Shown here piece after piece: positions 1 to 64,000 of a stretch of 64,000 bases of DNA. Position 1 is the first letter of the stretch. The number at the start of each line of letters is the position of its first letter. Source of the DNA: Planctomycetia bacterium (GTDB lineage: Bacteria > Planctomycetota > Phycisphaerae > UBA1845 > Fen-1342); NCBI GenBank assembly GCA_015709575.1, contig CP054190.1, positions 496,001 to 560,000 of the forward strand. The letters run 5' to 3'. A model generated the notes under the pieces. That model made no database searches. It saw nothing but the letters and a program-made list of their open reading frames with translations, and was not told the DNA's origin. A program made the translations under genes and the position numbers.

Positions 1-1185
1 GCCGGCCAGGATGCCCAGGCTCTCGAGCTTCTGCGAGCGCCGCAGCGCCTCCTCGAGCCGCTCGCGCTCCGACACGTCGCGCACCATCGCGGCGATGATG
101 TCGCTCTCGCCCGGCGCGCCGCGGATCAGCGTGAAAAACCACTCGCAGCGGATGTCGCTGCCGTCCGCCCGCAGGTTTCGCAGCAGTGCGAACCCGCCGG
201 CCTCGCCGTTGGTCAGCCGGGCGTGGATCTCCTCGAGCGCCCCGCGATCCGTCGGCGCCGTGAGCAGCTCGCGCACGTCGCGCCCGATGGCGGCGGCCGC
301 CACGTGTCCGAATATGGACGTGGCCGCGGCGTTCCATTCCTGCACGGCCCAGTCCGAGCGAAAGGCGACGTAGCCCAGCGGCATCCGCGCCACCAGCGCC
401 GCGAAGCGCTCGTTGGCCCGCATCAGGCTCTGCTCGCTGCGCAGCCGCTCGGTCGCGTCGCGCGCGAATCCCACCATCACGCGCCGCCCCTCATCCGGCA
501 GCAGGATCACGCTGGTCTCGAGCTGCAGCACGTGCCCGGCCTTGTGGCGATGTCCCGTGGGAACGTGATGATGCCCCGTCCGCAGTCGCGAGGCCGCCGT
601 CTGCGACGTGGAGGGAACTTCGACGTCGCGCAGCCGCATCTGCAACAATTCGGCCGAGCTGTAGCCCAGCATGCGGCAAAAGGCGTCGTTCACCTCCACG
701 AAGCGCCCGTCCGCCGATACCACGAAAAACCCGTCCATCGCGCTGCGCAGAATCGCCTCGTTCCGTCGCGACACCGAGTCCGCCGCCAGCGACGCGCGTT
801 TTTCCTCGGTCACGTCGCGCAGCCAGATCGCCGCCCGTCCCGGGTCATTCGCGATCGGCGTCACCTCGGCCGCGTACCAGCGATCCTGCAGCGTGAATCG
901 CACCGTCTGTAAGGTGCGCGAGTCGGCCGCCGCCTGCGCCGTCTGCCGCAGCGTCGCGGCCGCATCGTCCGGAAGCGTGCGGAGAATCTCGGCCGCATCC
1001 AGTCCGTCGGCCGCGGCGCGGCTCTCGATCACGCGCAGCTCGCGGTCCACCACGACCACGGCGCTCGGCAGCGCCACCGCCGCCAGCGACGGCGATTTCG
1101 TCTGCGCCGCCCGCGTCCGCCGCAGCAGCACCAGCAGCGCCCCCAGCACCGCCACGTTCACCAGCACGATCACCCAGTCCGTCAT
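1..1185 (-). CDS. PAS-domain sensor histidine kinase, 3' end cut off by window edge
   Basis: A membrane-anchored sensor kinase whose C-terminus lies outside the window. The ATG at 1185 gives 395 codons open to base 1. Residues 4-21 form one hydrophobic N-terminal segment. Three PAS-like stretches follow, at about 40-115, 140-250 and 257-380. The second contains GRFVEVNDAFCRMLGY and the third RMPLGYVAFRSDWAVQEWN. The last visible residues, RRSQKLESLGILAG, are the usual lead-in to a HisKA dimerisation helix, so the phospho-acceptor His should lie just beyond the edge. Its ATG overlaps the stop of the Ser/Thr kinase upstream (ATGA), implying translational coupling and a shared signalling pathway. 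The ligand cannot be deduced. Histidine kinase is the firm reading; whether it is a hybrid with a receiver cannot be seen. Confidence 0.85.
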   Translation of the reverse strand, partial: MTDWVIVLVNVAVLGALLVLLRRTRAAQTKSPSLAAVALPSAVVVVDRELRVIESRAAADGLDAAEILRTLPDDAAATLRQTAQAAADSRTLQTVRFTLQDRWYAAEVTPIANDPGRAAIWLRDVTEEKRASLAADSVSRRNEAILRSAMDGFFVVSADGRFVEVNDAFCRMLGYSSAELLQMRLRDVEVPSTSQTAASRLRTGHHHVPTGHRHKAGHVLQLETSVILLPDEGRRVMVGFARDATERLRSEQSLMRANERFAALVARMPLGYVAFRSDWAVQEWNAAATSIFGHVAAAAIGRDVRELLTAPTDRGALEEIHARLTNGEAGGFALLRNLRADGSDIRCEWFFTLIRGAPGESDIIAAMVRDVSERERLEEALRRSQKLESLGILAG

Positions 1186-3500
1186 GCCCGCCCCCCCTCG
1201 CTCCCCGCACGCGCCTGTGCGCGCGTTGCCGCGGCCTGCTGCCCGCGCCCCAGCGCGTCGAGCGCTTGCGCCTCCTGCTCCAGCGCGCTCCGCTGCATCC
1301 GCTCGTTGCCATGACGCTCGGCCAGCTCGCGGCGCATCTGCGCGCAGCGCAGTGCCTCAGGGGCGTCCCCGCATTGCAGGTTCAGGTCCGCAATGTATTC
1401 ATACACGCGCGCCAGCCCGTTCCAGAAGTCGGTGGTCGAGAGCATCACCAGCGCCGACGCCAGTTCCAGCCGCGCCGGCTCCGGCCGTCCGGCCAGCGCC
1501 GCCGTGCGCCCGATGTTCATGTGGCTGACCCCGACGTTGATGCGGTCGCCGGCCTCCTCGGCCAGCGCCAGCGCCCGGCGGAAGCAGTCGATCGCTTCGT
1601 CATGGCGCTGCTGCGACTGCAGAACCTGTCCCAGCCCCGTCGTCGGCCCGATCCGCCCGACCAGGGCGCCCAGCGATCGGTGCGCGTGCACGGCCCGCTC
1701 GAAGGCGCCGCGGGCCTCATCCAGCCGGCCGAGCTGGAACAGCGAGAATCCCAGATTGCTGTAGATGTTCGCCAGCTCCGATTTCAGACCGACCGATTCG
1801 GCGGTCTGCGCAGCGCGCAGGCAGTGCTCATGCGCCTGCGCGTACGCGCCGCGGTAATAGTGCATCACGCCGAGATTCGCACGCGCTTCGACCGCCTGCC
1901 GCACGTCGCCGCGCGCCTGCGCCAGCGACTCCTGCCGCCGGTGATACCGCTCGGCGTCATCGTAGCGGCCCAGCCGCGCGCACGCCGCGCCCGCGTATTG
2001 CAGCGGATCGGCGTAGTCCGGATCGAGCGCCAGCGCCGCCTCGGCCTGGTCCAGCGCCTCCGCCAATCGTCCGCGCTGATAGGCCTGCTTTCCGAGCGCA
2101 AAGTGCCGGTGCGCCTCCAGCGCCAGCGTCCGCGCAACGCCCGGCGCGCCGGCGTGTTCCGGCAGCCCCAGCAGCCGCACCGCGCACTCCAGCAATTGAT
2201 CGGTCAGCCCCGGCAGGTTGGTCAGGTGCCCGCAGACAGGCTCCGCCCGCGCAATCGCGCCATCGTCCGTTCGCGCGCTGTGCAGCTCCACCTCGATGAG
2301 GTCCGCGTCGCGTCGCACCCAGCCGCCCACCAGCACGTGTGCGCCGGAAAGCTCCGCCGCCCGGCGAAGCGCCGCGTCCGCGTCCGGCCCGCCCAGCCGC
2401 TCGGCCAGCTCCGTCACCATCTGCCCGTCCACGATGTGCGAGTCCGGAAACCGCGCCAGCGCCCGCCCGACCGCGTCCGACAGCGCCAGTCCGATCCAGG
2501 AGTCATCCCCATCGCCCGTGCCCTCTGACGCAAAACCCAGCATCGCGATTCCGCGTGCAGCCGCAGGCTCCGCGACCGCTCCGCCGCCGCCGGATTCGCG
2601 GGCACGCTCCACCCCGGCTCGCGCCAGCTCCGAGAGGACCGCGGCGGCCGACGCGGGTCGGCTGTCCGGGTCGGGAGCCAGCAGCCCCAGCACCAGTCGT
2701 CGCAGCCACTCCGGTGTGGACGAGTCGTTGTCCGGCCATTCGGGCGCCGCCCCGTGGCGACCGAGCAGCGAGCCGAGTGCCCCCAACGACGCGAACGGCG
2801 GCGCCCCGGTCAGCAGGTGCAGCATCGTCGCGCCCAGGCCGTAGAGGTCAGCCGCGGCGGACGGCGGCGTTCCCGGCGTGAAGCACTCCGGCGCGGCATA
2901 CTCATGCGTACCGGCGCAGCCCTCCGCGCCGCCGCTGTGCGGATCCAGCAGGGCGGCCACTCCGAGGTCTGTCAGTCGCACCCGCCCATCCCGCCCCAAC
3001 AGCAGGTTGGCCGGCTTCACGTCGCGATGCACCAGCCCGCGCTCGTGAATCGCCCGCAATCCGCGGGCCGCGTCGGCGAAATAGTGCAGTACATCGGGCA
3101 GGGGCGGACGGCCGCGCTCCAGAAGCGACAACAGATCCGGCCCGTCCACGAACTCGAGCACGAGATACCAGTAAGGCCCGGCACGGTCGCAATCGAGCAG
3201 CCGCACTACGTTTGGATCGCGAATGCGAAAGGCAGCCCGCGCCTCGGCCAGCCGCGCATCCGGACCATCCGCCTGGGCGGCCGGATCGCGCAGCAGCTTC
3301 ACCGCACATTCGAAGTTCAGCAGTTCGTGCCGCGCGCGACAGGTGTAGCCGTGTGCACCCGCCCCGAGTTGCGACAGCAGTCGATAACGTTCGCCGACGA
3401 CTCCGTCGGGAAAGAGCGCGCCGATCTCCGTCGTCGGTGGTGTCCAGGTCTCCACCGGGGCCGGCGGCGGGTGCGGACTAGCTGGCAGGGTGGCACTCAT
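1182..3500 (-). CDS. Ser/Thr protein kinase with FlgO/TolB-like and TPR regions
   Basis: A 772-residue Hanks-type kinase. Residues 38-295 hold the kinase fold: glycine loop GAGAHG (46-51), ATP-binding lysine in CAVK (68), catalytic loop HRDVKPAN (158-165), a DLG variant of the metal-binding DFG (178-180) and YAAPE (201-205). All catalytic residues are present, so it should be active. Residues about 315-435 (GIAMLGFASEG start) resemble the FlgO/TolB amino-terminal fold often placed after such kinases. Residues about 460-750 are tetratricopeptide repeats for protein binding. No transmembrane segment is seen, so it is probably cytoplasmic. A perfect TATAAT lies 8 bases before the ATG, with no Shine-Dalgarno, suggesting a leaderless message. 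It is the first gene of a two-gene unit with the PAS histidine kinase. Substrate unknown. Confidence 0.93.
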   Translation of the reverse strand: MSATLPASPHPPPAPVETWTPPTTEIGALFPDGVVGERYRLLSQLGAGAHGYTCRARHELLNFECAVKLLRDPAAQADGPDARLAEARAAFRIRDPNVVRLLDCDRAGPYWYLVLEFVDGPDLLSLLERGRPPLPDVLHYFADAARGLRAIHERGLVHRDVKPANLLLGRDGRVRLTDLGVAALLDPHSGGAEGCAGTHEYAAPECFTPGTPPSAAADLYGLGATMLHLLTGAPPFASLGALGSLLGRHGAAPEWPDNDSSTPEWLRRLVLGLLAPDPDSRPASAAAVLSELARAGVERARESGGGGAVAEPAAARGIAMLGFASEGTGDGDDSWIGLALSDAVGRALARFPDSHIVDGQMVTELAERLGGPDADAALRRAAELSGAHVLVGGWVRRDADLIEVELHSARTDDGAIARAEPVCGHLTNLPGLTDQLLECAVRLLGLPEHAGAPGVARTLALEAHRHFALGKQAYQRGRLAEALDQAEAALALDPDYADPLQYAGAACARLGRYDDAERYHRRQESLAQARGDVRQAVEARANLGVMHYYRGAYAQAHEHCLRAAQTAESVGLKSELANIYSNLGFSLFQLGRLDEARGAFERAVHAHRSLGALVGRIGPTTGLGQVLQSQQRHDEAIDCFRRALALAEEAGDRINVGVSHMNIGRTAALAGRPEPARLELASALVMLSTTDFWNGLARVYEYIADLNLQCGDAPEALRCAQMRRELAERHGNERMQRSALEQEAQALDALGRGQQAAATRAQARAGSEGGRA

Positions 3501-3508
3501 CGCGTCGA

Positions 3509-3514
3509 ATTATA
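3509..3514 (-). promoter_or_regulatory. -10 box of the kinase operon, leaderless spacing
   Basis: Reading the minus strand, TATAAT lies at 3514-3509 and the kinase ATG begins at 3500. Transcription should therefore start about at the A of the ATG. The region 17 bases upstream (TGAAAA) matches the -35 consensus only in part. No ribosome binding site can fit between the box and the start. Confidence 0.45.
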
Positions 3515-3575
3515 GTCGCTCAAACCACCCATTTTCACATCACTGGCCGCCCAAAAACAAAAATGGGAGACCTTT

Positions 3576-3611
3576 GTCGCCTATTGGCGCATTCTGTCAC
3601 CTATTGGCGCA
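3576..3611. repeat. Two 16-bp direct repeats, 20-bp period, upstream of kinase operon
   Basis: GTCGCCTATTGGCGCA (3576-3591) and GTCACCTATTGGCGCA (3596-3611) differ at one base and start exactly 20 bases apart, about two helical turns. Each contains the near-palindrome GCCTATTGGC. They lie about 75-110 bases upstream of the kinase start, in a 506-bp non-coding stretch (3501-4006) that is less GC-rich than its surroundings. A paired activator or repressor site is plausible but inferred. Confidence 0.5.
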
Positions 3612-3807
3612 GGAATTACCGGAATGTGCTTGACGCACGTCCCAGATTATTTGTAACGTTTCCGCTATCGAGTGAGTTTTATCGGCAGCGCGTCTATCAG
3701 ACCTTCAGTCCTGCGCGTGGCCGATATCGGATCGTCCGAAAACCTGAGGCAGTCGCGGTGGCCTGTGCGTTCGTGCCGGCCCTGCGGATTGCGAGCGGAG
3801 TTTGATC

Positions 3808-3906
3808 GTGGTTCACCTGCTGACTTTCGCGCTTCAGAGCATCGCCGACCTGTTCTCCAAGGCGGTGTTTGACACGGCGAAGGACTTCATCGACGTCATC
3901 ACGTGA
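3808..3906 (+). CDS. Possible 32-residue small protein
   Basis: A GTG at 3808 opens 32 codons (MVHLLTFALQSIADLFSKAV at the start) ending TGA at 3904-3906. GCGGAG sits seven to eight bases before the start, a reasonable Shine-Dalgarno. The product would be mostly one amphipathic helix rich in L, F, A and I with Asp/Lys on one face. It lies in the gap between the kinase operon and the PTPS-like gene and reads toward the latter's 3' end. No homologue is recognised and so short an ORF may be chance. Nothing else is seen in 3612-4006. Confidence 0.22.
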   Translation: MVHLLTFALQSIADLFSKAVFDTAKDFIDVIT

Positions 3907-4006
3907 TGTCGTCGGTTGCAGAGTGGTAGACCGCACGGACGCGATCACCCCCTTCCCCGCGAAGCCCTGACAAGCCTTTTCGCATTGCGCCTGCGCCGCG
4001 GTCGGC

Positions 4007-4822
4007 CTAATCGCGCGACTCGCCGGCGTAGTCCGCCCAGGTCTTGGGTGTCTCGTACACCCGCACATTGGCCAGCGTCGCCGGCGATAGCCGCCCGTCC
4101 AGCATTCCCCAGATCACGCGCGCGATATTTTCCACGCTGGGATTGACCGTCCGGAACTGCGCCGTGTCCTGGTTCAGGTGCGTGTGATCGAGTACGTCCA
4201 CCACCAGTTCGCGAACCAGGGTCTCCAGCCGCGGCAGGGGAATCAGCACCTGGGTCCGTGAATCGGGCCGGCCGCTGACGGTCACTTCCATGATGTAGTT
4301 GTGGCCGTGGCCGTTGGGGTTGTTGCACTTGCCGAAGGTGGCCCGGTTTTCCGCCTCCGACAGTTCCGGGCAATGTAGCCGGTGAGCGGCGGAAAACTCG
4401 AATTGCTGGGTCAGCGTGACCATTGCGGGGTTCTCCCGTGTGCGGGCGTAGCGCAGCGTCGGTGTTGGCAACAGCTCCAGACGAACGAGCGGAGCCTCCG
4501 GCGGCGCGTTGGCGGAAACCGCGCCCCAGACTTCCGTCAGCAGCCGCTCGGCCGGCATCCGCCATCCGAATCGTTGCAACTGCTCGGCCGCGTGGGGAAT
4601 GGCGTGCCGCCGCAGCAGTTCGTCAATCCGCTTGATGTTGCAGAGATAACCGGTGCGCGGATCGGGGGTTCCGACGACTGTGGCCCGCAGGATCAGGTAG
4701 GGAACCAGGCCGACGGCGCTGGGCCAGCCGCCCCACGAATTGCTGATCGGGCGGTCCAGGTCCACCCGTCCGGCCCAGTCGCGATCAACCGAGAATCGAA
4801 CTTCGCGCGTCAGCCTGATCAC
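4007..4822 (-). CDS. Tandem 6-pyruvoyl-tetrahydropterin synthase/QueD-like protein
   Basis: A 271-residue protein, twice the usual length for the PTPS/QueD family. Residues about 134-271 form a complete domain: FSAAHRL with a zinc-binding His, the Cys/His motif CNNPNGHGHNY, DHTHLN, and the C-terminal VRVYET glutamate. The N-terminal half (1-125) looks like a degenerate copy: VRFSVDRDW stands where the FSAAHRL strand would be, and the zinc histidines are missing. The family makes 6-carboxy- or 6-pyruvoyl-tetrahydropterin from dihydroneopterin triphosphate, for queuosine or pterin synthesis. The CNNPxGHGHNY form is closer to PTPS-type members, so the exact product is uncertain. It lies 49 bases downstream of the ferredoxin on the same strand. 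No other queuosine genes are nearby. Confidence 0.82.
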   Translation of the reverse strand: MIRLTREVRFSVDRDWAGRVDLDRPISNSWGGWPSAVGLVPYLILRATVVGTPDPRTGYLCNIKRIDELLRRHAIPHAAEQLQRFGWRMPAERLLTEVWGAVSANAPPEAPLVRLELLPTPTLRYARTRENPAMVTLTQQFEFSAAHRLHCPELSEAENRATFGKCNNPNGHGHNYIMEVTVSGRPDSRTQVLIPLPRLETLVRELVVDVLDHTHLNQDTAQFRTVNPSVENIARVIWGMLDGRLSPATLANVRVYETPKTWADYAGESRD

Positions 4823-4871
4823 GCGACGATTCTATCCGCCGCGGACGCCGCGCGACCGACCCCCCGCAAAG

Positions 4872-5234
4872 TCACTTCCCCGTTGGGCGGCGGTGCGGGC
4901 AATCCGGCGCGTTGATGCAGGTTTCGGGCAGCGCCAGCCGCTCCACCGGCCGGCCGCCGACCAGGTGCTCGCGCACGATCTCGGCCACGTCCTCCGCCCG
5001 GACAAATCCGTACCACACCTGCTCCGGGTACACGACCAGCGTCGGCCCGTGCTCGCATTGATCGAGACACCCGGCATGATTCGTGCGGACGCGGCCGCTC
5101 AACCCGGCCGCCCGCACCTCGGCCTTGAGCGCGTCGCGCACCGCGGCGCAGCCGCGCGCGGTGCAACTGCCGCGCGGATGTCCGTCGGGCCGCTCGTTGC
5201 CGCAAACAAAGACGTGTCGCTCAAACTTTGGCAT
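4872..5234 (-). CDS. Thioredoxin-like [2Fe-2S] ferredoxin
   Basis: A 120-residue protein of the thioredoxin-fold [2Fe-2S] ferredoxin family (NuoE C-domain/clostridial-type small ferredoxin). It starts MPKFERHVFVCGNERPDG. The four cluster cysteines fit C11 together with C24 or C29, plus CLDQC in HAGCLDQCEHGPTLVVYP. The start at 5234 was chosen because it places the first strand immediately at the N-terminus; an upstream open frame adds only Arg/Gly-rich sequence. It acts as a cytoplasmic electron carrier with unknown partner. A Cys-rich C-terminus (CINAPDCPHRRP) adds two more cysteines and a His that could bind metal. It is followed by the PTPS-like gene and is divergent from the large lipoprotein gene, sharing a 124-bp intergenic region. 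Confidence 0.85.
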   Translation of the reverse strand: MPKFERHVFVCGNERPDGHPRGSCTARGCAAVRDALKAEVRAAGLSGRVRTNHAGCLDQCEHGPTLVVYPEQVWYGFVRAEDVAEIVREHLVGGRPVERLALPETCINAPDCPHRRPTGK

Positions 5235-5358
5235 GGTCCGCCTCCGGGCATTCGCACGGTTCGCTCTCCGATCGCCGGGCCGCCCGGCGGCGGTCGCAAC
5301 AGGCCGGATCGAGGGTCCGTCGATAGTACAATGTCCGCGACTTTTCGGAGCGACCCCC

Positions 5359-8300
5359 ATGCGAAACGTTCGGATTCGACTGGCTGTCCTGCTGCTGCCG
5401 ATCCTGCTCATCCCGGCCGGCTGTGAATCCCCGCCGCGCTCGCAGCAACCGCCGGTGACGCACAAGGAAAAGCCGCGCCCGGCGCCCGAATCCCCGGCCG
5501 AGCCGCCCGCCGAGACTCCCCCGCCGCGCGTGACCGAGGCGCCGCCCGCGGCGCGCCCGCTGTACACGCTGGGCGAATCGGAGTTTGGAGACTACATCGG
5601 CCGGCTCGCGGAGCGCGAGAGCGACCCGCGGAAGCGCGTCGTCGAGATCGCCCGCGCATCGCTCGGACAACCCTACGACATCTACTTGCTCGGAGAGTTC
5701 CCCTTTGAGCTGTACGACCCCGATCCGATCTACAACCTGGCCCGCAGCGACTGCCTGACCTTCGTCGAGCATGCCTACGCCGCCGCGCTCTCGACTGACT
5801 TCATGACCTACCTGCGGGCCTTGCAGCGCATCCGTTACAAGGACGGCGTGATCGGCATGCTCACCCGCAACCATTTCACGGAAGCGGATTGGAACCCGAA
5901 TAATGCGTACCTGCTGACCGACGTCACCACCACGCTCGCCCCCGAGGCCGAGCCGGCCCACGTCCCGCTGACCCAGGTCACGCGCCGCGCCGCCTTCTTC
6001 GCGAAGTTCCGCATCGGCCAGGACATCCCCGACCAGGAACTGACCGACACCTACATCCCGTCGGCCAACGTGCCGCGCATCAGCGATGCGCTGCGCGAGG
6101 CGGACATGATTCAGATCGTCCGCGGCACGGAGGCGTCGCAATGGGTGGGGCACACCGGCTTCTTCGTTCGCGGCCCGGATGGATCGGCCAATTTCCTCCA
6201 TTCCGCCAGCCCGCAGGTGCGCGAGCAGCCGCTGACGGACTACCTGGCGAAGGACGCCCGCAGCGTCGGCATCAAGGTGCTGCGGTTGAAGGATGATCCC
6301 GTCGCGGCGATGGCGACGGCGCTGCGCGAAGCGACCTCCGCGACGCCGATCGATGAGGAGACGCTGGCCGGAGCGCTGTGCGACGCGCGGCGCGTGCTGA
6401 TGAAGCCGGCGATGGAGTCGCTGCGGGTGGATCACACCCGCCGCTGCAAGGCGGATTGGAGGGCGGCCATGAGCGTGCAGTCGCTGCGGCTGGAGGTCGA
6501 CACGCCCGTCGAGCCGGCGTTGCAGGCGGTGATCGAGCGCATCGACGCGGAGGTCGCGACGGAGCTGGGAATTCCCGACGAGAAGCGCGCCATCGGCGTG
6601 CTGGACCTGCAGACCGGGGCGTTTGCGGCGGTGCGGCCGGACGCGATCTTCTACGGCGCCAGCGTGCCGAAGATCAGCATCGCGCACGCCATGCTGGAGC
6701 GCTTCGGGCATCAATTCATGGAGTACGACCAGCTCCTGTTCGACAAGATGGGACGGATGCTCAAGCGCTCCGACAACGCCATCGCCGCCGAGTTCAGCCA
6801 GGGCGTCACGCTCGAATACATCATGGACCTGCAGTGCGGCGACAAGTACCGCTTCTATGACAAGGACCACGGCGGCCTGTGGACCGGCAAGCACTACGGC
6901 GTCGACGCGCCGCGCGTCGGCGACCCCGTCGGCGGGCATTCGCACGCCGTCACCGTCCGCCAGTGCCTGCGCTTTTACCTGCTGATGGAGCAGGGCAAGC
7001 TGGTCAACGCCCGCCTCAGCGCCACGCTGCAAGCGCTCTTCGCGTCGCCGATGCTGGCGTTTCACAACCACAACTTCGTCGCCGGGCTGCGCGGCCGAAA
7101 CGCCACGCTGATCCGCAAGAGCGGCACCTGGGAGGACTGGCACCTCGACACCGCCCGGGTGCGCCACAACGGTCGGACGTACCTGGTCGCCGGCGCGACG
7201 CACCACCCCCGTGGCGAGGACTATCTCGCGAAGGTGGCCGCCCGCATCGACGAGCACCTCTGCGTCCCCGATGACAAGCCCTGGCCCTACAGCCACGACC
7301 TCTACGTCCACGCGCTGGAGTCGGTCGAATCCGGTCTGCCGGTCAGGCGCCACATTCCTCCCGCCGGAGACATGACGGTCCGCCCCGCCGCGGGCGAGCA
7401 GCACTACACACTCGCCGCGATCCAGCCCGAATCCCCCTTCAACGAGGCGCTGGTCTCATGGAACGTCACCGCGCCGCAAGACGTGGGTTATGTGATCGAG
7501 TTCCGCGTCGGCCGCTTCGAGGAAAATCTCTGGTCGCCCTGGCTGCGCCTCGCCACGGTCGGCGCGCCGCTGCCGTCCGGCAATCCTGAGACGAGCTTCT
7601 CGCTGCGCGAGGGCGAAAACCCGCTCGGCGCGGGGCGCATCGACGTCGACTACTTCCGCTCCGACGACCAGTTCTCCGGCTACCAGGTCCGCATCCGCGC
7701 CGCGACTCAGAACGCGACGCCCGCGCTGGTGAAGCTCGACCGCGTCACCGTCTGCCTCAGCGACATGAGCGGCATCCCGCGCTCCTTCGCACCGCGCGTG
7801 ACCGACGCAGGCAATGACGCAAAGCCGGCGCCGGAGGCCGTCCGCCGACTGCCCGTGCCCTTCCGCAGCCAGCGCGTCGAGCGCAAGGAGCTGGCCGGCC
7901 GCGTGTGCAGCCCGACCTCGCTGGCGATGGTGATGGAATATCGCGGAGTAAATCACCCCACGCAGGCCGTGTGCGAGCGGGCCTTTGATCGCGCCAATGA
8001 CATCTACGGCAACTGGCCGCTGAACGTGCAGGCCGCCTTCGAGTTCGGCGTGCCGGGTATCCTGACGCGCTTCTCGAACTGGGCCGACGTGGAGCGCTGC
8101 ATCATCGCCGGCCAGCCGCTGATCATCTCGGTGCGCTCGGCCGAGCCGGGCGCGCTGCGCGGCGCCCCGTATCGTCAGACCGACGGACATTTGCTTGTTC
8201 TGTGCGGTTTTGACGCGGACGGGCGCGTCCTGGTGAATGATCCCGCCGCTCCGGACGCGGCCGCGGGCCAACTCGCCTATCACCGCGACGACCTCGAGCG

Positions 8301-8370
8301 GGCGTGGATGCGCGCGACGGGCGGCGTGGCGTACGTGCTGCTGGAGCCGCCGCAGCAGGGCGCGCCATAG
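5359..8370 (+). CDS. Three-domain cell-wall lipoprotein: DUF1460, class A beta-lactamase-like, C39-like
   Basis: A 1003-residue lipoprotein. The start at ATG 5359 has GGAG eight bases upstream and opens a type II signal peptide ending LLIPAGC (lipid Cys22). A Pro-rich linker follows. Residues about 68-310 match the DUF1460/NlpC-P60-like amidase family: Cys132 in SDCLTFVEHAYAAAL and His265 in VGHTGFFV. Residues about 380-690 carry class A beta-lactamase/DD-peptidase motifs: SVPK (435-438), SDN (471-473) and KSG (587-589). Residues about 700-825 look like a beta-sandwich of unknown family. Residues about 830-1000 are a C39-like papain fold with Cys in GRVCSPTSLAMVM and His in TDGHLLVLCGFD. All three active sites look intact. 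Peptidoglycan or cross-link hydrolysis at the envelope is inferred. A TACAAT at 5327 could be its -10 box. Confidence 0.85.
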   Translation: MRNVRIRLAVLLLPILLIPAGCESPPRSQQPPVTHKEKPRPAPESPAEPPAETPPPRVTEAPPAARPLYTLGESEFGDYIGRLAERESDPRKRVVEIARASLGQPYDIYLLGEFPFELYDPDPIYNLARSDCLTFVEHAYAAALSTDFMTYLRALQRIRYKDGVIGMLTRNHFTEADWNPNNAYLLTDVTTTLAPEAEPAHVPLTQVTRRAAFFAKFRIGQDIPDQELTDTYIPSANVPRISDALREADMIQIVRGTEASQWVGHTGFFVRGPDGSANFLHSASPQVREQPLTDYLAKDARSVGIKVLRLKDDPVAAMATALREATSATPIDEETLAGALCDARRVLMKPAMESLRVDHTRRCKADWRAAMSVQSLRLEVDTPVEPALQAVIERIDAEVATELGIPDEKRAIGVLDLQTGAFAAVRPDAIFYGASVPKISIAHAMLERFGHQFMEYDQLLFDKMGRMLKRSDNAIAAEFSQGVTLEYIMDLQCGDKYRFYDKDHGGLWTGKHYGVDAPRVGDPVGGHSHAVTVRQCLRFYLLMEQGKLVNARLSATLQALFASPMLAFHNHNFVAGLRGRNATLIRKSGTWEDWHLDTARVRHNGRTYLVAGATHHPRGEDYLAKVAARIDEHLCVPDDKPWPYSHDLYVHALESVESGLPVRRHIPPAGDMTVRPAAGEQHYTLAAIQPESPFNEALVSWNVTAPQDVGYVIEFRVGRFEENLWSPWLRLATVGAPLPSGNPETSFSLREGENPLGAGRIDVDYFRSDDQFSGYQVRIRAATQNATPALVKLDRVTVCLSDMSGIPRSFAPRVTDAGNDAKPAPEAVRRLPVPFRSQRVERKELAGRVCSPTSLAMVMEYRGVNHPTQAVCERAFDRANDIYGNWPLNVQAAFEFGVPGILTRFSNWADVERCIIAGQPLIISVRSAEPGALRGAPYRQTDGHLLVLCGFDADGRVLVNDPAAPDAAAGQLAYHRDDLERAWMRATGGVAYVLLEPPQQGAP

Positions 8371-8671
8371 CAGTCCGTTGATAAAGTCGCCGCGGCTCTG
8401 AAAAACCGCGTTATCGATAGCGCCAGCGGGGTCGAGAATGCCCCGAATGGATTTCTTCAACGGGCTGACAGGCTGCCATCGCAACAAGCCGCGCTGTAGG
8501 CCCGCCGCAGCCCGCAGCTGGTGCGGGAGTCCTTTCATGTGCTGGTGTATGTGCTGGTGCATATGCTGGTGCGAGAATCCGTTCTGTGCTGATGCGAGAA
8601 TCCTTTTTCGCACCCCGTCCGCGGGAATCCCTTCCCGCCTTGTACGACTGCATTTGCGCAATGCCGATCTT
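8371..8671. other. Non-coding, repeat-containing stretch before the IS element
   Basis: No gene is supported here. The stretch holds a block of 12-bp tandem repeats (listed separately) and two copies of GCGAGAATCC (8571-8580 and 8593-8602). Apparent small ORFs across it are made of the repeats and have no ribosome binding site. Confidence 0.6.
8537..8572. repeat. Three 12-bp tandem repeats
   Basis: The units ATGTGCTGGTGT, ATGTGCTGGTGC and ATATGCTGGTGC run head to tail. Read as protein they give MCWCMCWCICWC on one strand and an HQHMHQHI-like run on the other, but no supported gene covers them. The block is 140 bases upstream of the IS left flank. Confidence 0.75.
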
Positions 8672-8716
8672 CGACATGCTTACGCGGAGTACCGCGAAGG
8701 CATGCCACCCAACGCC
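8672..8716 (-). repeat. Dispersed repeat, IS left flank copy
   Basis: Read on the minus strand this 45-bp stretch starts GGCGTTGGGTGGCATGCC and ends AAGCATGTCG. The same sequence, with one mismatch and two extra 20-bp units, occurs on the plus strand at 15411-15495. Its last six bases, AACGCC on the plus strand, are also the outer end of the IS left inverted repeat. Confidence 0.7.
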
Positions 8717-8799
8717 GTTCACCAATCGCCCGATAGTCGGCTCATAAGTCTTTGTGATTCATGGTAGTTATAGCGGGTGTATGGCGCGCCAAATTGAAC

Positions 8800-8843
8800 G
8801 GCCTCCGTTAGGCTTTGGTTTCCACACCAAGCAAACGGAGGCC
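8800..8843 (+). promoter_or_regulatory. Hairpin burying the transposase ribosome binding site
   Basis: GGCCTCCGTT (8800-8809) pairs perfectly with AACGGAGGCC (8834-8843). Inside, TTGGT pairs with ACCAA around a short loop, lengthening the stem. The downstream arm contains the Shine-Dalgarno ACGGAGG of the transposase (ATG at 8847). A transcript entering from outside would fold and hide the site. Hairpins with this effect are known in IS10 and IS50 as protection against read-through expression; the function here is inferred from position. Confidence 0.6.
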
Positions 8844-8846
8844 GCG

Positions 8847-10160
8847 ATGGAATGCTCACGGACGAGCACCCGTTCTTCAGCGTACTGCACCCAGCTGCGT
8901 TCCGCCATTCGACAGTTTCTCCCGGTCAGCGGTTTGCCGCTGTGCTCGTCGGATCAGCGCGTTCGGTGGAGCGACCGGATGTTGCTGATCGGCCTGTTGC
9001 TGATGGTCTGGCATCCGGTCTCCTCTTTCCGCGAAGCCTTCGCGGCGATGCGTGAGCAGATCGTCGCGATGTATCCGACGCGGCGGCGGCCGGGCGCTCA
9101 TCTCGAAGGCTTCCTCAAGGCCTGGCGGACGCGTTCGGCGCGGCTGCTGCGGCCACTCGTCGCGACGCTGCGGTCTCATACGCAACGCTCGGCCGCGGGC
9201 TGTTGGCGCTGGCGGAACTGGGTGGTGCTCGGCGTGGACGGTTCGCGGGTGAATTGTCCGCGCACGCGGGCGAACGAGCAGGCGTTCGGCTGCGCCGGCA
9301 AGCAGCGCACCGCGCCGCAGCAGCTGCTGGTCACGCTCTATCACGTGGCCAGCAACCTGCCCTGGGCCTGGCGGCGCACGCGCGGCGACGGCAGCGAACG
9401 CGACCTGCTGCTGTCGATGCTGCCGGAGTTGCCGGAGCGCACGCTGCTGCTGACCGATGCGGGGCTGGTGGGCTACCGCGTGCTCACGCGCCTGCAGAAC
9501 TGCGGCCATGCGTTCATCGTGCGCGTCGGCCGGAATGTGACGCTGCTGCGCAAGCTCGGCTACCACCTGCGCGAGCGCGCGGGCGTGGTGTATCTGTGGC
9601 CCGACACGCAGCGCCGCACGCCGCCGCTGACGCTGCGACTCGTGCTGTTGCAGGCGGGGCGACAGCATGTGGCGCTGCTGACCAACGTGCTGGACGAGCG
9701 GCGGCTCAGCGCTGCGGATGTTGCCGCCCTCTACCGGCAGCGCTGGTCGCTGGAAGTGATGCATCGCACGCTGAAGCAGACGCTGGGCAAGCAAAAGCTT
9801 CGCGCCCAAACGCCGGAGCTGGCCGCGTGCGAACTCGACTGGTCGATGGCCGGTCTGTGGCTCATCAGCCTGCTGACGCACAACGCCGCCCAGCCGCCGC
9901 GATTGATCTCACCCGCCGCGGCATTGCGTGTGATCCGCACCGCCATGCGGCGCGGCCGCCGCCCAACGGGAAAACACTGGCTCCAGCGCCAACTCCGCAC
10001 CGCCGTGCCCGACTTCTACCTCCGCAGACGACCAAAGACCGCCCGCGATTGGCCGCACAAGAAAACCGAACCACCCCCCGGAACCCCCAGAATCCGCACC
10101 GCAACCACGGCCGAAATCCGCAAAGCACAGGCATTCAGAAAAGAAAAAGGAGCGGCTTAG
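8847..10160 (+). CDS. IS4-family DDE transposase
   Basis: A 437-residue transposase. The start at 8847 was chosen because ACGGAGG lies six bases before it; the frame is open further upstream but crosses the hairpin. The DDE residues are D131 in GVDGSRVNCPRT, D204 in LLLTDAGLVGY and E303. The IS4 signature Y-(2)-R-(3)-E-(6)-K is exact at Y296, R299, E303 and K310 (YRQRWSLEVMHRTLK). The frame is intact, so the element may be active. The N-terminal 120 residues would bind the ends, and the C-terminus is basic. Several planctomycete genomes carry relatives as single-copy transposase-domain genes, so domestication cannot be excluded, but the inverted repeats argue for a mobile element. Confidence 0.93.
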   Translation: MECSRTSTRSSAYCTQLRSAIRQFLPVSGLPLCSSDQRVRWSDRMLLIGLLLMVWHPVSSFREAFAAMREQIVAMYPTRRRPGAHLEGFLKAWRTRSARLLRPLVATLRSHTQRSAAGCWRWRNWVVLGVDGSRVNCPRTRANEQAFGCAGKQRTAPQQLLVTLYHVASNLPWAWRRTRGDGSERDLLLSMLPELPERTLLLTDAGLVGYRVLTRLQNCGHAFIVRVGRNVTLLRKLGYHLRERAGVVYLWPDTQRRTPPLTLRLVLLQAGRQHVALLTNVLDERRLSAADVAALYRQRWSLEVMHRTLKQTLGKQKLRAQTPELAACELDWSMAGLWLISLLTHNAAQPPRLISPAAALRVIRTAMRRGRRPTGKHWLQRQLRTAVPDFYLRRRPKTARDWPHKKTEPPPGTPRIRTATTAEIRKAQAFRKEKGAA

Positions 10161-10164
10161 TGAA

Positions 10165-10181
10165 CGGCGTTGCATGCCACC
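10165..10181 (+). repeat. Dispersed repeat, IS right flank copy
   Basis: CGGCGTTGCATGCCACC overlaps the outer end of the right inverted repeat. Its reverse complement recurs with 17 of 17 bases identical at 15384-15400. Directly after it, a related unit (GCCGCCATGCCACCCGCC) follows. Confidence 0.65.
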
Positions 10182-10635
10182 CGCCGCCATGCCACCCGCC
10201 GTTTGGGGCAACCTATCCCTCCTAAGCGGGATGGGAATCTCGCTCCAGCGCGCGCGAGATGGGAATCACGCACGAGCGAACACGCGCTCCCCCTGTGCCG
10301 CTGCCCCTGAGCAGTGCCGATTGCCGAAGACCTTTATCGATGACGCTGTTGGTTGTTTCCCGGAGTTCTGGCCCCGAAGGGGTCGCGGGTTGTAGCCACG
10401 GGTGGAGTCGCCGCGCAGCGGCGACGGAACCCGTGGACAGGTGCTCATGAAAGACGCCCCGAAGGGGCGTAGGATGCGCGAGGATCGCTATTGCACGGCC
10501 ACCCGTTACCCTAGGCTTCCCAGGGTTCGTGTCTGCCTGCGTGATCGGGCGGCGGATGACAGGAAGTTCAGCAAGCTGTCCAAACTGAGAGAAGTGCGTT
10601 CATGAGTGAACCGGACTCGCGAGGATCGATCACGT
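10172..10635. other. Non-coding stretch after the IS
   Basis: No gene is supported in these 464 bases. They hold a near-duplicate GATGGGAATC pair around 10230-10270 and the palindrome cluster at 10371-10469. Short open frames lack ribosome binding sites and family features. Confidence 0.55.
10371..10469. repeat. REP-like cluster of palindromes
   Basis: Four nested or adjacent stem-loops lie within 99 bases. GCCCC-gaa-GGGGT is at 10371-10383. CCACGGGT (10396-10403) pairs with ACCCGTGG (10429-10436). Inside that arm, GTCGCCGC-gca-GCGGCGAC is at 10407-10425. CGCCCC-gaa-GGGGCG is at 10455-10469. The form resembles extragenic palindromic repeats common in many genomes. It may also act as a transcription stop behind the IS. 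Confidence 0.6.
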
Positions 10636-11658
10636 ATGGCCTACTTTGATCTCCCCCTCGACGCGCTGCGCGAATATGCGCCGTCGATCGCGATTCCGCC
10701 GGATTTCGACGCCTTCTGGCGTCAAACGCTGGAGGAAACCGCCCGGTGCGCTCCGCTTTCGGCGGAGTTCATCGACCTGCCGGACCCGGCCTATCGCCTC
10801 GTACGCGTGCAGGACGTGAGCTTCAGCGGCTTCGGCGGCACGCGCGTCCGCGGTTGGATGATCGTTCCGGCCGACTCGGCGTTCGCGTCGGAGAACACGC
10901 TGGCTGGACCGGAGCGCCTGCCCTGCCTCGTGAGTTTTGTCGGCTACGGCGGCGGGCGCTCACTGCCGATTGACCACCTCGCTCCCGCGGTCGCGGGCAT
11001 GGCGCACTTCGTCATGGACACGCGCGGGCAGGGGGCCGGCTGGTCGATGGGGGACACGCCCGACGACGTCGGCAGCGGTCCGGCCCACACGGGCTTCCTG
11101 ACCCGCGGAGTCGAATCGCCGCAGACGTACTACTACCGCCGCGTCTTCACCGACGCCGCGCGCGCCGTCGAGGCCGCCGCGGCGCATCCGCTTGTCAATC
11201 CCGCCCGCATCGCCGTCGGCGGCGCCAGCCAGGGCGGCGGAATCGCCATCGCTGCCGCAGCGCTCGCACCGCAGCGCGTCGCGGCGCTGCTGGCGGATGT
11301 GCCCTTCCTGTGCCACGTGCGCCGCGCGGCCACCCTGACCGATCAACCGCCTTATTCCGAGCTGGCGGCCTACGCCCGCGCCCAGCGCGAGCGAACCGAT
11401 CGCGCCTTCCAGACGCTGGCCTATTTCGATTGTGCCAATCTCGTGACGCGCGTCCGCGCCCCGTCGCTCTGGTCGGCGGCGCTGATGGACCTGGTCTGCC
11501 CACCCAGCACGGTCTTCGCGGCGTTCAACCGCGCACCCGGCGCGAAAGAGATGTGCGTGTACGAGTTCAACGGCCATGAGGGCGGGGGAGCGCTGCACGC
11601 GGCGCGGCGGCTGCGCTGGCTGCAACAGCAGCTCGGAGCGCATCTGCCGCGCGCGTGA
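10636..11658 (+). CDS. Acetylxylan esterase-like hydrolase (carbohydrate esterase family 7 type)
   Basis: A 340-residue alpha/beta hydrolase of the AXE1/cephalosporin-C deacetylase family. The family hallmark RGQG is present in VMDTRGQGAGWS. The triad is S198 (GGASQGGG), D285 (MDLVCPP) and H314 (NGHEGGG). Length is normal for the family (about 320-340). The start at 10636 gives the typical opening MAYFDLPLDALREY; GAGG lies about 11 bases upstream. No signal peptide is visible, so it probably deacetylates short acetylated xylo-oligosaccharides in the cytoplasm, as family members do. It stands alone between the IS region and a convergent secreted Cys-rich protein. Confidence 0.92.
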   Translation: MAYFDLPLDALREYAPSIAIPPDFDAFWRQTLEETARCAPLSAEFIDLPDPAYRLVRVQDVSFSGFGGTRVRGWMIVPADSAFASENTLAGPERLPCLVSFVGYGGGRSLPIDHLAPAVAGMAHFVMDTRGQGAGWSMGDTPDDVGSGPAHTGFLTRGVESPQTYYYRRVFTDAARAVEAAAAHPLVNPARIAVGGASQGGGIAIAAAALAPQRVAALLADVPFLCHVRRAATLTDQPPYSELAAYARAQRERTDRAFQTLAYFDCANLVTRVRAPSLWSAALMDLVCPPSTVFAAFNRAPGAKEMCVYEFNGHEGGGALHAARRLRWLQQQLGAHLPRA

Positions 11659-11679
11659 AGGCCAAGTTCAGCGGCCGGT

Positions 11680-12285
11680 TTATTCTGGCGGGGCGGTCTC
11701 GCGCTCGGCCTTCCCGTCACGGAAAGTGACGTTACAAGCCGGGCAGGCGCCATCGGTCAGCATCGCCACGGCGCACACCTCGCACTTGGTGCGGGCCGCC
11801 TCTGAGATCACCTTGTGCGACGTCACCGCCCGACCATACGCGGCGCGATCCTTGAACGAGCGCCCGCCGACGTAGCCGACCGCGCAGCTCTCGCACCAGC
11901 CGCCTTCCTTCGCAGCCTTGCGGCAGCCCTCGCACTTGATCTTGTCCATGTCGGCCCGCTCGCCCGACAGCACCGCGTACGCCGCCAGCGGGTAGGCGCG
12001 GTTCTTGATCACGCCGACGCGGCACTTGGCGCAACTGCCGCCTTCCTTCACCGCCTCCTTGCAGCCGGCGCACTCGAGCTTGGCCCGATCGATCTCCTTG
12101 CCGGAGAGCGCATCGTGCAGCTTCTTGCTGTGAATGCTGACGCCGCCGAAGAAGCCGTGCTTGCACGCGCCGCACCAGGCGTCCTCTTTCGCCGCACGCT
12201 CGCAACACTCGCCGCCTGCCAGCGCGGATGCGCTCAGGCCGGCGACGGCGATCACCGCCAACAGGGCCGGAATTCTGGGGATCAT
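11680..12285 (-). CDS. Secreted protein with four CxxC...CxxC repeats, unknown function
   Basis: A 201-residue protein starting at ATG 12285, with GGAGAGG nine bases upstream. A signal peptide (MIPRIPALLAVIAVAGLSAS) ends near ALAGG. The mature part is four zinc-ribbon-like repeats of about 46 residues. Their cysteine pairs are 27/28 with 38/41, 72/75 with 85/88, 118/121 with 131/134, and 168/171 with 181/184. The gap inside each repeat is always nine residues between the second and third cysteine. Only the first repeat has CC in place of CxxC. The linkers carry shared words such as KEGG and GVxxHS. Binding of zinc or another metal, or a disulfide-rich fold in the periplasm, is likely. No named family is recognised. 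It lies downstream of ftsK, behind a terminator. Confidence 0.8.
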   Translation of the reverse strand: MIPRIPALLAVIAVAGLSASALAGGECCERAAKEDAWCGACKHGFFGGVSIHSKKLHDALSGKEIDRAKLECAGCKEAVKEGGSCAKCRVGVIKNRAYPLAAYAVLSGERADMDKIKCEGCRKAAKEGGWCESCAVGYVGGRSFKDRAAYGRAVTSHKVISEAARTKCEVCAVAMLTDGACPACNVTFRDGKAERETAPPE

Positions 12286-12401
12286 GGACCGGTACCTCTC
12301 CAACTGGGATGCTCCGACACAATTGCCCGCGGCCGACGCGGCCGCTCACCGGGTTATTCTCCGATTCGCGCCGCGCGGATGCACCCGCGCGATGCACGTC
12401 C

Positions 12402-12432
12402 GAGAAAACCGCCGCGCCGCCGCCCGGCGCGG
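12402..12432 (-). terminator. Intrinsic terminator of ftsK
   Basis: On the minus strand, four bases after the ftsK stop, CCGCGCCG-ggcgg-CGGCGCGG forms a perfect 8-bp stem (12432-12412), followed by CGGTTTTCTC. Confidence 0.55.
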
Positions 12433-12436
12433 GGCG

Positions 12437-15031
12437 CTACTCGCCGGCCGCCTCGGCGGCTTCCTCGGAATTGCGCTGCCGCTTGATCGCGGCCCACTCT
12501 TCCTTGGTGATCGCGATTTCGCGGGCCTGGCTGCCCTTGTAGTCGCCCACGATGCCCGCCATCGCCATCTGATCGACCAGCCGCGACGCCCGCCCATAGC
12601 CGATGTTCAGCCGCCGCTGCAGCAGGCTGACCGAGCCGCGCCCGGTCTCCAGGATGATCTCGACCGCCTGGTCGAACAGTTCGTCGCGTTCGGTTGCGTT
12701 CGCGGCGCCGGCGTCGGGCAGTCGCACCAGCTCGGGGTGATAGCGCGGCTCGCCGAACTGCCGCACGTGCTTGACGATCCGCCGCAGCTCGTCGTCGCCG
12801 ATGAATGTGCCCTGCGCCCGCACCAGCTTCGCGCTGCCCGGCGGCAGGTAGAGCATGTCGCCCTGCCCCATCAGCACCTCGCCGCCGTTCTGATCGAGCA
12901 CGATGCGCGAGTCCAGCCGCGACGAAACGCGAAAGGCGATCCGGCTGGGCAGGTTGCTCTTGATCAGGCCGGTCACGACGTTCGCCTGCGGGCGCTGCGT
13001 GCTGACGATCAGGTGGATGCCGACGGCGCGGCTCTTCTGCGCCAGGCGGCAGAGATAGAACTCGACCTCCTTGGCGCTGGTCATCATCAGGTCGGCCAGC
13101 TCGTCGATGATGATCACGATGTAGGGCAGTTGCACCGGGATCTTGGACATCTCATCGTCGCCGGCGCCGAGCCGCTCCTTCAGCCCCGCCGCGCCGAGCC
13201 GGTTGTACGAGCGGATGTCCTTCACGCCGACCTCGGCCAGCAGCGCGTAGCGCTCGTCCATCTTGGTCGTGGCCCAGTCGAGGATGCCCTCGGCCTTGCT
13301 CATCTCCGTCACGATCGGGCACATCAGGTGCGGCACGTCCTTGAAGACGCTCAGTTCCACCACCTTGGGATCGACCAGGATCAGGTTCACCTCGCCCGGC
13401 GTGCGCGACAGCAGGATCGACATCACGATCGAGCTGATGCAGACCGACTTGCCCGAGCCGGTCGTGCCCGCGACCAGCAGGTGCGGCATCTTCGTCAGGT
13501 CGCCCACCAGCGGCGCGCCGCTGGCGTCCTTGCCCAGGTAGAGCGGAATCGCGTGTGACTCGCTCCGCGGCGGCGTCGCCAGCATCAGCTCGCGCAGCCG
13601 CACCTTCTCCTTGTCGATGTTGGGAACTTCAATGCCGATGGTGTTCTTGCCCGGCAGCGGCGCGACCACCCGCACCGCCGGCGCCCGCAGCGCCCGCGCC
13701 AGGTCGTTCGACAGCGACACGATCTGGCTGACCTTGATCCCCGGCGCCAGCCGCAGCTCAAACACCGTGATCACCGGACCGGTCTCGATCGCGACGACCT
13801 GCACCTCCAGCTTGAACTCGTTGAGCGTCTGCTCCAGCACAAACGCCTTCTCCCGGCAGGCGCTCTCGATCGAGTCGCGATTCACCGGCACCAGCTCGTC
13901 CAGCAGCGCCAGCGGCGGAAGCTCGTAGTTCTCATCCGGCTTCGGCAGGTCCGCCGCAGGCATGCCGCGCGCCGGCTTCGCCTGCATCGGCCGCACCAGC
14001 AGCGGCGCAGCGCTGAGCGCCGCACCGTCCGCCGCCCGCTCCGCGGCGATTGCCCCCGGAGCATCGGCGACGAGGTCGTCATCGTCGTCGTCGGGAATGG
14101 CCGCCCGCGCCGCGGCCCGCAGCGATTCATCTTGCTCAGCAGATGCGCCCTGCCGTCGATTGTCGCCGCTTGTGCTCAACGGCGCGGAATCGGCGGCCGT
14201 GGACGCATCCTGTTCATCCGTGTCGAGCGCGTCCTCATCCGGCTCCTCGGCCGGCCGTACGACGGAGCGCTTGGAGCGCGCCGCGGCGAGCTTTCGATCC
14301 GCGGGTTCCGCCTCGGGTTCGCCCGTGCCGAGCAGCAGTTGCCGAATGCGCCCGCCGGGAGCCGGCGCGGCGGTCGGAGCGGCGCCGGCGCTGATGCGAT
14401 CGGTGACGCGCTGCACGCCGTCGCGCAGCGCTGCGCCGGCGGTGGCCAGCGCCTGGCCGGAGGCGGAAAGAACCGGCCCGCTGTTGCGGCCGGCCCAGCG
14501 CGCGCCGCGCAGCGCGTGCAGCACGATCTCGTCGGCCGCCAGGATCATGCCGACGAGAAACGTCGATGTCAGCACGATCACCGAGCCGAGCGTGGCGAGA
14601 TTCGCGGCCAGCAGCGCGCCGAGCACCGTGCCGAGCGTCCCGCCCGGGCCGGAGAGCAGGTAGCCGTCCGACGGCGGTATGAACATCGCGCCGCCGGCCG
14701 CGACCGATGCGACCACCATCAGCAGCCCGATCGCCCGCAGCAGCCGATCGCCGACGCGGACGCCGTGCGCCTGGCCGATCACGAACAGCGTGAGCAGCGC
14801 GCACAGCGGATAGGCGCCGACGCCCAGGTGATGAAACGCCACGAACGCGACATAGGCGCCGATCGTGCGACAGAGGTTGTGCGGTGGGTCATTCGGCGGC
14901 CAGACGGAGGTCGAGGGCGGATCCGCCGGGCTGAAGCTCAGCAGGCAGGCCCAACCGAAGATGACCACGGCCCAGCCGAAGATGGTGATGCAGAAGCGGA
15001 GAGCGGCGAGACGGTGTTCGGTTCGGACCAT
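12437..15031 (-). CDS. ftsK: DNA translocase FtsK/SpoIIIE
   Basis: An 864-residue FtsK/SpoIIIE translocase that pumps chromosome ends through the division site. Four or five hydrophobic segments in the first 190 residues anchor it. A Pro/Ala/acidic linker covers about 200-370. The motor domain has Walker A VAGTTGSGKS (about 516-525) and Walker B IIIDELADLM (about 642). The arginine-rich RIAFRVSSRLDSR and GQGDMLYLPPGS motifs are present. A C-terminal winged-helix gamma domain (LLQRRLNIGYGRASRLVDQM) would read KOPS-like polar sequences. The start was set at ATG 15031, just before the first membrane segment; a TTG 36 bases upstream is possible. The linker is short compared with E. coli FtsK. Confidence 0.95.
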   Translation of the reverse strand: MVRTEHRLAALRFCITIFGWAVVIFGWACLLSFSPADPPSTSVWPPNDPPHNLCRTIGAYVAFVAFHHLGVGAYPLCALLTLFVIGQAHGVRVGDRLLRAIGLLMVVASVAAGGAMFIPPSDGYLLSGPGGTLGTVLGALLAANLATLGSVIVLTSTFLVGMILAADEIVLHALRGARWAGRNSGPVLSASGQALATAGAALRDGVQRVTDRISAGAAPTAAPAPGGRIRQLLLGTGEPEAEPADRKLAAARSKRSVVRPAEEPDEDALDTDEQDASTAADSAPLSTSGDNRRQGASAEQDESLRAAARAAIPDDDDDDLVADAPGAIAAERAADGAALSAAPLLVRPMQAKPARGMPAADLPKPDENYELPPLALLDELVPVNRDSIESACREKAFVLEQTLNEFKLEVQVVAIETGPVITVFELRLAPGIKVSQIVSLSNDLARALRAPAVRVVAPLPGKNTIGIEVPNIDKEKVRLRELMLATPPRSESHAIPLYLGKDASGAPLVGDLTKMPHLLVAGTTGSGKSVCISSIVMSILLSRTPGEVNLILVDPKVVELSVFKDVPHLMCPIVTEMSKAEGILDWATTKMDERYALLAEVGVKDIRSYNRLGAAGLKERLGAGDDEMSKIPVQLPYIVIIIDELADLMMTSAKEVEFYLCRLAQKSRAVGIHLIVSTQRPQANVVTGLIKSNLPSRIAFRVSSRLDSRIVLDQNGGEVLMGQGDMLYLPPGSAKLVRAQGTFIGDDELRRIVKHVRQFGEPRYHPELVRLPDAGAANATERDELFDQAVEIILETGRGSVSLLQRRLNIGYGRASRLVDQMAMAGIVGDYKGSQAREIAITKEEWAAIKRQRNSEEAAEAAGE

Positions 15032-15135
15032 GCGTTCATCCGTGAACAGATGGCGGATGCGGAGCAATCCGCGGAACGACCGACAGTTTCAGACCACGTC
15101 CGGCCCGCGCCACTACCACGCGCTTTGGCCGCTTT

Positions 15136-15225
15136 GCGGCCTGCCGACGTCGTTCTCAGACCAGCGCGCGGCCTGCCGACGTCGTTCTCAGACCAGCGCG
15201 CGGCCTGCCGACGTCACCTTCAGAC
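15136..15225. repeat. 32-bp tandem repeat, about 2.8 units
   Basis: The unit begins GCGGCCTGCCGACGTC and ends TTCTCAGACCAGCGC. Copies start at 15136, 15168 and 15200, the first two identical over 32 bases. The third diverges after GCGGCCTGCCGACGTC but keeps TTCAGAC. There are no spacers, so it is not a CRISPR. It lies immediately upstream of ftsK. Confidence 0.8.
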
Positions 15226-15383
15226 ACCCTGGCGGGCCGTCCACGTTGCTATCCGGGCCGCTAGCGGGCGGCCGAAGTCGCTGCCATGCCGCGCCCCGCG
15301 CGGACTCCTTCCGCGCTGCCGGAATCATAGCCGAACTCAAGGCGGGAGAAATGGGAGAAAAGCGAGAAGGGACGCCGCGGGCC

Positions 15384-15495
15384 GGTGGCATGCAACGCCG
15401 CGAACTAAGTGGCGTTGGGTGGCATGCCTTCGCGGCGGGTGGCATGCCTTCGCGGCGGGTGGCATGCCTTCGCGGTACTCCGCGTAGGCATGTCG
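15384..15495 (+). repeat. IS-less copy of the IS flanking sequences
   Basis: GGTGGCATGCAACGCCG (15384-15400) matches the reverse complement of the IS right flank at all 17 positions. CGAACTAAGT follows, then 15411-15495 matches the reverse complement of the IS left flank over 45 bases with one mismatch. The only other difference is that the 20-bp unit GGGTGGCATGCCTTCGCGGC occurs three times (15417, 15437, 15457) instead of once. The two halves can pair around the 11-base centre. The ACTAAG of the centre matches the inside of the IS right end. This looks like an internally deleted or empty form of the element. Confidence 0.65.
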
Positions 15496-15633
15496 CCGCG
15501 CGTAAGACAATGGAACGAGGGTGACGAGGAATGGCGGAACCCGGCCGCGCCCGCGTCCTCGGGCGTAACGACCGTGGATAGTCGCGTAGCGATTGCAGTG
15601 CAGGCGGTCGTTGACTGCCCACCGTCGCCATCC

Positions 15634-16344
15634 TCAAGGCAAGGCGGCCAGCCACTCCTCCTCCACCCGGTCCGCCGCCCCGGCGGAACCGTCGAACATC
15701 GTCATCTGGAACGAGCGGCGTGCACCATGAACCCGCGCGCCTCTGTCGCCGAGGCGCAGCGTGCGATGGGATTCGTTGCGCAGGTCGAGCACGCTGGCGG
15801 TGCGCGTGGGCGGCGGGGCGCCGCCGACGGCCGGAACAGCGATGAGTGAGTCAAACGCCATTGGTGTCAGCGATGGGTATGGAACCCGGTCGTAGCGCAC
15901 ATGTGCCGGAGCGGTCGGATCGTCAAAACTCGCGCGGTCGCCCGCCCGGCCGGCCAGGCCGGTCGCATTGGCGGCATACGTCCGCGTCATCTCGCGGCCA
16001 TACAGCAGCGCGGTATCGGGGCAGACCAGCACAGAGGCGGCGGAGTAGAGCTGCTCCGGCGTAGCGCCTTCTCGAAGCGAGTACCGTTGCACGACCAGTG
16101 CCCAGTTCGGCAGCGCAAGATATGGCTCGCCCAGCGCCGGACCCCAGCCGCGGTTGTCGTCCGCGTACACCCGGCACGCAACAAGGACTTGTCGCAGGTT
16201 GGACAGGCACTTCGCCGAGCGTCCGGCTTCGCGCGCCCGCCCCAGCGCGGGCAGCAGCAGGGAGAGCAGCAGCGCGATCACGGCGATCACGACCAGCAGC
16301 TCGATGAGCGTGAATGCCCCATGAGTTGGGCGCGAGGAGCGCAT
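15634..16344 (-). CDS. Type II secretion pseudopilin-like protein (prepilin N-terminus)
   Basis: A 236-residue protein with a class III signal: a short basic leader, then [21 protein letters not shown], with the cleavage site after the Gly/Ala before Phe and Glu at +5. A prepilin peptidase would cut and methylate it. The rest is a globular pseudopilin-like domain typical of the many planctomycete proteins of this class ([20 protein letters not shown] follows the helix). The C-terminus [13 protein letters not shown] resembles the family's H-x9-DG end, with the His replaced. The start at 16344 has AAGGA eight bases upstream. Next to the sugar dehydrogenase gene on the same strand (20-base gap), but no other secretion genes are close. 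Confidence 0.85.
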
Positions 16345-16364
16345 CTGCGAATCCTTGCCGCCGG

Positions 16365-17834
16365 CTAGCGCCGCACGGGAACCAGGCGCACCACCCGGTG
16401 CGGGTCGTTCAGCACGACATAAACGGAACCATCCGGTCCGCACACCACGTCGCGGACGCGGCCCTTGCCGATGAGAAGTTCCTCTCGCTCGAGAACCGAG
16501 GAACTGCCGTCGGCGTTCACCTTCACACGGATGCGATCGACGTTCGTGCCGGCCAGCCCGCCCGCGACAAGATCACCCTTCCACCCCGGAAACGCCTCGC
16601 CCTTCGGCCCCGCGCGGACGACGTCCAGACCGCAGGCAGCGCAGGACGGCATCCAGCGAAACGTCGGCATCACGATGTCCATTTTCTTCGCCGCGGGAAC
16701 GACGTCAGGCCACGGGGCGGTGAGCGGCGCGCCGCTGTAATCAATGCCGAATGAGACCAGCGGCCAGCCGTAATTGCCGCCTTTCCGGACGAGGTTCAAT
16801 TCGTCGCCGCCGCGCGGACCGTGCTCGGTGACCCACAGATTCCCCGCGAGATCAAAGCACAGCCCCTGCGGATTGCGGTGGCCGAAACTCCAGACCTGGC
16901 CGTAGGCGTCCGTACGGCCTGCGAAGGGATTGTCGTCCGGGATCGAGCCGCCGGTCCTGACGCGGAGGACCTTGCCATTAGGCGTATTGAGGTCCTGAGC
17001 ACGCTTGCCGTTGCCGCGGTCCCCGATGCAGAAATAGACGAGGTCGGAGTCCTTGGGATCAAAGACGATACGGCAGCCGAAGTGGAGGCCGCTGTTGGTG
17101 TAGTGCTCCGACCGTGCCTCGAAAACTGTCTGTTGGTCGGTCCAGGTCCAGTCACCGCCGGCGGCCTCGAGCTTTCCGCGAACGAGCTTCGTGAAGCTGC
17201 CGGAACCCTGCGTGGCGGACTCGGTGTAGGACAGAAACACCCATCCGTTCCTGTCGTAGTCCGGATGCACTGCGACGTCCATCAACCCGCCCTGTCCGCC
17301 GCTGCGGACCTTCGGAGTGCCGCTGATCGGCTTGCTCAGATTCCCGTTCCGGAACACGCGGAGCGGGCCGTGACGCTCGGTGACGAGCATTTCGCCCGTG
17401 GGAAGAAAATCGACGGACCAGGGGGTGCTCAGTCCGGATGCGATGACGGTTTCGAGCTTGTAGTCGGCGTGTGCGGAGGTATAGACGCCCTTGGATTCCC
17501 GCGGCCCGCCTCCGTTTCTTCGATAGGACTCGTGCTGGAGGGCGCGGATGTGATTGACCAGCGCCCACATCTGGGCGGGCGTCAGGGTCTCTCCGAAGGG
17601 CGGCATGCCGTTTTCCTCGACGCCGGCCTTGATCGCGTCATAAAAGCGGCGGTCGAGGTTTTGCTCCATGAGTTCTTCGGTCAGCAGCGTCTGCGTGCCC
17701 GCACCTCCCCCCTGGCCGTTGGCGCCATGGCAGTTGCTGCAATTGGTCGTCCACAGTCGCTCGACGCCTTGTGCAAACAGGGACGGCGAGAGTACGAGGG
17801 CGGCAAGCAGCGCCGCCTGAGATGCGCGGTTCAT
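16365..17834 (-). CDS. Secreted c-type cytochrome fused to PQQ-type sugar dehydrogenase domain
   Basis: A 489-residue exported protein. A signal peptide (about 1-22) is followed by a mono-haem cytochrome c domain: CSNCH at 32-36, axial Met probably in MPPF at 77. Residues about 135-489 are a six-bladed glucose/sorbosone dehydrogenase (GSDH) propeller. Recognisable pieces are [59 protein letters not shown] and GGNYGWPLV. The family oxidises aldoses with PQQ; the fused haem would pass electrons to the respiratory chain in the periplasm. Related planctomycete proteins are often annotated as PQQ-dependent sugar dehydrogenases. The start at 17834 was chosen for the signal peptide. Substrate unknown. 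Confidence 0.9.
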
Positions 17835-18104
17835 AGGTGGATTGTCCTGAGTGTGACTTCTGCGACGTCCCTCGATCCCTTCTGCTTTGCACGGCCGGGT
17901 TGGAGCCTCTGCCGGTGGATCATCCCGCTGTCGAGACGCGGACCGCGTATCGCCCGGGGGACAGCCCACGCTCTCGGCCGCTCTCGCCGAATCGATCCGG
18001 CGCCGGGTCGGCATGCGAGCCTCCCGGACAAGATCCCGACTCCCATGATACGTTCGGGCGGGGGGTGGCGCTGCCGGTCTACAACTCCTTGCACGCGCCG
18101 CTGT

Positions 18105-18836
18105 TCACAGTCGCGGCCTGCGCTCCACCGCGATGCGATGAATCGACCGGCCCTCGCGGATGTACTTCTCCTCAAAGTTCGTGCCGATTGCCGCAGCGCC
18201 CGGGCGCTCTGCGAGGTCCGGCTCGAACGGCACCGCCGCCAGGTCCGGATGGTTGCGAAGCAGTCCGGCGATGATCGTGAAATACTCGGCGTGATCCGTC
18301 TGCACGAACATCCGCCCGCCATCCACCAGGCATTCCGCGGCGGCCGAGACAAACGCCGGCTGAAACAGGCGGCGCTTGTGATGCCGGGCCTTGGGCCACG
18401 GGTCCGGGTGATAGATGTGCAGCGCGGTGAGTGACCGGCGCGGGCAGACGGTGCGGACAAAGACCCCCGCGTCGGTTCTCAGCATCCGCACGTTTCGCAC
18501 GCCCCAGCGGGCCATGCGGTCGGCGGCGAAGCGATAGAACTCGTTGGCCCATTCGATGCCGAGGAAGCAGTGCTGCTGCATCGATCGAGCGCGATGCAGC
18601 AGGAATCGCGCCTTGCCTGTGCCAATCTCCAGCTCGATCGGCCGGTCTCCACGTCCGGGAAAAACGCGCTCCCAGCCGAACCCGTCCAGCAGCGCCGGTT
18701 CGACCGTCACGTCGGAGAGTTCGAGTTGTGCGCCGGGCGGCCGCGCCGATTCGTGCGTCACCCGTGAGCTGGAGGTGCGGTCGGACGGCCGGGCGGCTGG
18801 GCCCTCGGGCGCGGGATTTGCGTTCGTTAGGTTCAT
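18105..18836 (-). CDS. trmB: tRNA (guanine-N7-)-methyltransferase
   Basis: A 243-residue TrmB, which makes m7G46 in tRNA using S-adenosylmethionine. Motif I is ELEIGTGKARFLL, followed by FLGIEWANEFYRFAADRM. The family signature IYHPDPWPKARHHKRRL is complete, and the C-terminal part includes TNFEEKYIREGRSIHRI. The start at 18836 has ACGGAG close upstream; about 45 residues before the core are low-complexity and probably disordered. The gene diverges from the PilZ-like gene with only 30 bases between. The 270 bases between its stop and the sugar dehydrogenase start hold nothing recognised. Confidence 0.93.
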   Translation of the reverse strand: MNLTNANPAPEGPAARPSDRTSSSRVTHESARPPGAQLELSDVTVEPALLDGFGWERVFPGRGDRPIELEIGTGKARFLLHRARSMQQHCFLGIEWANEFYRFAADRMARWGVRNVRMLRTDAGVFVRTVCPRRSLTALHIYHPDPWPKARHHKRRLFQPAFVSAAAECLVDGGRMFVQTDHAEYFTIIAGLLRNHPDLAAVPFEPDLAERPGAAAIGTNFEEKYIREGRSIHRIAVERRPRL

Positions 18837-18866
18837 CGCCGCTCCGTTTCGCCCGATGCCCTGCGT

Positions 18867-19361
18867 ATGGACCCGCATCGCCCGGAATCCGCCCGAAGAA
18901 TTAGCACCGGCTTCCCGATGCCGCAACCGGCGGCTTCGGCGGATCGGCGCACCAGCCCGCGGATTCCGACGGCGTTCGTGTTCCGCCTGGCCGGCGAGGG
19001 CGTCGACACCGCCGCGTGGATGGTGAACCAGTCCGAGGGCGGCGCGGCGTTCCTCTGTCCGGCCGAGAGGGTTCCGCGACTCGACAGCACCGTCGATCTC
19101 TGCGCGATCGAGGGCGACGTGAACGCACCCGCCGACGCGCGGCGACTGCTGCCGCAGGTGGCGCGCGTGCTGCGAATTTCGAAAGATGGCGCCACGCGCG
19201 AGGTCGCCGTGCGGTTTCTGGCGGCGGATGACGCCGGGTTGCGCCGCTTCGCCGGTTCCGGCGCGATCTGTCGAAAATCAGCGCCTGCCGATCGCATCTC
19301 GCCTCCGATCGGGCCGAGCATGGTCACCGGGATGTCCGCGGCCGGCACGACTCACTCGTAG
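18867..19361 (+). CDS. PilZ-like domain protein
   Basis: A 164-residue protein. Its core, RRTSPRIPTAFVFRLAGEG, then VNQSEGGAAFLCP and VARVLRISKDGATREVAVRF, follows the order of a PilZ domain: an R-x3-R loop, a D/N-x-S-x-x-G-like motif and a beta-barrel end. PilZ domains bind cyclic di-GMP, but here the second motif is NQSEGG, so binding is uncertain. No output domain is visible. The start is unsure: ATG 18867 or ATG 18918, neither with a good ribosome binding site. It diverges from trmB. Confidence 0.55.
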   Translation: MDPHRPESARRISTGFPMPQPAASADRRTSPRIPTAFVFRLAGEGVDTAAWMVNQSEGGAAFLCPAERVPRLDSTVDLCAIEGDVNAPADARRLLPQVARVLRISKDGATREVAVRFLAADDAGLRRFAGSGAICRKSAPADRISPPIGPSMVTGMSAAGTTHS

Positions 19362-19678
19362 CCGCTCAACCGCATCTCCGCCCACGCCACAGGCCCACCC
19401 AGCCGCGCCGACCGACTGCAGTCCATCCATCCGGGCGTCCTCACGCAGCGCACTGTGCGCCAGGGCGGCCCGAAAATCCTGCGCGCTTCAGCGGTGGCCG
19501 GCGGGCCGTCCCTCACGCGCCGGCCGCGCGTTGCTGCGAGTCCGCCGCCGATGTGGGGGTCGCGGGGTTCTGACTGCCGCGGTCGGTTCCGTTATACTCC
19601 CGACTCGCTTCGGCGCGGGCGGGGCTAGGGGTTTTCGGACCGTTGTAGCCGTCGTCCTGTCAGGATTGAGGAACCAGA
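19362..19678. other. Non-coding stretch with a possible promoter
   Basis: No gene is supported. A TATACT at 19593-19598 with TCTGAC 18 bases upstream (19569-19574) could be the promoter of the phosphodiesterase gene, giving a leader of about 75 bases. Nothing else is seen. Confidence 0.35.
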
Positions 19679-21379
19679 ATGACGCGATCGCAGGCTCCGC
19701 ACTTTTCGCCCGTTGCAGCGGTCGGTCCGTCCGGCGGTGGGTCCGTGGTGCGGCCGCTTCGTCCGGTTGCGGATCGGGTGCTGATCGTCGGGCTGGATGG
19801 GGCGACATTTGACGTGCTGGACCCGCTGATGGACGCCGGGCGGATGCCGAACCTCAAGCGGTTCATCGCGGAGGGGGTGGCCGGAACGCTGATGTCGACG
19901 CGGCCGCCGATCACGCCGGCGGCGTGGACGACGTTCATGACGGGCAAGGGGCCGGGCAAGCACGGCATTCTCGATTTCGAGAAGTACGATCCGCGCCGAC
20001 ACGAGTTGAGCTTCAACAGCACGTACGAGATTCGCGAAAAGACGATCTGGGAGCTGTTGTCGGAGAAGGGGCTGCGCGTCGGCAGCGTGAACGTGCCGAT
20101 GACCTATCCGCCCAAGCCGATCAACGGGTTCATGGTGAGCGGGTTTGAGACGCCCAGCGTCAAGGCGGAGTTCACCTGGCCGCCGGAGTTGAAGCAGGAC
20201 ATCTTCAGGATTCTTCCGAACTACAACTACCGGACGAACTGGAAGCGCAAGGCGCTGGGCGGGGACGACGTGCTTCGGGAAAACCTGGAGTACATCTGCA
20301 ACAGCTTTGATCAGGGCTGGACTCTGACGCAGCACTGCGGCGACGCCTATGGCTGGGACGTGCTGATGGTGGTGTTCAAGCTGGTGGACAACCTGCAGCA
20401 CAAGGCGTGGAAATACCTGGATCCGCGCACCGCTCCGCGCTATGGAGAGCGGGCGGAATGGGCGGCGCAGTGCTTCAAGCGGCTGGATGACGCGCTGGGC
20501 AAGCTGTTGCAGTACGCGGCTGATCGCGGCGCGACCGTGATGATCATGTCCGACCACGGGCACGGAAGCCTGGAGGGCAAGGCGCAGCCGAACCTGCTGC
20601 TGAAGCGCTGGGGCTACCTGACGCTGCGCAGTCCGTGGGAGCAGGCCGGGCAGCGGGCGGCGCACTGGGTACACAGGCTGACCAAGGGCAAGGTGACGCG
20701 CTTCGAGCAGGGCAATCGGGGGATCGAGTCCGAGCTGGCGGTGGATTGGTCACGGACGCGCGCGTGCGTGATGCACGCGGGGATTTACGGATTCCTGTAC
20801 CTGAATCTCAAGGGGCGGCAGCCGCACGGGATCGTCGAGCCGCGCGATTACGATCGCGTGCGCGATGAGCTGGTGGAGAAATTCACAACGGTGACGGCGG
20901 AGGACCGGCACGGGCGGTCGATCCGCATCTTCCCGGAGGTGTATCGCACGGAGCAGCTCTACGGCTGTCGGCGGGATGAGAACCCGGACCTGCCGGACCT
21001 GCTGCTGTCGCCGGCGCCGGGATTGGCGGTGGTACGAAAGATCCGCGGCGGACGTTCGGTTCGCTGGTCGAGCGAGGATCGGATGGAGGGGACGCACCGC
21101 GTGGAGGGGATTTTCGCGATGGGCGGGCCGAACGTGAAGCGCGGCGCGCGGGTGAACGCGGAGATCGTGGACATGGCGCCGACGCTGCTGGCGGCGCTGG
21201 GGCTGCCGGTTCCGGTGGACATGGAGGGGCGCGTGCTACGCGAGCCGTTCACACTGGAGCCGGTGGTGGAGCGTGAGCCGCCGGTGAAGAAGGTGATGGA
21301 GGAGCACGGGGTGGTGTACAGCGAGCAGGACAAGAAGATCCTGGAAAAGCGGCTCAGCGAGCTGGGGTACCTGGAGTAG
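19679..21379 (+). CDS. Alkaline phosphatase superfamily enzyme (phosphodiesterase/pyrophosphatase type)
   Basis: A 566-residue protein of the type I phosphodiesterase/nucleotide pyrophosphatase group. The metal site is set by LIVGLDGATFDVLDPL (Asp) and a Thr nucleophile in TPAAWTTFMTGKGPGKHGI. Further ligands are in MIMSDHGHGSLEG (Asp, His) and the C-terminal GTHRVEGIFAM (His). Members hydrolyse phosphodiester or pyrophosphate bonds; the substrate here is unknown. No signal peptide is seen: the N-terminal 40 residues are low-complexity, so it is probably cytoplasmic. The start at 19679 has GAGGAA six bases before it. It ends 61 bases before a strong terminator and is convergent with rpoD. Confidence 0.88.
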   Translation: MTRSQAPHFSPVAAVGPSGGGSVVRPLRPVADRVLIVGLDGATFDVLDPLMDAGRMPNLKRFIAEGVAGTLMSTRPPITPAAWTTFMTGKGPGKHGILDFEKYDPRRHELSFNSTYEIREKTIWELLSEKGLRVGSVNVPMTYPPKPINGFMVSGFETPSVKAEFTWPPELKQDIFRILPNYNYRTNWKRKALGGDDVLRENLEYICNSFDQGWTLTQHCGDAYGWDVLMVVFKLVDNLQHKAWKYLDPRTAPRYGERAEWAAQCFKRLDDALGKLLQYAADRGATVMIMSDHGHGSLEGKAQPNLLLKRWGYLTLRSPWEQAGQRAAHWVHRLTKGKVTRFEQGNRGIESELAVDWSRTRACVMHAGIYGFLYLNLKGRQPHGIVEPRDYDRVRDELVEKFTTVTAEDRHGRSIRIFPEVYRTEQLYGCRRDENPDLPDLLLSPAPGLAVVRKIRGGRSVRWSSEDRMEGTHRVEGIFAMGGPNVKRGARVNAEIVDMAPTLLAALGLPVPVDMEGRVLREPFTLEPVVEREPPVKKVMEEHGVVYSEQDKKILEKRLSELGYLE

Positions 21380-21439
21380 CGGCCTGCTGTGCGGTGCGTG
21401 AGGCGTACGCCGACTCGCATGACGGCTCGATGACAGAAG

Positions 21440-21494
21440 CACCGCGACGACCGCCGGGCGCTCTCGCCCGACTGTCGTCGCGGTGTGTCTTTTT
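21440..21494 (+). terminator. Strong branched terminator between convergent genes
   Basis: CACCGCGACGAC (21440-21451) pairs perfectly with GTCGTCGCGGTG (21474-21485), and inside CGGGCG-ctct-CGCCCG adds a second stem. TGTCTTTTT follows on the plus strand. The hairpin serves the phosphodiesterase gene; on the other strand it lies behind rpoD but lacks a good T run. Confidence 0.8.
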
Positions 21495-21514
21495 GAGCCG
21501 GTCGATTTGCTGCG

Positions 21515-23230
<1,716 letters not shown>

Positions 23231-23433
23231 GAACGGCCCGTCCTTCGTTGTTGGGGTTGACGCCGCGCCCGCCGGCGCAGCGACCGATCCGCCTCTCGCA
23301 CGTCCGCGAGGCGGCGTGACCGTACGACTCTCTTTCTGACGCGGCGGTTGCGAGCCGGCGGCGCCTTTCGGCGCAGCGCCGCCCCGGGCGGGACTCTGCC
23401 GCACGGCATCCCGTGCGCCAGACCGCTTCGCGG

Positions 23434-25263
23434 TTACCCGACTGCGCCGCCTGATGCGTGCCAACGGAAACCCTGTTGACGACGTGCCGCGTCGAGCGCC
23501 GTCAGAAAATCGCGCTCGCCGCTCTCACACACGGAACTGACGCCCTGCAACCGGCCGCGGACCTCGTCCATCTGGAGAGCGTCCAGTTCGGTCACCAGTC
23601 GAGAACGACAGGCGTCAAACGCCATGGCCGCATCCGACGGCAACGCGCCGTAGCGGCTGACCCGGGCTACGAGTTCCAGGAGCAGCGGGTCGTCGCAGCG
23701 CTCCAGGAATTCCTCGCGACGGAACGGCCCGTCGCTCTCGAACAACTCGTGCGCCGCAGACTCGAGCGCCGACCATGCCGGGCACAGCGCCACCGCTTCC
23801 GCGAAGGCGTCGTCCTGCCAGCCGAATGCGCCCGGCTCCTGGATCATCAAGCCGAGCAACTCCTCCACCGCGCCGACCAGGCCCGGCGGCAAGTTGCGCG
23901 TCTGTGAATCATAGGCGGACCGTTCATCGGCGACACGCTCCGCCGCCGGCGGCGATGCCGCAACGGGACGGCGCTGGCGCGCCCGGGCAAGCAGGTCATG
24001 GACCGTGCCGACCGGGAGCGAAAGCAGTTCCGCCAAGCGGCCGACAAGCATCCCCTGATCGAGGGGGTCAATGCTGCCGGCGGAAGTGGACGCCGCCACG
24101 AAGTCCACAAAGGCGGCAGACGCGCTGCGACGTGCCTGCGTAGAAGCGCCGTCGAATCCGGTAAGCATCTGACGCCACTTGAATTCTAGCGCGTCAACTG
24201 CTGATTGCAACTGCTGGGAAAATGCGGCCCCGCCTTCGCTGACGACCAGGTCGGCCGGGTCTTTCCCGCCCTGTAATGCGACTACGCGGACCTCGGTGCG
24301 ATGCCGCAGAGCGGTCTCAACGGCACGATCGGCGGCCTTTACCCCGGCAGCGTCCGAGTCGAAGCAAAAAATCAGGCGGTCCGCCACTGGGAGCAGCAGC
24401 TTTACATGGGCATCCGTCAGGGCGGTGCCGAGCGTCGCAACCACGTTTGCGAATCCGTGCTGACGGAGCAGCAGCGCGTCCAGATAACCTTCAACGATCA
24501 CAACGCTGCGCTGTTTTTCGATCGCATCGCGCGCGGCTGACAGGCCATACAGCACGCGCGACTTGCTGAAAACCGGCGATTCGGGCGAGTTCAGGTACTT
24601 GGCCGGGTCCGCGCCTAGTGCTCGGCCGCCGAAGGCGATCGGACGGCCGAAGGAGTCGCGAATGGGAAAGATCAGGCGATCCCGGAAGCGGTCGTACAGG
24701 GTTCCCTTTTCGCCGCGGGTGGCGAGGCCGGCCTGTTCGAGAGAGTCCTCAGAGACGCCGACACGGGCGGCGGCGCGTACGAGATCGTTCCAGGAATCGG
24801 GTGCGTAGCCGAGGCGCTCGGTGGCGATCAGGTCTTCGCTCAGCCCCCGACGGCGGGCGTACTCCGCCCCGCTGCGACCTTCGGGGCTTTGCAGGTTGCG
24901 GGCGAAATGCTCGACCGCCCAGTCGATAACCGTGCGAACCGCGTCGCGGGCGGCGGAGTTGGCCGATGAGACGCTGCCGGGTCGCAGCTCGATGCCGGCC
25001 CGACGGGCGAGAATCGCGAGCGCTTCGGGAAACTCGACCCGCTCGCGCATCTGCACGAACTTGATAACGTCTCCGCCCGCGCCGCAAGACCAGCATTTGA
25101 ATATGCGTTTCTTTGGGCTGACGGACATGGATGGCGTATGGTCCGGGTGAAACGGACACAGGCCGACGAAATCCTTGCCCTTCCGCACCAGGGAGACGCG
25201 CTCGCCGATCACGTCGACGATGTCGATCGCCTCCAAGATACTGTCTTTCAGCGAGTTATGCAT
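23434..25263 (-). CDS. dnaG: DNA primase DnaG
   Basis: A 609-residue primase that makes RNA primers at the replication fork. The zinc-binding domain has C36, H39, C57 and C60 ([19 protein letters not shown]). The catalytic core contains [12 protein letters not shown] and [11 protein letters not shown]. The TOPRIM part carries [13 protein letters not shown] and [11 protein letters not shown], with its acidic metal ligands. The C-terminal helicase-binding region (about 440-609) is poorly conserved, as usual. The start ATG at 25263 was chosen because it gives the normal N-terminus just before the zinc domain; no Shine-Dalgarno is visible. It is followed after 203 bases by rpoD and diverges from comEC. 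The 298-bp divergent region shows no clear paired promoters. Confidence 0.96.
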
Positions 25264-25561
25264 TATTAGGACGATCGCGAGCTGGGGGCGTCGGTTCGAT
25301 CGGATCGACGGCAGCCGGTGGGTACCCAGTGCCCTGGGGGACCACCCGCTACCGGACGGTTGAAACGTAGCCGCGCTTTTGGGCCGCGTCAAATTCAAGT
25401 GAGTTTTCTCGCGCGTTTCAGCGCGGTATGGCGCGTTTCGGCGTGACGCCGGCGCAATCAATGGTCGTAGGTGACGCGCAGGCCACTTCGATGCGACGGA
25501 AAACCGTCCGGGTTCCGGCGCGCCACGGGTACCGTCCGGGGCGCTGTACACTCCTGCACTC

Positions 25562-28231
25562 ATGTCTGCCGGCGAATCGCCTGCCGCTTATCGACCGATT
25601 TACGATGCGCCGCAGCGGCGCTCGGCGCCGGCGCCACTGCTGCCGCTCGCGATTGCGCTGACATTGGGGATCCTCGCCGCTCGGCAAATTGGAGCCGAGG
25701 CCGTCGGCGCCGCCGCGTGGGCCGTCGCGGGCGGTGCAGCGGCGGGGGGTAGTTTCTGGCTATGGCGGTTCGGAGGACCGTGGATTGCGGCGGCGCGGGT
25801 GCTGCTGCTGCTGGCGGTGTTCACGGCGGGGGCGGCCCGTTATCAGCACGTGACCGCGCTGCCGGCCAACCATGTCGCGCGCCTGGTAGGCGCAGACCGG
25901 ATGCTGACGCGCATCAGCGGCGCAATCATCACGTCGCCGCAATCGCACCCGGTCGAGCGGCACAATCCGTACACGCCGTTTCCGTCGACCGCACGGACGC
26001 GCTTCGTGCTCCGCGCCGATGAACTGCGGACGAGTGAGCCGCCGACGGCGATCGTCGGGGACCTGCGCGTGACGGTGGGCGACGAGAACTTCGCCGGGCG
26101 GATCGGCGACCGGGTCGAGATCACCGGATGGTTGTCGCGGACCCGCGGGGCGCAGAACCCGGGTGAGGCGGATTGGGCGTCGGTCTTCGCGTTGCAGGGG
26201 ATTCACGCCGCGCTGACAACGGATTCGGATGCGCTGTGTCGAGTGGAGCACCGCGGAGCGAGCAGGTGGGGGAGCTTTCGGCATGCGCTGCGCAGCCGGG
26301 CTGCCGCGGTGCTGCTTGACCCGGTGGTGCACGTGGACGCGGACGAGGCGCTTCGGGCGGTTGATGCGATGGTGCTGGGGCAGCGCAGCGCGGTCAGTGC
26401 GCGGGTGGACCAAGCGTTCATCCGGACGGGGACGGTACACATCCTGTCGGTGAGCGGCTCTCATGTGGCCATGATCGGCGGTGCAGTGTGGCTGGTGGTG
26501 CGCTACCTGCTGCGGCGCGGCCGCAAGACCGCGGCGGTGACAATGGCAGTCGCCGTGCTGCTCTACGCAGCGCTGGCGGAGCCGAGCGCTCCGATTTCGC
26601 GGGCGACGCTGATGGCGCTCTTCGCGTCGATGGCGTTGCTGGCCGGGCGAACGCTGGCGAGTCTGAACTGGCTGGCGGCCAGCGCGATCGTGGTGCTGGC
26701 GATCGAGCCGCGCGAACTGCTGCGGGCGGGGTTTCAGCTCTCCTTCGTGCAGGTGCTGGTGCTGTTCACGGTTGTACCGACGGTCTATCGCGTGCTGGCG
26801 GGCAATCGGATCCTCGCGGTGGCGGGGCTGGCGCCGACGGACGCCGATACGCTGGGAGCGCTCGTGCTGCGCCGCGCGCGGCAGTCGCTTGCAGCGCTGG
26901 CGGCGGTGTCCGTAATGGCGTGGGTATTCGCGGTGCCGCTGGCGGCATGGCACTTCGGCTTCATCACGCCGCTGGGCAGCGTTCAGTCGTTCCTGCTGTC
27001 GCCGCTGTTCGCGTTCGTGATCGTGCTGGGGTTCGCAGGGCTGGTGCTGGGCGGTCTGATTCCGGTTGTCGCGCCGATCGCGTCAGGCGTGGTGGTGACG
27101 TTGATGGGATGGCTGCTGGAGGCCGTGGAGGCGCTGGCGGCGTGGCCGGGGGCGCTGGTGGAGATCCCTCGTCCGCCGGGGTGGCTGGTGCTGGGCAGCT
27201 ACGCCGTGCTGGGCGGGCTGTCGTGGATGGGGCTGCGCCGCGAGCGCCTCGCGGACGCAGCGGTGCGCCATGCGCGGGAGCGGCATGAACAGCCGCGGAT
27301 GCCGCGCGTGCGTCGGAGCGGGGCGCTGCTGGCGGGCGGGCTGACTCTCTTGCTCGGCGGCGGTTGGGCGTGGTGGATCGCCGGCTGGGGCGCGCGGCCG
27401 TCGTGGCATGCGCTGACGGTGCTGGCGGTGGGCAGCGGGAGCGCGGCGGTGCTCACCGCGCCGGATGGATCGGCGGCAGTGTTTGACTGTGGGACGCTGC
27501 ACAACTTCGACGCCGGCGAGGTGACACGCCGCGCGCTGCGACACTTGCGGGCAAAAGGCCCTGTGGCGCTGACCGTGTCTCACGATAACTTCGACCACTA
27601 CAGCGGCGCGGCGACGCTGATCGCGTCGCAACTCGCCCGGCAGGTGCTGGCGCCGGCGGGGTTCCTGGCCGCTCGGGAGTATTCGGCAAGCGTGGCGCAA
27701 TTGATCGAGGATTGCGGCGGATTGGAGCGTTTTCAGTTGCTGGCCGCGGATGATGAGTTGATGGTCGGCGCGGCGCGGTGCGACGTGCTGTGGCCGCCGG
27801 CGGACCTGCCGCCGGGCTTCTCGGCCAACGATCAATCGCTGGTGTTTCGCGTGACAATCGGGTCGCGGTCCCTGTTGGTGACGGGGGATATCGAGGCGGC
27901 GGCGATGCAGGCGCTGCTCGACGCAGACGATCGGGGCAACATGGCGCTGGCGTCGGACGTGCTGGTTGCACCGCATCATGGGAGCATCGAACGTGTAACC
28001 GGGGAGTTTCTGCGGACGGTGAATCCGCGGGTGATCCTGGTTTCAACGGGTCGATCGCGCGACCGATTCCGCGACCTCGTGCGTGAGACGCTGGGAGAAG
28101 GTGTCCGCGTGTTGAGCACGCGCGAGATGGGAGCGATTGAGGTGCGAGTGCATGCGGACGAACAGGTCGAGGTCCGAACGCCATTCGCGCGCGGGGTGGA
28201 TGAGGCGGCGGCGAGGATCGGGCCGCATTAG
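25562..28231 (+). CDS. comEC: ComEC/Rec2-type DNA uptake channel
   Basis: An 889-residue membrane protein of the ComEC/Rec2 family, which carries single-stranded DNA across the inner membrane. Two or three N-terminal hydrophobic segments and a DUF4131-like soluble part come first. The competence domain at about 270-560 contains the family phrase RTGTVHILSVSGSHVAMIGG and many membrane helices. A C-terminal metallo-beta-lactamase-like domain follows (about 615-870: FDCGTLHNFD, TVSHDNFDHYSG, LVAPHHGS). The second motif is HDNFDH rather than HxDxDH, so one metal ligand is changed and nuclease activity is unclear. The start at 25562 has no Shine-Dalgarno; a TACACT lies nine bases before it. No other competence genes are in the window. 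Confidence 0.93.
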   Translation: MSAGESPAAYRPIYDAPQRRSAPAPLLPLAIALTLGILAARQIGAEAVGAAAWAVAGGAAAGGSFWLWRFGGPWIAAARVLLLLAVFTAGAARYQHVTALPANHVARLVGADRMLTRISGAIITSPQSHPVERHNPYTPFPSTARTRFVLRADELRTSEPPTAIVGDLRVTVGDENFAGRIGDRVEITGWLSRTRGAQNPGEADWASVFALQGIHAALTTDSDALCRVEHRGASRWGSFRHALRSRAAAVLLDPVVHVDADEALRAVDAMVLGQRSAVSARVDQAFIRTGTVHILSVSGSHVAMIGGAVWLVVRYLLRRGRKTAAVTMAVAVLLYAALAEPSAPISRATLMALFASMALLAGRTLASLNWLAASAIVVLAIEPRELLRAGFQLSFVQVLVLFTVVPTVYRVLAGNRILAVAGLAPTDADTLGALVLRRARQSLAALAAVSVMAWVFAVPLAAWHFGFITPLGSVQSFLLSPLFAFVIVLGFAGLVLGGLIPVVAPIASGVVVTLMGWLLEAVEALAAWPGALVEIPRPPGWLVLGSYAVLGGLSWMGLRRERLADAAVRHARERHEQPRMPRVRRSGALLAGGLTLLLGGGWAWWIAGWGARPSWHALTVLAVGSGSAAVLTAPDGSAAVFDCGTLHNFDAGEVTRRALRHLRAKGPVALTVSHDNFDHYSGAATLIASQLARQVLAPAGFLAAREYSASVAQLIEDCGGLERFQLLAADDELMVGAARCDVLWPPADLPPGFSANDQSLVFRVTIGSRSLLVTGDIEAAAMQALLDADDRGNMALASDVLVAPHHGSIERVTGEFLRTVNPRVILVSTGRSRDRFRDLVRETLGEGVRVLSTREMGAIEVRVHADEQVEVRTPFARGVDEAAARIGPH

Positions 28232-28249
28232 ACCCCGAAGCACGCGGGG

Positions 28250-29110
28250 TTACACCGCGCTGACCGGCTCCAGCACAAACCACCGGCGTTCCGGCCGCAC
28301 GCGCACCAGCGGGTTTCGCGGCTCATGGTCCAGGATCAACAGCCAGTCGCGCTCCGCGGCTGCGGCCAGCAGCGCGCGCTTGGAGTCACGGTTGTCCAGC
28401 GGCAGCACGTCGTAGGCCATGTTGTAGGCCGCGCCGGCGTGGGCCGCGGTGGGCAGCACGTCGCCGACGAAGACGGCCGTGCGGTCGCGCCCCTCGATGA
28501 GGACGGACTGGTGGCCGCGGGTGTGGCCGGGGGTGAGGCGAGCGCGGACGCCGGGGATGATCTCAACGTCGCCGTCCAGCAGCCGCCAGGCGTCGGCGGC
28601 GTCGATGGGGGTGTAATTCTCCTCGCGGTAGGTGCTGGTCATGATGCCGAAGTTGGCGCGCGCGTCGTCAAATTCCCGCCGCTGCACGTGCACCGTTGCG
28701 CGCGGAAAAAAGCGATGAAGCGTCTCGTCCGCGTCGGCGCGGTGCGTCAACCCGCCGGCGTGGTCGAAATGCAGGTGCGAGAGAATCACGTCGTCGATGT
28801 CCTCGGGGCGGCAGCCGGCGGCGCGCAGGCCGTGCAGGAGCCAGTGCTGCACGTCGATCGCGTACATGGCCTGCTCCTTGGCCTCATACTTCGCCCCGTG
28901 GCCGGTTTCGATTAGCGCCCGTCGCGCAGTCGGCCCGTCCGTCTCGATCAGAACGCAGTTGCACGCCAGGCGGATGCGGTTCTCAGCGTCGGCGGGCGTG
29001 GAGCGGGTCCAGAGCGGCTTGGGGATGATGCCGAACATCGCGCCGCCGTCGAGGCTCAGCGCTCCACCGGGAATGAGCGTGATGCGGATGCCGCCGAGGT
29101 CGATCGTCAT
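28250..29110 (-). CDS. MBL-fold metallohydrolase
   Basis: A 286-residue metallo-beta-lactamase-fold enzyme. The metal ligands are HLHFDH in ILSHLHFDHAGGL, a further His in TPGHTRGHQS, the Asp of FVGDVLPTAAH and a late His in LILDHEPRNP. The length and layout resemble the lactonase/quorum-quenching and related hydrolase group, but the substrate cannot be read from the sequence. No signal peptide. It is convergent with comEC (18-base gap, with a small ACCCCG/CGGGGT hairpin) and diverges from kdsC. Confidence 0.88.
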   Translation of the reverse strand: MTIDLGGIRITLIPGGALSLDGGAMFGIIPKPLWTRSTPADAENRIRLACNCVLIETDGPTARRALIETGHGAKYEAKEQAMYAIDVQHWLLHGLRAAGCRPEDIDDVILSHLHFDHAGGLTHRADADETLHRFFPRATVHVQRREFDDARANFGIMTSTYREENYTPIDAADAWRLLDGDVEIIPGVRARLTPGHTRGHQSVLIEGRDRTAVFVGDVLPTAAHAGAAYNMAYDVLPLDNRDSKRALLAAAAERDWLLILDHEPRNPLVRVRPERRWFVLEPVSAV

Positions 29111-29313
29111 ATTCGCTCCGGATACCGCCGATTGGCGGGTAATGCGCTGTTTTGCTTACGTTTGTCGGCAGTTGTGCGTGAGCCGCTGCGGGCCGATGCG
29201 ACCGGCGGACGGATCGCGGCTATCATACGGCTCGGCGTAGTGGTTCGGCGTGCCGAGCGGGCGCGCGAACTGCGTGGTCGGCACCCTCCCCGCTCCGGGC
29301 GAAATCGACGCAG

Positions 29314-29841
29314 ATGCCCATCCGCTGCCTGTGCCTGGACGTGGACGGCGTGCTCACCAGCGGGCGGCTGTGGGTGGATGATGCGGGTCGGCCGCTGCGC
29401 GCGTTTCACGTGCAGGACGGGCTGGCGATCCGCTGGTTTCAGCGACTCGGTGGCGAGTGCGTGATCATCACGGGCAAGGAATCGAACGGCGTCGCGGCGC
29501 GTGCCCGCGAACTGGACATCCGGCACGTGCGACAGGGGGTGGAGGACAAGCGCGCGGTGATGGACGAAGTGCTGGAGAGCCTGAAGATTCCGCGGGAGCA
29601 GGTTGCGGCGATCGGTGACGATCTGCCCGATCTGCCCATGCTGCGGAATTGCGGCTTTCCCATCGCGGTGGCGAACGCGAGTGCGCCGGTTCGCGCTGCC
29701 GCACGATATGTCACACGGAAGCGCGGCGGCGGCGGAGCGGTGCGCGAGGCGATTGAGCTGCTGCTGTCGCGCGAGGGGCGCTGGAATGAGGTGATCGCGC
29801 ACTACGAACGGCAGGCGGGAAGCGGGGGGATGGGCGAATGA
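29314..29841 (+). CDS. kdsC: 3-deoxy-D-manno-octulosonate 8-phosphate phosphatase (KdsC-type HAD)
   Basis: A 175-residue HAD phosphatase of the KdsC type, which removes phosphate from KDO-8-P in lipopolysaccharide core synthesis. The nucleophile motif is CLDVDGVLTSGRLW (D9, D11), followed by AFHVQDGLAIRW, IITGKES, the Lys in GVEDKRAV and GDDLPDLPML. Length and lack of a cap domain match KdsC. Its last bases overlap the start of the LptC/OstA-like gene (ATGA). The same kdsC-lptC order is found in proteobacterial LPS operons, which supports the call and implies that this organism makes KDO-containing LPS. Confidence 0.92.
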   Translation: MPIRCLCLDVDGVLTSGRLWVDDAGRPLRAFHVQDGLAIRWFQRLGGECVIITGKESNGVAARARELDIRHVRQGVEDKRAVMDEVLESLKIPREQVAAIGDDLPDLPMLRNCGFPIAVANASAPVRAAARYVTRKRGGGGAVREAIELLLSREGRWNEVIAHYERQAGSGGMGE

Positions 29842-32800
29842 TCCGCAACCTGGTGCTGCTGATCGGGTCGGTGGCGGTGCTGGCGCTGATCTTTCTGGGG
29901 TATTCGCGGATCGTCTCCGATCCTCAGCGGCACGATGAGGCCCGCGACGCGGAAAAACTGGCGCTGCCGGCGGCGCGCGGCGGCGGGGAGCCGCTGACCA
30001 TCGGCGACGTGACCGTGCCGCCGGGTGGCCGGTTTCACTTCACGCGCTACGACCCGAACTCCGGCAAGCCGCGCGAGCGCATCAGCGGGAGCGAATGGCG
30101 TCCCGTGCCAGGCTCGCGCGACGAGGTGTTTGTCATTGAGCCGGAACTGACACTGCGCCTTCCCAGCGGCATGCTCGCGACCATCCGCGCACGCGAAGCG
30201 CAGATGCGGATCGACCGCGTCAATAACCGACAGGCGGAGCCGAAGCTCGGGCGGCTCAGCGGCGGCGTGCAGATCGAGATTGACCGCGAAACGCTCGCGG
30301 AGCGCACGCCGCTGGCCGATCGCCCGGAGGACCGCATCGCGATTGCGATGTCGGACATGGATTTTGACCTGGAGCTGGGGCGGCTCGCGACGGAGGGCAA
30401 GGTCGAAATTGAATCGGTGATGTTCACCGCCCTGGGGGCTGGGCTGAGCCTGGAGTGGAACCGCGCCGCCAACCGGCTTGAACGGCTGGAGCTCAAGCGC
30501 GGCGACGAGCTGGTCCTGCTGGGCGGTAACGGGCTGTTCGGAGCGGCCGAGCCCGCGACACCGGCGGTGGGAGAGACGGTCGGCGCGCCGGCGAGCGCAC
30601 CGGCGGCGGGTGCGGTCGCGCTCGATGAGCGCGGCGTGTCGCGCCGGCAGCCAACGACCTACGAATTCAGCCTCAGCGGCGGAGTGGAAGCGGACCAACG
30701 GCTGGATGGGAACTCGGTGGGCGGACTGAGCGCCTCCGCGCTGCGGATCGTGTTCGACATGGGCGGCGGCGGCGCGGGCGTCCTGCCCGGGCGCAGCACT
30801 TCGCGACCGGCCGGCGGCGAGCACATGGTGCTGAAGTGGGGCGGTCCACTGCTGATGACCCCGATCGAGGGCGCGGCTCCCGCCCCGCGCGCGCGGCGGC
30901 GCTTCTTTGCCGACGGCCCGCGGGTGGAACTGCGACGCGGCGACGCCAGAATCGAATGCGGCGGGCTGGAGTATTTTGACGACACGCAGCAGGTGTGGCT
31001 GCGCGAGCGACAGGACGGACCAATCGCGTTTCAGATCGGTCCTTCGACGCGCGTCCGGGCCGATGCGGTGTACGTGGATCGCAGCATTGACGTCGTGAAG
31101 CTGATCGGAAATGTCACGATTGACTCAGACCGTCGAGCGGACGTCGGCGGATCCGGCGGCGCGGATCCGGCGGGTGCCTCGCGCAGTTCCACGCCGGGCG
31201 CCTCCGGGCCGTCGGGGATTCGCGCCGCGCTCTGGGCCGAGCTGTATCTCCAGCCGCACAGCGCCGCGGTCCCGAGCAGCGCGGAAGAGGCAGCCGCGTC
31301 TGGGAGCGGTGAGCCGCGTGCGACGGATTCCAGCGTGGCGGCGGAGCGTCCGGCGTCCGAAGTCGCGGGTGGCGCGTCGATCGGCGGCGTTGATCCGTTG
31401 CTGGGCGGCGGTGGGATTCGACGGGCCGTGTTCGCGGGAGACGTGGTCGTCGGCATGGGAGGTCAGAGGCTGACCGCTCAACGCATCGACGCGCAATTCC
31501 GTCCGCGCGTCGGCGATGAGCCGTTCGAGGCGTTGCTGACCGAGGCGATTGCCGGCGGCGACGCATCGCTCACGGGTGCTGCGGAGTCTCTCACGGCGCA
31601 GGAGATTCGCGTCGTCTTCGCCAATGACGGGCGCGGCGCGCTCTATCCGCGGATGCTCGACGCCAACGGCGCAGTGGACATCAGCCAGGAGCGGAATTCG
31701 ATCCGCGGCGAGCGCGTGGTCGCCGATCTGGGGCCGCCGCCGGCGGATGGTTCGGCGGCGTTCGTGCTGCAGGCGCTTTCCGTGCAGGGGCGGGCGCAGC
31801 TTCGCGCTCCGGGGGAGCGCGTCAACGTCCGCGGTCGTCAGATCGAGGCGGTGTTTTCCGGCGCGAGCGAGCTGCATCACGCCGTCGTCCGCGGCGACGC
31901 GGCCCAGCCGGGGCGCGTCCGCGCGGGAGAATACGCCGTCACCGGGCAGGAGATTTTGATCAATCAGCCGGCGCAATCGCTGCGGGTGGACGGTCCCTCG
32001 CGCCTCGAGCTGCGCTCCAGCGTCGGCCTGCGCGGCGAGCGCCGCGCCACGCGCGAGCGGCTCACAATCCGCTCGTCGCGCTCGCTGCACGTCGATGGGC
32101 AGGGCAACCTGGTCACGTTCGCGGGGGATGTCGAGGCGCGCTCCGGCGAGGAATCCCTGCTGGCCGATCGCCTCACGCTGACGCTGCGCGACGCCGAACC
32201 GGTGGCACGGCCCCCCGGCACCATCGGGCTGCTGGTGTCGCGCTGGCGCGAGGAGCTGCAGCGCGTCGGCTGGATTACCGCGCCGCGCCCCGCGCCCTTT
32301 GCATCTTCACAGCGGCCGGCTGCGAAAGAGCCGCTGCTGCTGGAAGCATCGAACGCGGCGGTGCTGAGCGAATCGCCCGATCCGGCCGGCGGCGCGCCGC
32401 TGGTGCACTCGAGCATTCGCGCCCCGCAGATCCGCGTGGACGTGCCGACGCGCGTGATCTACGCCGTCGGAAAAACTTCGCTGCTGCTCACGAATCGGCG
32501 ATTGTCCGACTCGCCGGACGACGCGCCGGAGGGGCTGGGGCTGCCGTCGGCGCTGGTGTCGGGCGGGCCGAACCAGACGGCGATGCAGTCCGAGGGCGGA
32601 ATGACCTATGCCATCGGCGCCGATCGCGATGGCGTGCGTCGCGACTCGGTGCTGTTCGAAGGCGGCGTCGTATTTGCCCATCGTGCGGGGCGCGAGATGG
32701 TGGACCTGCCGTCGATGCTGCCGGGGCTGGTCGAGGACGAACAGGCGCTCGCGCGGTTACGCAGTCGCGCGACGCTGCTGGAGTGCGCCCGGCTGGAGGC

Positions 32801-33110
32801 CACTTTCGCGGCGTCCGCTTCCGCGTCCGCGTCCGCGGATCGACTGCAGCTCGAATGGCTCGTCGCCCATGACAACGTATTTCTGCGGGATCGGCAGGGC
32901 GAAGGCGTCCGCGAGGTCCGCGGCGACCGCTTGGAATTTGATCGCGCCCGCGCGATCGTCGGCGTCATGGGTTCACCGGCGCGGATCGAGTTCCTGAACG
33001 TGGCCGCCAACCGTTACGACCAGCCCGCGGTCGGCCCGCGGTTTGAGATCGACCTGAACACGGGCATGCCGCGCGCCGCGGAGGCGCGTGGCGAGTTCAA
33101 TCGTCGTTGA
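29838..33110 (+). CDS. Giant LptC/OstA(LptA)-like LPS transport protein
   Basis: A 1090-residue protein, about five times the length of LptC. One N-terminal anchor ([20 protein letters not shown]) is followed by beta-rich repeats of the LptC/OstA jelly-roll type. Examples are [60 protein letters not shown] and [21 protein letters not shown] low-complexity [10 protein letters not shown] run and Ala/Pro/Gly linkers separate parts. The likely role is a periplasmic slide or bridge for LPS between membranes, anchored at the inner membrane, combining LptC and LptA roles. The evidence is the fold pattern and the four-base overlap with kdsC; no lptB, lptF or lptG is in the window. The exact number of repeats needs structure prediction. 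Confidence 0.75.
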
Positions 33111-33214
33111 CCGGTCCCTGCGCCGGGCGATCGGCGGGGTTCAGTGCCAAAATGCGTCAGTCGGCGCTGTTTCGCCGCACCTGGTGTTTATCTGCAACCG
33201 TGGAGAACATCGTC

Positions 33215-34126
33215 GTGTCTCACCGCAAATGCGCGTTTACGCTTATTGAGTTGCTGGTGGTGGTGACGATCATCGCGCTGCTGGTGTCGATCCTGCTGCC
33301 GTCGCTGTCGGCGGCGCGCGCGACCGCCCGCGGGACGGTCTGTGCGGCCAACCTTCGTCAGCTCGGCGTCGGCTGGACCTATTACGCGGATCAGAACAAC
33401 GGCGCGATTGTGCCGGGGCGGCCGGGGCGATTCGTGGACAACGCGCAGAATTCCTATTGGGTCGGCAACGGCTACCAGTTCCGGCCGCGCTGGTTCGTGC
33501 GGCTGGGTGCGGAGACTGGGTTTTATGCGTTTCAAACGCCCAGCACCGACCCTGCGGACGACAACATCAAGCGCGTCGACGGCAACCGCGTGTTTCTCGA
33601 TCCGGAGACCCCCGAGCGCGACAACAACCGCAATTACGCCTACGGCTACAACTACCAGTTCCTCGGAAACGCGCGCTTCCGCACCGGCGGCAAGGGCGCC
33701 GGGTTCATCCGCTGGCCGGTGCGCATCGAGCGAATCATCGGGCCGCGGACGGTGATGGCGGCGGATGCACTGGGAACGGCGGCGGGCAAGGCGAGGGCGG
33801 CCCGCACGGCCTATCGGCAGAATGGCTCGGGGGATTTGTTCGCTGTCGGCAATCACGCCTGGTCGCTCGATCCGCCGCGGCTGACGGCGACCAGCGACAC
33901 CTGCGACGACTCGAATCGCGGTCCGGCAAACCGTTCGGCGGTCGAGATGCGGCATCGCGGCGCGGCGAATGTGCTGTGGTGCGACGGGCATGTCTCGCGC
34001 GAGACGTATTCGTCGCTGGGGTACGCGGAGAATTCCGACGGCAGTATCGCGTTCGACGGAGTGGACACGACGAATCGCTCGTTCGACGGCACCGGGCGGG
34101 ATGATGATCCCCCGTCGATCGAATAG
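33215..34126 (+). CDS. Pseudopilin-like protein with H-x9-DG C-terminus
   Basis: A 303-residue protein of the planctomycete prepilin-type class. The leader is very short: [18 protein letters not shown], with the helix [23 protein letters not shown] 33215 was chosen because GGAG lies nine bases upstream; a longer open frame continues to 33107 but would bury the signal. The C-terminal domain ends with [16 protein letters not shown], the H-x9-DG motif of the DUF1559-like family. Such proteins are thought to be processed by prepilin peptidase and may form surface or secretion pseudopili; their role is not established. It lies between the LPS gene and the S46 peptidase. Confidence 0.87.
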
Positions 34127-34171
34127 GCGCGAAAGGATCGAGCAGGCCGGATGGCTGAGATGGGAGTCGTC

Positions 34172-36244
34172 ATGCGTTTCGGGTTGTGCGTGAGGTCGGC
34201 GCTGCTGGCCGGTTTGGGCGCCTGCGTGATCGGCGCGCCGGCGGCCGCCGATGAGGGCATGTGGTTGTTCAACGGCCTGCCGCGCGAGGCGCTGCAAAGC
34301 CGCTACGGTTTCGAGCCGTCGGCCGAGTGGCTGGAGCGCGTGCAGAAGTCGGCGCTGCAGTTTGACGGCGCGTCCGGCTCGTTCGTGTCGCGCAGCGGGC
34401 TGGTGCTGACGAACCACCACGTCGGCAGCGACCAGATACACAAGCTCTCCACGCCGGAGCGAGATCTGATGCGCGACGGCTTCGTCGCGCGCTCGCTCGC
34501 AGAGGAGATCCCCTGTGCGGACCTCGTGCTGCGCTCGCTCACGCGGATCGAGGACGTGACCGCCGACGTGAAGCGCGCCGCGGAGGGGCTCAGCGGCGAG
34601 GAAGCCAGCGCTGCGCGGCGGGCCGCGGTCTCGCGGATCGAGAGCGCCGCGCGCGAGGCCGGCTCGCAGGACGCCAGCGTCGTGACGCTCTATCACGGCG
34701 CGCGGCACCACCTCTACCACTATCGGCGCTATACGGACGTGCGGCTGGTGTTCGCGCCGCACAGCCAGGTCGCGTTCTGGGGCGGGGATCACGCCAACTT
34801 CGGCTACCCGCGTTTCAACCTCGACATGTGCCTGTTCCGTGTCTACGAGAACGGCAAGCCGCTCGAGCCGGAGCACCACCTGCGCTGGTCGGAGTCCGGC
34901 GCCGCCGACGGCGACCTGATTCTGGTGGCCGGTCATCCGTGGCGGACGCAGCGCCTGCTTACGGTGGATCACGTGCGATTCGTCCGCGACGTGGATCTGC
35001 CGCTTTCACTCTTCGAAGCCTGGCGGCGCGAATCCATCTGGCAGCAGTACGTCAACCGCGGGTCCGAGGAGCGGCGGATCGGGATGGAGGCGCTGGGCGG
35101 CGTGCAGAATCGTCGCAAGGCGCGGGCCGGGGTGCTGGCCGGGCTGCTGGATCCATCCGTGATGGACGCGCTGCGCACCGCAGAACATCGCGTGCGCGCG
35201 ACGGCGACGGTTGTCGAGGACGCGGCCGATCCGTGGCGGCAGATCGGCGAGGCGTGCGACCGGTACCGCGCGTTTCACGCGCGCCATGTGGCGACCGGCG
35301 GCAATCGGCCGTTCCGTTCGGCGCTGGCGAGCATCGCGCTGGACCTGGTGCGCCTTGCGGAGGAGCTGCCCAAGCCCAGCGGCGAGCGGCTGGTGGAGTA
35401 TCGCGACACGGCGCTGGATGGGTTGTATGTCGGGCTGTATTCGCCCGCCCCGATCTACCCGCCCTTTGAGATCGAGAGCATCGCGGCGGGACTGTCGTAC
35501 CTGGCAGAGTTGTTCGGCGCGGAGGATCCGTTGGTGACGGCGCTGCTGGACGGGCGCTCACCCCGCGCGCGGGCGGAGCAACTGGTCGGGGTGACGAAGC
35601 TGGCCGACGTCGCCGAGCGCCGCCGACTCGCGGAAGGCGGGCGCGCGGCGATCGAAGCTTCGGAGGATCCGCTGCTGCGGTTTGTGCGGGCGTGGGATGC
35701 GGAGGAGCGCCGCCTGCGGGCGCGCTTTGATCGCGAGGTCGGGTCGGTGCTGGACGCCGCTTACGCCCGCATCGCGGCGGCGCGGTTCGAACTGGACGGG
35801 GACCGGGTGTACCCGGATGCAACAGGCACGCTGCGGTTTTCCTTCGGGCCGGTGCGCGGGTACGAGGAGTCCGGGCGCGACGTGCCGCCGTTCACCACCT
35901 ATGGCGGGCTGTATGAGCAGCAGGCGCTGCGCGCGGGCGACCCCGCGTTCGCGCTGCCGGCGGTGTGGAGCGAGCGGCGCGACAAGCTGAACCCGCGGAC
36001 CCCACTGAACTTCGTATGCACGGCCGACATCATCGGCGGCAACTCGGGCAGCCCGGCGCTCAATCGGGCGGGCGAGGTGGTCGGCGTCGTGTTCGACGGC
36101 AACATTCAATCACTGATCTGGGACATGCGCTACACGGATCAGCAGGCGCGGGCAGTATGTGTCGATTCGCGCGGCATCGTCGAGGCGCTGCGCGTGATCT
36201 ATGACGCGCCGGCGCTGGTGGATGAGCTGCGCGGCAGCCGGTAA
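34172..36244 (+). CDS. S46-family dipeptidyl peptidase, secreted
   Basis: A 690-residue peptidase of family S46 (DPP7/DPP11). A signal peptide ends near GAPAAA (about 26). DEGMWLFNGLP is the typical mature N-terminus. The triad is His in VLTNHHVGSDQI (83), an Asp in the WGGDHANFGYPRFNLD block, and Ser in GGNSGSPALN (about 627). The C-terminal part VFDGNIQSLIWD has Gly where DPP11 has Arg, which in characterised enzymes goes with hydrophobic rather than acidic P1 residues; this specificity is inferred. It would remove dipeptides from peptides in the periplasm. ATG 34172 has GGGAG close upstream and starts the signal peptide; 34151 is an in-frame alternative. Confidence 0.92.
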   Translation: MRFGLCVRSALLAGLGACVIGAPAAADEGMWLFNGLPREALQSRYGFEPSAEWLERVQKSALQFDGASGSFVSRSGLVLTNHHVGSDQIHKLSTPERDLMRDGFVARSLAEEIPCADLVLRSLTRIEDVTADVKRAAEGLSGEEASAARRAAVSRIESAAREAGSQDASVVTLYHGARHHLYHYRRYTDVRLVFAPHSQVAFWGGDHANFGYPRFNLDMCLFRVYENGKPLEPEHHLRWSESGAADGDLILVAGHPWRTQRLLTVDHVRFVRDVDLPLSLFEAWRRESIWQQYVNRGSEERRIGMEALGGVQNRRKARAGVLAGLLDPSVMDALRTAEHRVRATATVVEDAADPWRQIGEACDRYRAFHARHVATGGNRPFRSALASIALDLVRLAEELPKPSGERLVEYRDTALDGLYVGLYSPAPIYPPFEIESIAAGLSYLAELFGAEDPLVTALLDGRSPRARAEQLVGVTKLADVAERRRLAEGGRAAIEASEDPLLRFVRAWDAEERRLRARFDREVGSVLDAAYARIAAARFELDGDRVYPDATGTLRFSFGPVRGYEESGRDVPPFTTYGGLYEQQALRAGDPAFALPAVWSERRDKLNPRTPLNFVCTADIIGGNSGSPALNRAGEVVGVVFDGNIQSLIWDMRYTDQQARAVCVDSRGIVEALRVIYDAPALVDELRGSR

Positions 36245-36396
36245 GCCCGCGGCCGGGAGCGCTTGCCGGAATGTTGCGGCAGCCGGTGGGGCGTTCCCGC
36301 CGATAAGCTGTTGGAGACGTATCGCCGCCCGCAAGCTGCCGCGCAGGGATTGCGCGTCCGTGGGCGGTCGGGGCGCGTGCGCGGAGCCGATTCTCG

Positions 36397-37923
36397 ATGG
36401 CCGACCAGGTCGCACGACAGCCGATCAGCGCCGACTACGCGCGGGCCGTGCTCGCAGCGCGTGCAGCGCCGCGCGGCTCGATGGTCGAGAATTACGCGAC
36501 CGCGGCGGTGGTTACGTTCCTGATGATCCTGGGCTTTGCGATTCTCGCACCCGGGTGTCGGCACTGGTTCGTGATGCCGCTGTGGATCTGCGGGATCCTG
36601 GCCGGGGCGGACATCGTGGCGTGGATCCGCGGTCAGCTCGACAACTTCGACCCGCGCGCGATGATCGGCATCCTGGCCTATCACGGCTGCGCCGTCTCCC
36701 CGCTGCTGCACATGTTCCACGGGAACGACGCGTTCACGCCGTATTTCAACAGCCAGATAGAGGATTGGGGTTACTGGTTCGGCGTGATGTCGGGCTTCAA
36801 CGCGCTGGGACTCGTGATATTTCACCTGGTCCAGGCCCGCACCTATCGCGCGACCCGCCCGCTACGCACGACGTGGCAGGTGGATGACAGTCGCTTTCTG
36901 AACGTGCTGCTGTGGGCGATTGCCGTCTCCGCGGTGGCCACGGCGTTCATCATCCTGCGGTTTGGCGGCCTGAAGCGGGATTCGGATTTCCTTCAGACCG
37001 GCGGCGACGCGCTGGTGCACACAAGCTGGGTGCTGATGCTGGGCGACCCGCTCGGGTTGCTGATCGCGATGGGAGTCGTGCGGGCGCTGTCGGATCCGCG
37101 GCGGCGCAAGTCGATCGCGACGATCGCGGTCGTGCTGGTGGCTTTGGCGGTGGCGCAGTTCCTGATCCTCGGCCTGCGCGGCAGCCGCAGCGCTCTGCTG
37201 TACGTGCTGTTCATGGTAGCGGGCATGTGCCACTACCGGCTCGGAAAGATCAAGGTTCGCTGGGTGCTGCTCGGCGGCGTGCTGATGCTGGCGTTTGTCT
37301 ATTACTACGCATTCTTCAAGCGCATGGGCGCACAGGGCTTCCAGGCGCTGCAAAGCACCGAGGCGCGCCTGGCGCTCGAAGCGCGGACGGGCATCACCTT
37401 CACCGGCATCCTGCTGGGCGATCTCTCCCGCGCGGAAATGCAGACGTTCATGCTGCATCGTCTCTATAACCACTCGGATCGATACCGGCTGCGCTACGGC
37501 CAGACCTACTGGCGCTCCGCGCTGACCGTGATTCCGCGCGCCATCTGGCCCGACAAGCCGCCCGGCAAGGAAGAGGCCGGCACGAATTTGCAGTACGGCG
37601 AAGGAACCTTCCGCCTGAACGTCAGTAAATCCACGCGCGTGTACGGGCTGGCGGGTGAGGCCATGCTGAACTTCGGCACCTTCGGAATTCCGATGATGTT
37701 CGCGGTGTATGGCTGGCTGGTGGGGTGGTATCGACGGAAGCTGTCGTCATTGCGCGCGGATGACGCGCGCCTGTTCATCGTCCCGATGTTCTCGCTGGCG
37801 CTGATCCTCACCTTCTTCGCCGATTCGGACAACCTGATCTTCGGCCTGCTGAAGAACGGCACGCTGCCGACACTGGTGGTGGTGCTGGGCAGTGTGCGCG
37901 CGGCGACTGCGCTGCGCAGATAG
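36397..37923 (+). CDS. Wzy-like oligosaccharide repeat-unit polymerase
   Basis: A 508-residue inner-membrane protein with about ten to twelve hydrophobic segments. A long external loop contains YGQTYWRSALTVIPRAIWPD and STRVYGLAGEAMLNFG. This loop is characteristic of O-antigen/exopolysaccharide polymerases of the Wzy_C-unrelated O-ag_pol_Wzy type. The role is to join repeat units on undecaprenyl diphosphate at the outer face of the inner membrane. No flippase or glycosyltransferase lies in the window; the next gene on the same strand is a putative glycosidase. The start at 36397 is uncertain: GGAG is about 12 bases upstream, and residues 1-35 are polar. Confidence 0.75.
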   Translation: MADQVARQPISADYARAVLAARAAPRGSMVENYATAAVVTFLMILGFAILAPGCRHWFVMPLWICGILAGADIVAWIRGQLDNFDPRAMIGILAYHGCAVSPLLHMFHGNDAFTPYFNSQIEDWGYWFGVMSGFNALGLVIFHLVQARTYRATRPLRTTWQVDDSRFLNVLLWAIAVSAVATAFIILRFGGLKRDSDFLQTGGDALVHTSWVLMLGDPLGLLIAMGVVRALSDPRRRKSIATIAVVLVALAVAQFLILGLRGSRSALLYVLFMVAGMCHYRLGKIKVRWVLLGGVLMLAFVYYYAFFKRMGAQGFQALQSTEARLALEARTGITFTGILLGDLSRAEMQTFMLHRLYNHSDRYRLRYGQTYWRSALTVIPRAIWPDKPPGKEEAGTNLQYGEGTFRLNVSKSTRVYGLAGEAMLNFGTFGIPMMFAVYGWLVGWYRRKLSSLRADDARLFIVPMFSLALILTFFADSDNLIFGLLKNGTLPTLVVVLGSVRAATALRR

Positions 37924-38002
37924 CAGGTCCGCGCGCGGCCCGGCTCGCACGACGACGGGCATGACGCGCCTCGCTCGCTCGATTGCTGAACAGGATCCGC
38001 TC

Positions 38003-39370
38003 ATGACGCGACACTGGACGGACGCCGTGCCTGCGGAGCGCTTCTCGCGCGGCCACGTCGTCGTCCTGTGTGTGGCGGCGGCGCTGCTGGTCGCGTCGGG
38101 AGTGCTGTTTCTTTCGGAGGCGCCGCGATCGGGTGGATCGGCGATAGACCCTCCGACGCCGGCAGCCGTGCATCCCCCAGTGCATCCGGTCGCGCCGGAT
38201 CGCGCAGCACAGCCGGTCGCCACGAGTGCGCAAGGCCCGAGTGGACAGGACCAGGACGCGCAGCACCCGAGTGCTGAATTCGAAGGGAATCTGCCGGCGC
38301 CAGTCGCCGCGCAGGAGCCTGCGCCTCCGGCAGCGTCATTGCCCGCGGCTCAGGTGACGTGGCCCACGTCAGATCGCTGGTTGCACTTTTCCGCGGGGGC
38401 AACGCCCGGCCCATTGAAGTGGTCCGGCCCGCGGACCGACGCGATCCTCGCGCCGCCGATCATCTGGGCGGCGCAGGCGTCAGCTGAGGAAGGCGGCGCG
38501 GCGGGGCAGGAGCGCTTGTTGAGGTTCATCCGGCAGCGCAACCCCGGAGCGCGGATCGGCCGGTATTTTTCCTGCTGCACCATCCGTCCGCGTCCGCTTT
38601 ATCACCCGCCGGAGAGCGTACCGGCCGAGGCGCTGGATGGGATGTTGATGAATGCCTCGTGGTCGCCGCAGGAGCCGGGGCGGCGCTACATCGACATCCG
38701 GCGCGAGGACGTGCGCCGGCGGCTGGCGGGGCTGCTGGTGAGCGGGGCGCGGCGGGAGAACTTCCTGGCGCTGGACAATTTCATCTTCGAGTTCGGCGGC
38801 AACCCCGATGGCACCACCCGTCAGGAGTGGAGCGACGCCAACTACGCGTTGCTGTCGGAGATTTACGCCCAGGCGCGCCGGGCGGCCCTGCCGGTCGTCC
38901 TCAACGCGGCCACGCGCCCGGAGGAGACCTGGGCACGGGTGACGGCCCATTGCGACGGCATCCTGTTCGAGATGCCGTTTCATCCGAACATGCGGCGCGA
39001 TCCGGCGCTGCTGGAGCGGGAGATGGCGGCCTATCGCGCCGCGCTGGACGCGGGCAAGCTGGTGTGCCTGATCCCGATCACGCCCGCCAACCACACGCTG
39101 GCCCAGAAGCTCGAGGAGCAGCGGCTCGTCGCCGCCGGGGCGATGCTGGTCCGTGAGGCGGGCGATGCGATCTTCGTTGCGCAGACGCTGTATCAACCGA
39201 CGCCGGCGGACTGGATGGAGTGGCCGGCGCGACTGGGACCGGCGCAGGGGCGCTACCGGGTGGAGGGGCGGGAGATGACGCGAGAATTCGAGCGCGGCGT
39301 GCTGCGGGTGGATTGGGCCGCCGGACGGGTGACGCTTGGGTCGCGCGCCGCGGTGCGCGAGGGCGGATGA
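38003..39370 (+). CDS. Membrane-anchored putative glycoside hydrolase (TIM-barrel type)
   Basis: A 455-residue protein with one N-terminal anchor (VVVLCVAAALLVASGVLFLS) and a Pro/Ala linker to about 110. The domain after it has strands and acidic motifs typical of GHL-type barrels: ALDNFIFEFGGNPDG, VVLNAATRPEETW, DGILFEMPFHPN and KLVCLIPITPAN. These resemble putative glycosidase families related to polygalactosaminidase, but the family cannot be fixed. A pair of adjacent cysteines (FSCCTIRPRP) is unusual. Probable role: trimming or release of an extracellular polysaccharide made by the neighbouring polymerase; this is inference from adjacency. ATG 38003 has AGGAT seven bases upstream. Confidence 0.6.
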   Translation: MTRHWTDAVPAERFSRGHVVVLCVAAALLVASGVLFLSEAPRSGGSAIDPPTPAAVHPPVHPVAPDRAAQPVATSAQGPSGQDQDAQHPSAEFEGNLPAPVAAQEPAPPAASLPAAQVTWPTSDRWLHFSAGATPGPLKWSGPRTDAILAPPIIWAAQASAEEGGAAGQERLLRFIRQRNPGARIGRYFSCCTIRPRPLYHPPESVPAEALDGMLMNASWSPQEPGRRYIDIRREDVRRRLAGLLVSGARRENFLALDNFIFEFGGNPDGTTRQEWSDANYALLSEIYAQARRAALPVVLNAATRPEETWARVTAHCDGILFEMPFHPNMRRDPALLEREMAAYRAALDAGKLVCLIPITPANHTLAQKLEEQRLVAAGAMLVREAGDAIFVAQTLYQPTPADWMEWPARLGPAQGRYRVEGREMTREFERGVLRVDWAAGRVTLGSRAAVREGG

Positions 39371-39499
39371 GGCGGGATTGACGCTGGGGGCGGGGGTTTC
39401 GATAATCACGGGCTCAGCCGCGGTCGTGCGATGCCCGAGTCGGTAGAGCGCTTCCGCGGCCGATTCGTCCCACCGTCCCCGTCTTCAGGAGCCCGTCTC

Positions 39500-40117
39500 A
39501 TGGCATACACGCTGCCCGCACTGCCCTACGCCTTCGACGCCCTCGCGCCGCACATCGACGCGCGCACGATGGAAATTCACCACGGCAAGCACCACCAGGC
39601 GTACATCAACAACGCCAACAAGGCGCTCGAGGCGCACCCCGATCTTGCAAAGCTCTCCGTCGAGGAGTTGCTGCGAAAGATCACCACCGTGCCGGACTCG
39701 GTCCGCCAGGTGCTGATCAACAACGCCGGCGGGCACGCGAATCACGCGCTGTTCTGGGAGCTGATGGCGCCGCCGGGCAAGGGCGGTGAGCCGAAGGGCG
39801 CGCTGCTCGAAGCGATCAACGCCGCTTTCGGCGAGGTCGGCAAGTTCAAGGAGCAGTTCGCCGCGGCGGCCGCATCGCGCTTCGGCAGCGGCTGGGCATG
39901 GCTGGTGATCGACGGCGGCGGCAAGCTGGCCGTGCAGTCGACCGCCAACCAGGACTCGCCGCTGATGCAGGGGCATACGCCGATTCTCGGATTGGATGTC
40001 TGGGAGCACGCCTACTACCTGAATTACCAGAATCGCCGGCCCGATTACGTCGCGGCGTGGTGGAACGTCGTGAACTGGAATCGCGCCGGCGAGCTGTTCG
40101 CCGCGGCGCGGCGCTAG
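39500..40117 (+). CDS. Superoxide dismutase (Mn/Fe type)
   Basis: A 205-residue Mn/Fe superoxide dismutase. The metal ligands are H27 in [13 protein letters not shown], His in [10 protein letters not shown], and Asp and His in [18 protein letters not shown]. The length is standard. ATG 39500 follows AGGAGCC, a clear ribosome binding site; an upstream in-frame start would add 23 residues not found in the family. No signal peptide, so it works in the cytoplasm to convert superoxide to peroxide. The metal cannot be fixed by eye. Followed after 24 bases by acetoacetyl-CoA synthetase. Confidence 0.96.
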
Positions 40118-40141
40118 GCCCCATCGCGACGGGAATCCTCG

Positions 40142-42130
<1,989 letters not shown>

Positions 42131-42185
42131 CCCGCCGGGCGCCTCGACCCTCCCGCCGACGCTTGCCGGGAAGCCATGCGCTCGC

Positions 42186-43535
42186 CTACAGCCCGTATTC
42201 CTTGATCTTTCGATAGAGCGTGCGAACGCCGATGCCCAGCATCTTGGCGGCCTGCTCGCGGTTGCCGTTGGTCGCGCGCAGCGCCAGCTCGATCGCGCGA
42301 CGCTCGATCTGCGCCATGGTCATGCCGGCCAGCCCGTGACCGGCGGGCGCCAGCTCTCGTGAGCCGCGGATCTCCTCCGGCAGATCTTCCAGCTCGATCT
42401 GGCGGTCAGCGACCTCCACCGCGGTGCGCTCGATCACGTTCTTGAGCTCGCGCACGTTGCCCGGCCAGTAATGCTTGCACAGCGCGTGCATGGCCTCGCT
42501 GGAGACGCCCGGCGCGTGCGTGCCGTGCTCCTCGTTGGCCCGCAGCAGCAGGTGATCCACCAGCAGCGGGATGTCGGCCGGCCGCTCGCGCAGCGGCGGC
42601 ACCTCGATCACGAACGTGTTGAGCCGGTAGAACAGGTCCTCGCGAAACTGGCCCTCCTCCACCAGCTTGCTCAGGTTGCGATGCGTCGCCGCGACCAGCC
42701 GCACGTCCACGCGGCGCACGTCTGTCGATCCAACCGGTGTGATTTCGCGCCGCTCCAGCGCCCGCAGCAGCTTGGCCTGCATGGAGGTCGGCATGTCGCC
42801 GATCTCATCGAGGAAGAGCGTGCCGCCGTCGGCGGCGAGAAAGTACCCCTTGCGGTCGGAAACTGCGCCGGTGAAGGCCCCTTTCACGTGCCCGAACAGC
42901 TCGCTTTCGAGCAGGTTCTCGTTGAGGCCGGCGCAGTTGACGACCTTGAAGGGGCGGCGGGCGCGATCGGAATGCGCATGGATCGCCTGCGCGATCAGGT
43001 CCTTGCCGGTGCCGGTTTCCCCGTAAATCAGCACCGTCATCTTGGTGCGGGCGGCCTTGCGAATGCGCTCGATGATCTTCTGCATGATCGGCGCCGTGCC
43101 GACGATGCCCAGGAAGCTCTCCTGGCGGTGCTCCTCGATCTGTGTGCGCAGGAGGCGATCCTCGCGCCGCGCGACAGCCTTGGCGGCGGCCGCGGCAACG
43201 GCGGCGGCGCGCGTGCTCAGCGACGCGTCGGGATCAAGCCGCTGGATGCGGACGTGGCGAACCGCCGGCAGTTCGCCGACCGGTCCGTCGATCAGCAGCG
43301 TGGCGTCGCGGGCGGCGCCGTCGAGCAACTCCGCCAGCACGGGCGGCGCAGCGGCGTGCCCGGCGGCGCTCTGCACGAGCACCACGTCCGGGGCGCGGGC
43401 GCGGATGGAGTCCTGCGCGTCGGCCAGCGAGGACATCACCACGCCGGAGTGTCCGCGCTGGCGCAGCTCGTCGCGGAGCCGTGCGCCCTGGTCTTCGTCG
43501 TCGGTGAGTATCAGCACGAAGCCGGTTTGGGCCAT
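42186..43535 (-). CDS. Sigma-54 activator, NtrC-like, with degenerate receiver
   Basis: A 449-residue enhancer-binding protein. Residues about 5-115 follow a receiver fold and keep the acidic pair D12-D13, but the phospho-acceptor position reads DVVLVQ (Q55), so it cannot be phosphorylated in the usual way. The AAA+ domain is complete: GETGTGKD (172-179), GAFTGA sigma-54 contact (219-224), GGTLFLDEIGDM and YWPGNVRELKNVIER. A C-terminal Fis-type helix-turn-helix (NREQAAKMLGIGVRTLYRKI) binds DNA. It activates sigma-54 promoters; targets are unknown and no rpoN is in the window. AGGGA lies five bases before the ATG, and a TATACT at 43566-43561 may be its -10 box. Confidence 0.92.
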   Translation of the reverse strand: MAQTGFVLILTDDEDQGARLRDELRQRGHSGVVMSSLADAQDSIRARAPDVVLVQSAAGHAAAPPVLAELLDGAARDATLLIDGPVGELPAVRHVRIQRLDPDASLSTRAAAVAAAAAKAVARREDRLLRTQIEEHRQESFLGIVGTAPIMQKIIERIRKAARTKMTVLIYGETGTGKDLIAQAIHAHSDRARRPFKVVNCAGLNENLLESELFGHVKGAFTGAVSDRKGYFLAADGGTLFLDEIGDMPTSMQAKLLRALERREITPVGSTDVRRVDVRLVAATHRNLSKLVEEGQFREDLFYRLNTFVIEVPPLRERPADIPLLVDHLLLRANEEHGTHAPGVSSEAMHALCKHYWPGNVRELKNVIERTAVEVADRQIELEDLPEEIRGSRELAPAGHGLAGMTMAQIERRAIELALRATNGNREQAAKMLGIGVRTLYRKIKEYGL

Positions 43536-43721
43536 GCGTCCCTGTTCGCTCGGGCGGGCGAGTATACCGCGCTGGCGGCGGCGTGGCGGCCCGGGTCAGC
43601 ACGCGCGCCGCGCCGTTGCGCGGCGGATCGGGTATCTTTCCCCGCACGCGGAGATTCGCTGCGCTCGGTCTCGTCGTCGGCTTGCGCCGTTCGGTATCAC
43701 AGCGCGCTCGGCAGGGCATCG

Positions 43722-44942
43722 ATGGCATCGGTCTGCTTCTACTTCCAGATTCACCAGCCCTACCGGCTGCGGCGCTACAGCGTCTTCGACACCCGGCCCG
43801 ACTACTTTGACGACGCCGCCAACGGCGCGATCATCGCGCGCGTGGCGGAGCGCTGCTACCTGCCGGCCAACCGCGTCATCCTGGACCTGGTGCGAAAATA
43901 CGAGGGGCGATTTCGCGTCGCCTATTCGCTCAGCGGCACGGTGATCGAGCAGTTGCAGCGCTGGATTCCGGAGGTGATCGAATCGTTTCAGCAGCTCGCG
44001 GCGACAGGCGCGGTCGAGTTCCTGAGCGAGACGCACCATCACTCGCTGGCGTTCCTGTACTCGCAGGAGGAGTTCCTGGAGCAGGTGGCGCAGCATCGCG
44101 CCCGGATTGAGTCGCTCTTCGGACTGCGACCGCAGGTCTTCCGCAACACCGAGTTGATCTACAACAACGACGTCGCGCGTGTCGCGCAGCAACTGGGCTT
44201 TTCGGCCGTGCTGTGCGAAGGGGCGGATCACACGCTGGGCGTGCGCACGCCGACGTACCTCTATCACCCGCCCGGCCAGCCGCAGATGAAGCTGCTGCTC
44301 AAGGATTACCGCCGCAGCGATGACATCGCCTTTCGATTCTCAAATCGCGATTGGCACGACTGGCCGCTGATGGCGGACAAGTTCGCGCTCTGGCTGCACA
44401 ACGTCAACGGCTCGGGCGACGTGGTCAACCTGTTCATGGACTACGAGACCTTCGGCGAGCACCAGCGGGCCGAGACGGGCATCTTCGAGTTCCTGCGCTG
44501 GCTGCCGCATGAGCTGTTTCGCTATCCCGGCGACGATTTTCTCACGCCCAGCGAGGTGGCGGCGCGTTATCCATCGCACGGCGAGTACGACGTGCCCTTC
44601 ATGATTTCGTGGGCGGATTCGGAGCGCGACCTTTCCGCCTGGCTGGGAAACGCGATGCAGTCCAACGCGCTGCACGAGGTGTATCGCGTGGAGGCGCAGG
44701 TGCGCGCCGCGGGCGATGAGGCGCTGCTGGCCGACTGGCGGCGGCTGCAGACCAGCGATCACTTCTACTACATGTGCACCAAGTCCTTCGCCGACGGCGC
44801 GGTGCACCAGTATTTCAACCCCTACGATTCACCCTACGACTCGTACATCAACTACATGAATGTGCTGGACAACCTGCGCACCCGCCTGCCGCAGCCCGCG
44901 GCCCGCCCGGCCCGCAAGGGCGGCAAGGCCCGGGCGCGCTAG
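43722..44942 (+). CDS. Glycoside hydrolase family 57 (alpha-amylase-like)
   Basis: A 406-residue GH57 enzyme. The N-terminal MASVCFYFQIHQPYRLRRYS is the typical first strand. The catalytic nucleophile is E144 in FRNTELIYNND and the acid/base is D240 in NLFMDYETFGEH. Length is close to that of GH57 alpha-amylases. No signal peptide, so it is likely to act on intracellular glycogen or maltodextrin. The start ATG 43722 has AGGG six bases upstream. Its last four bases overlap the 3' end of convergent rsmD. The basic C-terminal tail (ARPARKGGKARAR) is low-complexity. It diverges from the sigma-54 activator. Confidence 0.92.
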   Translation: MASVCFYFQIHQPYRLRRYSVFDTRPDYFDDAANGAIIARVAERCYLPANRVILDLVRKYEGRFRVAYSLSGTVIEQLQRWIPEVIESFQQLAATGAVEFLSETHHHSLAFLYSQEEFLEQVAQHRARIESLFGLRPQVFRNTELIYNNDVARVAQQLGFSAVLCEGADHTLGVRTPTYLYHPPGQPQMKLLLKDYRRSDDIAFRFSNRDWHDWPLMADKFALWLHNVNGSGDVVNLFMDYETFGEHQRAETGIFEFLRWLPHELFRYPGDDFLTPSEVAARYPSHGEYDVPFMISWADSERDLSAWLGNAMQSNALHEVYRVEAQVRAAGDEALLADWRRLQTSDHFYYMCTKSFADGAVHQYFNPYDSPYDSYINYMNVLDNLRTRLPQPAARPARKGGKARAR

Positions 44943-45583
44943 CCGCGCCGCGCCAGCAGCGCGATTCGCATGTTCGAAAAGTCGCGGCGATCGACACACA
45001 CCAGTTCGGTGTACTGCAAGTCCCAGAGATCGGTCTTCCCCGGAAAACGGAACACGATCACGCCCTGCGGCGCGAGCGCCGCGGCCGCGCGATCCATCAT
45101 GTCCACGATCCGCAGCTCGTCGCGCGTGTCGGCGTATGGCGGATCCATGAAGATCAGCCCGAACCCGGACGCGCCCAGCCGCTCCTCCGAGGGGGCGGGG
45201 ATAGCGCCCACCGCGGCGGCGCGAGGCGGCGGTGCGCCGGCCGTGTCGTAGCGCATGGTCCAGGCGTTGTCGGTGCGGACCAGCACGCGCGCCCGGTCGG
45301 CGATGCGCTCGACATTCGAGCGCAGCGTCGGCAGCACGCGCCGATCGCGCTCCACAAACACGCAGCCGCGCGCCCCGCGCGAAAGCGCTTCGATCCCGAG
45401 CGCTCCCGTGCCGGCAAAGACGTCCAGCGCGTCGAAGGGGGGGAGACCGCCGGGCAGCGCGTAGCGCGCGCCCAGGATGTTGAACAGTGTCTCCTTTACC
45501 CGGTCGGTGATCGGGCGGGTCTGCCCCACCTCCGGCGCCGCCAGGCGCATTCCTCGAAACTCTCCCGCAATCACTCGCAGCAT
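44939..45583 (-). CDS. rsmD: 16S rRNA (guanine(966)-N(2))-methyltransferase
   Basis: A 214-residue RsmD. The opening MLRVIAGEFRGMRL and TRPITDRVKETLFNIL are family hallmarks. SAM motif I is LDVFAGTGALGIEALSRGA and the catalytic motif is FMDPPY (145-150). An Ala/Pro-rich loop of about 25 residues (around 113-137) is inserted between motifs, longer than usual. It methylates G966 of 16S rRNA in the small subunit. The 187 bases upstream hold nothing recognised. Confidence 0.93.
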   Translation of the reverse strand: MLRVIAGEFRGMRLAAPEVGQTRPITDRVKETLFNILGARYALPGGLPPFDALDVFAGTGALGIEALSRGARGCVFVERDRRVLPTLRSNVERIADRARVLVRTDNAWTMRYDTAGAPPPRAAAVGAIPAPSEERLGASGFGLIFMDPPYADTRDELRIVDMMDRAAAALAPQGVIVFRFPGKTDLWDLQYTELVCVDRRDFSNMRIALLARRG

Positions 45584-45770
45584 CGTTACTCTCCACGCGG
45601 CGATACATGTCGCGGTCCATGTCTTACCCGTGCCAGGCGTTCAGGGTGGGCCGCGCGGATCCTCACCCGGGTGTGAACTCCCTTCCCCTCTTTCTCCCGG
45701 TTGATGCTGCGGCATCCGATTGCGGAGGCGCTCGTGGACGTCCGCATGTTGAGACAGTGCATTCGGTTCG

Positions 45771-46316
45771 TTATGTTCCCTTCATCAGCGTAACAAGCTG
45801 ATCCAGCGCTTTCCCCCAGCCATCGTGAAAGCCCATCTCCATGTGGCGCTTGCAACTGTCGTGATCCGTATGGATCGCGAGAGCGGAATACCGCGTACCG
45901 TTGCCTTGGGGTGCCATTGCAATGACCGCAGTGAACAAAAACTCGGCGCAGGGCTTGCGGGCGTCGTTCGTGCCAGCCGGATTGACGGGTCGGTAGCCGG
46001 GCAGCAAGGCACTGGTCCACACGAGCTTGCGTTGCGGGACGATCTCCAGGTAGCACCCGTCGCCGGGAAACCGCTCTCCCTCCGGTGACTCCATTACGGT
46101 GCGGAACACTCCGCCGGGCCGCAGATCGATCTTACATTCGACCGTTCTCCAGGGCGCCGGCGTGAACCACCGTCGGATGAGATCGGGCTTCGTCCACGCG
46201 TCCCATACCAGGGCGGGCGAAACGTCCACGTGGCGTTCGAGCAGCAAGTCCAGTTTCGGATCGGGCGTGTGATCGATCGGCTGATACGCGAGCGGTGGCG
46301 GCGATGCGAGGCTCAT
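45771..46316 (-). CDS. SRPBCC/AHSA1-domain protein
   Basis: A 181-residue START-like (AHSA1) protein. Typical pieces are LLLERHVDVSPALVWDAWT, IRRWFTPAPWRT, LRPGGVFRTVM and MEMGFHDGWGKALDQLVTLM. The family binds hydrophobic ligands; the function is usually unknown. It begins inside the stop of the ArsR-type regulator (ATGA overlap), the common ArsR-SRPBCC pair. The ligand of the pair cannot be deduced. Confidence 0.88.
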   Translation of the reverse strand: MSLASPPPLAYQPIDHTPDPKLDLLLERHVDVSPALVWDAWTKPDLIRRWFTPAPWRTVECKIDLRPGGVFRTVMESPEGERFPGDGCYLEIVPQRKLVWTSALLPGYRPVNPAGTNDARKPCAEFLFTAVIAMAPQGNGTRYSALAIHTDHDSCKRHMEMGFHDGWGKALDQLVTLMKGT

Positions 46317-46654
46317 GAGTTCTCCGGTTGAACGAGGGTGGTCAGAAACGTGTCGAGCTGATCGAGGCGGGACTCCCATATTCGTCGTTGCTGCGCAAGC
46401 CAGTGTTCGGCGGGCTTGAACGCGCGAGGCGCGAGCGAGTAAGTGCGCACGCGCCCGCTTTTGCGCGAACGCACCAGGCCGCTTGCCTCCAGCACGCCCA
46501 GGTGCTGCGTGAATGCGGGGAGCGACATGGCGAACGACTTTGCCAGGTCGGAAACCGGAGCGGGCCCGCGCGCCAGCCGGTGCAGCACCGCCCGGCGCGT
46601 GGGATCAGCGAGGCCGTGAAAAATGCGGTCAAGCGTTGCGGAACGGTTTGCCAT
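46313..46654 (-). CDS. ArsR-family transcriptional regulator
   Basis: A 113-residue winged-helix repressor. IFHGLADPTRRAVLHRLA, PVSDLAKSFAMSLPAFTQHL (recognition helix) and GLVRSRKSGRVRTYSL (wing) are typical of the ArsR subgroup paired with SRPBCC proteins. The metal-binding CxC motif of true arsenic/metal sensors is absent, so it senses something else. Its own promoter ends directly at the start codon and contains two CCTAAGT repeats (46658-46664, 46692-46698), candidates for autoregulation. Confidence 0.92.
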   Translation of the reverse strand: MANRSATLDRIFHGLADPTRRAVLHRLARGPAPVSDLAKSFAMSLPAFTQHLGVLEASGLVRSRKSGRVRTYSLAPRAFKPAEHWLAQQRRIWESRLDQLDTFLTTLVQPENS

Positions 46655-46661
46655 GTACCTA

Positions 46662-46689
46662 AGTATAGCACGTCAAATACAAAGGTCAA
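46662..46689 (-). promoter_or_regulatory. Sigma-70 promoter of the ArsR-SRPBCC operon, leaderless
   Basis: On the minus strand TTGACC (46689-46684) and TATACT (46667-46662) are 16 bases apart, close to consensus. The ATG begins eight bases after the -10 box, so the message should start at or next to the start codon. Direct repeats of CCTAAGT flank the promoter. Confidence 0.7.
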
Positions 46690-46849
46690 TGCCTAAGTGT
46701 GTGGTGGTGACCGATGCGCGGCGCCTCTCGAGCGGCGCGAAAGAAACTGGATTGCGCCGGTGCAATCGCCTGGAGGAAGCCGTGCCGACGCACCACGATC
46801 GGCTTCTTGAACGCAGCGAATGCAGGCCCGTGCCCACGCCTGATGCTTG

Positions 46850-48784
46850 CTACCGCAGATGGGCGTCCAGCGCGTTCACCAGCAGCGCTCGCACGCGTTC
46901 GTCCGGCAGGGCGCCCTCGACCAGCCGGGCCCGTAGCGGCGGGCCTCCAAGTGCGAGAATGCCGCCCAGCAACTCCACGATCGCGGGGTCGCGCAGGTCC
47001 GCTTCGAGCAGGCGCGAGTTGTCCGGCCAATCGCGCAACGTATCGCCGCGGCGCGCCCGCAGCACCGCCAGCGCCGCGTCGGCCGCGAAGCCGGGCAACC
47101 GTTCTCCGCCCGCGTTCGCGCGCAGCGTCTCCAGCGACGATTCCGCGCCGGGTGAACCGTCCTCTGCCGCAAGCAGCGCCGCCGCCAGTCGCGCCGCGGG
47201 CGAAACGCCCGATCGAGCGGCGTCGAGCAGTGCGGCAGCCCGCGGCGAATAGCCGATCCGTTCGGAGCGCCAGCGGCGGAGGGCCGCGACGGCCGAACCC
47301 GGCTCACCGTGCAACCCCGAGAGCAAAGCGTGCTCAAGCTGCCGGCGCGGTGTCACGACTCGCCGAGCAAGCGCCAGCGTCGGGTCCGTCAGCGGCGCTT
47401 CGTCGGACGCAGCTCCGCCCCGCGAGCGATCCCCACCCGGCGACAGCAACCCCAGGCCGACGGCCCACTCCGTCGTCGCGCGAACCGCTTCCTCGTCCAC
47501 CATCTGCGGGTGCGGCGCCCGGGCGCCTGATCCGAGTACCGGACCGCCGACCCGCGCGATTGTCCACACGACTCGCCGTCGGACGAGCGGGTCGCGATCG
47601 AGCAACCCGGGCAGCAGTTCGGTGAGCAGCCGCTCGTGCAGCGAGCGGTACTGCGGCACGTTCTGCGCCAGAATCAGCAGTACCGCGGCGCGCACGTCCG
47701 TCGCAGCGGGGGCGGCCGCCGCGCCTTCGAGCGCTCGGCGGGCAGCGCGGATGCCGCTGACCACGTCCGCGGCCGATGCGCCGGCCGGCGCGGAGGGACG
47801 CGCCAGGTCAAAGATCGCCCGGCCGACGCCCTCTGTGGCCGGTTGTCCAAGCCAGCCGAGCGTCGTCCAATAATGCCGGAGCGCCTCGGCAATGACGGCA
47901 TCGGGTTGTGTACGTAGCGCGGCCAGCCACTCATTTGAGCGCCGGCGCGCCTCCGCTATCGCGGATTGCGCGAATTCGTCGCCGATCAGCGCCGATCCTC
48001 GCTCCGCCGCCAAAAGTTGTTTCACGTGGATCAGCCATTGCTCGACCGCAGGCGCCACTGCGTCGGTGTCGCCGCTGCGGACCAGTGCCCGCAGTGCCGC
48101 ATCGCGCAGCGCGGGGTTACGGGCGGCGGCGGCCAGTGCCGGCCGGCCGGCCGCCGACGGTTCGTTCGACAGGATGGCGACCAGGCCAAGCATGCCGCGC
48201 AGGCTGCGCGGGTCGGGCGCGCCGCCGGACAGCGCTTCACTCATTGCGGACGCGATGGCGGCGTGCCCCACAACTCCGGCGCGCTGCAACTCGCGGGCAG
48301 CGGCCTCGCGCGTCGGTGCGTCGCGCGCGGTCAGAACGCGTTGCACGAGCGCACGGGTGTGACCCTCTGCGTCGACAGTGGGGGGCGGGATCGGTTCACT
48401 CGAAACGACCTCCGGCGGCGCACGGCGAAGTGCCGGCACAATCAGGAATCCGGCGATCATCATCGCGACAGCCGCGAGGCTCAGCCCGAACCAGAACTTT
48501 GCGGAGAGCAGCCGCAGTCGGCGGCCCATCGGCAGCCGTGCGCCGGTGGTCGGGTCGCTGAGGCAGTGGCGGCATTGGCGCGTTCCGGGGGCCAGCGCAG
48601 CACGGCAGCGGGCGCAGGTCACGCCGCTGACCGCGGTGGCGGCGCGTTCCGCGGGGGCCGCCGTGGCCGGCAGCGGCACGGTGAACCCGCGGCCGCAGCG
48701 AGGACAGTTCCGGCCTTCGCCGGCGGTCCAGTCTTCGGCCAGGAGGATGCCGTTGCAATGCGGACATCTGATCTTCAGGGCCAT
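46850..48784 (-). CDS. Membrane protein with zinc ribbons and HEAT-like repeats, unknown function
   Basis: A 644-residue protein. Two zinc-ribbon motifs come first (C7/C10-C27/C30 and C57/C60-C71/C74). One transmembrane segment follows at about 97-117. The remainder is an alpha-helical, Ala/Arg-rich array resembling HEAT repeats, with recurring phrases such as LRDAALRALVRSGD and VARAAVLLI-like turns. Topology would place the ribbons in the cytoplasm and the HEAT part outside, if it is a type II protein. No catalytic motif is seen. Proteins with an N-terminal ribbon plus one membrane helix are common in planctomycetes and have no defined role. CATAAT lies eight bases before the ATG. Confidence 0.7.
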   Translation of the reverse strand: MALKIRCPHCNGILLAEDWTAGEGRNCPRCGRGFTVPLPATAAPAERAATAVSGVTCARCRAALAPGTRQCRHCLSDPTTGARLPMGRRLRLLSAKFWFGLSLAAVAMMIAGFLIVPALRRAPPEVVSSEPIPPPTVDAEGHTRALVQRVLTARDAPTREAAARELQRAGVVGHAAIASAMSEALSGGAPDPRSLRGMLGLVAILSNEPSAAGRPALAAAARNPALRDAALRALVRSGDTDAVAPAVEQWLIHVKQLLAAERGSALIGDEFAQSAIAEARRRSNEWLAALRTQPDAVIAEALRHYWTTLGWLGQPATEGVGRAIFDLARPSAPAGASAADVVSGIRAARRALEGAAAAPAATDVRAAVLLILAQNVPQYRSLHERLLTELLPGLLDRDPLVRRRVVWTIARVGGPVLGSGARAPHPQMVDEEAVRATTEWAVGLGLLSPGGDRSRGGAASDEAPLTDPTLALARRVVTPRRQLEHALLSGLHGEPGSAVAALRRWRSERIGYSPRAAALLDAARSGVSPAARLAAALLAAEDGSPGAESSLETLRANAGGERLPGFAADAALAVLRARRGDTLRDWPDNSRLLEADLRDPAIVELLGGILALGGPPLRARLVEGALPDERVRALLVNALDAHLR

Positions 48785-48792
48785 TGCGGGTC

Positions 48793-48798
48793 ATTATG
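48793..48798 (-). promoter_or_regulatory. Possible leaderless -10 box of the zinc-ribbon/HEAT gene
   Basis: On the minus strand CATAAT (48798-48793) is followed by eight bases and the ATG at 48784. No clear -35 element is seen. Confidence 0.35.
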
Positions 48799-48939
48799 CG
48801 GCGAAGAGGGGTGTCCGCGAAACCGCAGGGTGGTCGCCGTGGGCCGCGACAGGGGTGCAAGTCGGCGTCATAATGTCCGCCCGACCGAGCCGGCGGCCGC
48901 AATGGCGGACGGGGGCGGTGCGAACGAGGAGTCCGGAGC

Positions 48940-49704
48940 ATGGTTCTCGAGAGCGGACCGGCGTCGCGCGATCGCAATTACTGGCTGATCGTGTTGACCA
49001 TGTGCGTCGGGTTCTGCGTGTACTTCATCTATGACTGGCAGGTGGGCTACCCGGCCGCGAACCGAAAGTCCGGGACGGAGTGGCTGCAACAGAACATCCC
49101 CGGCGCGCAGGTGACGGAAGAGATGTTTGACGAGCGGCCGTCGAAGGAGATGTTCGAGGCGCTGCGCCTGGCGCCGCCGACGCGGCCGGACGAGGTTCAT
49201 GAGCGACTGGGCGGTCCGCCGGCGCTGCGTAGACAGAACGGGCCGGATGAGCTGGTCGAGTACTTTCCATCCCTGTACGGTTGCGCCCTCGTGACGATCC
49301 GTGGCGGAGTGGTGGCGGCGAATATGGAGTGGCGGGACTGGAAGTATCCGCGCAACAAGATCGACGGGCAGTTCCATTTTGCCATTCTGACGGGCGTGCT
49401 GAGCCTGTACTTTCTCTATCGCGTCTACAAAGCCGCCACACTTCGGGCGGTGATCGATGACACCGGCATGACCTTCGGTGGGCGGCGCATCCCGTTCGAC
49501 GCGATGCGCTCGCTGCGGGACTACAGCCCGAAGGGCTGGGTCGATCTGTATTACAACGTCGGCGCCGGGGATGTGCGGCTGCGCATCGACCGCGAAAAAA
49601 TCCTGAAGTTCACCGAGATCATCGACCGGCTCTGTGAGGCGCGCGGCTTTCCGCACCCGATCCGCGAGTTTGAGGCAAAAAAAGCCGCAACCGAAGCCTC
49701 CTGA
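48940..49704 (+). CDS. Hypothetical membrane protein
   Basis: A 254-residue protein with two hydrophobic segments: NYWLIVLTMCVGFCVYFIYD (about 13-32) and FAILTGVLSLYFLYRVY (about 146-163). The part between them is mostly polar and probably outside the cytoplasm. The C-terminal 80 residues (VIDDTGMTFGGRRIPFDAMR and after) resemble the bacterial PH-like fold often found behind membrane helices. No catalytic motif is recognised. GGAG stands right before the start. It diverges from the zinc-ribbon/HEAT gene; a CATAAT at 48869-48874 may be its -10 box. Confidence 0.7.
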   Translation: MVLESGPASRDRNYWLIVLTMCVGFCVYFIYDWQVGYPAANRKSGTEWLQQNIPGAQVTEEMFDERPSKEMFEALRLAPPTRPDEVHERLGGPPALRRQNGPDELVEYFPSLYGCALVTIRGGVVAANMEWRDWKYPRNKIDGQFHFAILTGVLSLYFLYRVYKAATLRAVIDDTGMTFGGRRIPFDAMRSLRDYSPKGWVDLYYNVGAGDVRLRIDREKILKFTEIIDRLCEARGFPHPIREFEAKKAATEAS

Positions 49705-49751
49705 CGTTCGCGCTCGCTGCGCTGCGTGAATCGCTGCACAAGGCCCATCTG

Positions 49752-50933
49752 ATGCGGTATCGGTATTGCGTGATCGGGGCGGGACGGCAGGGAGTGGCGC
49801 TGGCCCACGACCTGCTCCTGAATTGCGAGGCGTCGCGCGTCGTGCTGGCCGACGCCGATGAGACGGCGGCGCGGCGATCCGTGCTGCGGCTGGTTGCGCT
49901 GCACCCGTCGCGCGGCGGCGACCTGGTCCCGATGCGGTGCGATGCGGCCGACGCGGCTTCCGTGCAGCGCGCCGCGGCGGATGCGCAGGTGGTCATCAGC
50001 GCGGCGCCGTACCGATTCAACGAGGGGTTGACCCGCGCGGCGATCGCGGCGCGGGCGCACTTCTGCGACCTGGGCGGGAACACGTCGGTGGTGCGGGCGC
50101 AACTGTCGCTGCACGAATCGGCCCGCGCCGCGGGTGTCAGCGTGCTGCCGGATTGCGGGCTGGCGCCGGGGCTGGGAAACATCCTCGCCGCGGACGGGGT
50201 GAGCCGACTGGAGCCGCCGATCGGGGTGCAGGTGCGTTGCGGCGGGCTGCCGCAGCGGCGCGAGGGGCCGCTGGCGTACAAGCTGGTGTTCAATTTCGAC
50301 GGGCTTGTGAATGAATACAGCGGATTCGGCGAGTTTCTGCGCGACGGCGCGCCGATTTCGATACCGACGCTGACCGAGCTGGAAGCGATCGAGTTTCCGG
50401 AGCCGATCGGGCGGTGCGAGGCGGCCGTGACGAGCGGCGGGACGAGCACCTGCGCGGAGTCGTTTGCCGGCCGGGTGCAGAATTTTGACTACAAGACGGT
50501 CCGTTATCCTGGGCATTTCGCGGTCATCCGGGCGATGTTCGGGCTGGGTTTGTTTGATGAGAGCGTGAGGACGAGCGACGGGGGTGAGCTGCGGCCGCGC
50601 GCGCTGACGCGGCGGCTGTTCGAGGAGCGGCTGGCTTTGCCGGAAGTGCGCGATCTGGTGGTGCTGCGGGTGACGGTGCGCGGGCGGAGCGGCGGCATTG
50701 CCCGCCGCGTGACGTACGACCTGCACGACCTGCACGACGAGCGGACCGGGTTTACGGCAATGGAGCGCACGACCGCGTTTCCGACGGCGCTGGTCGCGTA
50801 CTTTCAGGCGCGCGGCATGATTCCGGCCGGGGCGCGTCCGCTGGAGCAGGTGCTGCCCACGGCTGCGTACGTGAAGGAGCTGGGTGGGCACGACATCCGC
50901 GTGTCGGAGCGGGACGGGCCGGACGGGGCCTGA
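49752..50933 (+). CDS. Saccharopine dehydrogenase-family oxidoreductase
   Basis: A 393-residue enzyme. The Rossmann motif CVIGAGRQGVALAHDLL opens the protein. VVISAAPYRFNEGLTRAAI, HFCDLGGNTSVV and LPDCGLAPGLGNILA are characteristic of the saccharopine/lysine 6-dehydrogenase group. It probably oxidises an amine of an amino acid or polyamine with NAD(P). The exact substrate is open: lysine 6-dehydrogenase-like is the nearest reading. AAGG lies about nine bases before the ATG. The next gene, mlaE-like, follows after 39 bases on the same strand. Confidence 0.87.
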   Translation: MRYRYCVIGAGRQGVALAHDLLLNCEASRVVLADADETAARRSVLRLVALHPSRGGDLVPMRCDAADAASVQRAAADAQVVISAAPYRFNEGLTRAAIAARAHFCDLGGNTSVVRAQLSLHESARAAGVSVLPDCGLAPGLGNILAADGVSRLEPPIGVQVRCGGLPQRREGPLAYKLVFNFDGLVNEYSGFGEFLRDGAPISIPTLTELEAIEFPEPIGRCEAAVTSGGTSTCAESFAGRVQNFDYKTVRYPGHFAVIRAMFGLGLFDESVRTSDGGELRPRALTRRLFEERLALPEVRDLVVLRVTVRGRSGGIARRVTYDLHDLHDERTGFTAMERTTAFPTALVAYFQARGMIPAGARPLEQVLPTAAYVKELGGHDIRVSERDGPDGA

Positions 50934-50972
50934 CGCTCGCTGGTGCCTCGATGGGGTATCATTCCCGGCCGC

Positions 50973-51821
50973 ATGAAACGCACCATGGACAGCACCGGCC
51001 TGCTGGGGATGCTCTCGGGGGTCGGTGCGCGCGCGACGGGGGCGGTGGAGCGTTTCGGGCAATTCTGCGAGTTCGGGTACGCGGCTGCCAGCCACGCGCC
51101 GGCGGAGCTGATGACGCGGCGCGGCTGGCGCCGGCTGCTGCCGCAGTGCTTCGTGATCGGAACGCAGTCGGTTCCGGTCATCATGCTCACGGGGATGTTC
51201 GTGGGTATGGTGCTGGTGGTGCAGGGGTATGACCAGTTCGTTGCGACGGGTTTTGAGGATCGGCTCGGCGGGATCGTGAACATCTCGGTCGTGGCGGAAT
51301 TGGGGCCGGTGCTGGCAGGGGTGATGCTGGCGGGTCGGGTCGGTGGGGCGCTGACGGCCGAGCTGGGCACGATGAACGTGACGGAGCAGTTGCTGGCGCT
51401 GCGCTCGATGGGCTGTGATCCGGTCCGCTATCTGGCCACGCCGCGGTTTCTGGCGTGCCTGCTGCTGGCGCCGCTATTGACGGCGTACGCGAACCTGATG
51501 GGGGCAGTGGGCTCGTGGGCGATTTACGTAGGGGTGTACCAGGCGGCGTCTGAGCCGTACTGGGCGTATACGCGCGAGATCATCGAGCGGTGGGACATCG
51601 GGGTGGGGCTGCTGAAGTCGGTGTTCTTCGGCGGGGCGATCGGGCTGATCGCGTGCTACAAGGGGTTTCATTGCCGGGCAGGGGCGGAGGGGGTGGGCCA
51701 GGCCTGCACGCAGGCGTTTGTTGCGAGTTTTATCGTGATCCTGGCGCTGGATTTCTTCCTGAACATCTCGCTGAACGGGGTGTACAACATTCTGTTCGGG
51801 TATCGGGTGCTGCTGGGGTGA
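50973..51821 (+). CDS. MlaE-type ABC transporter permease
   Basis: A 282-residue inner-membrane permease of the MlaE/YrbE family, which moves phospholipids between membranes. Family phrases are FIGTQSVPVIMLTGMFVGMV-like (here VIGTQSVPVIMLTGMFVGMV), AELGPVLAGVMLAGRVGGAL, MNVTEQLLALRSMGCDP and SVFFGGAIGLIACYKG. Five or six membrane helices are visible. The usual ATPase (MlaF) and substrate-binding MCE protein (MlaD) are not adjacent; the next features are tRNA-Leu and an unrelated NTPase. ATG 50973 was preferred to a GTG at 50943; neither has a clear ribosome binding site. Confidence 0.9.
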   Translation: MKRTMDSTGLLGMLSGVGARATGAVERFGQFCEFGYAAASHAPAELMTRRGWRRLLPQCFVIGTQSVPVIMLTGMFVGMVLVVQGYDQFVATGFEDRLGGIVNISVVAELGPVLAGVMLAGRVGGALTAELGTMNVTEQLLALRSMGCDPVRYLATPRFLACLLLAPLLTAYANLMGAVGSWAIYVGVYQAASEPYWAYTREIIERWDIGVGLLKSVFFGGAIGLIACYKGFHCRAGAEGVGQACTQAFVASFIVILALDFFLNISLNGVYNILFGYRVLLG

Positions 51822-52027
51822 GCGGGGCGGGCAACGCGGCACGACAGGCCCGGGTTCAGACGTGCTGTGCTGCTTTTAGACGGCGAAAAAACTCAAGCCG
51901 CATCGGTACGCCGCAGCCGTTCGAGGCCGCTTCAAGGACGAGCGTTGCTCGAAGCGTGACAGCAAGCAGCGGAATTGCATCCGAACTGTTTGATGTGCGG
52001 GTACGGGGGGTGGTTGGACGGGCGTTA

Positions 52028-52111
52028 TGCGGCTGACTGGATTTGAACCAGCACGGGATTGCTCCCACAAGAACCTGAATCTTGCGCGTCTGCCAATTTC
52101 GCCACAGCCGC
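52028..52111 (-). tRNA. tRNA-Leu (anticodon CAG)
   Basis: An 84-nt class II tRNA. The acceptor stem GCGGCTG pairs with CAGCCGC, with discriminator A and no encoded CCA. The D-arm contains AAATTGGCAGACGC. The anticodon stem CAAGA/TCTTG carries loop TTCAGGT, so the anticodon is CAG. The long variable arm TGGGAGCAATCCCG and the T-loop GGTTCAAATCC fit leucine. It reads the CTG codon, which is very common in this genome. Confidence 0.95.
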
Positions 52112-52157
52112 AGAATCGAGTCGGGCGGCGCAATTGCCAACCCGGCCGGAACGCATC

Positions 52158-52185
52158 ATCATAGGTCCGCGATTTCCCGCGTCAA
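52158..52185 (-). promoter_or_regulatory. Sigma-70 promoter of tRNA-Leu
   Basis: On the minus strand TTGACG (52185-52180) and TATGAT (52163-52158) are 16 bases apart. The mature tRNA begins about 46 bases after the -10 box, leaving a leader of about 40 bases. Confidence 0.6.
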
Positions 52186-52203
52186 GTTGAAGGGACAGCC
52201 GAC

Positions 52204-53394
52204 ATGGCAGACAGCCCCGCCTCGCTCTTTCGACCGGCCCGGAGCGGCCGGCGCGTCGTCGTCACCGGCCAGGTCGGCGTGGACAAGAAGCCGTTCCTGG
52301 AGCGTCTCAGCGCGCTGGCGGCCTCGCGCGGCCACGGGGTGCGGGTCTTTCACATCGGCGACATGATGTACGCCGAGGCGCCGGACGTGGTCCGCGGGCG
52401 GATCCTGGACCTGCCGTTGCAGCGGCTGAACTCGCTGCGGCGGAGCGTCTTCAAGGACGTGCTGGCCGAGCTGGACGGCCAGGAGACGGTGATCGTCAAC
52501 ACGCACGCCAGCTTTCGCTGGAAGCATGGGCTGTTCGTGGCGTTCGATCACGATCAGATGCTGAAGCTGGACGCGGACCTGTACATCGCGCTGGTGGATA
52601 ACGTGGACGCGGTGCACGAGCGGCTGACGCGCGAGCATGACGTTTCGCATTCGCTCAAGGACATCATGGTCTGGCGCGAGGAGGAAATCCTGGCGACGGA
52701 GGTGCTGGCGTCGGCGGTGCGCGGGCACGGCTGCTTTTACGTCTTTGCGCGCGGGATCGAGGAAAACACGCTGGAATCGCTCTACCGGCTGATCTTCAAG
52801 CCGCAGACGAAGAAGGTGTACCCATCCTTCCCGATGACGCACGTAATGGACCTTCCGGAGACGCTGGCGGAGATTGACTCGTTCCGCGCGGCACTGGCGG
52901 ATCACTTCATCACGTTTGATCCCGGCGACCTGGATGAGAAGCGGCTGCTGTTCGAGGCGGGGGCGGCGACGCAGCGCGGCGAATCCACGTTCACGATCCG
53001 GGTGCACGACCGCGACGTGGTATTTGATGCGCGCGAGGTGACGGGCGTGGCGCGGGACATCGACGGGCAGATTTATGCCCGCGATTTCAAGCTGATCGAC
53101 CAATCGGACATGATCGTCTCGCTGGTGCCGGAGCTGCCGGGCGGCAAGCCGGGGCTTTCGAGCGGGGTGGAGCGCGAGTTGCAGCACGCCTACGAGATCA
53201 CGAAGGAAGTGTACGTCGTCTGGAAGCCGCGGGCCGAGCCGTCGCCGTTCATCACGGAGACGGCCACGCGGGTGTTCCGCAGCGTCGAGGAGACCATGCG
53301 GCACTTCCAGGAAAAGGGCTATCTGCGCGAGTTCCAGCCGGAGCTGCTGCGCGGCGGGGCGCAGGTTCCGCGCGAACGCGGCCGCTTCGGCTGA
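52204..53394 (+). CDS. Adenylate-kinase-like NTPase fused to a deoxyribosyltransferase-like domain
   Basis: A 396-residue protein in two parts. Residues 1-190 start with a P-loop-like VVVTGQVGVDKKPFLERL (22-30) and continue like adenylate-kinase-fold NTPases; the loop ends KK rather than K-S/T. Residues about 280-375 contain IDQSDMIVSLVPE and SGVERELQHAYEITKEVYVV, the layout of the nucleoside 2-deoxyribosyltransferase-like fold, in which the Glu would be the nucleophile. The reaction is unknown; nucleotide handling is inferred from both folds. AAGGGA eight bases before the ATG supports the start. It lies between tRNA-Leu (opposite strand) and icd, 113 bases apart. Confidence 0.65.
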   Translation: MADSPASLFRPARSGRRVVVTGQVGVDKKPFLERLSALAASRGHGVRVFHIGDMMYAEAPDVVRGRILDLPLQRLNSLRRSVFKDVLAELDGQETVIVNTHASFRWKHGLFVAFDHDQMLKLDADLYIALVDNVDAVHERLTREHDVSHSLKDIMVWREEEILATEVLASAVRGHGCFYVFARGIEENTLESLYRLIFKPQTKKVYPSFPMTHVMDLPETLAEIDSFRAALADHFITFDPGDLDEKRLLFEAGAATQRGESTFTIRVHDRDVVFDAREVTGVARDIDGQIYARDFKLIDQSDMIVSLVPELPGGKPGLSSGVERELQHAYEITKEVYVVWKPRAEPSPFITETATRVFRSVEETMRHFQEKGYLREFQPELLRGGAQVPRERGRFG

Positions 53395-53507
53395 TATCCC
53401 GGGCTGACGATATTTCCAAGGAACGAGGCGGCGCGATGCGCCGCGGGTGCGCAAGGTGCGCGCCGGCGCGTGATTGACGCCTGCGGGGGCCTGCAAGGGT
53501 GACGACC

Positions 53508-54956
53508 ATGACGGACTCAAAGCGGACGGTGACGCTCATCAAGGGCGACGGGATCGGGCCGGAGGTCGCCGACGCGGTGGTGCGCATCCTGGCGGCGGCG
53601 GGGGCGAAGATCGACTGGGAGGTGTGCGAGGCGGGGGCGGAGGTTTTTCGGCGCGGATTGTCGTCGGGGGTGCCGGCCGAGACGATCGCGTCGATCGAGC
53701 GGACGCGCGTGGCGCTCAAGGGGCCGCTCGAGACGCCGGTGGGCTTCGGCGAGAAGTCGGCCAACGTGACGCTGCGAAAGCTGTTCGAGCTATACGGCAA
53801 CGTGCGCCCGACGCGCGAGATTCCGGGCGTGCAGGGCGTGTTCGCGGGTCGGCGGATCGACCTGGTGGTGGTGCGCGAGAACGTCGAGGACCTCTACACC
53901 GGCATCGAGCACATGCAGACGCCGGGCGTGGCGCAGTGCCTGAAGGTGATCTCGCGAAAGGGCTGTGAGAAGATCGTGCGGCTGGCTTTCGAGCTGGCGC
54001 GGGCCGAGGGGCGGAAGCGCGTGCACTGCGCCACCAAGGCCAACATCATGAAGATGACCGAGGGGCTGCTGAAGCGCACGTTCGAAGCAATCGCACCGGA
54101 GTACGCGGGCATCGAGGCCGAGCACATCATCATCGACAACTGCGCGCACCAACTGGTGCGCTACCCCGAGCAGTTCGACGTGATCGTGACGACCAACATG
54201 AACGGCGACATCATCAGCGACCTGACCAGTGGGTTGACGGGCGGACTGGGGCTGGCGCCGTCGGCGAACATCGGCAACGACGTCGCGATGTTCGAGGCGG
54301 TGCATGGCAGCGCGCCGACCATCGCGGGAAAGGACCTGGCGAACCCGACCGCGCTGCTGCTGAGCGCATGCATGATGCTGCGCCACATCGGGCAGTTCGC
54401 CCCGGCCGACACGATCGAGAACGCGGTGGTGTACACCATCGAGCTGGGCAAGACGCTGACCTGCGACCTGATTGCGCAGGAATTCGCGGTGACGACGTCG
54501 CGCTTCACGCAGGCGGTGATCGAGAACTTCGGCCGACGCCCGGACGGCTGGGTGGCGCGCGAGCATCGGCCGATCCGCCTGCCGCAGGTGGAGCGTCGGC
54601 CCGACATGGTGCGGCCGGCCAGTCGGCGAGTGGTGGGGCTGGATGTGTTTCTGGAGTCAGGGGAAATGCCGCACGCGATCGGCCCGGCGCTGGAGGCGCT
54701 GGTCGAGGGCACGCCGGTGGCGATGCGCTCACTGGCCAATCGCGGGGTGCAGGTGTATCCGCTGCGCGGACGCACGCCGGACTGCGTGGACGCCTATCGA
54801 GCGCGCTTCCTGCTGCGCGACGGCGGCGAGCTGTCGGACTCGGCGGCGCTGGAGCTGCTGCAGCGCGTGGGGGCGAAGTTCCGCTGGGCGCACGTCGAGA
54901 AGTTGCAGGAGTTTGACGGCGCGCCGGCCTTCGCGAAGGACCAGGGCGAAGATTGA
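53508..54956 (+). CDS. icd: Isocitrate dehydrogenase, NADP-type, long form
   Basis: A 482-residue member of the isocitrate/isopropylmalate dehydrogenase family. Residues about 8-340 have the core: TLIKGDGIGPEVADAV, NVRPTREIPGVQ, VVVRENVEDLYTGIEHMQ, the catalytic Lys and Tyr region, and NMNGDIISDLTSGLTGGLG. The extra C-terminal domain of about 140 residues is typical of the Thermus/Rickettsia-type isocitrate dehydrogenases rather than isopropylmalate dehydrogenase. It makes 2-oxoglutarate in the citric acid cycle. AAGG nine bases upstream favours ATG 53508; a GTG three codons earlier is possible. NADP preference is inferred. Confidence 0.87.
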   Translation: MTDSKRTVTLIKGDGIGPEVADAVVRILAAAGAKIDWEVCEAGAEVFRRGLSSGVPAETIASIERTRVALKGPLETPVGFGEKSANVTLRKLFELYGNVRPTREIPGVQGVFAGRRIDLVVVRENVEDLYTGIEHMQTPGVAQCLKVISRKGCEKIVRLAFELARAEGRKRVHCATKANIMKMTEGLLKRTFEAIAPEYAGIEAEHIIIDNCAHQLVRYPEQFDVIVTTNMNGDIISDLTSGLTGGLGLAPSANIGNDVAMFEAVHGSAPTIAGKDLANPTALLLSACMMLRHIGQFAPADTIENAVVYTIELGKTLTCDLIAQEFAVTTSRFTQAVIENFGRRPDGWVAREHRPIRLPQVERRPDMVRPASRRVVGLDVFLESGEMPHAIGPALEALVEGTPVAMRSLANRGVQVYPLRGRTPDCVDAYRARFLLRDGGELSDSAALELLQRVGAKFRWAHVEKLQEFDGAPAFAKDQGED

Positions 54957-55006
54957 CCGGCTGAGGCGAGAACAGCCGCCGAGGATCGCGCCGCTATCGC
55001 CCGGCG

Positions 55007-55864
55007 CTACCAGTAGCGCTCGTAGTGGACGTTGCCGGGGGTGCTCTTGGTGGCGGTGACGAAGCCGCGCGCTTCGAGTGATTTCTGCACGTCGTTAATC
55101 ATGTCCGGATTGCCGCAGAGCAGAACGTGTGCCGACGCTGGGTTCAGCTCAAAACCGGCCAGCTCGCGGAAGCGGTCGGCTTCGAGTTGTGCGGGAATGC
55201 GGCCGCGCAGTCCGGTCCATGGTGAATCGGCCGGCTCGCGCGTCACGCTGGGGAGGTAGACGAAGCGCGGCTCGCGGCGGGCGAGCGCTTCGAGTTCGTC
55301 GCGATAGCCCAGGTCAGAGGCCAGGCGGCAGCCGTTGAAGAGCACGTAGCGGTTCCAGCGCGGGCGTTCGAGGTGTTCGTACAGCATGGCGACGAAGGGG
55401 GCGATGCCCGTGCCGGTCGAAACCGTGACGAGATCCACGTTGGTGGGGATTTCGTCGAGCGTGAACTCGCCCTTGGCGGTCAACTCCATCCAGATCGGGT
55501 CGCCGGGCTTCATCTTCCACAGGCGCGGCGTCAGTCGGCCTTCGTCGACGCGGACGATGAAGAATTCCAGGTAGTCGCGGATGCGCGGCGGCGAGGCGAT
55601 TGAATAGGCGCGCTTCACCATGCGTGGCCCCTTGCGGGCGCGCGCGGCTGCGATGGCGGCGGCGGCGGCGGGGTTGGCGGCAGCGGCTGCCGCCGCTTTC
55701 TCCTCGGAAGGATCGGGGCCTTCGTGCGGCAGTCCGAGCATCACGAACTGCCCGGCCGTGAAGGCGGGGACCGGGGCGGCGTCGGAGCGGACGCGAATGA
55801 TGAAATTCGTGTCGTTGAGGTCGATTCGCTCGACGATGGTGGAGTTGTAGGGCGAGGTGTCCAT
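55007..55864 (-). CDS. Ferredoxin-NADP+ reductase-like flavoprotein
   Basis: A 285-residue FNR-family enzyme. The FAD motif is RAYSIASPP (about 85-93). The NAD(P) motif is VSTGTGIAPFVAML. HVLLCGNPDMINDVQKSL and the aromatic C-terminus VHYERYW close the fold as in bacterial FNRs. An unusual Ala-rich stretch (about 51-80) is inserted between VMLGLPHEG and the FAD motif. It moves electrons between ferredoxin and NADP(H). A TACACT lies eight bases before the ATG. It follows the alpha/beta hydrolase gene by 46 bases and converges with icd. Confidence 0.88.
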   Translation of the reverse strand: MDTSPYNSTIVERIDLNDTNFIIRVRSDAAPVPAFTAGQFVMLGLPHEGPDPSEEKAAAAAAANPAAAAAIAAARARKGPRMVKRAYSIASPPRIRDYLEFFIVRVDEGRLTPRLWKMKPGDPIWMELTAKGEFTLDEIPTNVDLVTVSTGTGIAPFVAMLYEHLERPRWNRYVLFNGCRLASDLGYRDELEALARREPRFVYLPSVTREPADSPWTGLRGRIPAQLEADRFRELAGFELNPASAHVLLCGNPDMINDVQKSLEARGFVTATKSTPGNVHYERYW

Positions 55865-55910
55865 GGCGCCGCAGTGTACCCGATGCGACGGGGGCGGCCT
55901 GCCGACAGCG

Positions 55911-56873
55911 TCAGTCCGTGCCGGCGGCGCGATCGACCAGTTCGTTCACGCGGCGGATGGCCTCAGCCGTGTGGGAAACAAATGCCTCGGTGTGGCCGCC
56001 GTGCGGCAGCTTCCACAGGCTCTTCGGCTCGGCGGCGGCGGCGAAGAGCGCCTGGCCGAGGTGCGGTGGGCAGATCGGGTCTTCGCCGGAAACGATCACC
56101 AGCAGCGGGCGCGGAGCGATTCGTGCGATGGCGTCGATCGGTTCGTGGCCGCTGCTGACGAGCGACGCGGCCAGCGTCCGGCTGGGCAGCTCGAATTGAA
56201 ACACCTGGCGCAGGTGATGCGTCGCGATGTCCCGGTAGCGCGAGAATGGGGATTCGAGGATCACGCCGCGTACCTCGGGACGATCCGCCGCGACAACCGC
56301 GGCGACGGCCGAGCCGAGCGACTGGCCGATGACGATCAGCCGCCGGGGGTCGACCTCGGGCCGGGTGAGGATGTAGTCGATGGCGGCGTGGCCGTCGAGG
56401 ATCGTGCCGGCCCGGGTGGTGCGGCCCTCGGACTTGCCGTAGCCGCGATAGTCGAAGACCAGCAGGTGATAGCCGGCGGCGGGCGCCCACGCGACGAATC
56501 CGACGTGGGTGGAGATGTTCTCGGCGTTGCCGTGAAAATGGACGATCGTGCCGCGCGGCTCCCCGGCTGCGGGCAGGAACCAGCCGGAGAGCATGGTGCC
56601 GTCGCGCGAGGGGAAGCGAACTTCCTCGAAGGCGAGATCAAAATCGGCCGGGGTGTCTTCGATGACCCGGCTGGGGTAGTAGAAGCAGCCGTCAAGACCG
56701 AACATGAACATCCCCGCGAGGGCCAGCACGGCCGCTGCACGAACGCCCCAGCGAAAGGCGCCGAAGCGCCGGCGGCGGGCGGCGCGACTCTCGGCGACGG
56801 GGCCGCATGCAGCGCCGGCATGAGACGGACGCGCATCATCGCGCGCTGCGCTCGGTGGTCGCTCATCGGCCAT
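55911..56873 (-). CDS. Membrane-anchored alpha/beta hydrolase
   Basis: A 320-residue serine hydrolase. One N-terminal hydrophobic segment (AAAVLALAGMFMFGLDGCFY) anchors or exports it. The oxyanion region is IVHFHGNAENIS, and VFDYRGYGKSEGRT follows. The nucleophile is in VIGQSLGSAVAAVVAA. The Asp is in VSGEDPICPP and the His in LPHGGHTEAFV. This layout matches BEM46/FrsA-like serine hydrolases of unknown substrate. It starts 16 bases after the aceE stop, so it is probably co-transcribed. The basic 45-residue N-terminus before the anchor is low-complexity. Confidence 0.87.
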   Translation of the reverse strand: MADERPPSAARDDARPSHAGAACGPVAESRAARRRRFGAFRWGVRAAAVLALAGMFMFGLDGCFYYPSRVIEDTPADFDLAFEEVRFPSRDGTMLSGWFLPAAGEPRGTIVHFHGNAENISTHVGFVAWAPAAGYHLLVFDYRGYGKSEGRTTRAGTILDGHAAIDYILTRPEVDPRRLIVIGQSLGSAVAAVVAADRPEVRGVILESPFSRYRDIATHHLRQVFQFELPSRTLAASLVSSGHEPIDAIARIAPRPLLVIVSGEDPICPPHLGQALFAAAAEPKSLWKLPHGGHTEAFVSHTAEAIRRVNELVDRAAGTD

Positions 56874-56889
56874 CGCGCCTCGTCCGCCT

Positions 56890-59571
56890 CTATGCGTACG
56901 CCGGGTCAGGCGCGTCGGCCTTCAATCCCAGCGTCTTGAGCGCCGCGCCGAGCTTCTTCTTGTCATATTGCCCGCTGCGCGACAACTCATACAGCGCCGC
57001 GTAGGCGGTGTGCTCAGCATCGACCTCGAAGTGGCGGCGCAGCGATTCACGCGTATCCGAGCGGCCGAAGCCGTCGGTTCCCAGCGCGGTAAGGCCCTTG
57101 GGCGTCCACGGCGCGATGCGGTGGGCCATCGATTTGAGATAGTCGCTGGTCGCCACGACCGGCCACGGCTCGTCGGCCAGGCAGCGGAACACGAAGGGAA
57201 TCTGCGGCGGCTGCTCGGGGTTGAGGCGGTTGTGGCGGTCGCAGCGGAGCGCGTCGCGATACAGCTCGTTGTAGCTGGTGACGCTCCAGACGTCGGCGGC
57301 CACTTCGAACTTCTCGCGCAGGATTTCCTGCGCCCGCAGCGCCGCTCGCAGGAGCGGCCCGCTTCCGAAGAGGTGCACCCGCGGGAGCTTGCCGGGCTTT
57401 TCGGCGGCGCGGAACTTGTACATGCCGCGCAGAATTCCCTCGCGGAAATTCTCCGACGCCGGCATGGCGGGCATTTCGTATTGCTCGTTGTAGAGCGTGA
57501 TGTAATAGAAGACGTTATCGCCGCGACGGTACATCCGCTCGATTCCGTCCTCGATGATCGTGGCCAGCTCGTAGGCCCAGGCCGGGTCGTAGGTCACGCA
57601 GTTCGGCACGGTGGCCGCGTGCAGCGGGCTGTGGCCGTCCTGGTGCTGGAGTCCCTCGCCATTGAGCGTCGTGCGGCCGGCGGTGCCGCCCAGCAGGAAG
57701 CCGCGGGCGCGCATGTCGGCGGCGGCCCAGATCGAATCGCCGATGCGCTGGAAGCCGAACATCGAGTAGTAGATGAAGAACGGGATGGTCGGCAGTGCGT
57801 GCGTGGCGTAGGCGGTGCCGGCGGCGGTGAAGGAGGCCATCGACCCGGCCTCGGTAATGCCCTCCTCCAGGATCTGCCCGTTCTTGCGCTCCTCGTACTT
57901 GAGCAGCAGGTGCGCATCGACCGGCTCGTAGAGCTGGCCGGCGTGGGCGTAGATGCCGTAGGTGCGGAAGAGCGCCTCCATGCCGAAGGTGCGGGCCTCG
58001 TCGGGCACGATCGGAACGATCAGCTTGCCGATTTCCTTGTCGCGCAGCATGCGGCCCAGCATGCGCATGAAGGCCATCGTCGTGGAGGCTTCCTTGCCCT
58101 CGCTGCCGGAACGGAACTCGTCGAACATGTCCGGCGCGGAGGGCGCCATTGCCCCGACGCGGACGCGGCGGTTGGGCACGAACCCGCCCAGCGAGCGACG
58201 CCGCTGCATCAGGTACTCAAACTCGGGGCTGCCCTCGGCGAAGCGGCAGAAGGGCGCCTCGGCGATGTCGGCGTCGCGGACAGGGATGTCGAAGCGGTCG
58301 CGGAACTGCCGCAACTCCTCCTCGTTGAGCTTCTTCTGCTGGTGGGTGATGTTCTTGCCCTCGCCGGCCTCGCCCAGGCCATAGCCCTTGATGGTGCGGC
58401 AGAGGATCACGGTCGGACGGCCGACGGTGGTGGTGGCGCGGTGCATGGCCGCGTAGACCTTTTCGGGGTCATGGCCGCCGAGGCGCAGCGATTCGATCTG
58501 CGCGTCGCTGAGATGCTCGACCAGCGCGGCGGTCTGCGGATACTTGCCGAAGAAATTCTTGCGCACATAGGCGCCGTCGGCGGTGCTGAAGCGCTGATAC
58601 TCGCCATCCACGCACTCGCCCATCCGCTTGATGAGCATGCCGTCGGCATCGGCGTCAAAGAGCGGATCCCAGTCGTTGCCCCAGATCACTTTGACGACGT
58701 TCCAGCCGGCGCCGCGGAATGCCGCCTCCAGCTCCTGGATAATGCTGCCGTTGCCGCGCACCGGACCGTCGAGGCGCTGCAGGTTGCAGTTGACGACCCA
58801 GGTGAGGTTGTCGAGCCGCTCGCGCGAGGCGAGCGTGATCGCGCCGAGCGACTCCGGCTCATCCATCTCGCCGTCGCCGAGAAACGCCCAGACGCGCGAG
58901 CCGCTGGTGTCGGCCAGGCCGCGGTCATGCAGGTAGCGGTTGAAGCGGGCCTGGTAGATCGAGGTGATCGGGCCGAGGCCCATCGACACCGTGGGGAACT
59001 CCCAGAACTCCGGCATCAGCCACGGGTGCGGATAGCTGGACAGCCCGCCGCCGCCGACCTCGCGGCGGAACTTCAGCAGGTGGTTTTCGTCGATGCGACC
59101 TGCAAGGTAAGCGCGCGCGTAGATGCCGGGTGAGCCGTGGCCCTGGAAAAAGATCTGGTCGCCGATCGGCTGGTCGTCGGTCTTGCCGCGGAAGAAGTGG
59201 TTGAAGCCCACTTCGAGAATCGTGGCACTGGAGGCGAACGTCGAGATGTGCCCGCCGATACCCTCGTGGGCCTTGTTGGCGCGGACCACCATCGCCATCG
59301 CGTTCCAGCGGACGAAGCTCTTGATCCGCCGTTCGATGGCGCGATCGCCGGGGTAGGCCGGCTGCTGCGAGCGCGGGATGCTGTTGACGTACGGCGTGTT
59401 GGCCGCGAGCGGCACCCCCACGCCGTGGCGGTCGGACCAGTCATGCAGGCGGGAGAGCAGGAATTCGGCCCGCATGGGGCCGGATTCGCCCACCACGGCG
59501 GAGATGGAATCCAGCCAGTCCTGAGTTTCGCGTGGATCAAAGTCCCCGTGGGGGAGGTTCGGCTGCAGCAT
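56890..59571 (-). CDS. aceE: Pyruvate dehydrogenase E1 component, homodimeric type
   Basis: An 893-residue AceE-type E1, normal for the family (about 885-900). It decarboxylates pyruvate with thiamine diphosphate and feeds the lipoyl group of E2. Visible parts are the N-terminal TQDWLDSISAVV, HISTFASSATILEVGFNHFF, the thiamine motif GDGEMDEPES...NCNLQRLDG, and the C-terminal TDGFGRSDTRESLRRHFEVD. E2 and E3 genes are not next to it; the downstream genes are a hydrolase and an FNR. ATG 59571 was chosen because upstream sequence adds only Arg/Ala residues; no Shine-Dalgarno is visible. Confidence 0.95.
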   Translation of the reverse strand: MLQPNLPHGDFDPRETQDWLDSISAVVGESGPMRAEFLLSRLHDWSDRHGVGVPLAANTPYVNSIPRSQQPAYPGDRAIERRIKSFVRWNAMAMVVRANKAHEGIGGHISTFASSATILEVGFNHFFRGKTDDQPIGDQIFFQGHGSPGIYARAYLAGRIDENHLLKFRREVGGGGLSSYPHPWLMPEFWEFPTVSMGLGPITSIYQARFNRYLHDRGLADTSGSRVWAFLGDGEMDEPESLGAITLASRERLDNLTWVVNCNLQRLDGPVRGNGSIIQELEAAFRGAGWNVVKVIWGNDWDPLFDADADGMLIKRMGECVDGEYQRFSTADGAYVRKNFFGKYPQTAALVEHLSDAQIESLRLGGHDPEKVYAAMHRATTTVGRPTVILCRTIKGYGLGEAGEGKNITHQQKKLNEEELRQFRDRFDIPVRDADIAEAPFCRFAEGSPEFEYLMQRRRSLGGFVPNRRVRVGAMAPSAPDMFDEFRSGSEGKEASTTMAFMRMLGRMLRDKEIGKLIVPIVPDEARTFGMEALFRTYGIYAHAGQLYEPVDAHLLLKYEERKNGQILEEGITEAGSMASFTAAGTAYATHALPTIPFFIYYSMFGFQRIGDSIWAAADMRARGFLLGGTAGRTTLNGEGLQHQDGHSPLHAATVPNCVTYDPAWAYELATIIEDGIERMYRRGDNVFYYITLYNEQYEMPAMPASENFREGILRGMYKFRAAEKPGKLPRVHLFGSGPLLRAALRAQEILREKFEVAADVWSVTSYNELYRDALRCDRHNRLNPEQPPQIPFVFRCLADEPWPVVATSDYLKSMAHRIAPWTPKGLTALGTDGFGRSDTRESLRRHFEVDAEHTAYAALYELSRSGQYDKKKLGAALKTLGLKADAPDPAYA

Positions 59572-59997
59572 GGCTGATGACACCCGCAGCGCCGAGGCGC
59601 ACCCGCGACAAGCGGAGCGCAAAGGCGCAGGAAGCGCTGTTGAAAATCAAGCGTGGGATGGTACCCGCTGGCGCGCTTGCGCTCCAGCGGGCCGCATGGA
59701 CGCGGTGGGCGCGGCTCCGCCGCACAGCCCCCGAGCGACAGGGAGGTATCACGCCCTTCTGCTGCGCCGCTCGTGCGAGCGCGCGGGGCGGGCCGTGCCC
59801 GACCTCGATCCCTCCACTCGCCACCGTGGTCACCGCACGTGCCGTTCGCGACATAAAAACCGGAGTTTTTCTTGCATCAGCCGGAATCGGTGTGATAATT
59901 CAGGTGGGGCATGTGGCGACTGCCGGTTCCGCCCGAGCGGTCGCTTGCGATGTCAAGCGCTGCCCCGACCCGGCGGCGCGTTCAGGGAGGATGTGTC
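59572..59997. other. Divergent region between aceE and the dockerin-like locus
   Basis: No gene is supported in these 426 bases. AAAAAC-cgga-GTTTTT (59855-59870) forms a small hairpin just before the promoter listed at 59872-59899. The aceE promoter was not recognised. Confidence 0.5.
59872..59899 (+). promoter_or_regulatory. Sigma-70 promoter of the dockerin-like locus
   Basis: TTGCAT (59872-59877) and GATAAT (59894-59899) are 16 bases apart, with TGT just before the -10 box as in extended -10 promoters. The start codon at 59998 is about 92 bases downstream of the predicted start point. Confidence 0.55.
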
Positions 59998-61986
59998 ATG
60001 GGGTTTCGTTGCGTCGCTCCCGTTGTTCTTGTTCTGTTCGGGTTGTGGGGGGGGGCAGCCGCGCGCTAGCGCAGCTTGATCCGGCGGATCCGTGGCCGAT
60101 GTTTGGGCAGAATGAGCGGGGGAACTGTCGGTCAGCCGTGTGTGGTCCTCACTCCCGGCCGGAGTTGCGGTGGTGGGGGTATGCCGGGTTCCATGCGAAT
60201 CAGAGTGGATCGTCGGGGGACGACACGGCGGCCAACGTCCGCGGTGGAGTGGCCATCGGGTACTTCGGCCCGCCTGAAAACAGGGTGCGCCTCGTGTTCG
60301 TCACCGGGAATGATGCGAACCCACAGAGCGCCGACCCCCTCGGACATGTCTGGGTCTACCGGTTTCACCCCTGCAACCCGTCGTCGGCATACTCGCTGTC
60401 AACAGAGGCCGACCCGATCGTCACGATTGAGCTACCAGACTCGCTGACGTGCCAGTTAGTGCGCGGCCCGCGCGAGCTGATCGGCTCCACCCCACTGATT
60501 CTGGGCGATGATCGCGTCATCATCCAGTCCACGCGCCGCGTCTACTGCTATGACTTTTCCGGGATCAACGCCACCAACGCCTGCAGCAGCTCGGTTCCCC
60601 AGCCGACCATCTGCTGGAAGTATCCCCCGGAGGCCGCATCGGATTGCTTCCGCTCCTCCAATGCTTCGCCGACGCTGGCGGCCGTGAAAACCGGCGAGGG
60701 GTGGGTGTACCGCGTCTTCGTTCACGGCTTCGGGCGCGTCGTGGCTCTGGATCCCGATACCGGCGACGAGGTCGACAGTGGCGCAACTGTCCCCTGTGAT
60801 CCGGCGTTTTCCATGCCGACGATCGGGCCGGTGAGCGGCGGGAATCCTGACGCCAAGTTCGTGTACGCAACGGTTTTTGCCGCGACCCCCATTGGCGCTT
60901 CCTGCGCGTCCGAATTTCACACGCTGTTTGCGTTCGACGCTGCGAACCTGTCGACGTCGTATTCGACTTCGGTCGCGGATGGCCCGGGCATCCCCATTGG
61001 GGCTGCCGGGGTGGCGACAGTATATGGATAGCGGAAACGTCGCTGTCGCATCCGATGATTACACGATCTACAAGATCAAGAACGATAGCTCGCTGGGGCT
61101 GGTCTGGAACTATCGACCCCCGGGTCGGACTCCGAACACGCCATTGGATGCCTGCGGCGATCGGCTCTCCTGGTCATTTTCTGCGTCCATCGCGCTGTAT
61201 CAGGGCGATCTGATGATGGTGCGAGATGAGTTTGGCCGACTCTCGTTGATTGGGTCAATGACGCTACCATCCGGCTCGCAGGCGGCTTCGCTCGTGGGCC
61301 GACTGCAACGGGATTCCCATGAAGTGTTGGGTACATCGGTCGTCGACCGCCTGCGCTTCTATCAGCCGCATGTGGATGGTGGTATCCGGGTGTTGAAGCG
61401 GAGCGTTACGTCAAACGACCCTGAGTGTCCTGCCGATATTGACCTGGCCTGGGGCTGGCGTCCGCCCGGCCTTCTCAACGGACATTTCCGCGGCGCGCCA
61501 GCCATCGACGTGGACGGCACATTTTACTGTGTCAGTAATGGCCGGATCTTTGCCCTGCGTCCGCTGCGCGGCGACTTCAATGGTGACGGCTGCCGCAACA
61601 ATTTCGATGTCGATGCGTTTGTTCTCTCACTGACGGACCGCCCGGAGTGGGACATCGACTTCGGCGACAAGTACGGCCTGAATCTACTCGGCATCGGCGA
61701 CTGCAACGAAGACGGAGTGTTCAACAACTTCGACATCGATTGTATCATCGACCTTCTGATCAACGACGCCACGCCCTGCGGTGACGAGGGCTACACCATC
61801 TGCGAAGGCGAGCCGGAAGGCTGCGGCGAAATGCTCAGCGGCGGCGGGGAGTCCTCCGGTTCCGGCGGCGTGGCGGCGATGGAATCCTCCCAGTCGGATG
61901 ATTGCAACGAGGTCACCGATACGGACATGGAGCACTTCTGGACCATGGTGACGGCGCTGCGGGCGCATTTCGGGATGAACCCATGA
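59998..61986 (+). pseudogene. Secreted beta-propeller/dockerin-like protein with two frame breaks
   Basis: ATG 59998 has GGGAGG seven bases upstream and opens a signal peptide (MGFRCVAPVVLVLFGLWGG). After a run of nine G (60047-60055) that frame stops. The next frame, shifted as if one G were missing, gives the cleavage site ALA-QLDPADPW and runs to a TAG at 61029. There the product continues in the first frame from about ATG 61024 (MDSGNVAVASDDYTIYKI) to 61986. Together they give about 660 residues: a PQQ-like propeller, two dockerin-like calcium loops (DFNGDGCRNNFDVDAF, GDCNEDGVFNNFDIDC) and an acidic tail ending FWTMVTALRAHFGMNP. It may be a decayed gene, a phase-variable gene, or carry sequencing errors. 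Confidence 0.7.
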
Positions 61987-63332
61987 GAACACGCCACACT
62001 CCGCTTCTTTTGGCGCTGCTGCTCGCCTTCCCTCTTCCCGCCGTGGCGCAGGAGGTGATCCTGCGCGATGTTCTCACGATCGGCGGTCAGCCCTATCTGC
62101 GAACGCAGTTGAAGGCCGATGCGGCCAACGTCTCGGGCGTCGGGCACGGCATCGAGGCCGCGGACGGTGAGTGCATCACGGTCACGATCGACGACCAGGA
62201 CCGGTTGTTTGTTCACAAGTTCGATCGCTGGCTGCGGCGCCTGGGCGACCCGATCGACGGAGGAATGGTGCCGCCGCCGGGCACCTATGCCGGCAGCACG
62301 CTGTGGCGCGGCGGCTTTGTCTGGATCATGCTGTACGATGATCTGGTGTTGAGCGTCCGCCGCATCGATCCGCGTCGCGAGTCGCCCAATCTGGATTTTG
62401 TTGCAATCTCGAACATCTTCTGGGAGGGGCGTTTCGGCCTCGACGCGCGCGACGGGGTGCTGTTCGTGGTCATCAGCGGTAATGAAACCGACGGTGACGA
62501 GTTCGGCGTGTTCGGCCGCATCCTGACCTACGACGGAACGCCGCTCACGCCACGCCTTCGACTGGCCGTCGGCCCTATCACACCGCAGTACTCCGGAAAC
62601 CCGGCTCTCACGACTGAAGGTGCGGCGGTGGTCTTCAGACGGGTTCCGCCTGGGCGATACATTCGCAATGTGTATTCTGGCGAATGGACGATGTCGCCGT
62701 GGCAGTTCCTTGGTGATGTGCAGGTCGGTCTTTGGCGAGCGCTGCCTGACGGAAACCTGGTGTTGTGGCGAATCGATCAGGTGGCGAATCGCGTATCGTT
62801 GCAGAAAGCGGCTTTTAACGGCACGTTTATTGGCGATCCTGTACCGCTCGACATTCTGCCCAGCGGCGAGCATTTTCCGGTTAACGCACACGCCGAAATG
62901 GGGGTCGCCGCTGCGCGCAACGGGGTCGCCACATATCAGTTGTTTGATAATCAGTGGCACCCGAAACACGCGCAGACGGCGCTGGCCATCGGCGCGACGC
63001 TACCGGTCCACCGCATCGCCGACGCTGACTACAGCGACGACGGTACCCTCTGGATCTCCTGGTACGCGACAACATCCGCATTCCAAACCTTCGAGGACTA
63101 CCTGACCGCCATCACACCGCTCACCCCCGGCGATCTCGACGGCGACGGCCGCCTCACCAATTTCGACATCGACCCCTTCGTCCTCGCACTGACCAACCGC
63201 GAAGCGTACCAGGCCGCCTTCCCGCACATCCCGCCGGAGGCGATCGACATCCTCGGCGACCTGAACGGCGACGGCGTCCTGACCAACTTCGACATCGACC
63301 CGTTCGTCGAAGCCCTCGTCAACGGACCGTAA
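61983..63332 (+). CDS. Secreted protein with two C-terminal dockerin-like repeats
   Basis: A 449-residue exported protein starting inside the stop of the preceding gene (ATGA). The signal peptide is MRTRHTPLLLALLLAFPLPA, cleaved after AVA. The body (about 22-380) is beta-rich and begins EVILRDVLTIGGQPYLRTQL, of unknown family. Two EF-hand-like repeats end the protein: GDLDGDGRLTNFDIDPF and GDLNGDGVLTNFDIDPF (about 383-446), which should bind calcium. Such dockerin-like ends occur on many planctomycete surface proteins, without cohesins being known. The stop comes right after the second repeat, whereas its upstream neighbour has a further tail. A matching tail lies just downstream in another frame, so the natural C-terminus may be longer. 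Confidence 0.82.
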   Translation: MRTRHTPLLLALLLAFPLPAVAQEVILRDVLTIGGQPYLRTQLKADAANVSGVGHGIEAADGECITVTIDDQDRLFVHKFDRWLRRLGDPIDGGMVPPPGTYAGSTLWRGGFVWIMLYDDLVLSVRRIDPRRESPNLDFVAISNIFWEGRFGLDARDGVLFVVISGNETDGDEFGVFGRILTYDGTPLTPRLRLAVGPITPQYSGNPALTTEGAAVVFRRVPPGRYIRNVYSGEWTMSPWQFLGDVQVGLWRALPDGNLVLWRIDQVANRVSLQKAAFNGTFIGDPVPLDILPSGEHFPVNAHAEMGVAAARNGVATYQLFDNQWHPKHAQTALAIGATLPVHRIADADYSDDGTLWISWYATTSAFQTFEDYLTAITPLTPGDLDGDGRLTNFDIDPFVLALTNREAYQAAFPHIPPEAIDILGDLNGDGVLTNFDIDPFVEALVNGP

Positions 63333-63382
63333 GCAGATCGTCCGCGGACTGTGGCGCGCCCGGCGGTTCAGGGGACACATGC

Positions 63383-63526
63383 GTGCAGGGATACTGTGAT
63401 GAGCTGCTGATGCTGGGGGGAATCGAATCGGAGGCCCTATTCGTCGCAGACATCGGCGAGGCCGAAGACGAGTGGACCGCTTTCTGGGAGACCATCACAT
63501 GGCTTCGCGCGCAGTTTGCCGAGTAG
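63383..63526 (+). CDS. Orphan C-terminal tail fragment of a dockerin-like protein
   Basis: The frame open from GTG 63383 to TAG 63524-63526 ends WTAFWETITWLRAQFAE. This matches the last residues of the first protein of this locus (FWTMVTALRAHFGMNP) in the pattern FW-x2-[VI]-T-x-LRA-x-F, with the same acidic lead-in. The frame continues upstream past 63330 without a start. The simplest reading is the original end of the preceding gene, cut off by a frame change near 63320-63345. A separate 47-residue peptide or a remnant of a lost paralogue are alternatives. Confidence 0.5.
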   Translation: MQGYCDELLMLGGIESEALFVADIGEAEDEWTAFWETITWLRAQFAE

Positions 63527-63534
63527 AGAGCGCT

Positions 63535-64000
63535 GTGATCCGCTGGTGCCTTCCCGCGGTCGCCTGCGCCGTCGTTGCGATGAACACAGGTCCGTCCATC
63601 GCCGGCGGCGCGCCGCTGCTCAGAGACGTGATCGATGTGGGCGGCCGGCCCTATCTACGGACGGTGATCCGCCCGCTGCTGTCTGCTGCGGGAGACGACG
63701 ATCGCTCCGTCTACGTGCGGGACGGCGTCTGCGCGTATATCGCATTCGCCGGCCACGCCCCGGTGCAGGACGACGCGCTGCTGCTGCGTCACTTCGGCCC
63801 GGACATGCAGCCGCTGCACGACGACGCGCTCGTCGCCGTCGATCCGCCGAACGTGTATTCCGCAGCGCGAGGGTCTGGCGGTACCTACGTCGTGTGGATG
63901 CCGACCGCGGGATACTGGCAGGTAATGCTCTCCGGCATTGACGTGACCGGCTCGCCGATCATCGATCCCCCGGCGACGGTCGCCGTGATGCCGGAGGGAT
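63535..64000 (+). CDS. Secreted paralogue of the preceding dockerin-like protein, cut by window edge
   Basis: From GTG 63535 the frame stays open for 155 codons to the window end. A signal peptide (MIRWCLPAVACAVVAMNTGP) is followed by LLRDVIDVGGRPYLRTVI, clearly the same family start as ILRDVLTIGGQPYLRTQL of the gene upstream. The rest, as far as visible, keeps the beta-rich pattern (GTYVVWMPTAGYWQVML). A GAGAG lies a few bases before the start. Dockerin repeats would be expected beyond the edge. It suggests tandem duplication within the locus. Confidence 0.75.
   Translation, partial: MIRWCLPAVACAVVAMNTGPSIAGGAPLLRDVIDVGGRPYLRTVIRPLLSAAGDDDRSVYVRDGVCAYIAFAGHAPVQDDALLLRHFGPDMQPLHDDALVAVDPPNVYSAARGSGGTYVVWMPTAGYWQVMLSGIDVTGSPIIDPPATVAVMPEG

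Follow-up and report, generated by a model that had tools for sequence, protein, structure and literature searches.

The gene at positions 5359 to 8370 on the forward strand of the window (the 64,000-nucleotide stretch of a planctomycete genome analyzed here) encodes one chain that carries three hydrolase domains, and the reading that all three predicted active sites are intact holds on the basis of alignments and structural models. The product is probably a membrane-anchored, single-chain processor of peptidoglycan fragments, which would strip stem peptides from (anhydro)muropeptides and trim their D-Ala ends. Processing of wall fragments is usually spread over separate proteins, whereas here a conserved chain combines three, and in relatives four, active sites. 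A peptidoglycan wall was demonstrated in planctomycetes only in 2015 (PMC4432640), and no account of planctomycete wall-recycling enzymes was found in the literature searched. The initial annotation knew of no description of these three domains in this order; none was found in that literature either, most subscription journals lying outside its reach, and the architecture is, as far as found, undescribed, the single families being already known.

Gene product and cysteine hydrolase domains

The gene is a single uninterrupted open reading frame for a 1003-residue protein, with a coding-like, strongly biased GC content by codon position (0.69/0.49/0.88) and a GGAG about 10 nucleotides 5' of the ATG, a plausible position for a ribosome site. 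It is present in a single copy in its own genome (one contig, 3.89 Mb), which to judge by its named relatives belongs with Phycisphaerae-type planctomycetes. An assembly chimera was ruled out by the identical domain order found in 12 genomes. Searches with PADLOC for defense systems, with tblastn against 50,697 phage records, and with Rfam around the gene returned no match. The initial annotation had described a single lipid-anchored chain. The single chain was borne out, while the anchor is predicted less directly: the signal peptide ends in a probable, lipobox-like LLIPAGC (Cys22) with a proline at -3, and lipid anchoring is suggested by the convincing lipoboxes of most fused relatives.

Pfam matched the protein to AmiA-like PF07313 (residues 97-299; E value, 4e-28), Peptidase_C39_2 (831-963; 4e-16) and, weakly, Beta-lactamase2 (412-458; 2e-5), and an NCBIfam search gave nothing useful. 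A full-length AlphaFold2 model built from 29 input sequences had a mean pLDDT of 78 (90 or higher for 345 residues), and a second model of residues 676-1003 reached a pLDDT of 82 and a pTM of 0.83. When these models were compared with the PDB using Foldseek, all three catalytic folds (DUF1460; PBP-A/class A; C39/papain) were retrieved, with moderate TM-scores of 0.6-0.7 on the target. The domain search and structure prediction that had been proposed as a check thus recovered every one of the three folds. Across the aligned sequences (48 AmiA, 26-30 serine, and 27 C39), none of the three sites varies in its catalytic residues except at two letters, the central D in SDN and the central S in KSG.

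The N-terminal AmiA-like/DUF1460 cysteine amidase domain occupies residues 66-325 (positions 5554..6333, + strand). Its PF07313 match (98.6 bits against a cut-off of 27) covers profile positions 2-199 of 202, which is the full domain, and the DUF1460 protein 2im9 was both its sequence match in the PDB (2e-11) and its first-ranked Foldseek match. Cys132 and His265, named beforehand as the active site, are present and 100% conserved in the 48 aligned rows, and His281 is conserved in 95%. To judge by the title of a 2014 report by Xu and colleagues, cited in PMC10318531, the DUF1460 family comprises amidases of high specificity. A catalytic Cys-His-His has been reported for DUF1460 (PMC10318531), and His281 is presumably the third catalytic member of this site. 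From its family membership, the domain is predicted to be an amidase acting on the MurNAc-L-Ala bond.

The C-terminal part of the chain comprises two further domains. A beta-sandwich that had escaped the initial annotation lies between the serine domain and the second cysteine domain (residues 680-815; positions 7396..7803, + strand), as seen from the strands of the AlphaFold2 model. It is kept, always before the C39 part, wherever the C39 module of these proteins occurs, and may be an accessory or binding domain. It is followed by a C39-like papain-fold peptidase domain (residues 825-1000; positions 7831..8358, + strand), whose PF13529 match scored 60.4 bits against a cut-off of 24. A C39-like fold with a cysteine near 850 and a histidine near 942 had been expected; the fold was recovered by Foldseek, and the residues are Cys850 and His944, the latter within two positions. 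Together with Asp961, the third triad member, they are 100% conserved in 27 aligned rows, and Gln838 is also present. Foldseek matches of the model of residues 676-1003 were 3erv (C39-like), 6mpz and 8z4n, the last being the pseudomurein endoisopeptidase PeiR, and included double-glycine peptidases such as ComA. The protein does not match a C39 exporter peptidase cleaving double-glycine leaders, as Pfam found no transporter domain in the protein and hence no ABC transporter fusion. The domain is probably a further endopeptidase, and this is the weakest step of the proposal. We know of no established wall substrate for the C39_2 family, and the present architecture would give this orphan family a functional setting.

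The PBP-A-like serine domain

Between the two cysteine domains lies a predicted PBP-A/class-A-like serine DD-peptidase domain (residues 370-640; positions 6466..7278, + strand), recognized by Pfam, profile, Foldseek and alignment. The SVPK, SDN and KSG motifs noted previously were found at S435VPK438, S471DN473 and K587SG589, corresponding to SxxK, SDN and K[ST]G. Foldseek placed PBP-A (2j7v) above all class A beta-lactamases, and a profile of the domain searched against the PDB matched PBP-A alone, weakly (E value, 0.05). In an alignment that is weak, but whose register is likely and is backed by the fold match, V524 falls on L158 of PBP-A, which is the Glu166 position of class A enzymes and the residue mutated to glutamate in the L158E structures 2j9o and 2jbf. 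All 26 aligned serine domains have V, L or I here, leaving the class A beta-lactamases' omega-loop general base without an equivalent; a natural V166, also hydrophobic, occurs in the precursor LRA-5, according to PDB structure titles.

PBP-A is both a DD-carboxypeptidase and a DD-endopeptidase, and the absent omega-loop glutamate is named as what chiefly sets it apart from the class A beta-lactamases (PMC11189452). The domain has the features of a PBP-A-like protein, namely the class A fold, SxxK/SxN/KxG, and no Glu166. Given this kinship and the missing glutamate, the serine domain is expected to be a DD-peptidase, possibly penicillin-binding, rather than a lactamase. The class A beta-lactamase-like hydrolase proposed earlier was therefore right as to fold and motifs, but an actual beta-lactamase is unlikely: with PBP-A closest and Val, Leu or Ile where class A needs Glu166, this was rejected as the main function. 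The domain may plausibly bind beta-lactams but would not be expected to turn them over. PBP-A has been reported as a cyanobacterial family (PMC11189452), and the domain would represent a predicted PBP-A-like DD-peptidase outside the cyanobacteria.

The same residues bear on whether the protein is a device for beta-lactam or glycopeptide tolerance, in which the serine domain would trap or hydrolyze beta-lactams with DdpX/VanX-type enzymes and an AXE1 esterase as partners. Such a device would fit the class A fold with its three motifs, the VanX-type domain found in relatives, and the neighboring AXE1 gene, whose family includes cephalosporin C deacetylases; however, the hydrophobic Glu166 position is shared with PBP-A and LRA-5, AmiA and Amidase_3 make little sense as partners, and the gene neighborhood showed no Van ligase genes. 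We regard tolerance as highly improbable.

Domain arrangements and gene neighbors in relatives

To survey other planctomycetes for the same domain order, as the initial annotation had suggested, 114 genomes of the same order were searched, together with thin and partly overlapping samples of 198 genomes of the class and 148 of the phylum. AmiA, serine, sandwich and C39 domains were found in one chain in 12 of the 114 order genomes (families f1, f2 and f8), and two of these (G068 and G092) also carry an M15 D-Ala-D-Ala dipeptidase at the C terminus, which brings the chain to four enzymes. Other arrangements in the order were AmiA-serine-M15 (4), AmiA-serine (4), NAGPA-serine-C39 (3), serine-C39 (2), AmiA-C39-M15 (1), S9 peptidase-C39 (1), Amidase_3-serine (1, in G080), and free serine domains (5), NAGPA being a phosphodiester glycosidase. 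The three-enzyme chain was absent from the thin, overlapping class and phylum samples, which yielded the modules separately and, in G322, a single serine-C39 fusion. The M15 dipeptidase is fused in G033, G053, G103 and G105, in G068 and G092, and in G050, and is encoded directly downstream in G080 and G107; with E. coli DdpX these domains share 39% identity as well as the metal-site and Arg positions.

In domain trees, architectures cluster (8-9 changes, against 15-19 with shuffled labels), with many deep forks unresolved, a pattern that suits few fusions followed by later gains and losses. The branch leading to the window protein is long; this copy could be drifting, though all its catalytic residues are kept. 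The serine domain is accompanied by AmiA or C39 in the genome in 29 of 29 genomes, and all five genomes with free-standing serine domains have a C39 module (Fisher P value of 1.4e-4, uncorrected for descent), a co-occurrence confounded by common descent. Amidase_3 is a family of zinc N-acetylmuramoyl-L-alanine amidases with a fold unrelated to AmiA. The best argument that the pairing of an amidase with a DD-peptidase is the point is the Amidase_3-serine fusion in G080, as judged from predicted domains.

In the Amidase_3 fusion (L079, 1808-3958), Amidase_3 is joined to the same PBP-A-like serine domain, AmiA being swapped for an unrelated fold with the same predicted bond specificity, and in the S9 fusion (L089, 3142-6273), a prolyl-oligopeptidase-type S9 enzyme is fused to the sandwich-C39 module.

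These arrangements also bear on a role in growth or division, in which the protein would work on the sacculus itself, cleaving its cross-links and septal peptides, rather than on soluble fragments. An amidase, a DD-endopeptidase and a peptidase would be enough for such remodeling, and in other bacteria the Amidase_3 family supplies septal amidases. Against this stand the reported high specificity of the DUF1460 family, the action of DdpX-type partners on small peptides, and the lack of a SPOR/LysM-type binding domain in the window protein by Pfam, and we consider remodeling distinctly improbable. The initial annotation had pictured the processing of cross-links at one site; wall-fragment processing is better supported, because the further modules of relatives are a DdpX/VanX-type dipeptidase, NAGPA or Amidase_3.

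Downstream of the gene in the window lies an insertion sequence (DDE_Tnp_1; 8703..10179, + strand) with imperfect inverted-repeat arms at 8703-8725 and 10157-10179. About ten full copies with 98-100% identity, plus many short end-fragments, occur in the genome, suggesting recent activity and MITE-like remnants. The element splits the three-enzyme gene from an AXE1/CE7-type esterase gene (10606..11658, + strand; PF05448, 4e-95) that adjoins it directly in relatives: AXE1 is directly 3' on the same strand in G001, G015, G017 and G026 and just upstream in G106, and an AXE1-NAGPA pair lies 2-4 kb from the gene in G012. Our guess is that AXE1 removes O-acetyl groups from MurNAc. A ~90-bp dispersed repeat with palindromic ends (8371-8480; about ten copies genome-wide) begins directly past the stop codon and folds well (z score of -2.1), with no Rfam match, and a second dispersed repeat of ~110 bp, present in some 20 or more copies, lies at 10359-10480.

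Among the relatives, SpoIID, of a wall glycan cutter family, is encoded next to the AmiA-serine gene of G007, and G014 has a matching neighbor; NagB-like and ROK genes adjoin other members of the family, and an SSF symporter is among the neighbors. Near fused genes, L086 (4037-6484) and its relatives encode an 816-residue protein without a Pfam match that is 65-78% identical across genomes; a homologue at L080 (2751-5171) has weak PIG-L/NagB-like matches. No peptidoglycan-recycling operon surrounds the window gene, and the idea of one downstream was dropped, the G017 genes past AXE1 being a response regulator, GAPDH, PGK and others.

The neighbors are of interest for scavenging, in which an outward-facing lipoprotein would digest muropeptides from other bacteria as a food source instead of recycling the cell's own wall. 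A heterotrophic life in mixed communities is common among Phycisphaerae, and both the predicted lipid anchor and the frequent proximity of the modules to genes that handle sugars or solutes (AXE1, SSF symporter, NagB-like, ROK) would suit it. The domain set, however, is that of ordinary recycling, most genomes hold one copy, and no degradative locus lies around the window gene; scavenging appears unlikely.

Predicted role and comparison with known systems

In the fragment-processing role that we favor, the AmiA domain would cut the (anhydro-)MurNAc/L-Ala bond and free the stem peptide, the PBP-A-like domain would cleave D-Ala-D-X bonds via an acyl-Ser435, as a DD-carboxypeptidase and/or DD-endopeptidase, and the C39-like domain with its beta-sandwich would probably be an endopeptidase cutting within the stem peptide or the cross-bridge. 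The D-Ala-D-Ala end would be handled by the fused or adjacent DdpX-type dipeptidase in relatives and by the product of a separate gene in the window genome. We infer these substrates, as well as the order of the cuts, the anchoring, the direction, and the self-recycling purpose. Possible but rather doubtful is the bolder reading of a single-chain muropeptide assembly line outside the cytoplasm, with C39_2 as a new class of stem-peptide endopeptidase replacing NlpC/P60 and with DdpX, NAGPA and Amidase_3 as plug-in modules.

The window genome (G000) has a free DdpX-type gene (contig C1, ~143.7 kb) and LdcA. NLPC_P60 (PF00877) had no match in this genome and matched in 9 of 14 control genomes. 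At L108 (733-2814; C1, ~1681.9 kb), the same genome also encodes a NAGPA domain followed by an unrecognized C-terminal region of ~250 residues. If the proposal is true, the conserved chain and the free swapping of modules within a single theme would show how a planctomycete lineage handles muropeptides, and the domains form a set ready for assays.

Each domain has a known counterpart. The N-terminal domain resembles the DUF1460/AmiA-like amidases of the NlpC/P60 clan (Legionella 2im9, Bacteroides-type 2p1g, and 4h4j/4q5k/4q68) by Pfam, sequence and fold, with invariant Cys and His; the members with solved structures are single catalytic proteins, whereas here the domain is one of three. The serine domain has its best fold match and only profile match in PBP-A of Thermosynechococcus, with which it shares SxxK, SxN, KxG and the hydrophobic Glu166 position, but identity is ~17%, the domain is fused, and its family has W508xGK, DP[LV] and S528H529 motifs of its own. 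The C39 domain has its fold and C/H/D triad in common with C39_2/C39-like papain folds (3erv) and PeiR (8z4n), but lies behind a conserved beta-sandwich and is unlinked to an ABC exporter. For the chain as a whole, location and bonds are expected to be like those of E. coli AmiD, an outer-membrane anhMurNAc-L-Ala amidase lipoprotein, and DdpX, to which the dipeptidase domains of relatives are related. AmiD has a zinc fold unrelated to the AmiA-like domain, and in E. coli the activities reside on separate proteins.
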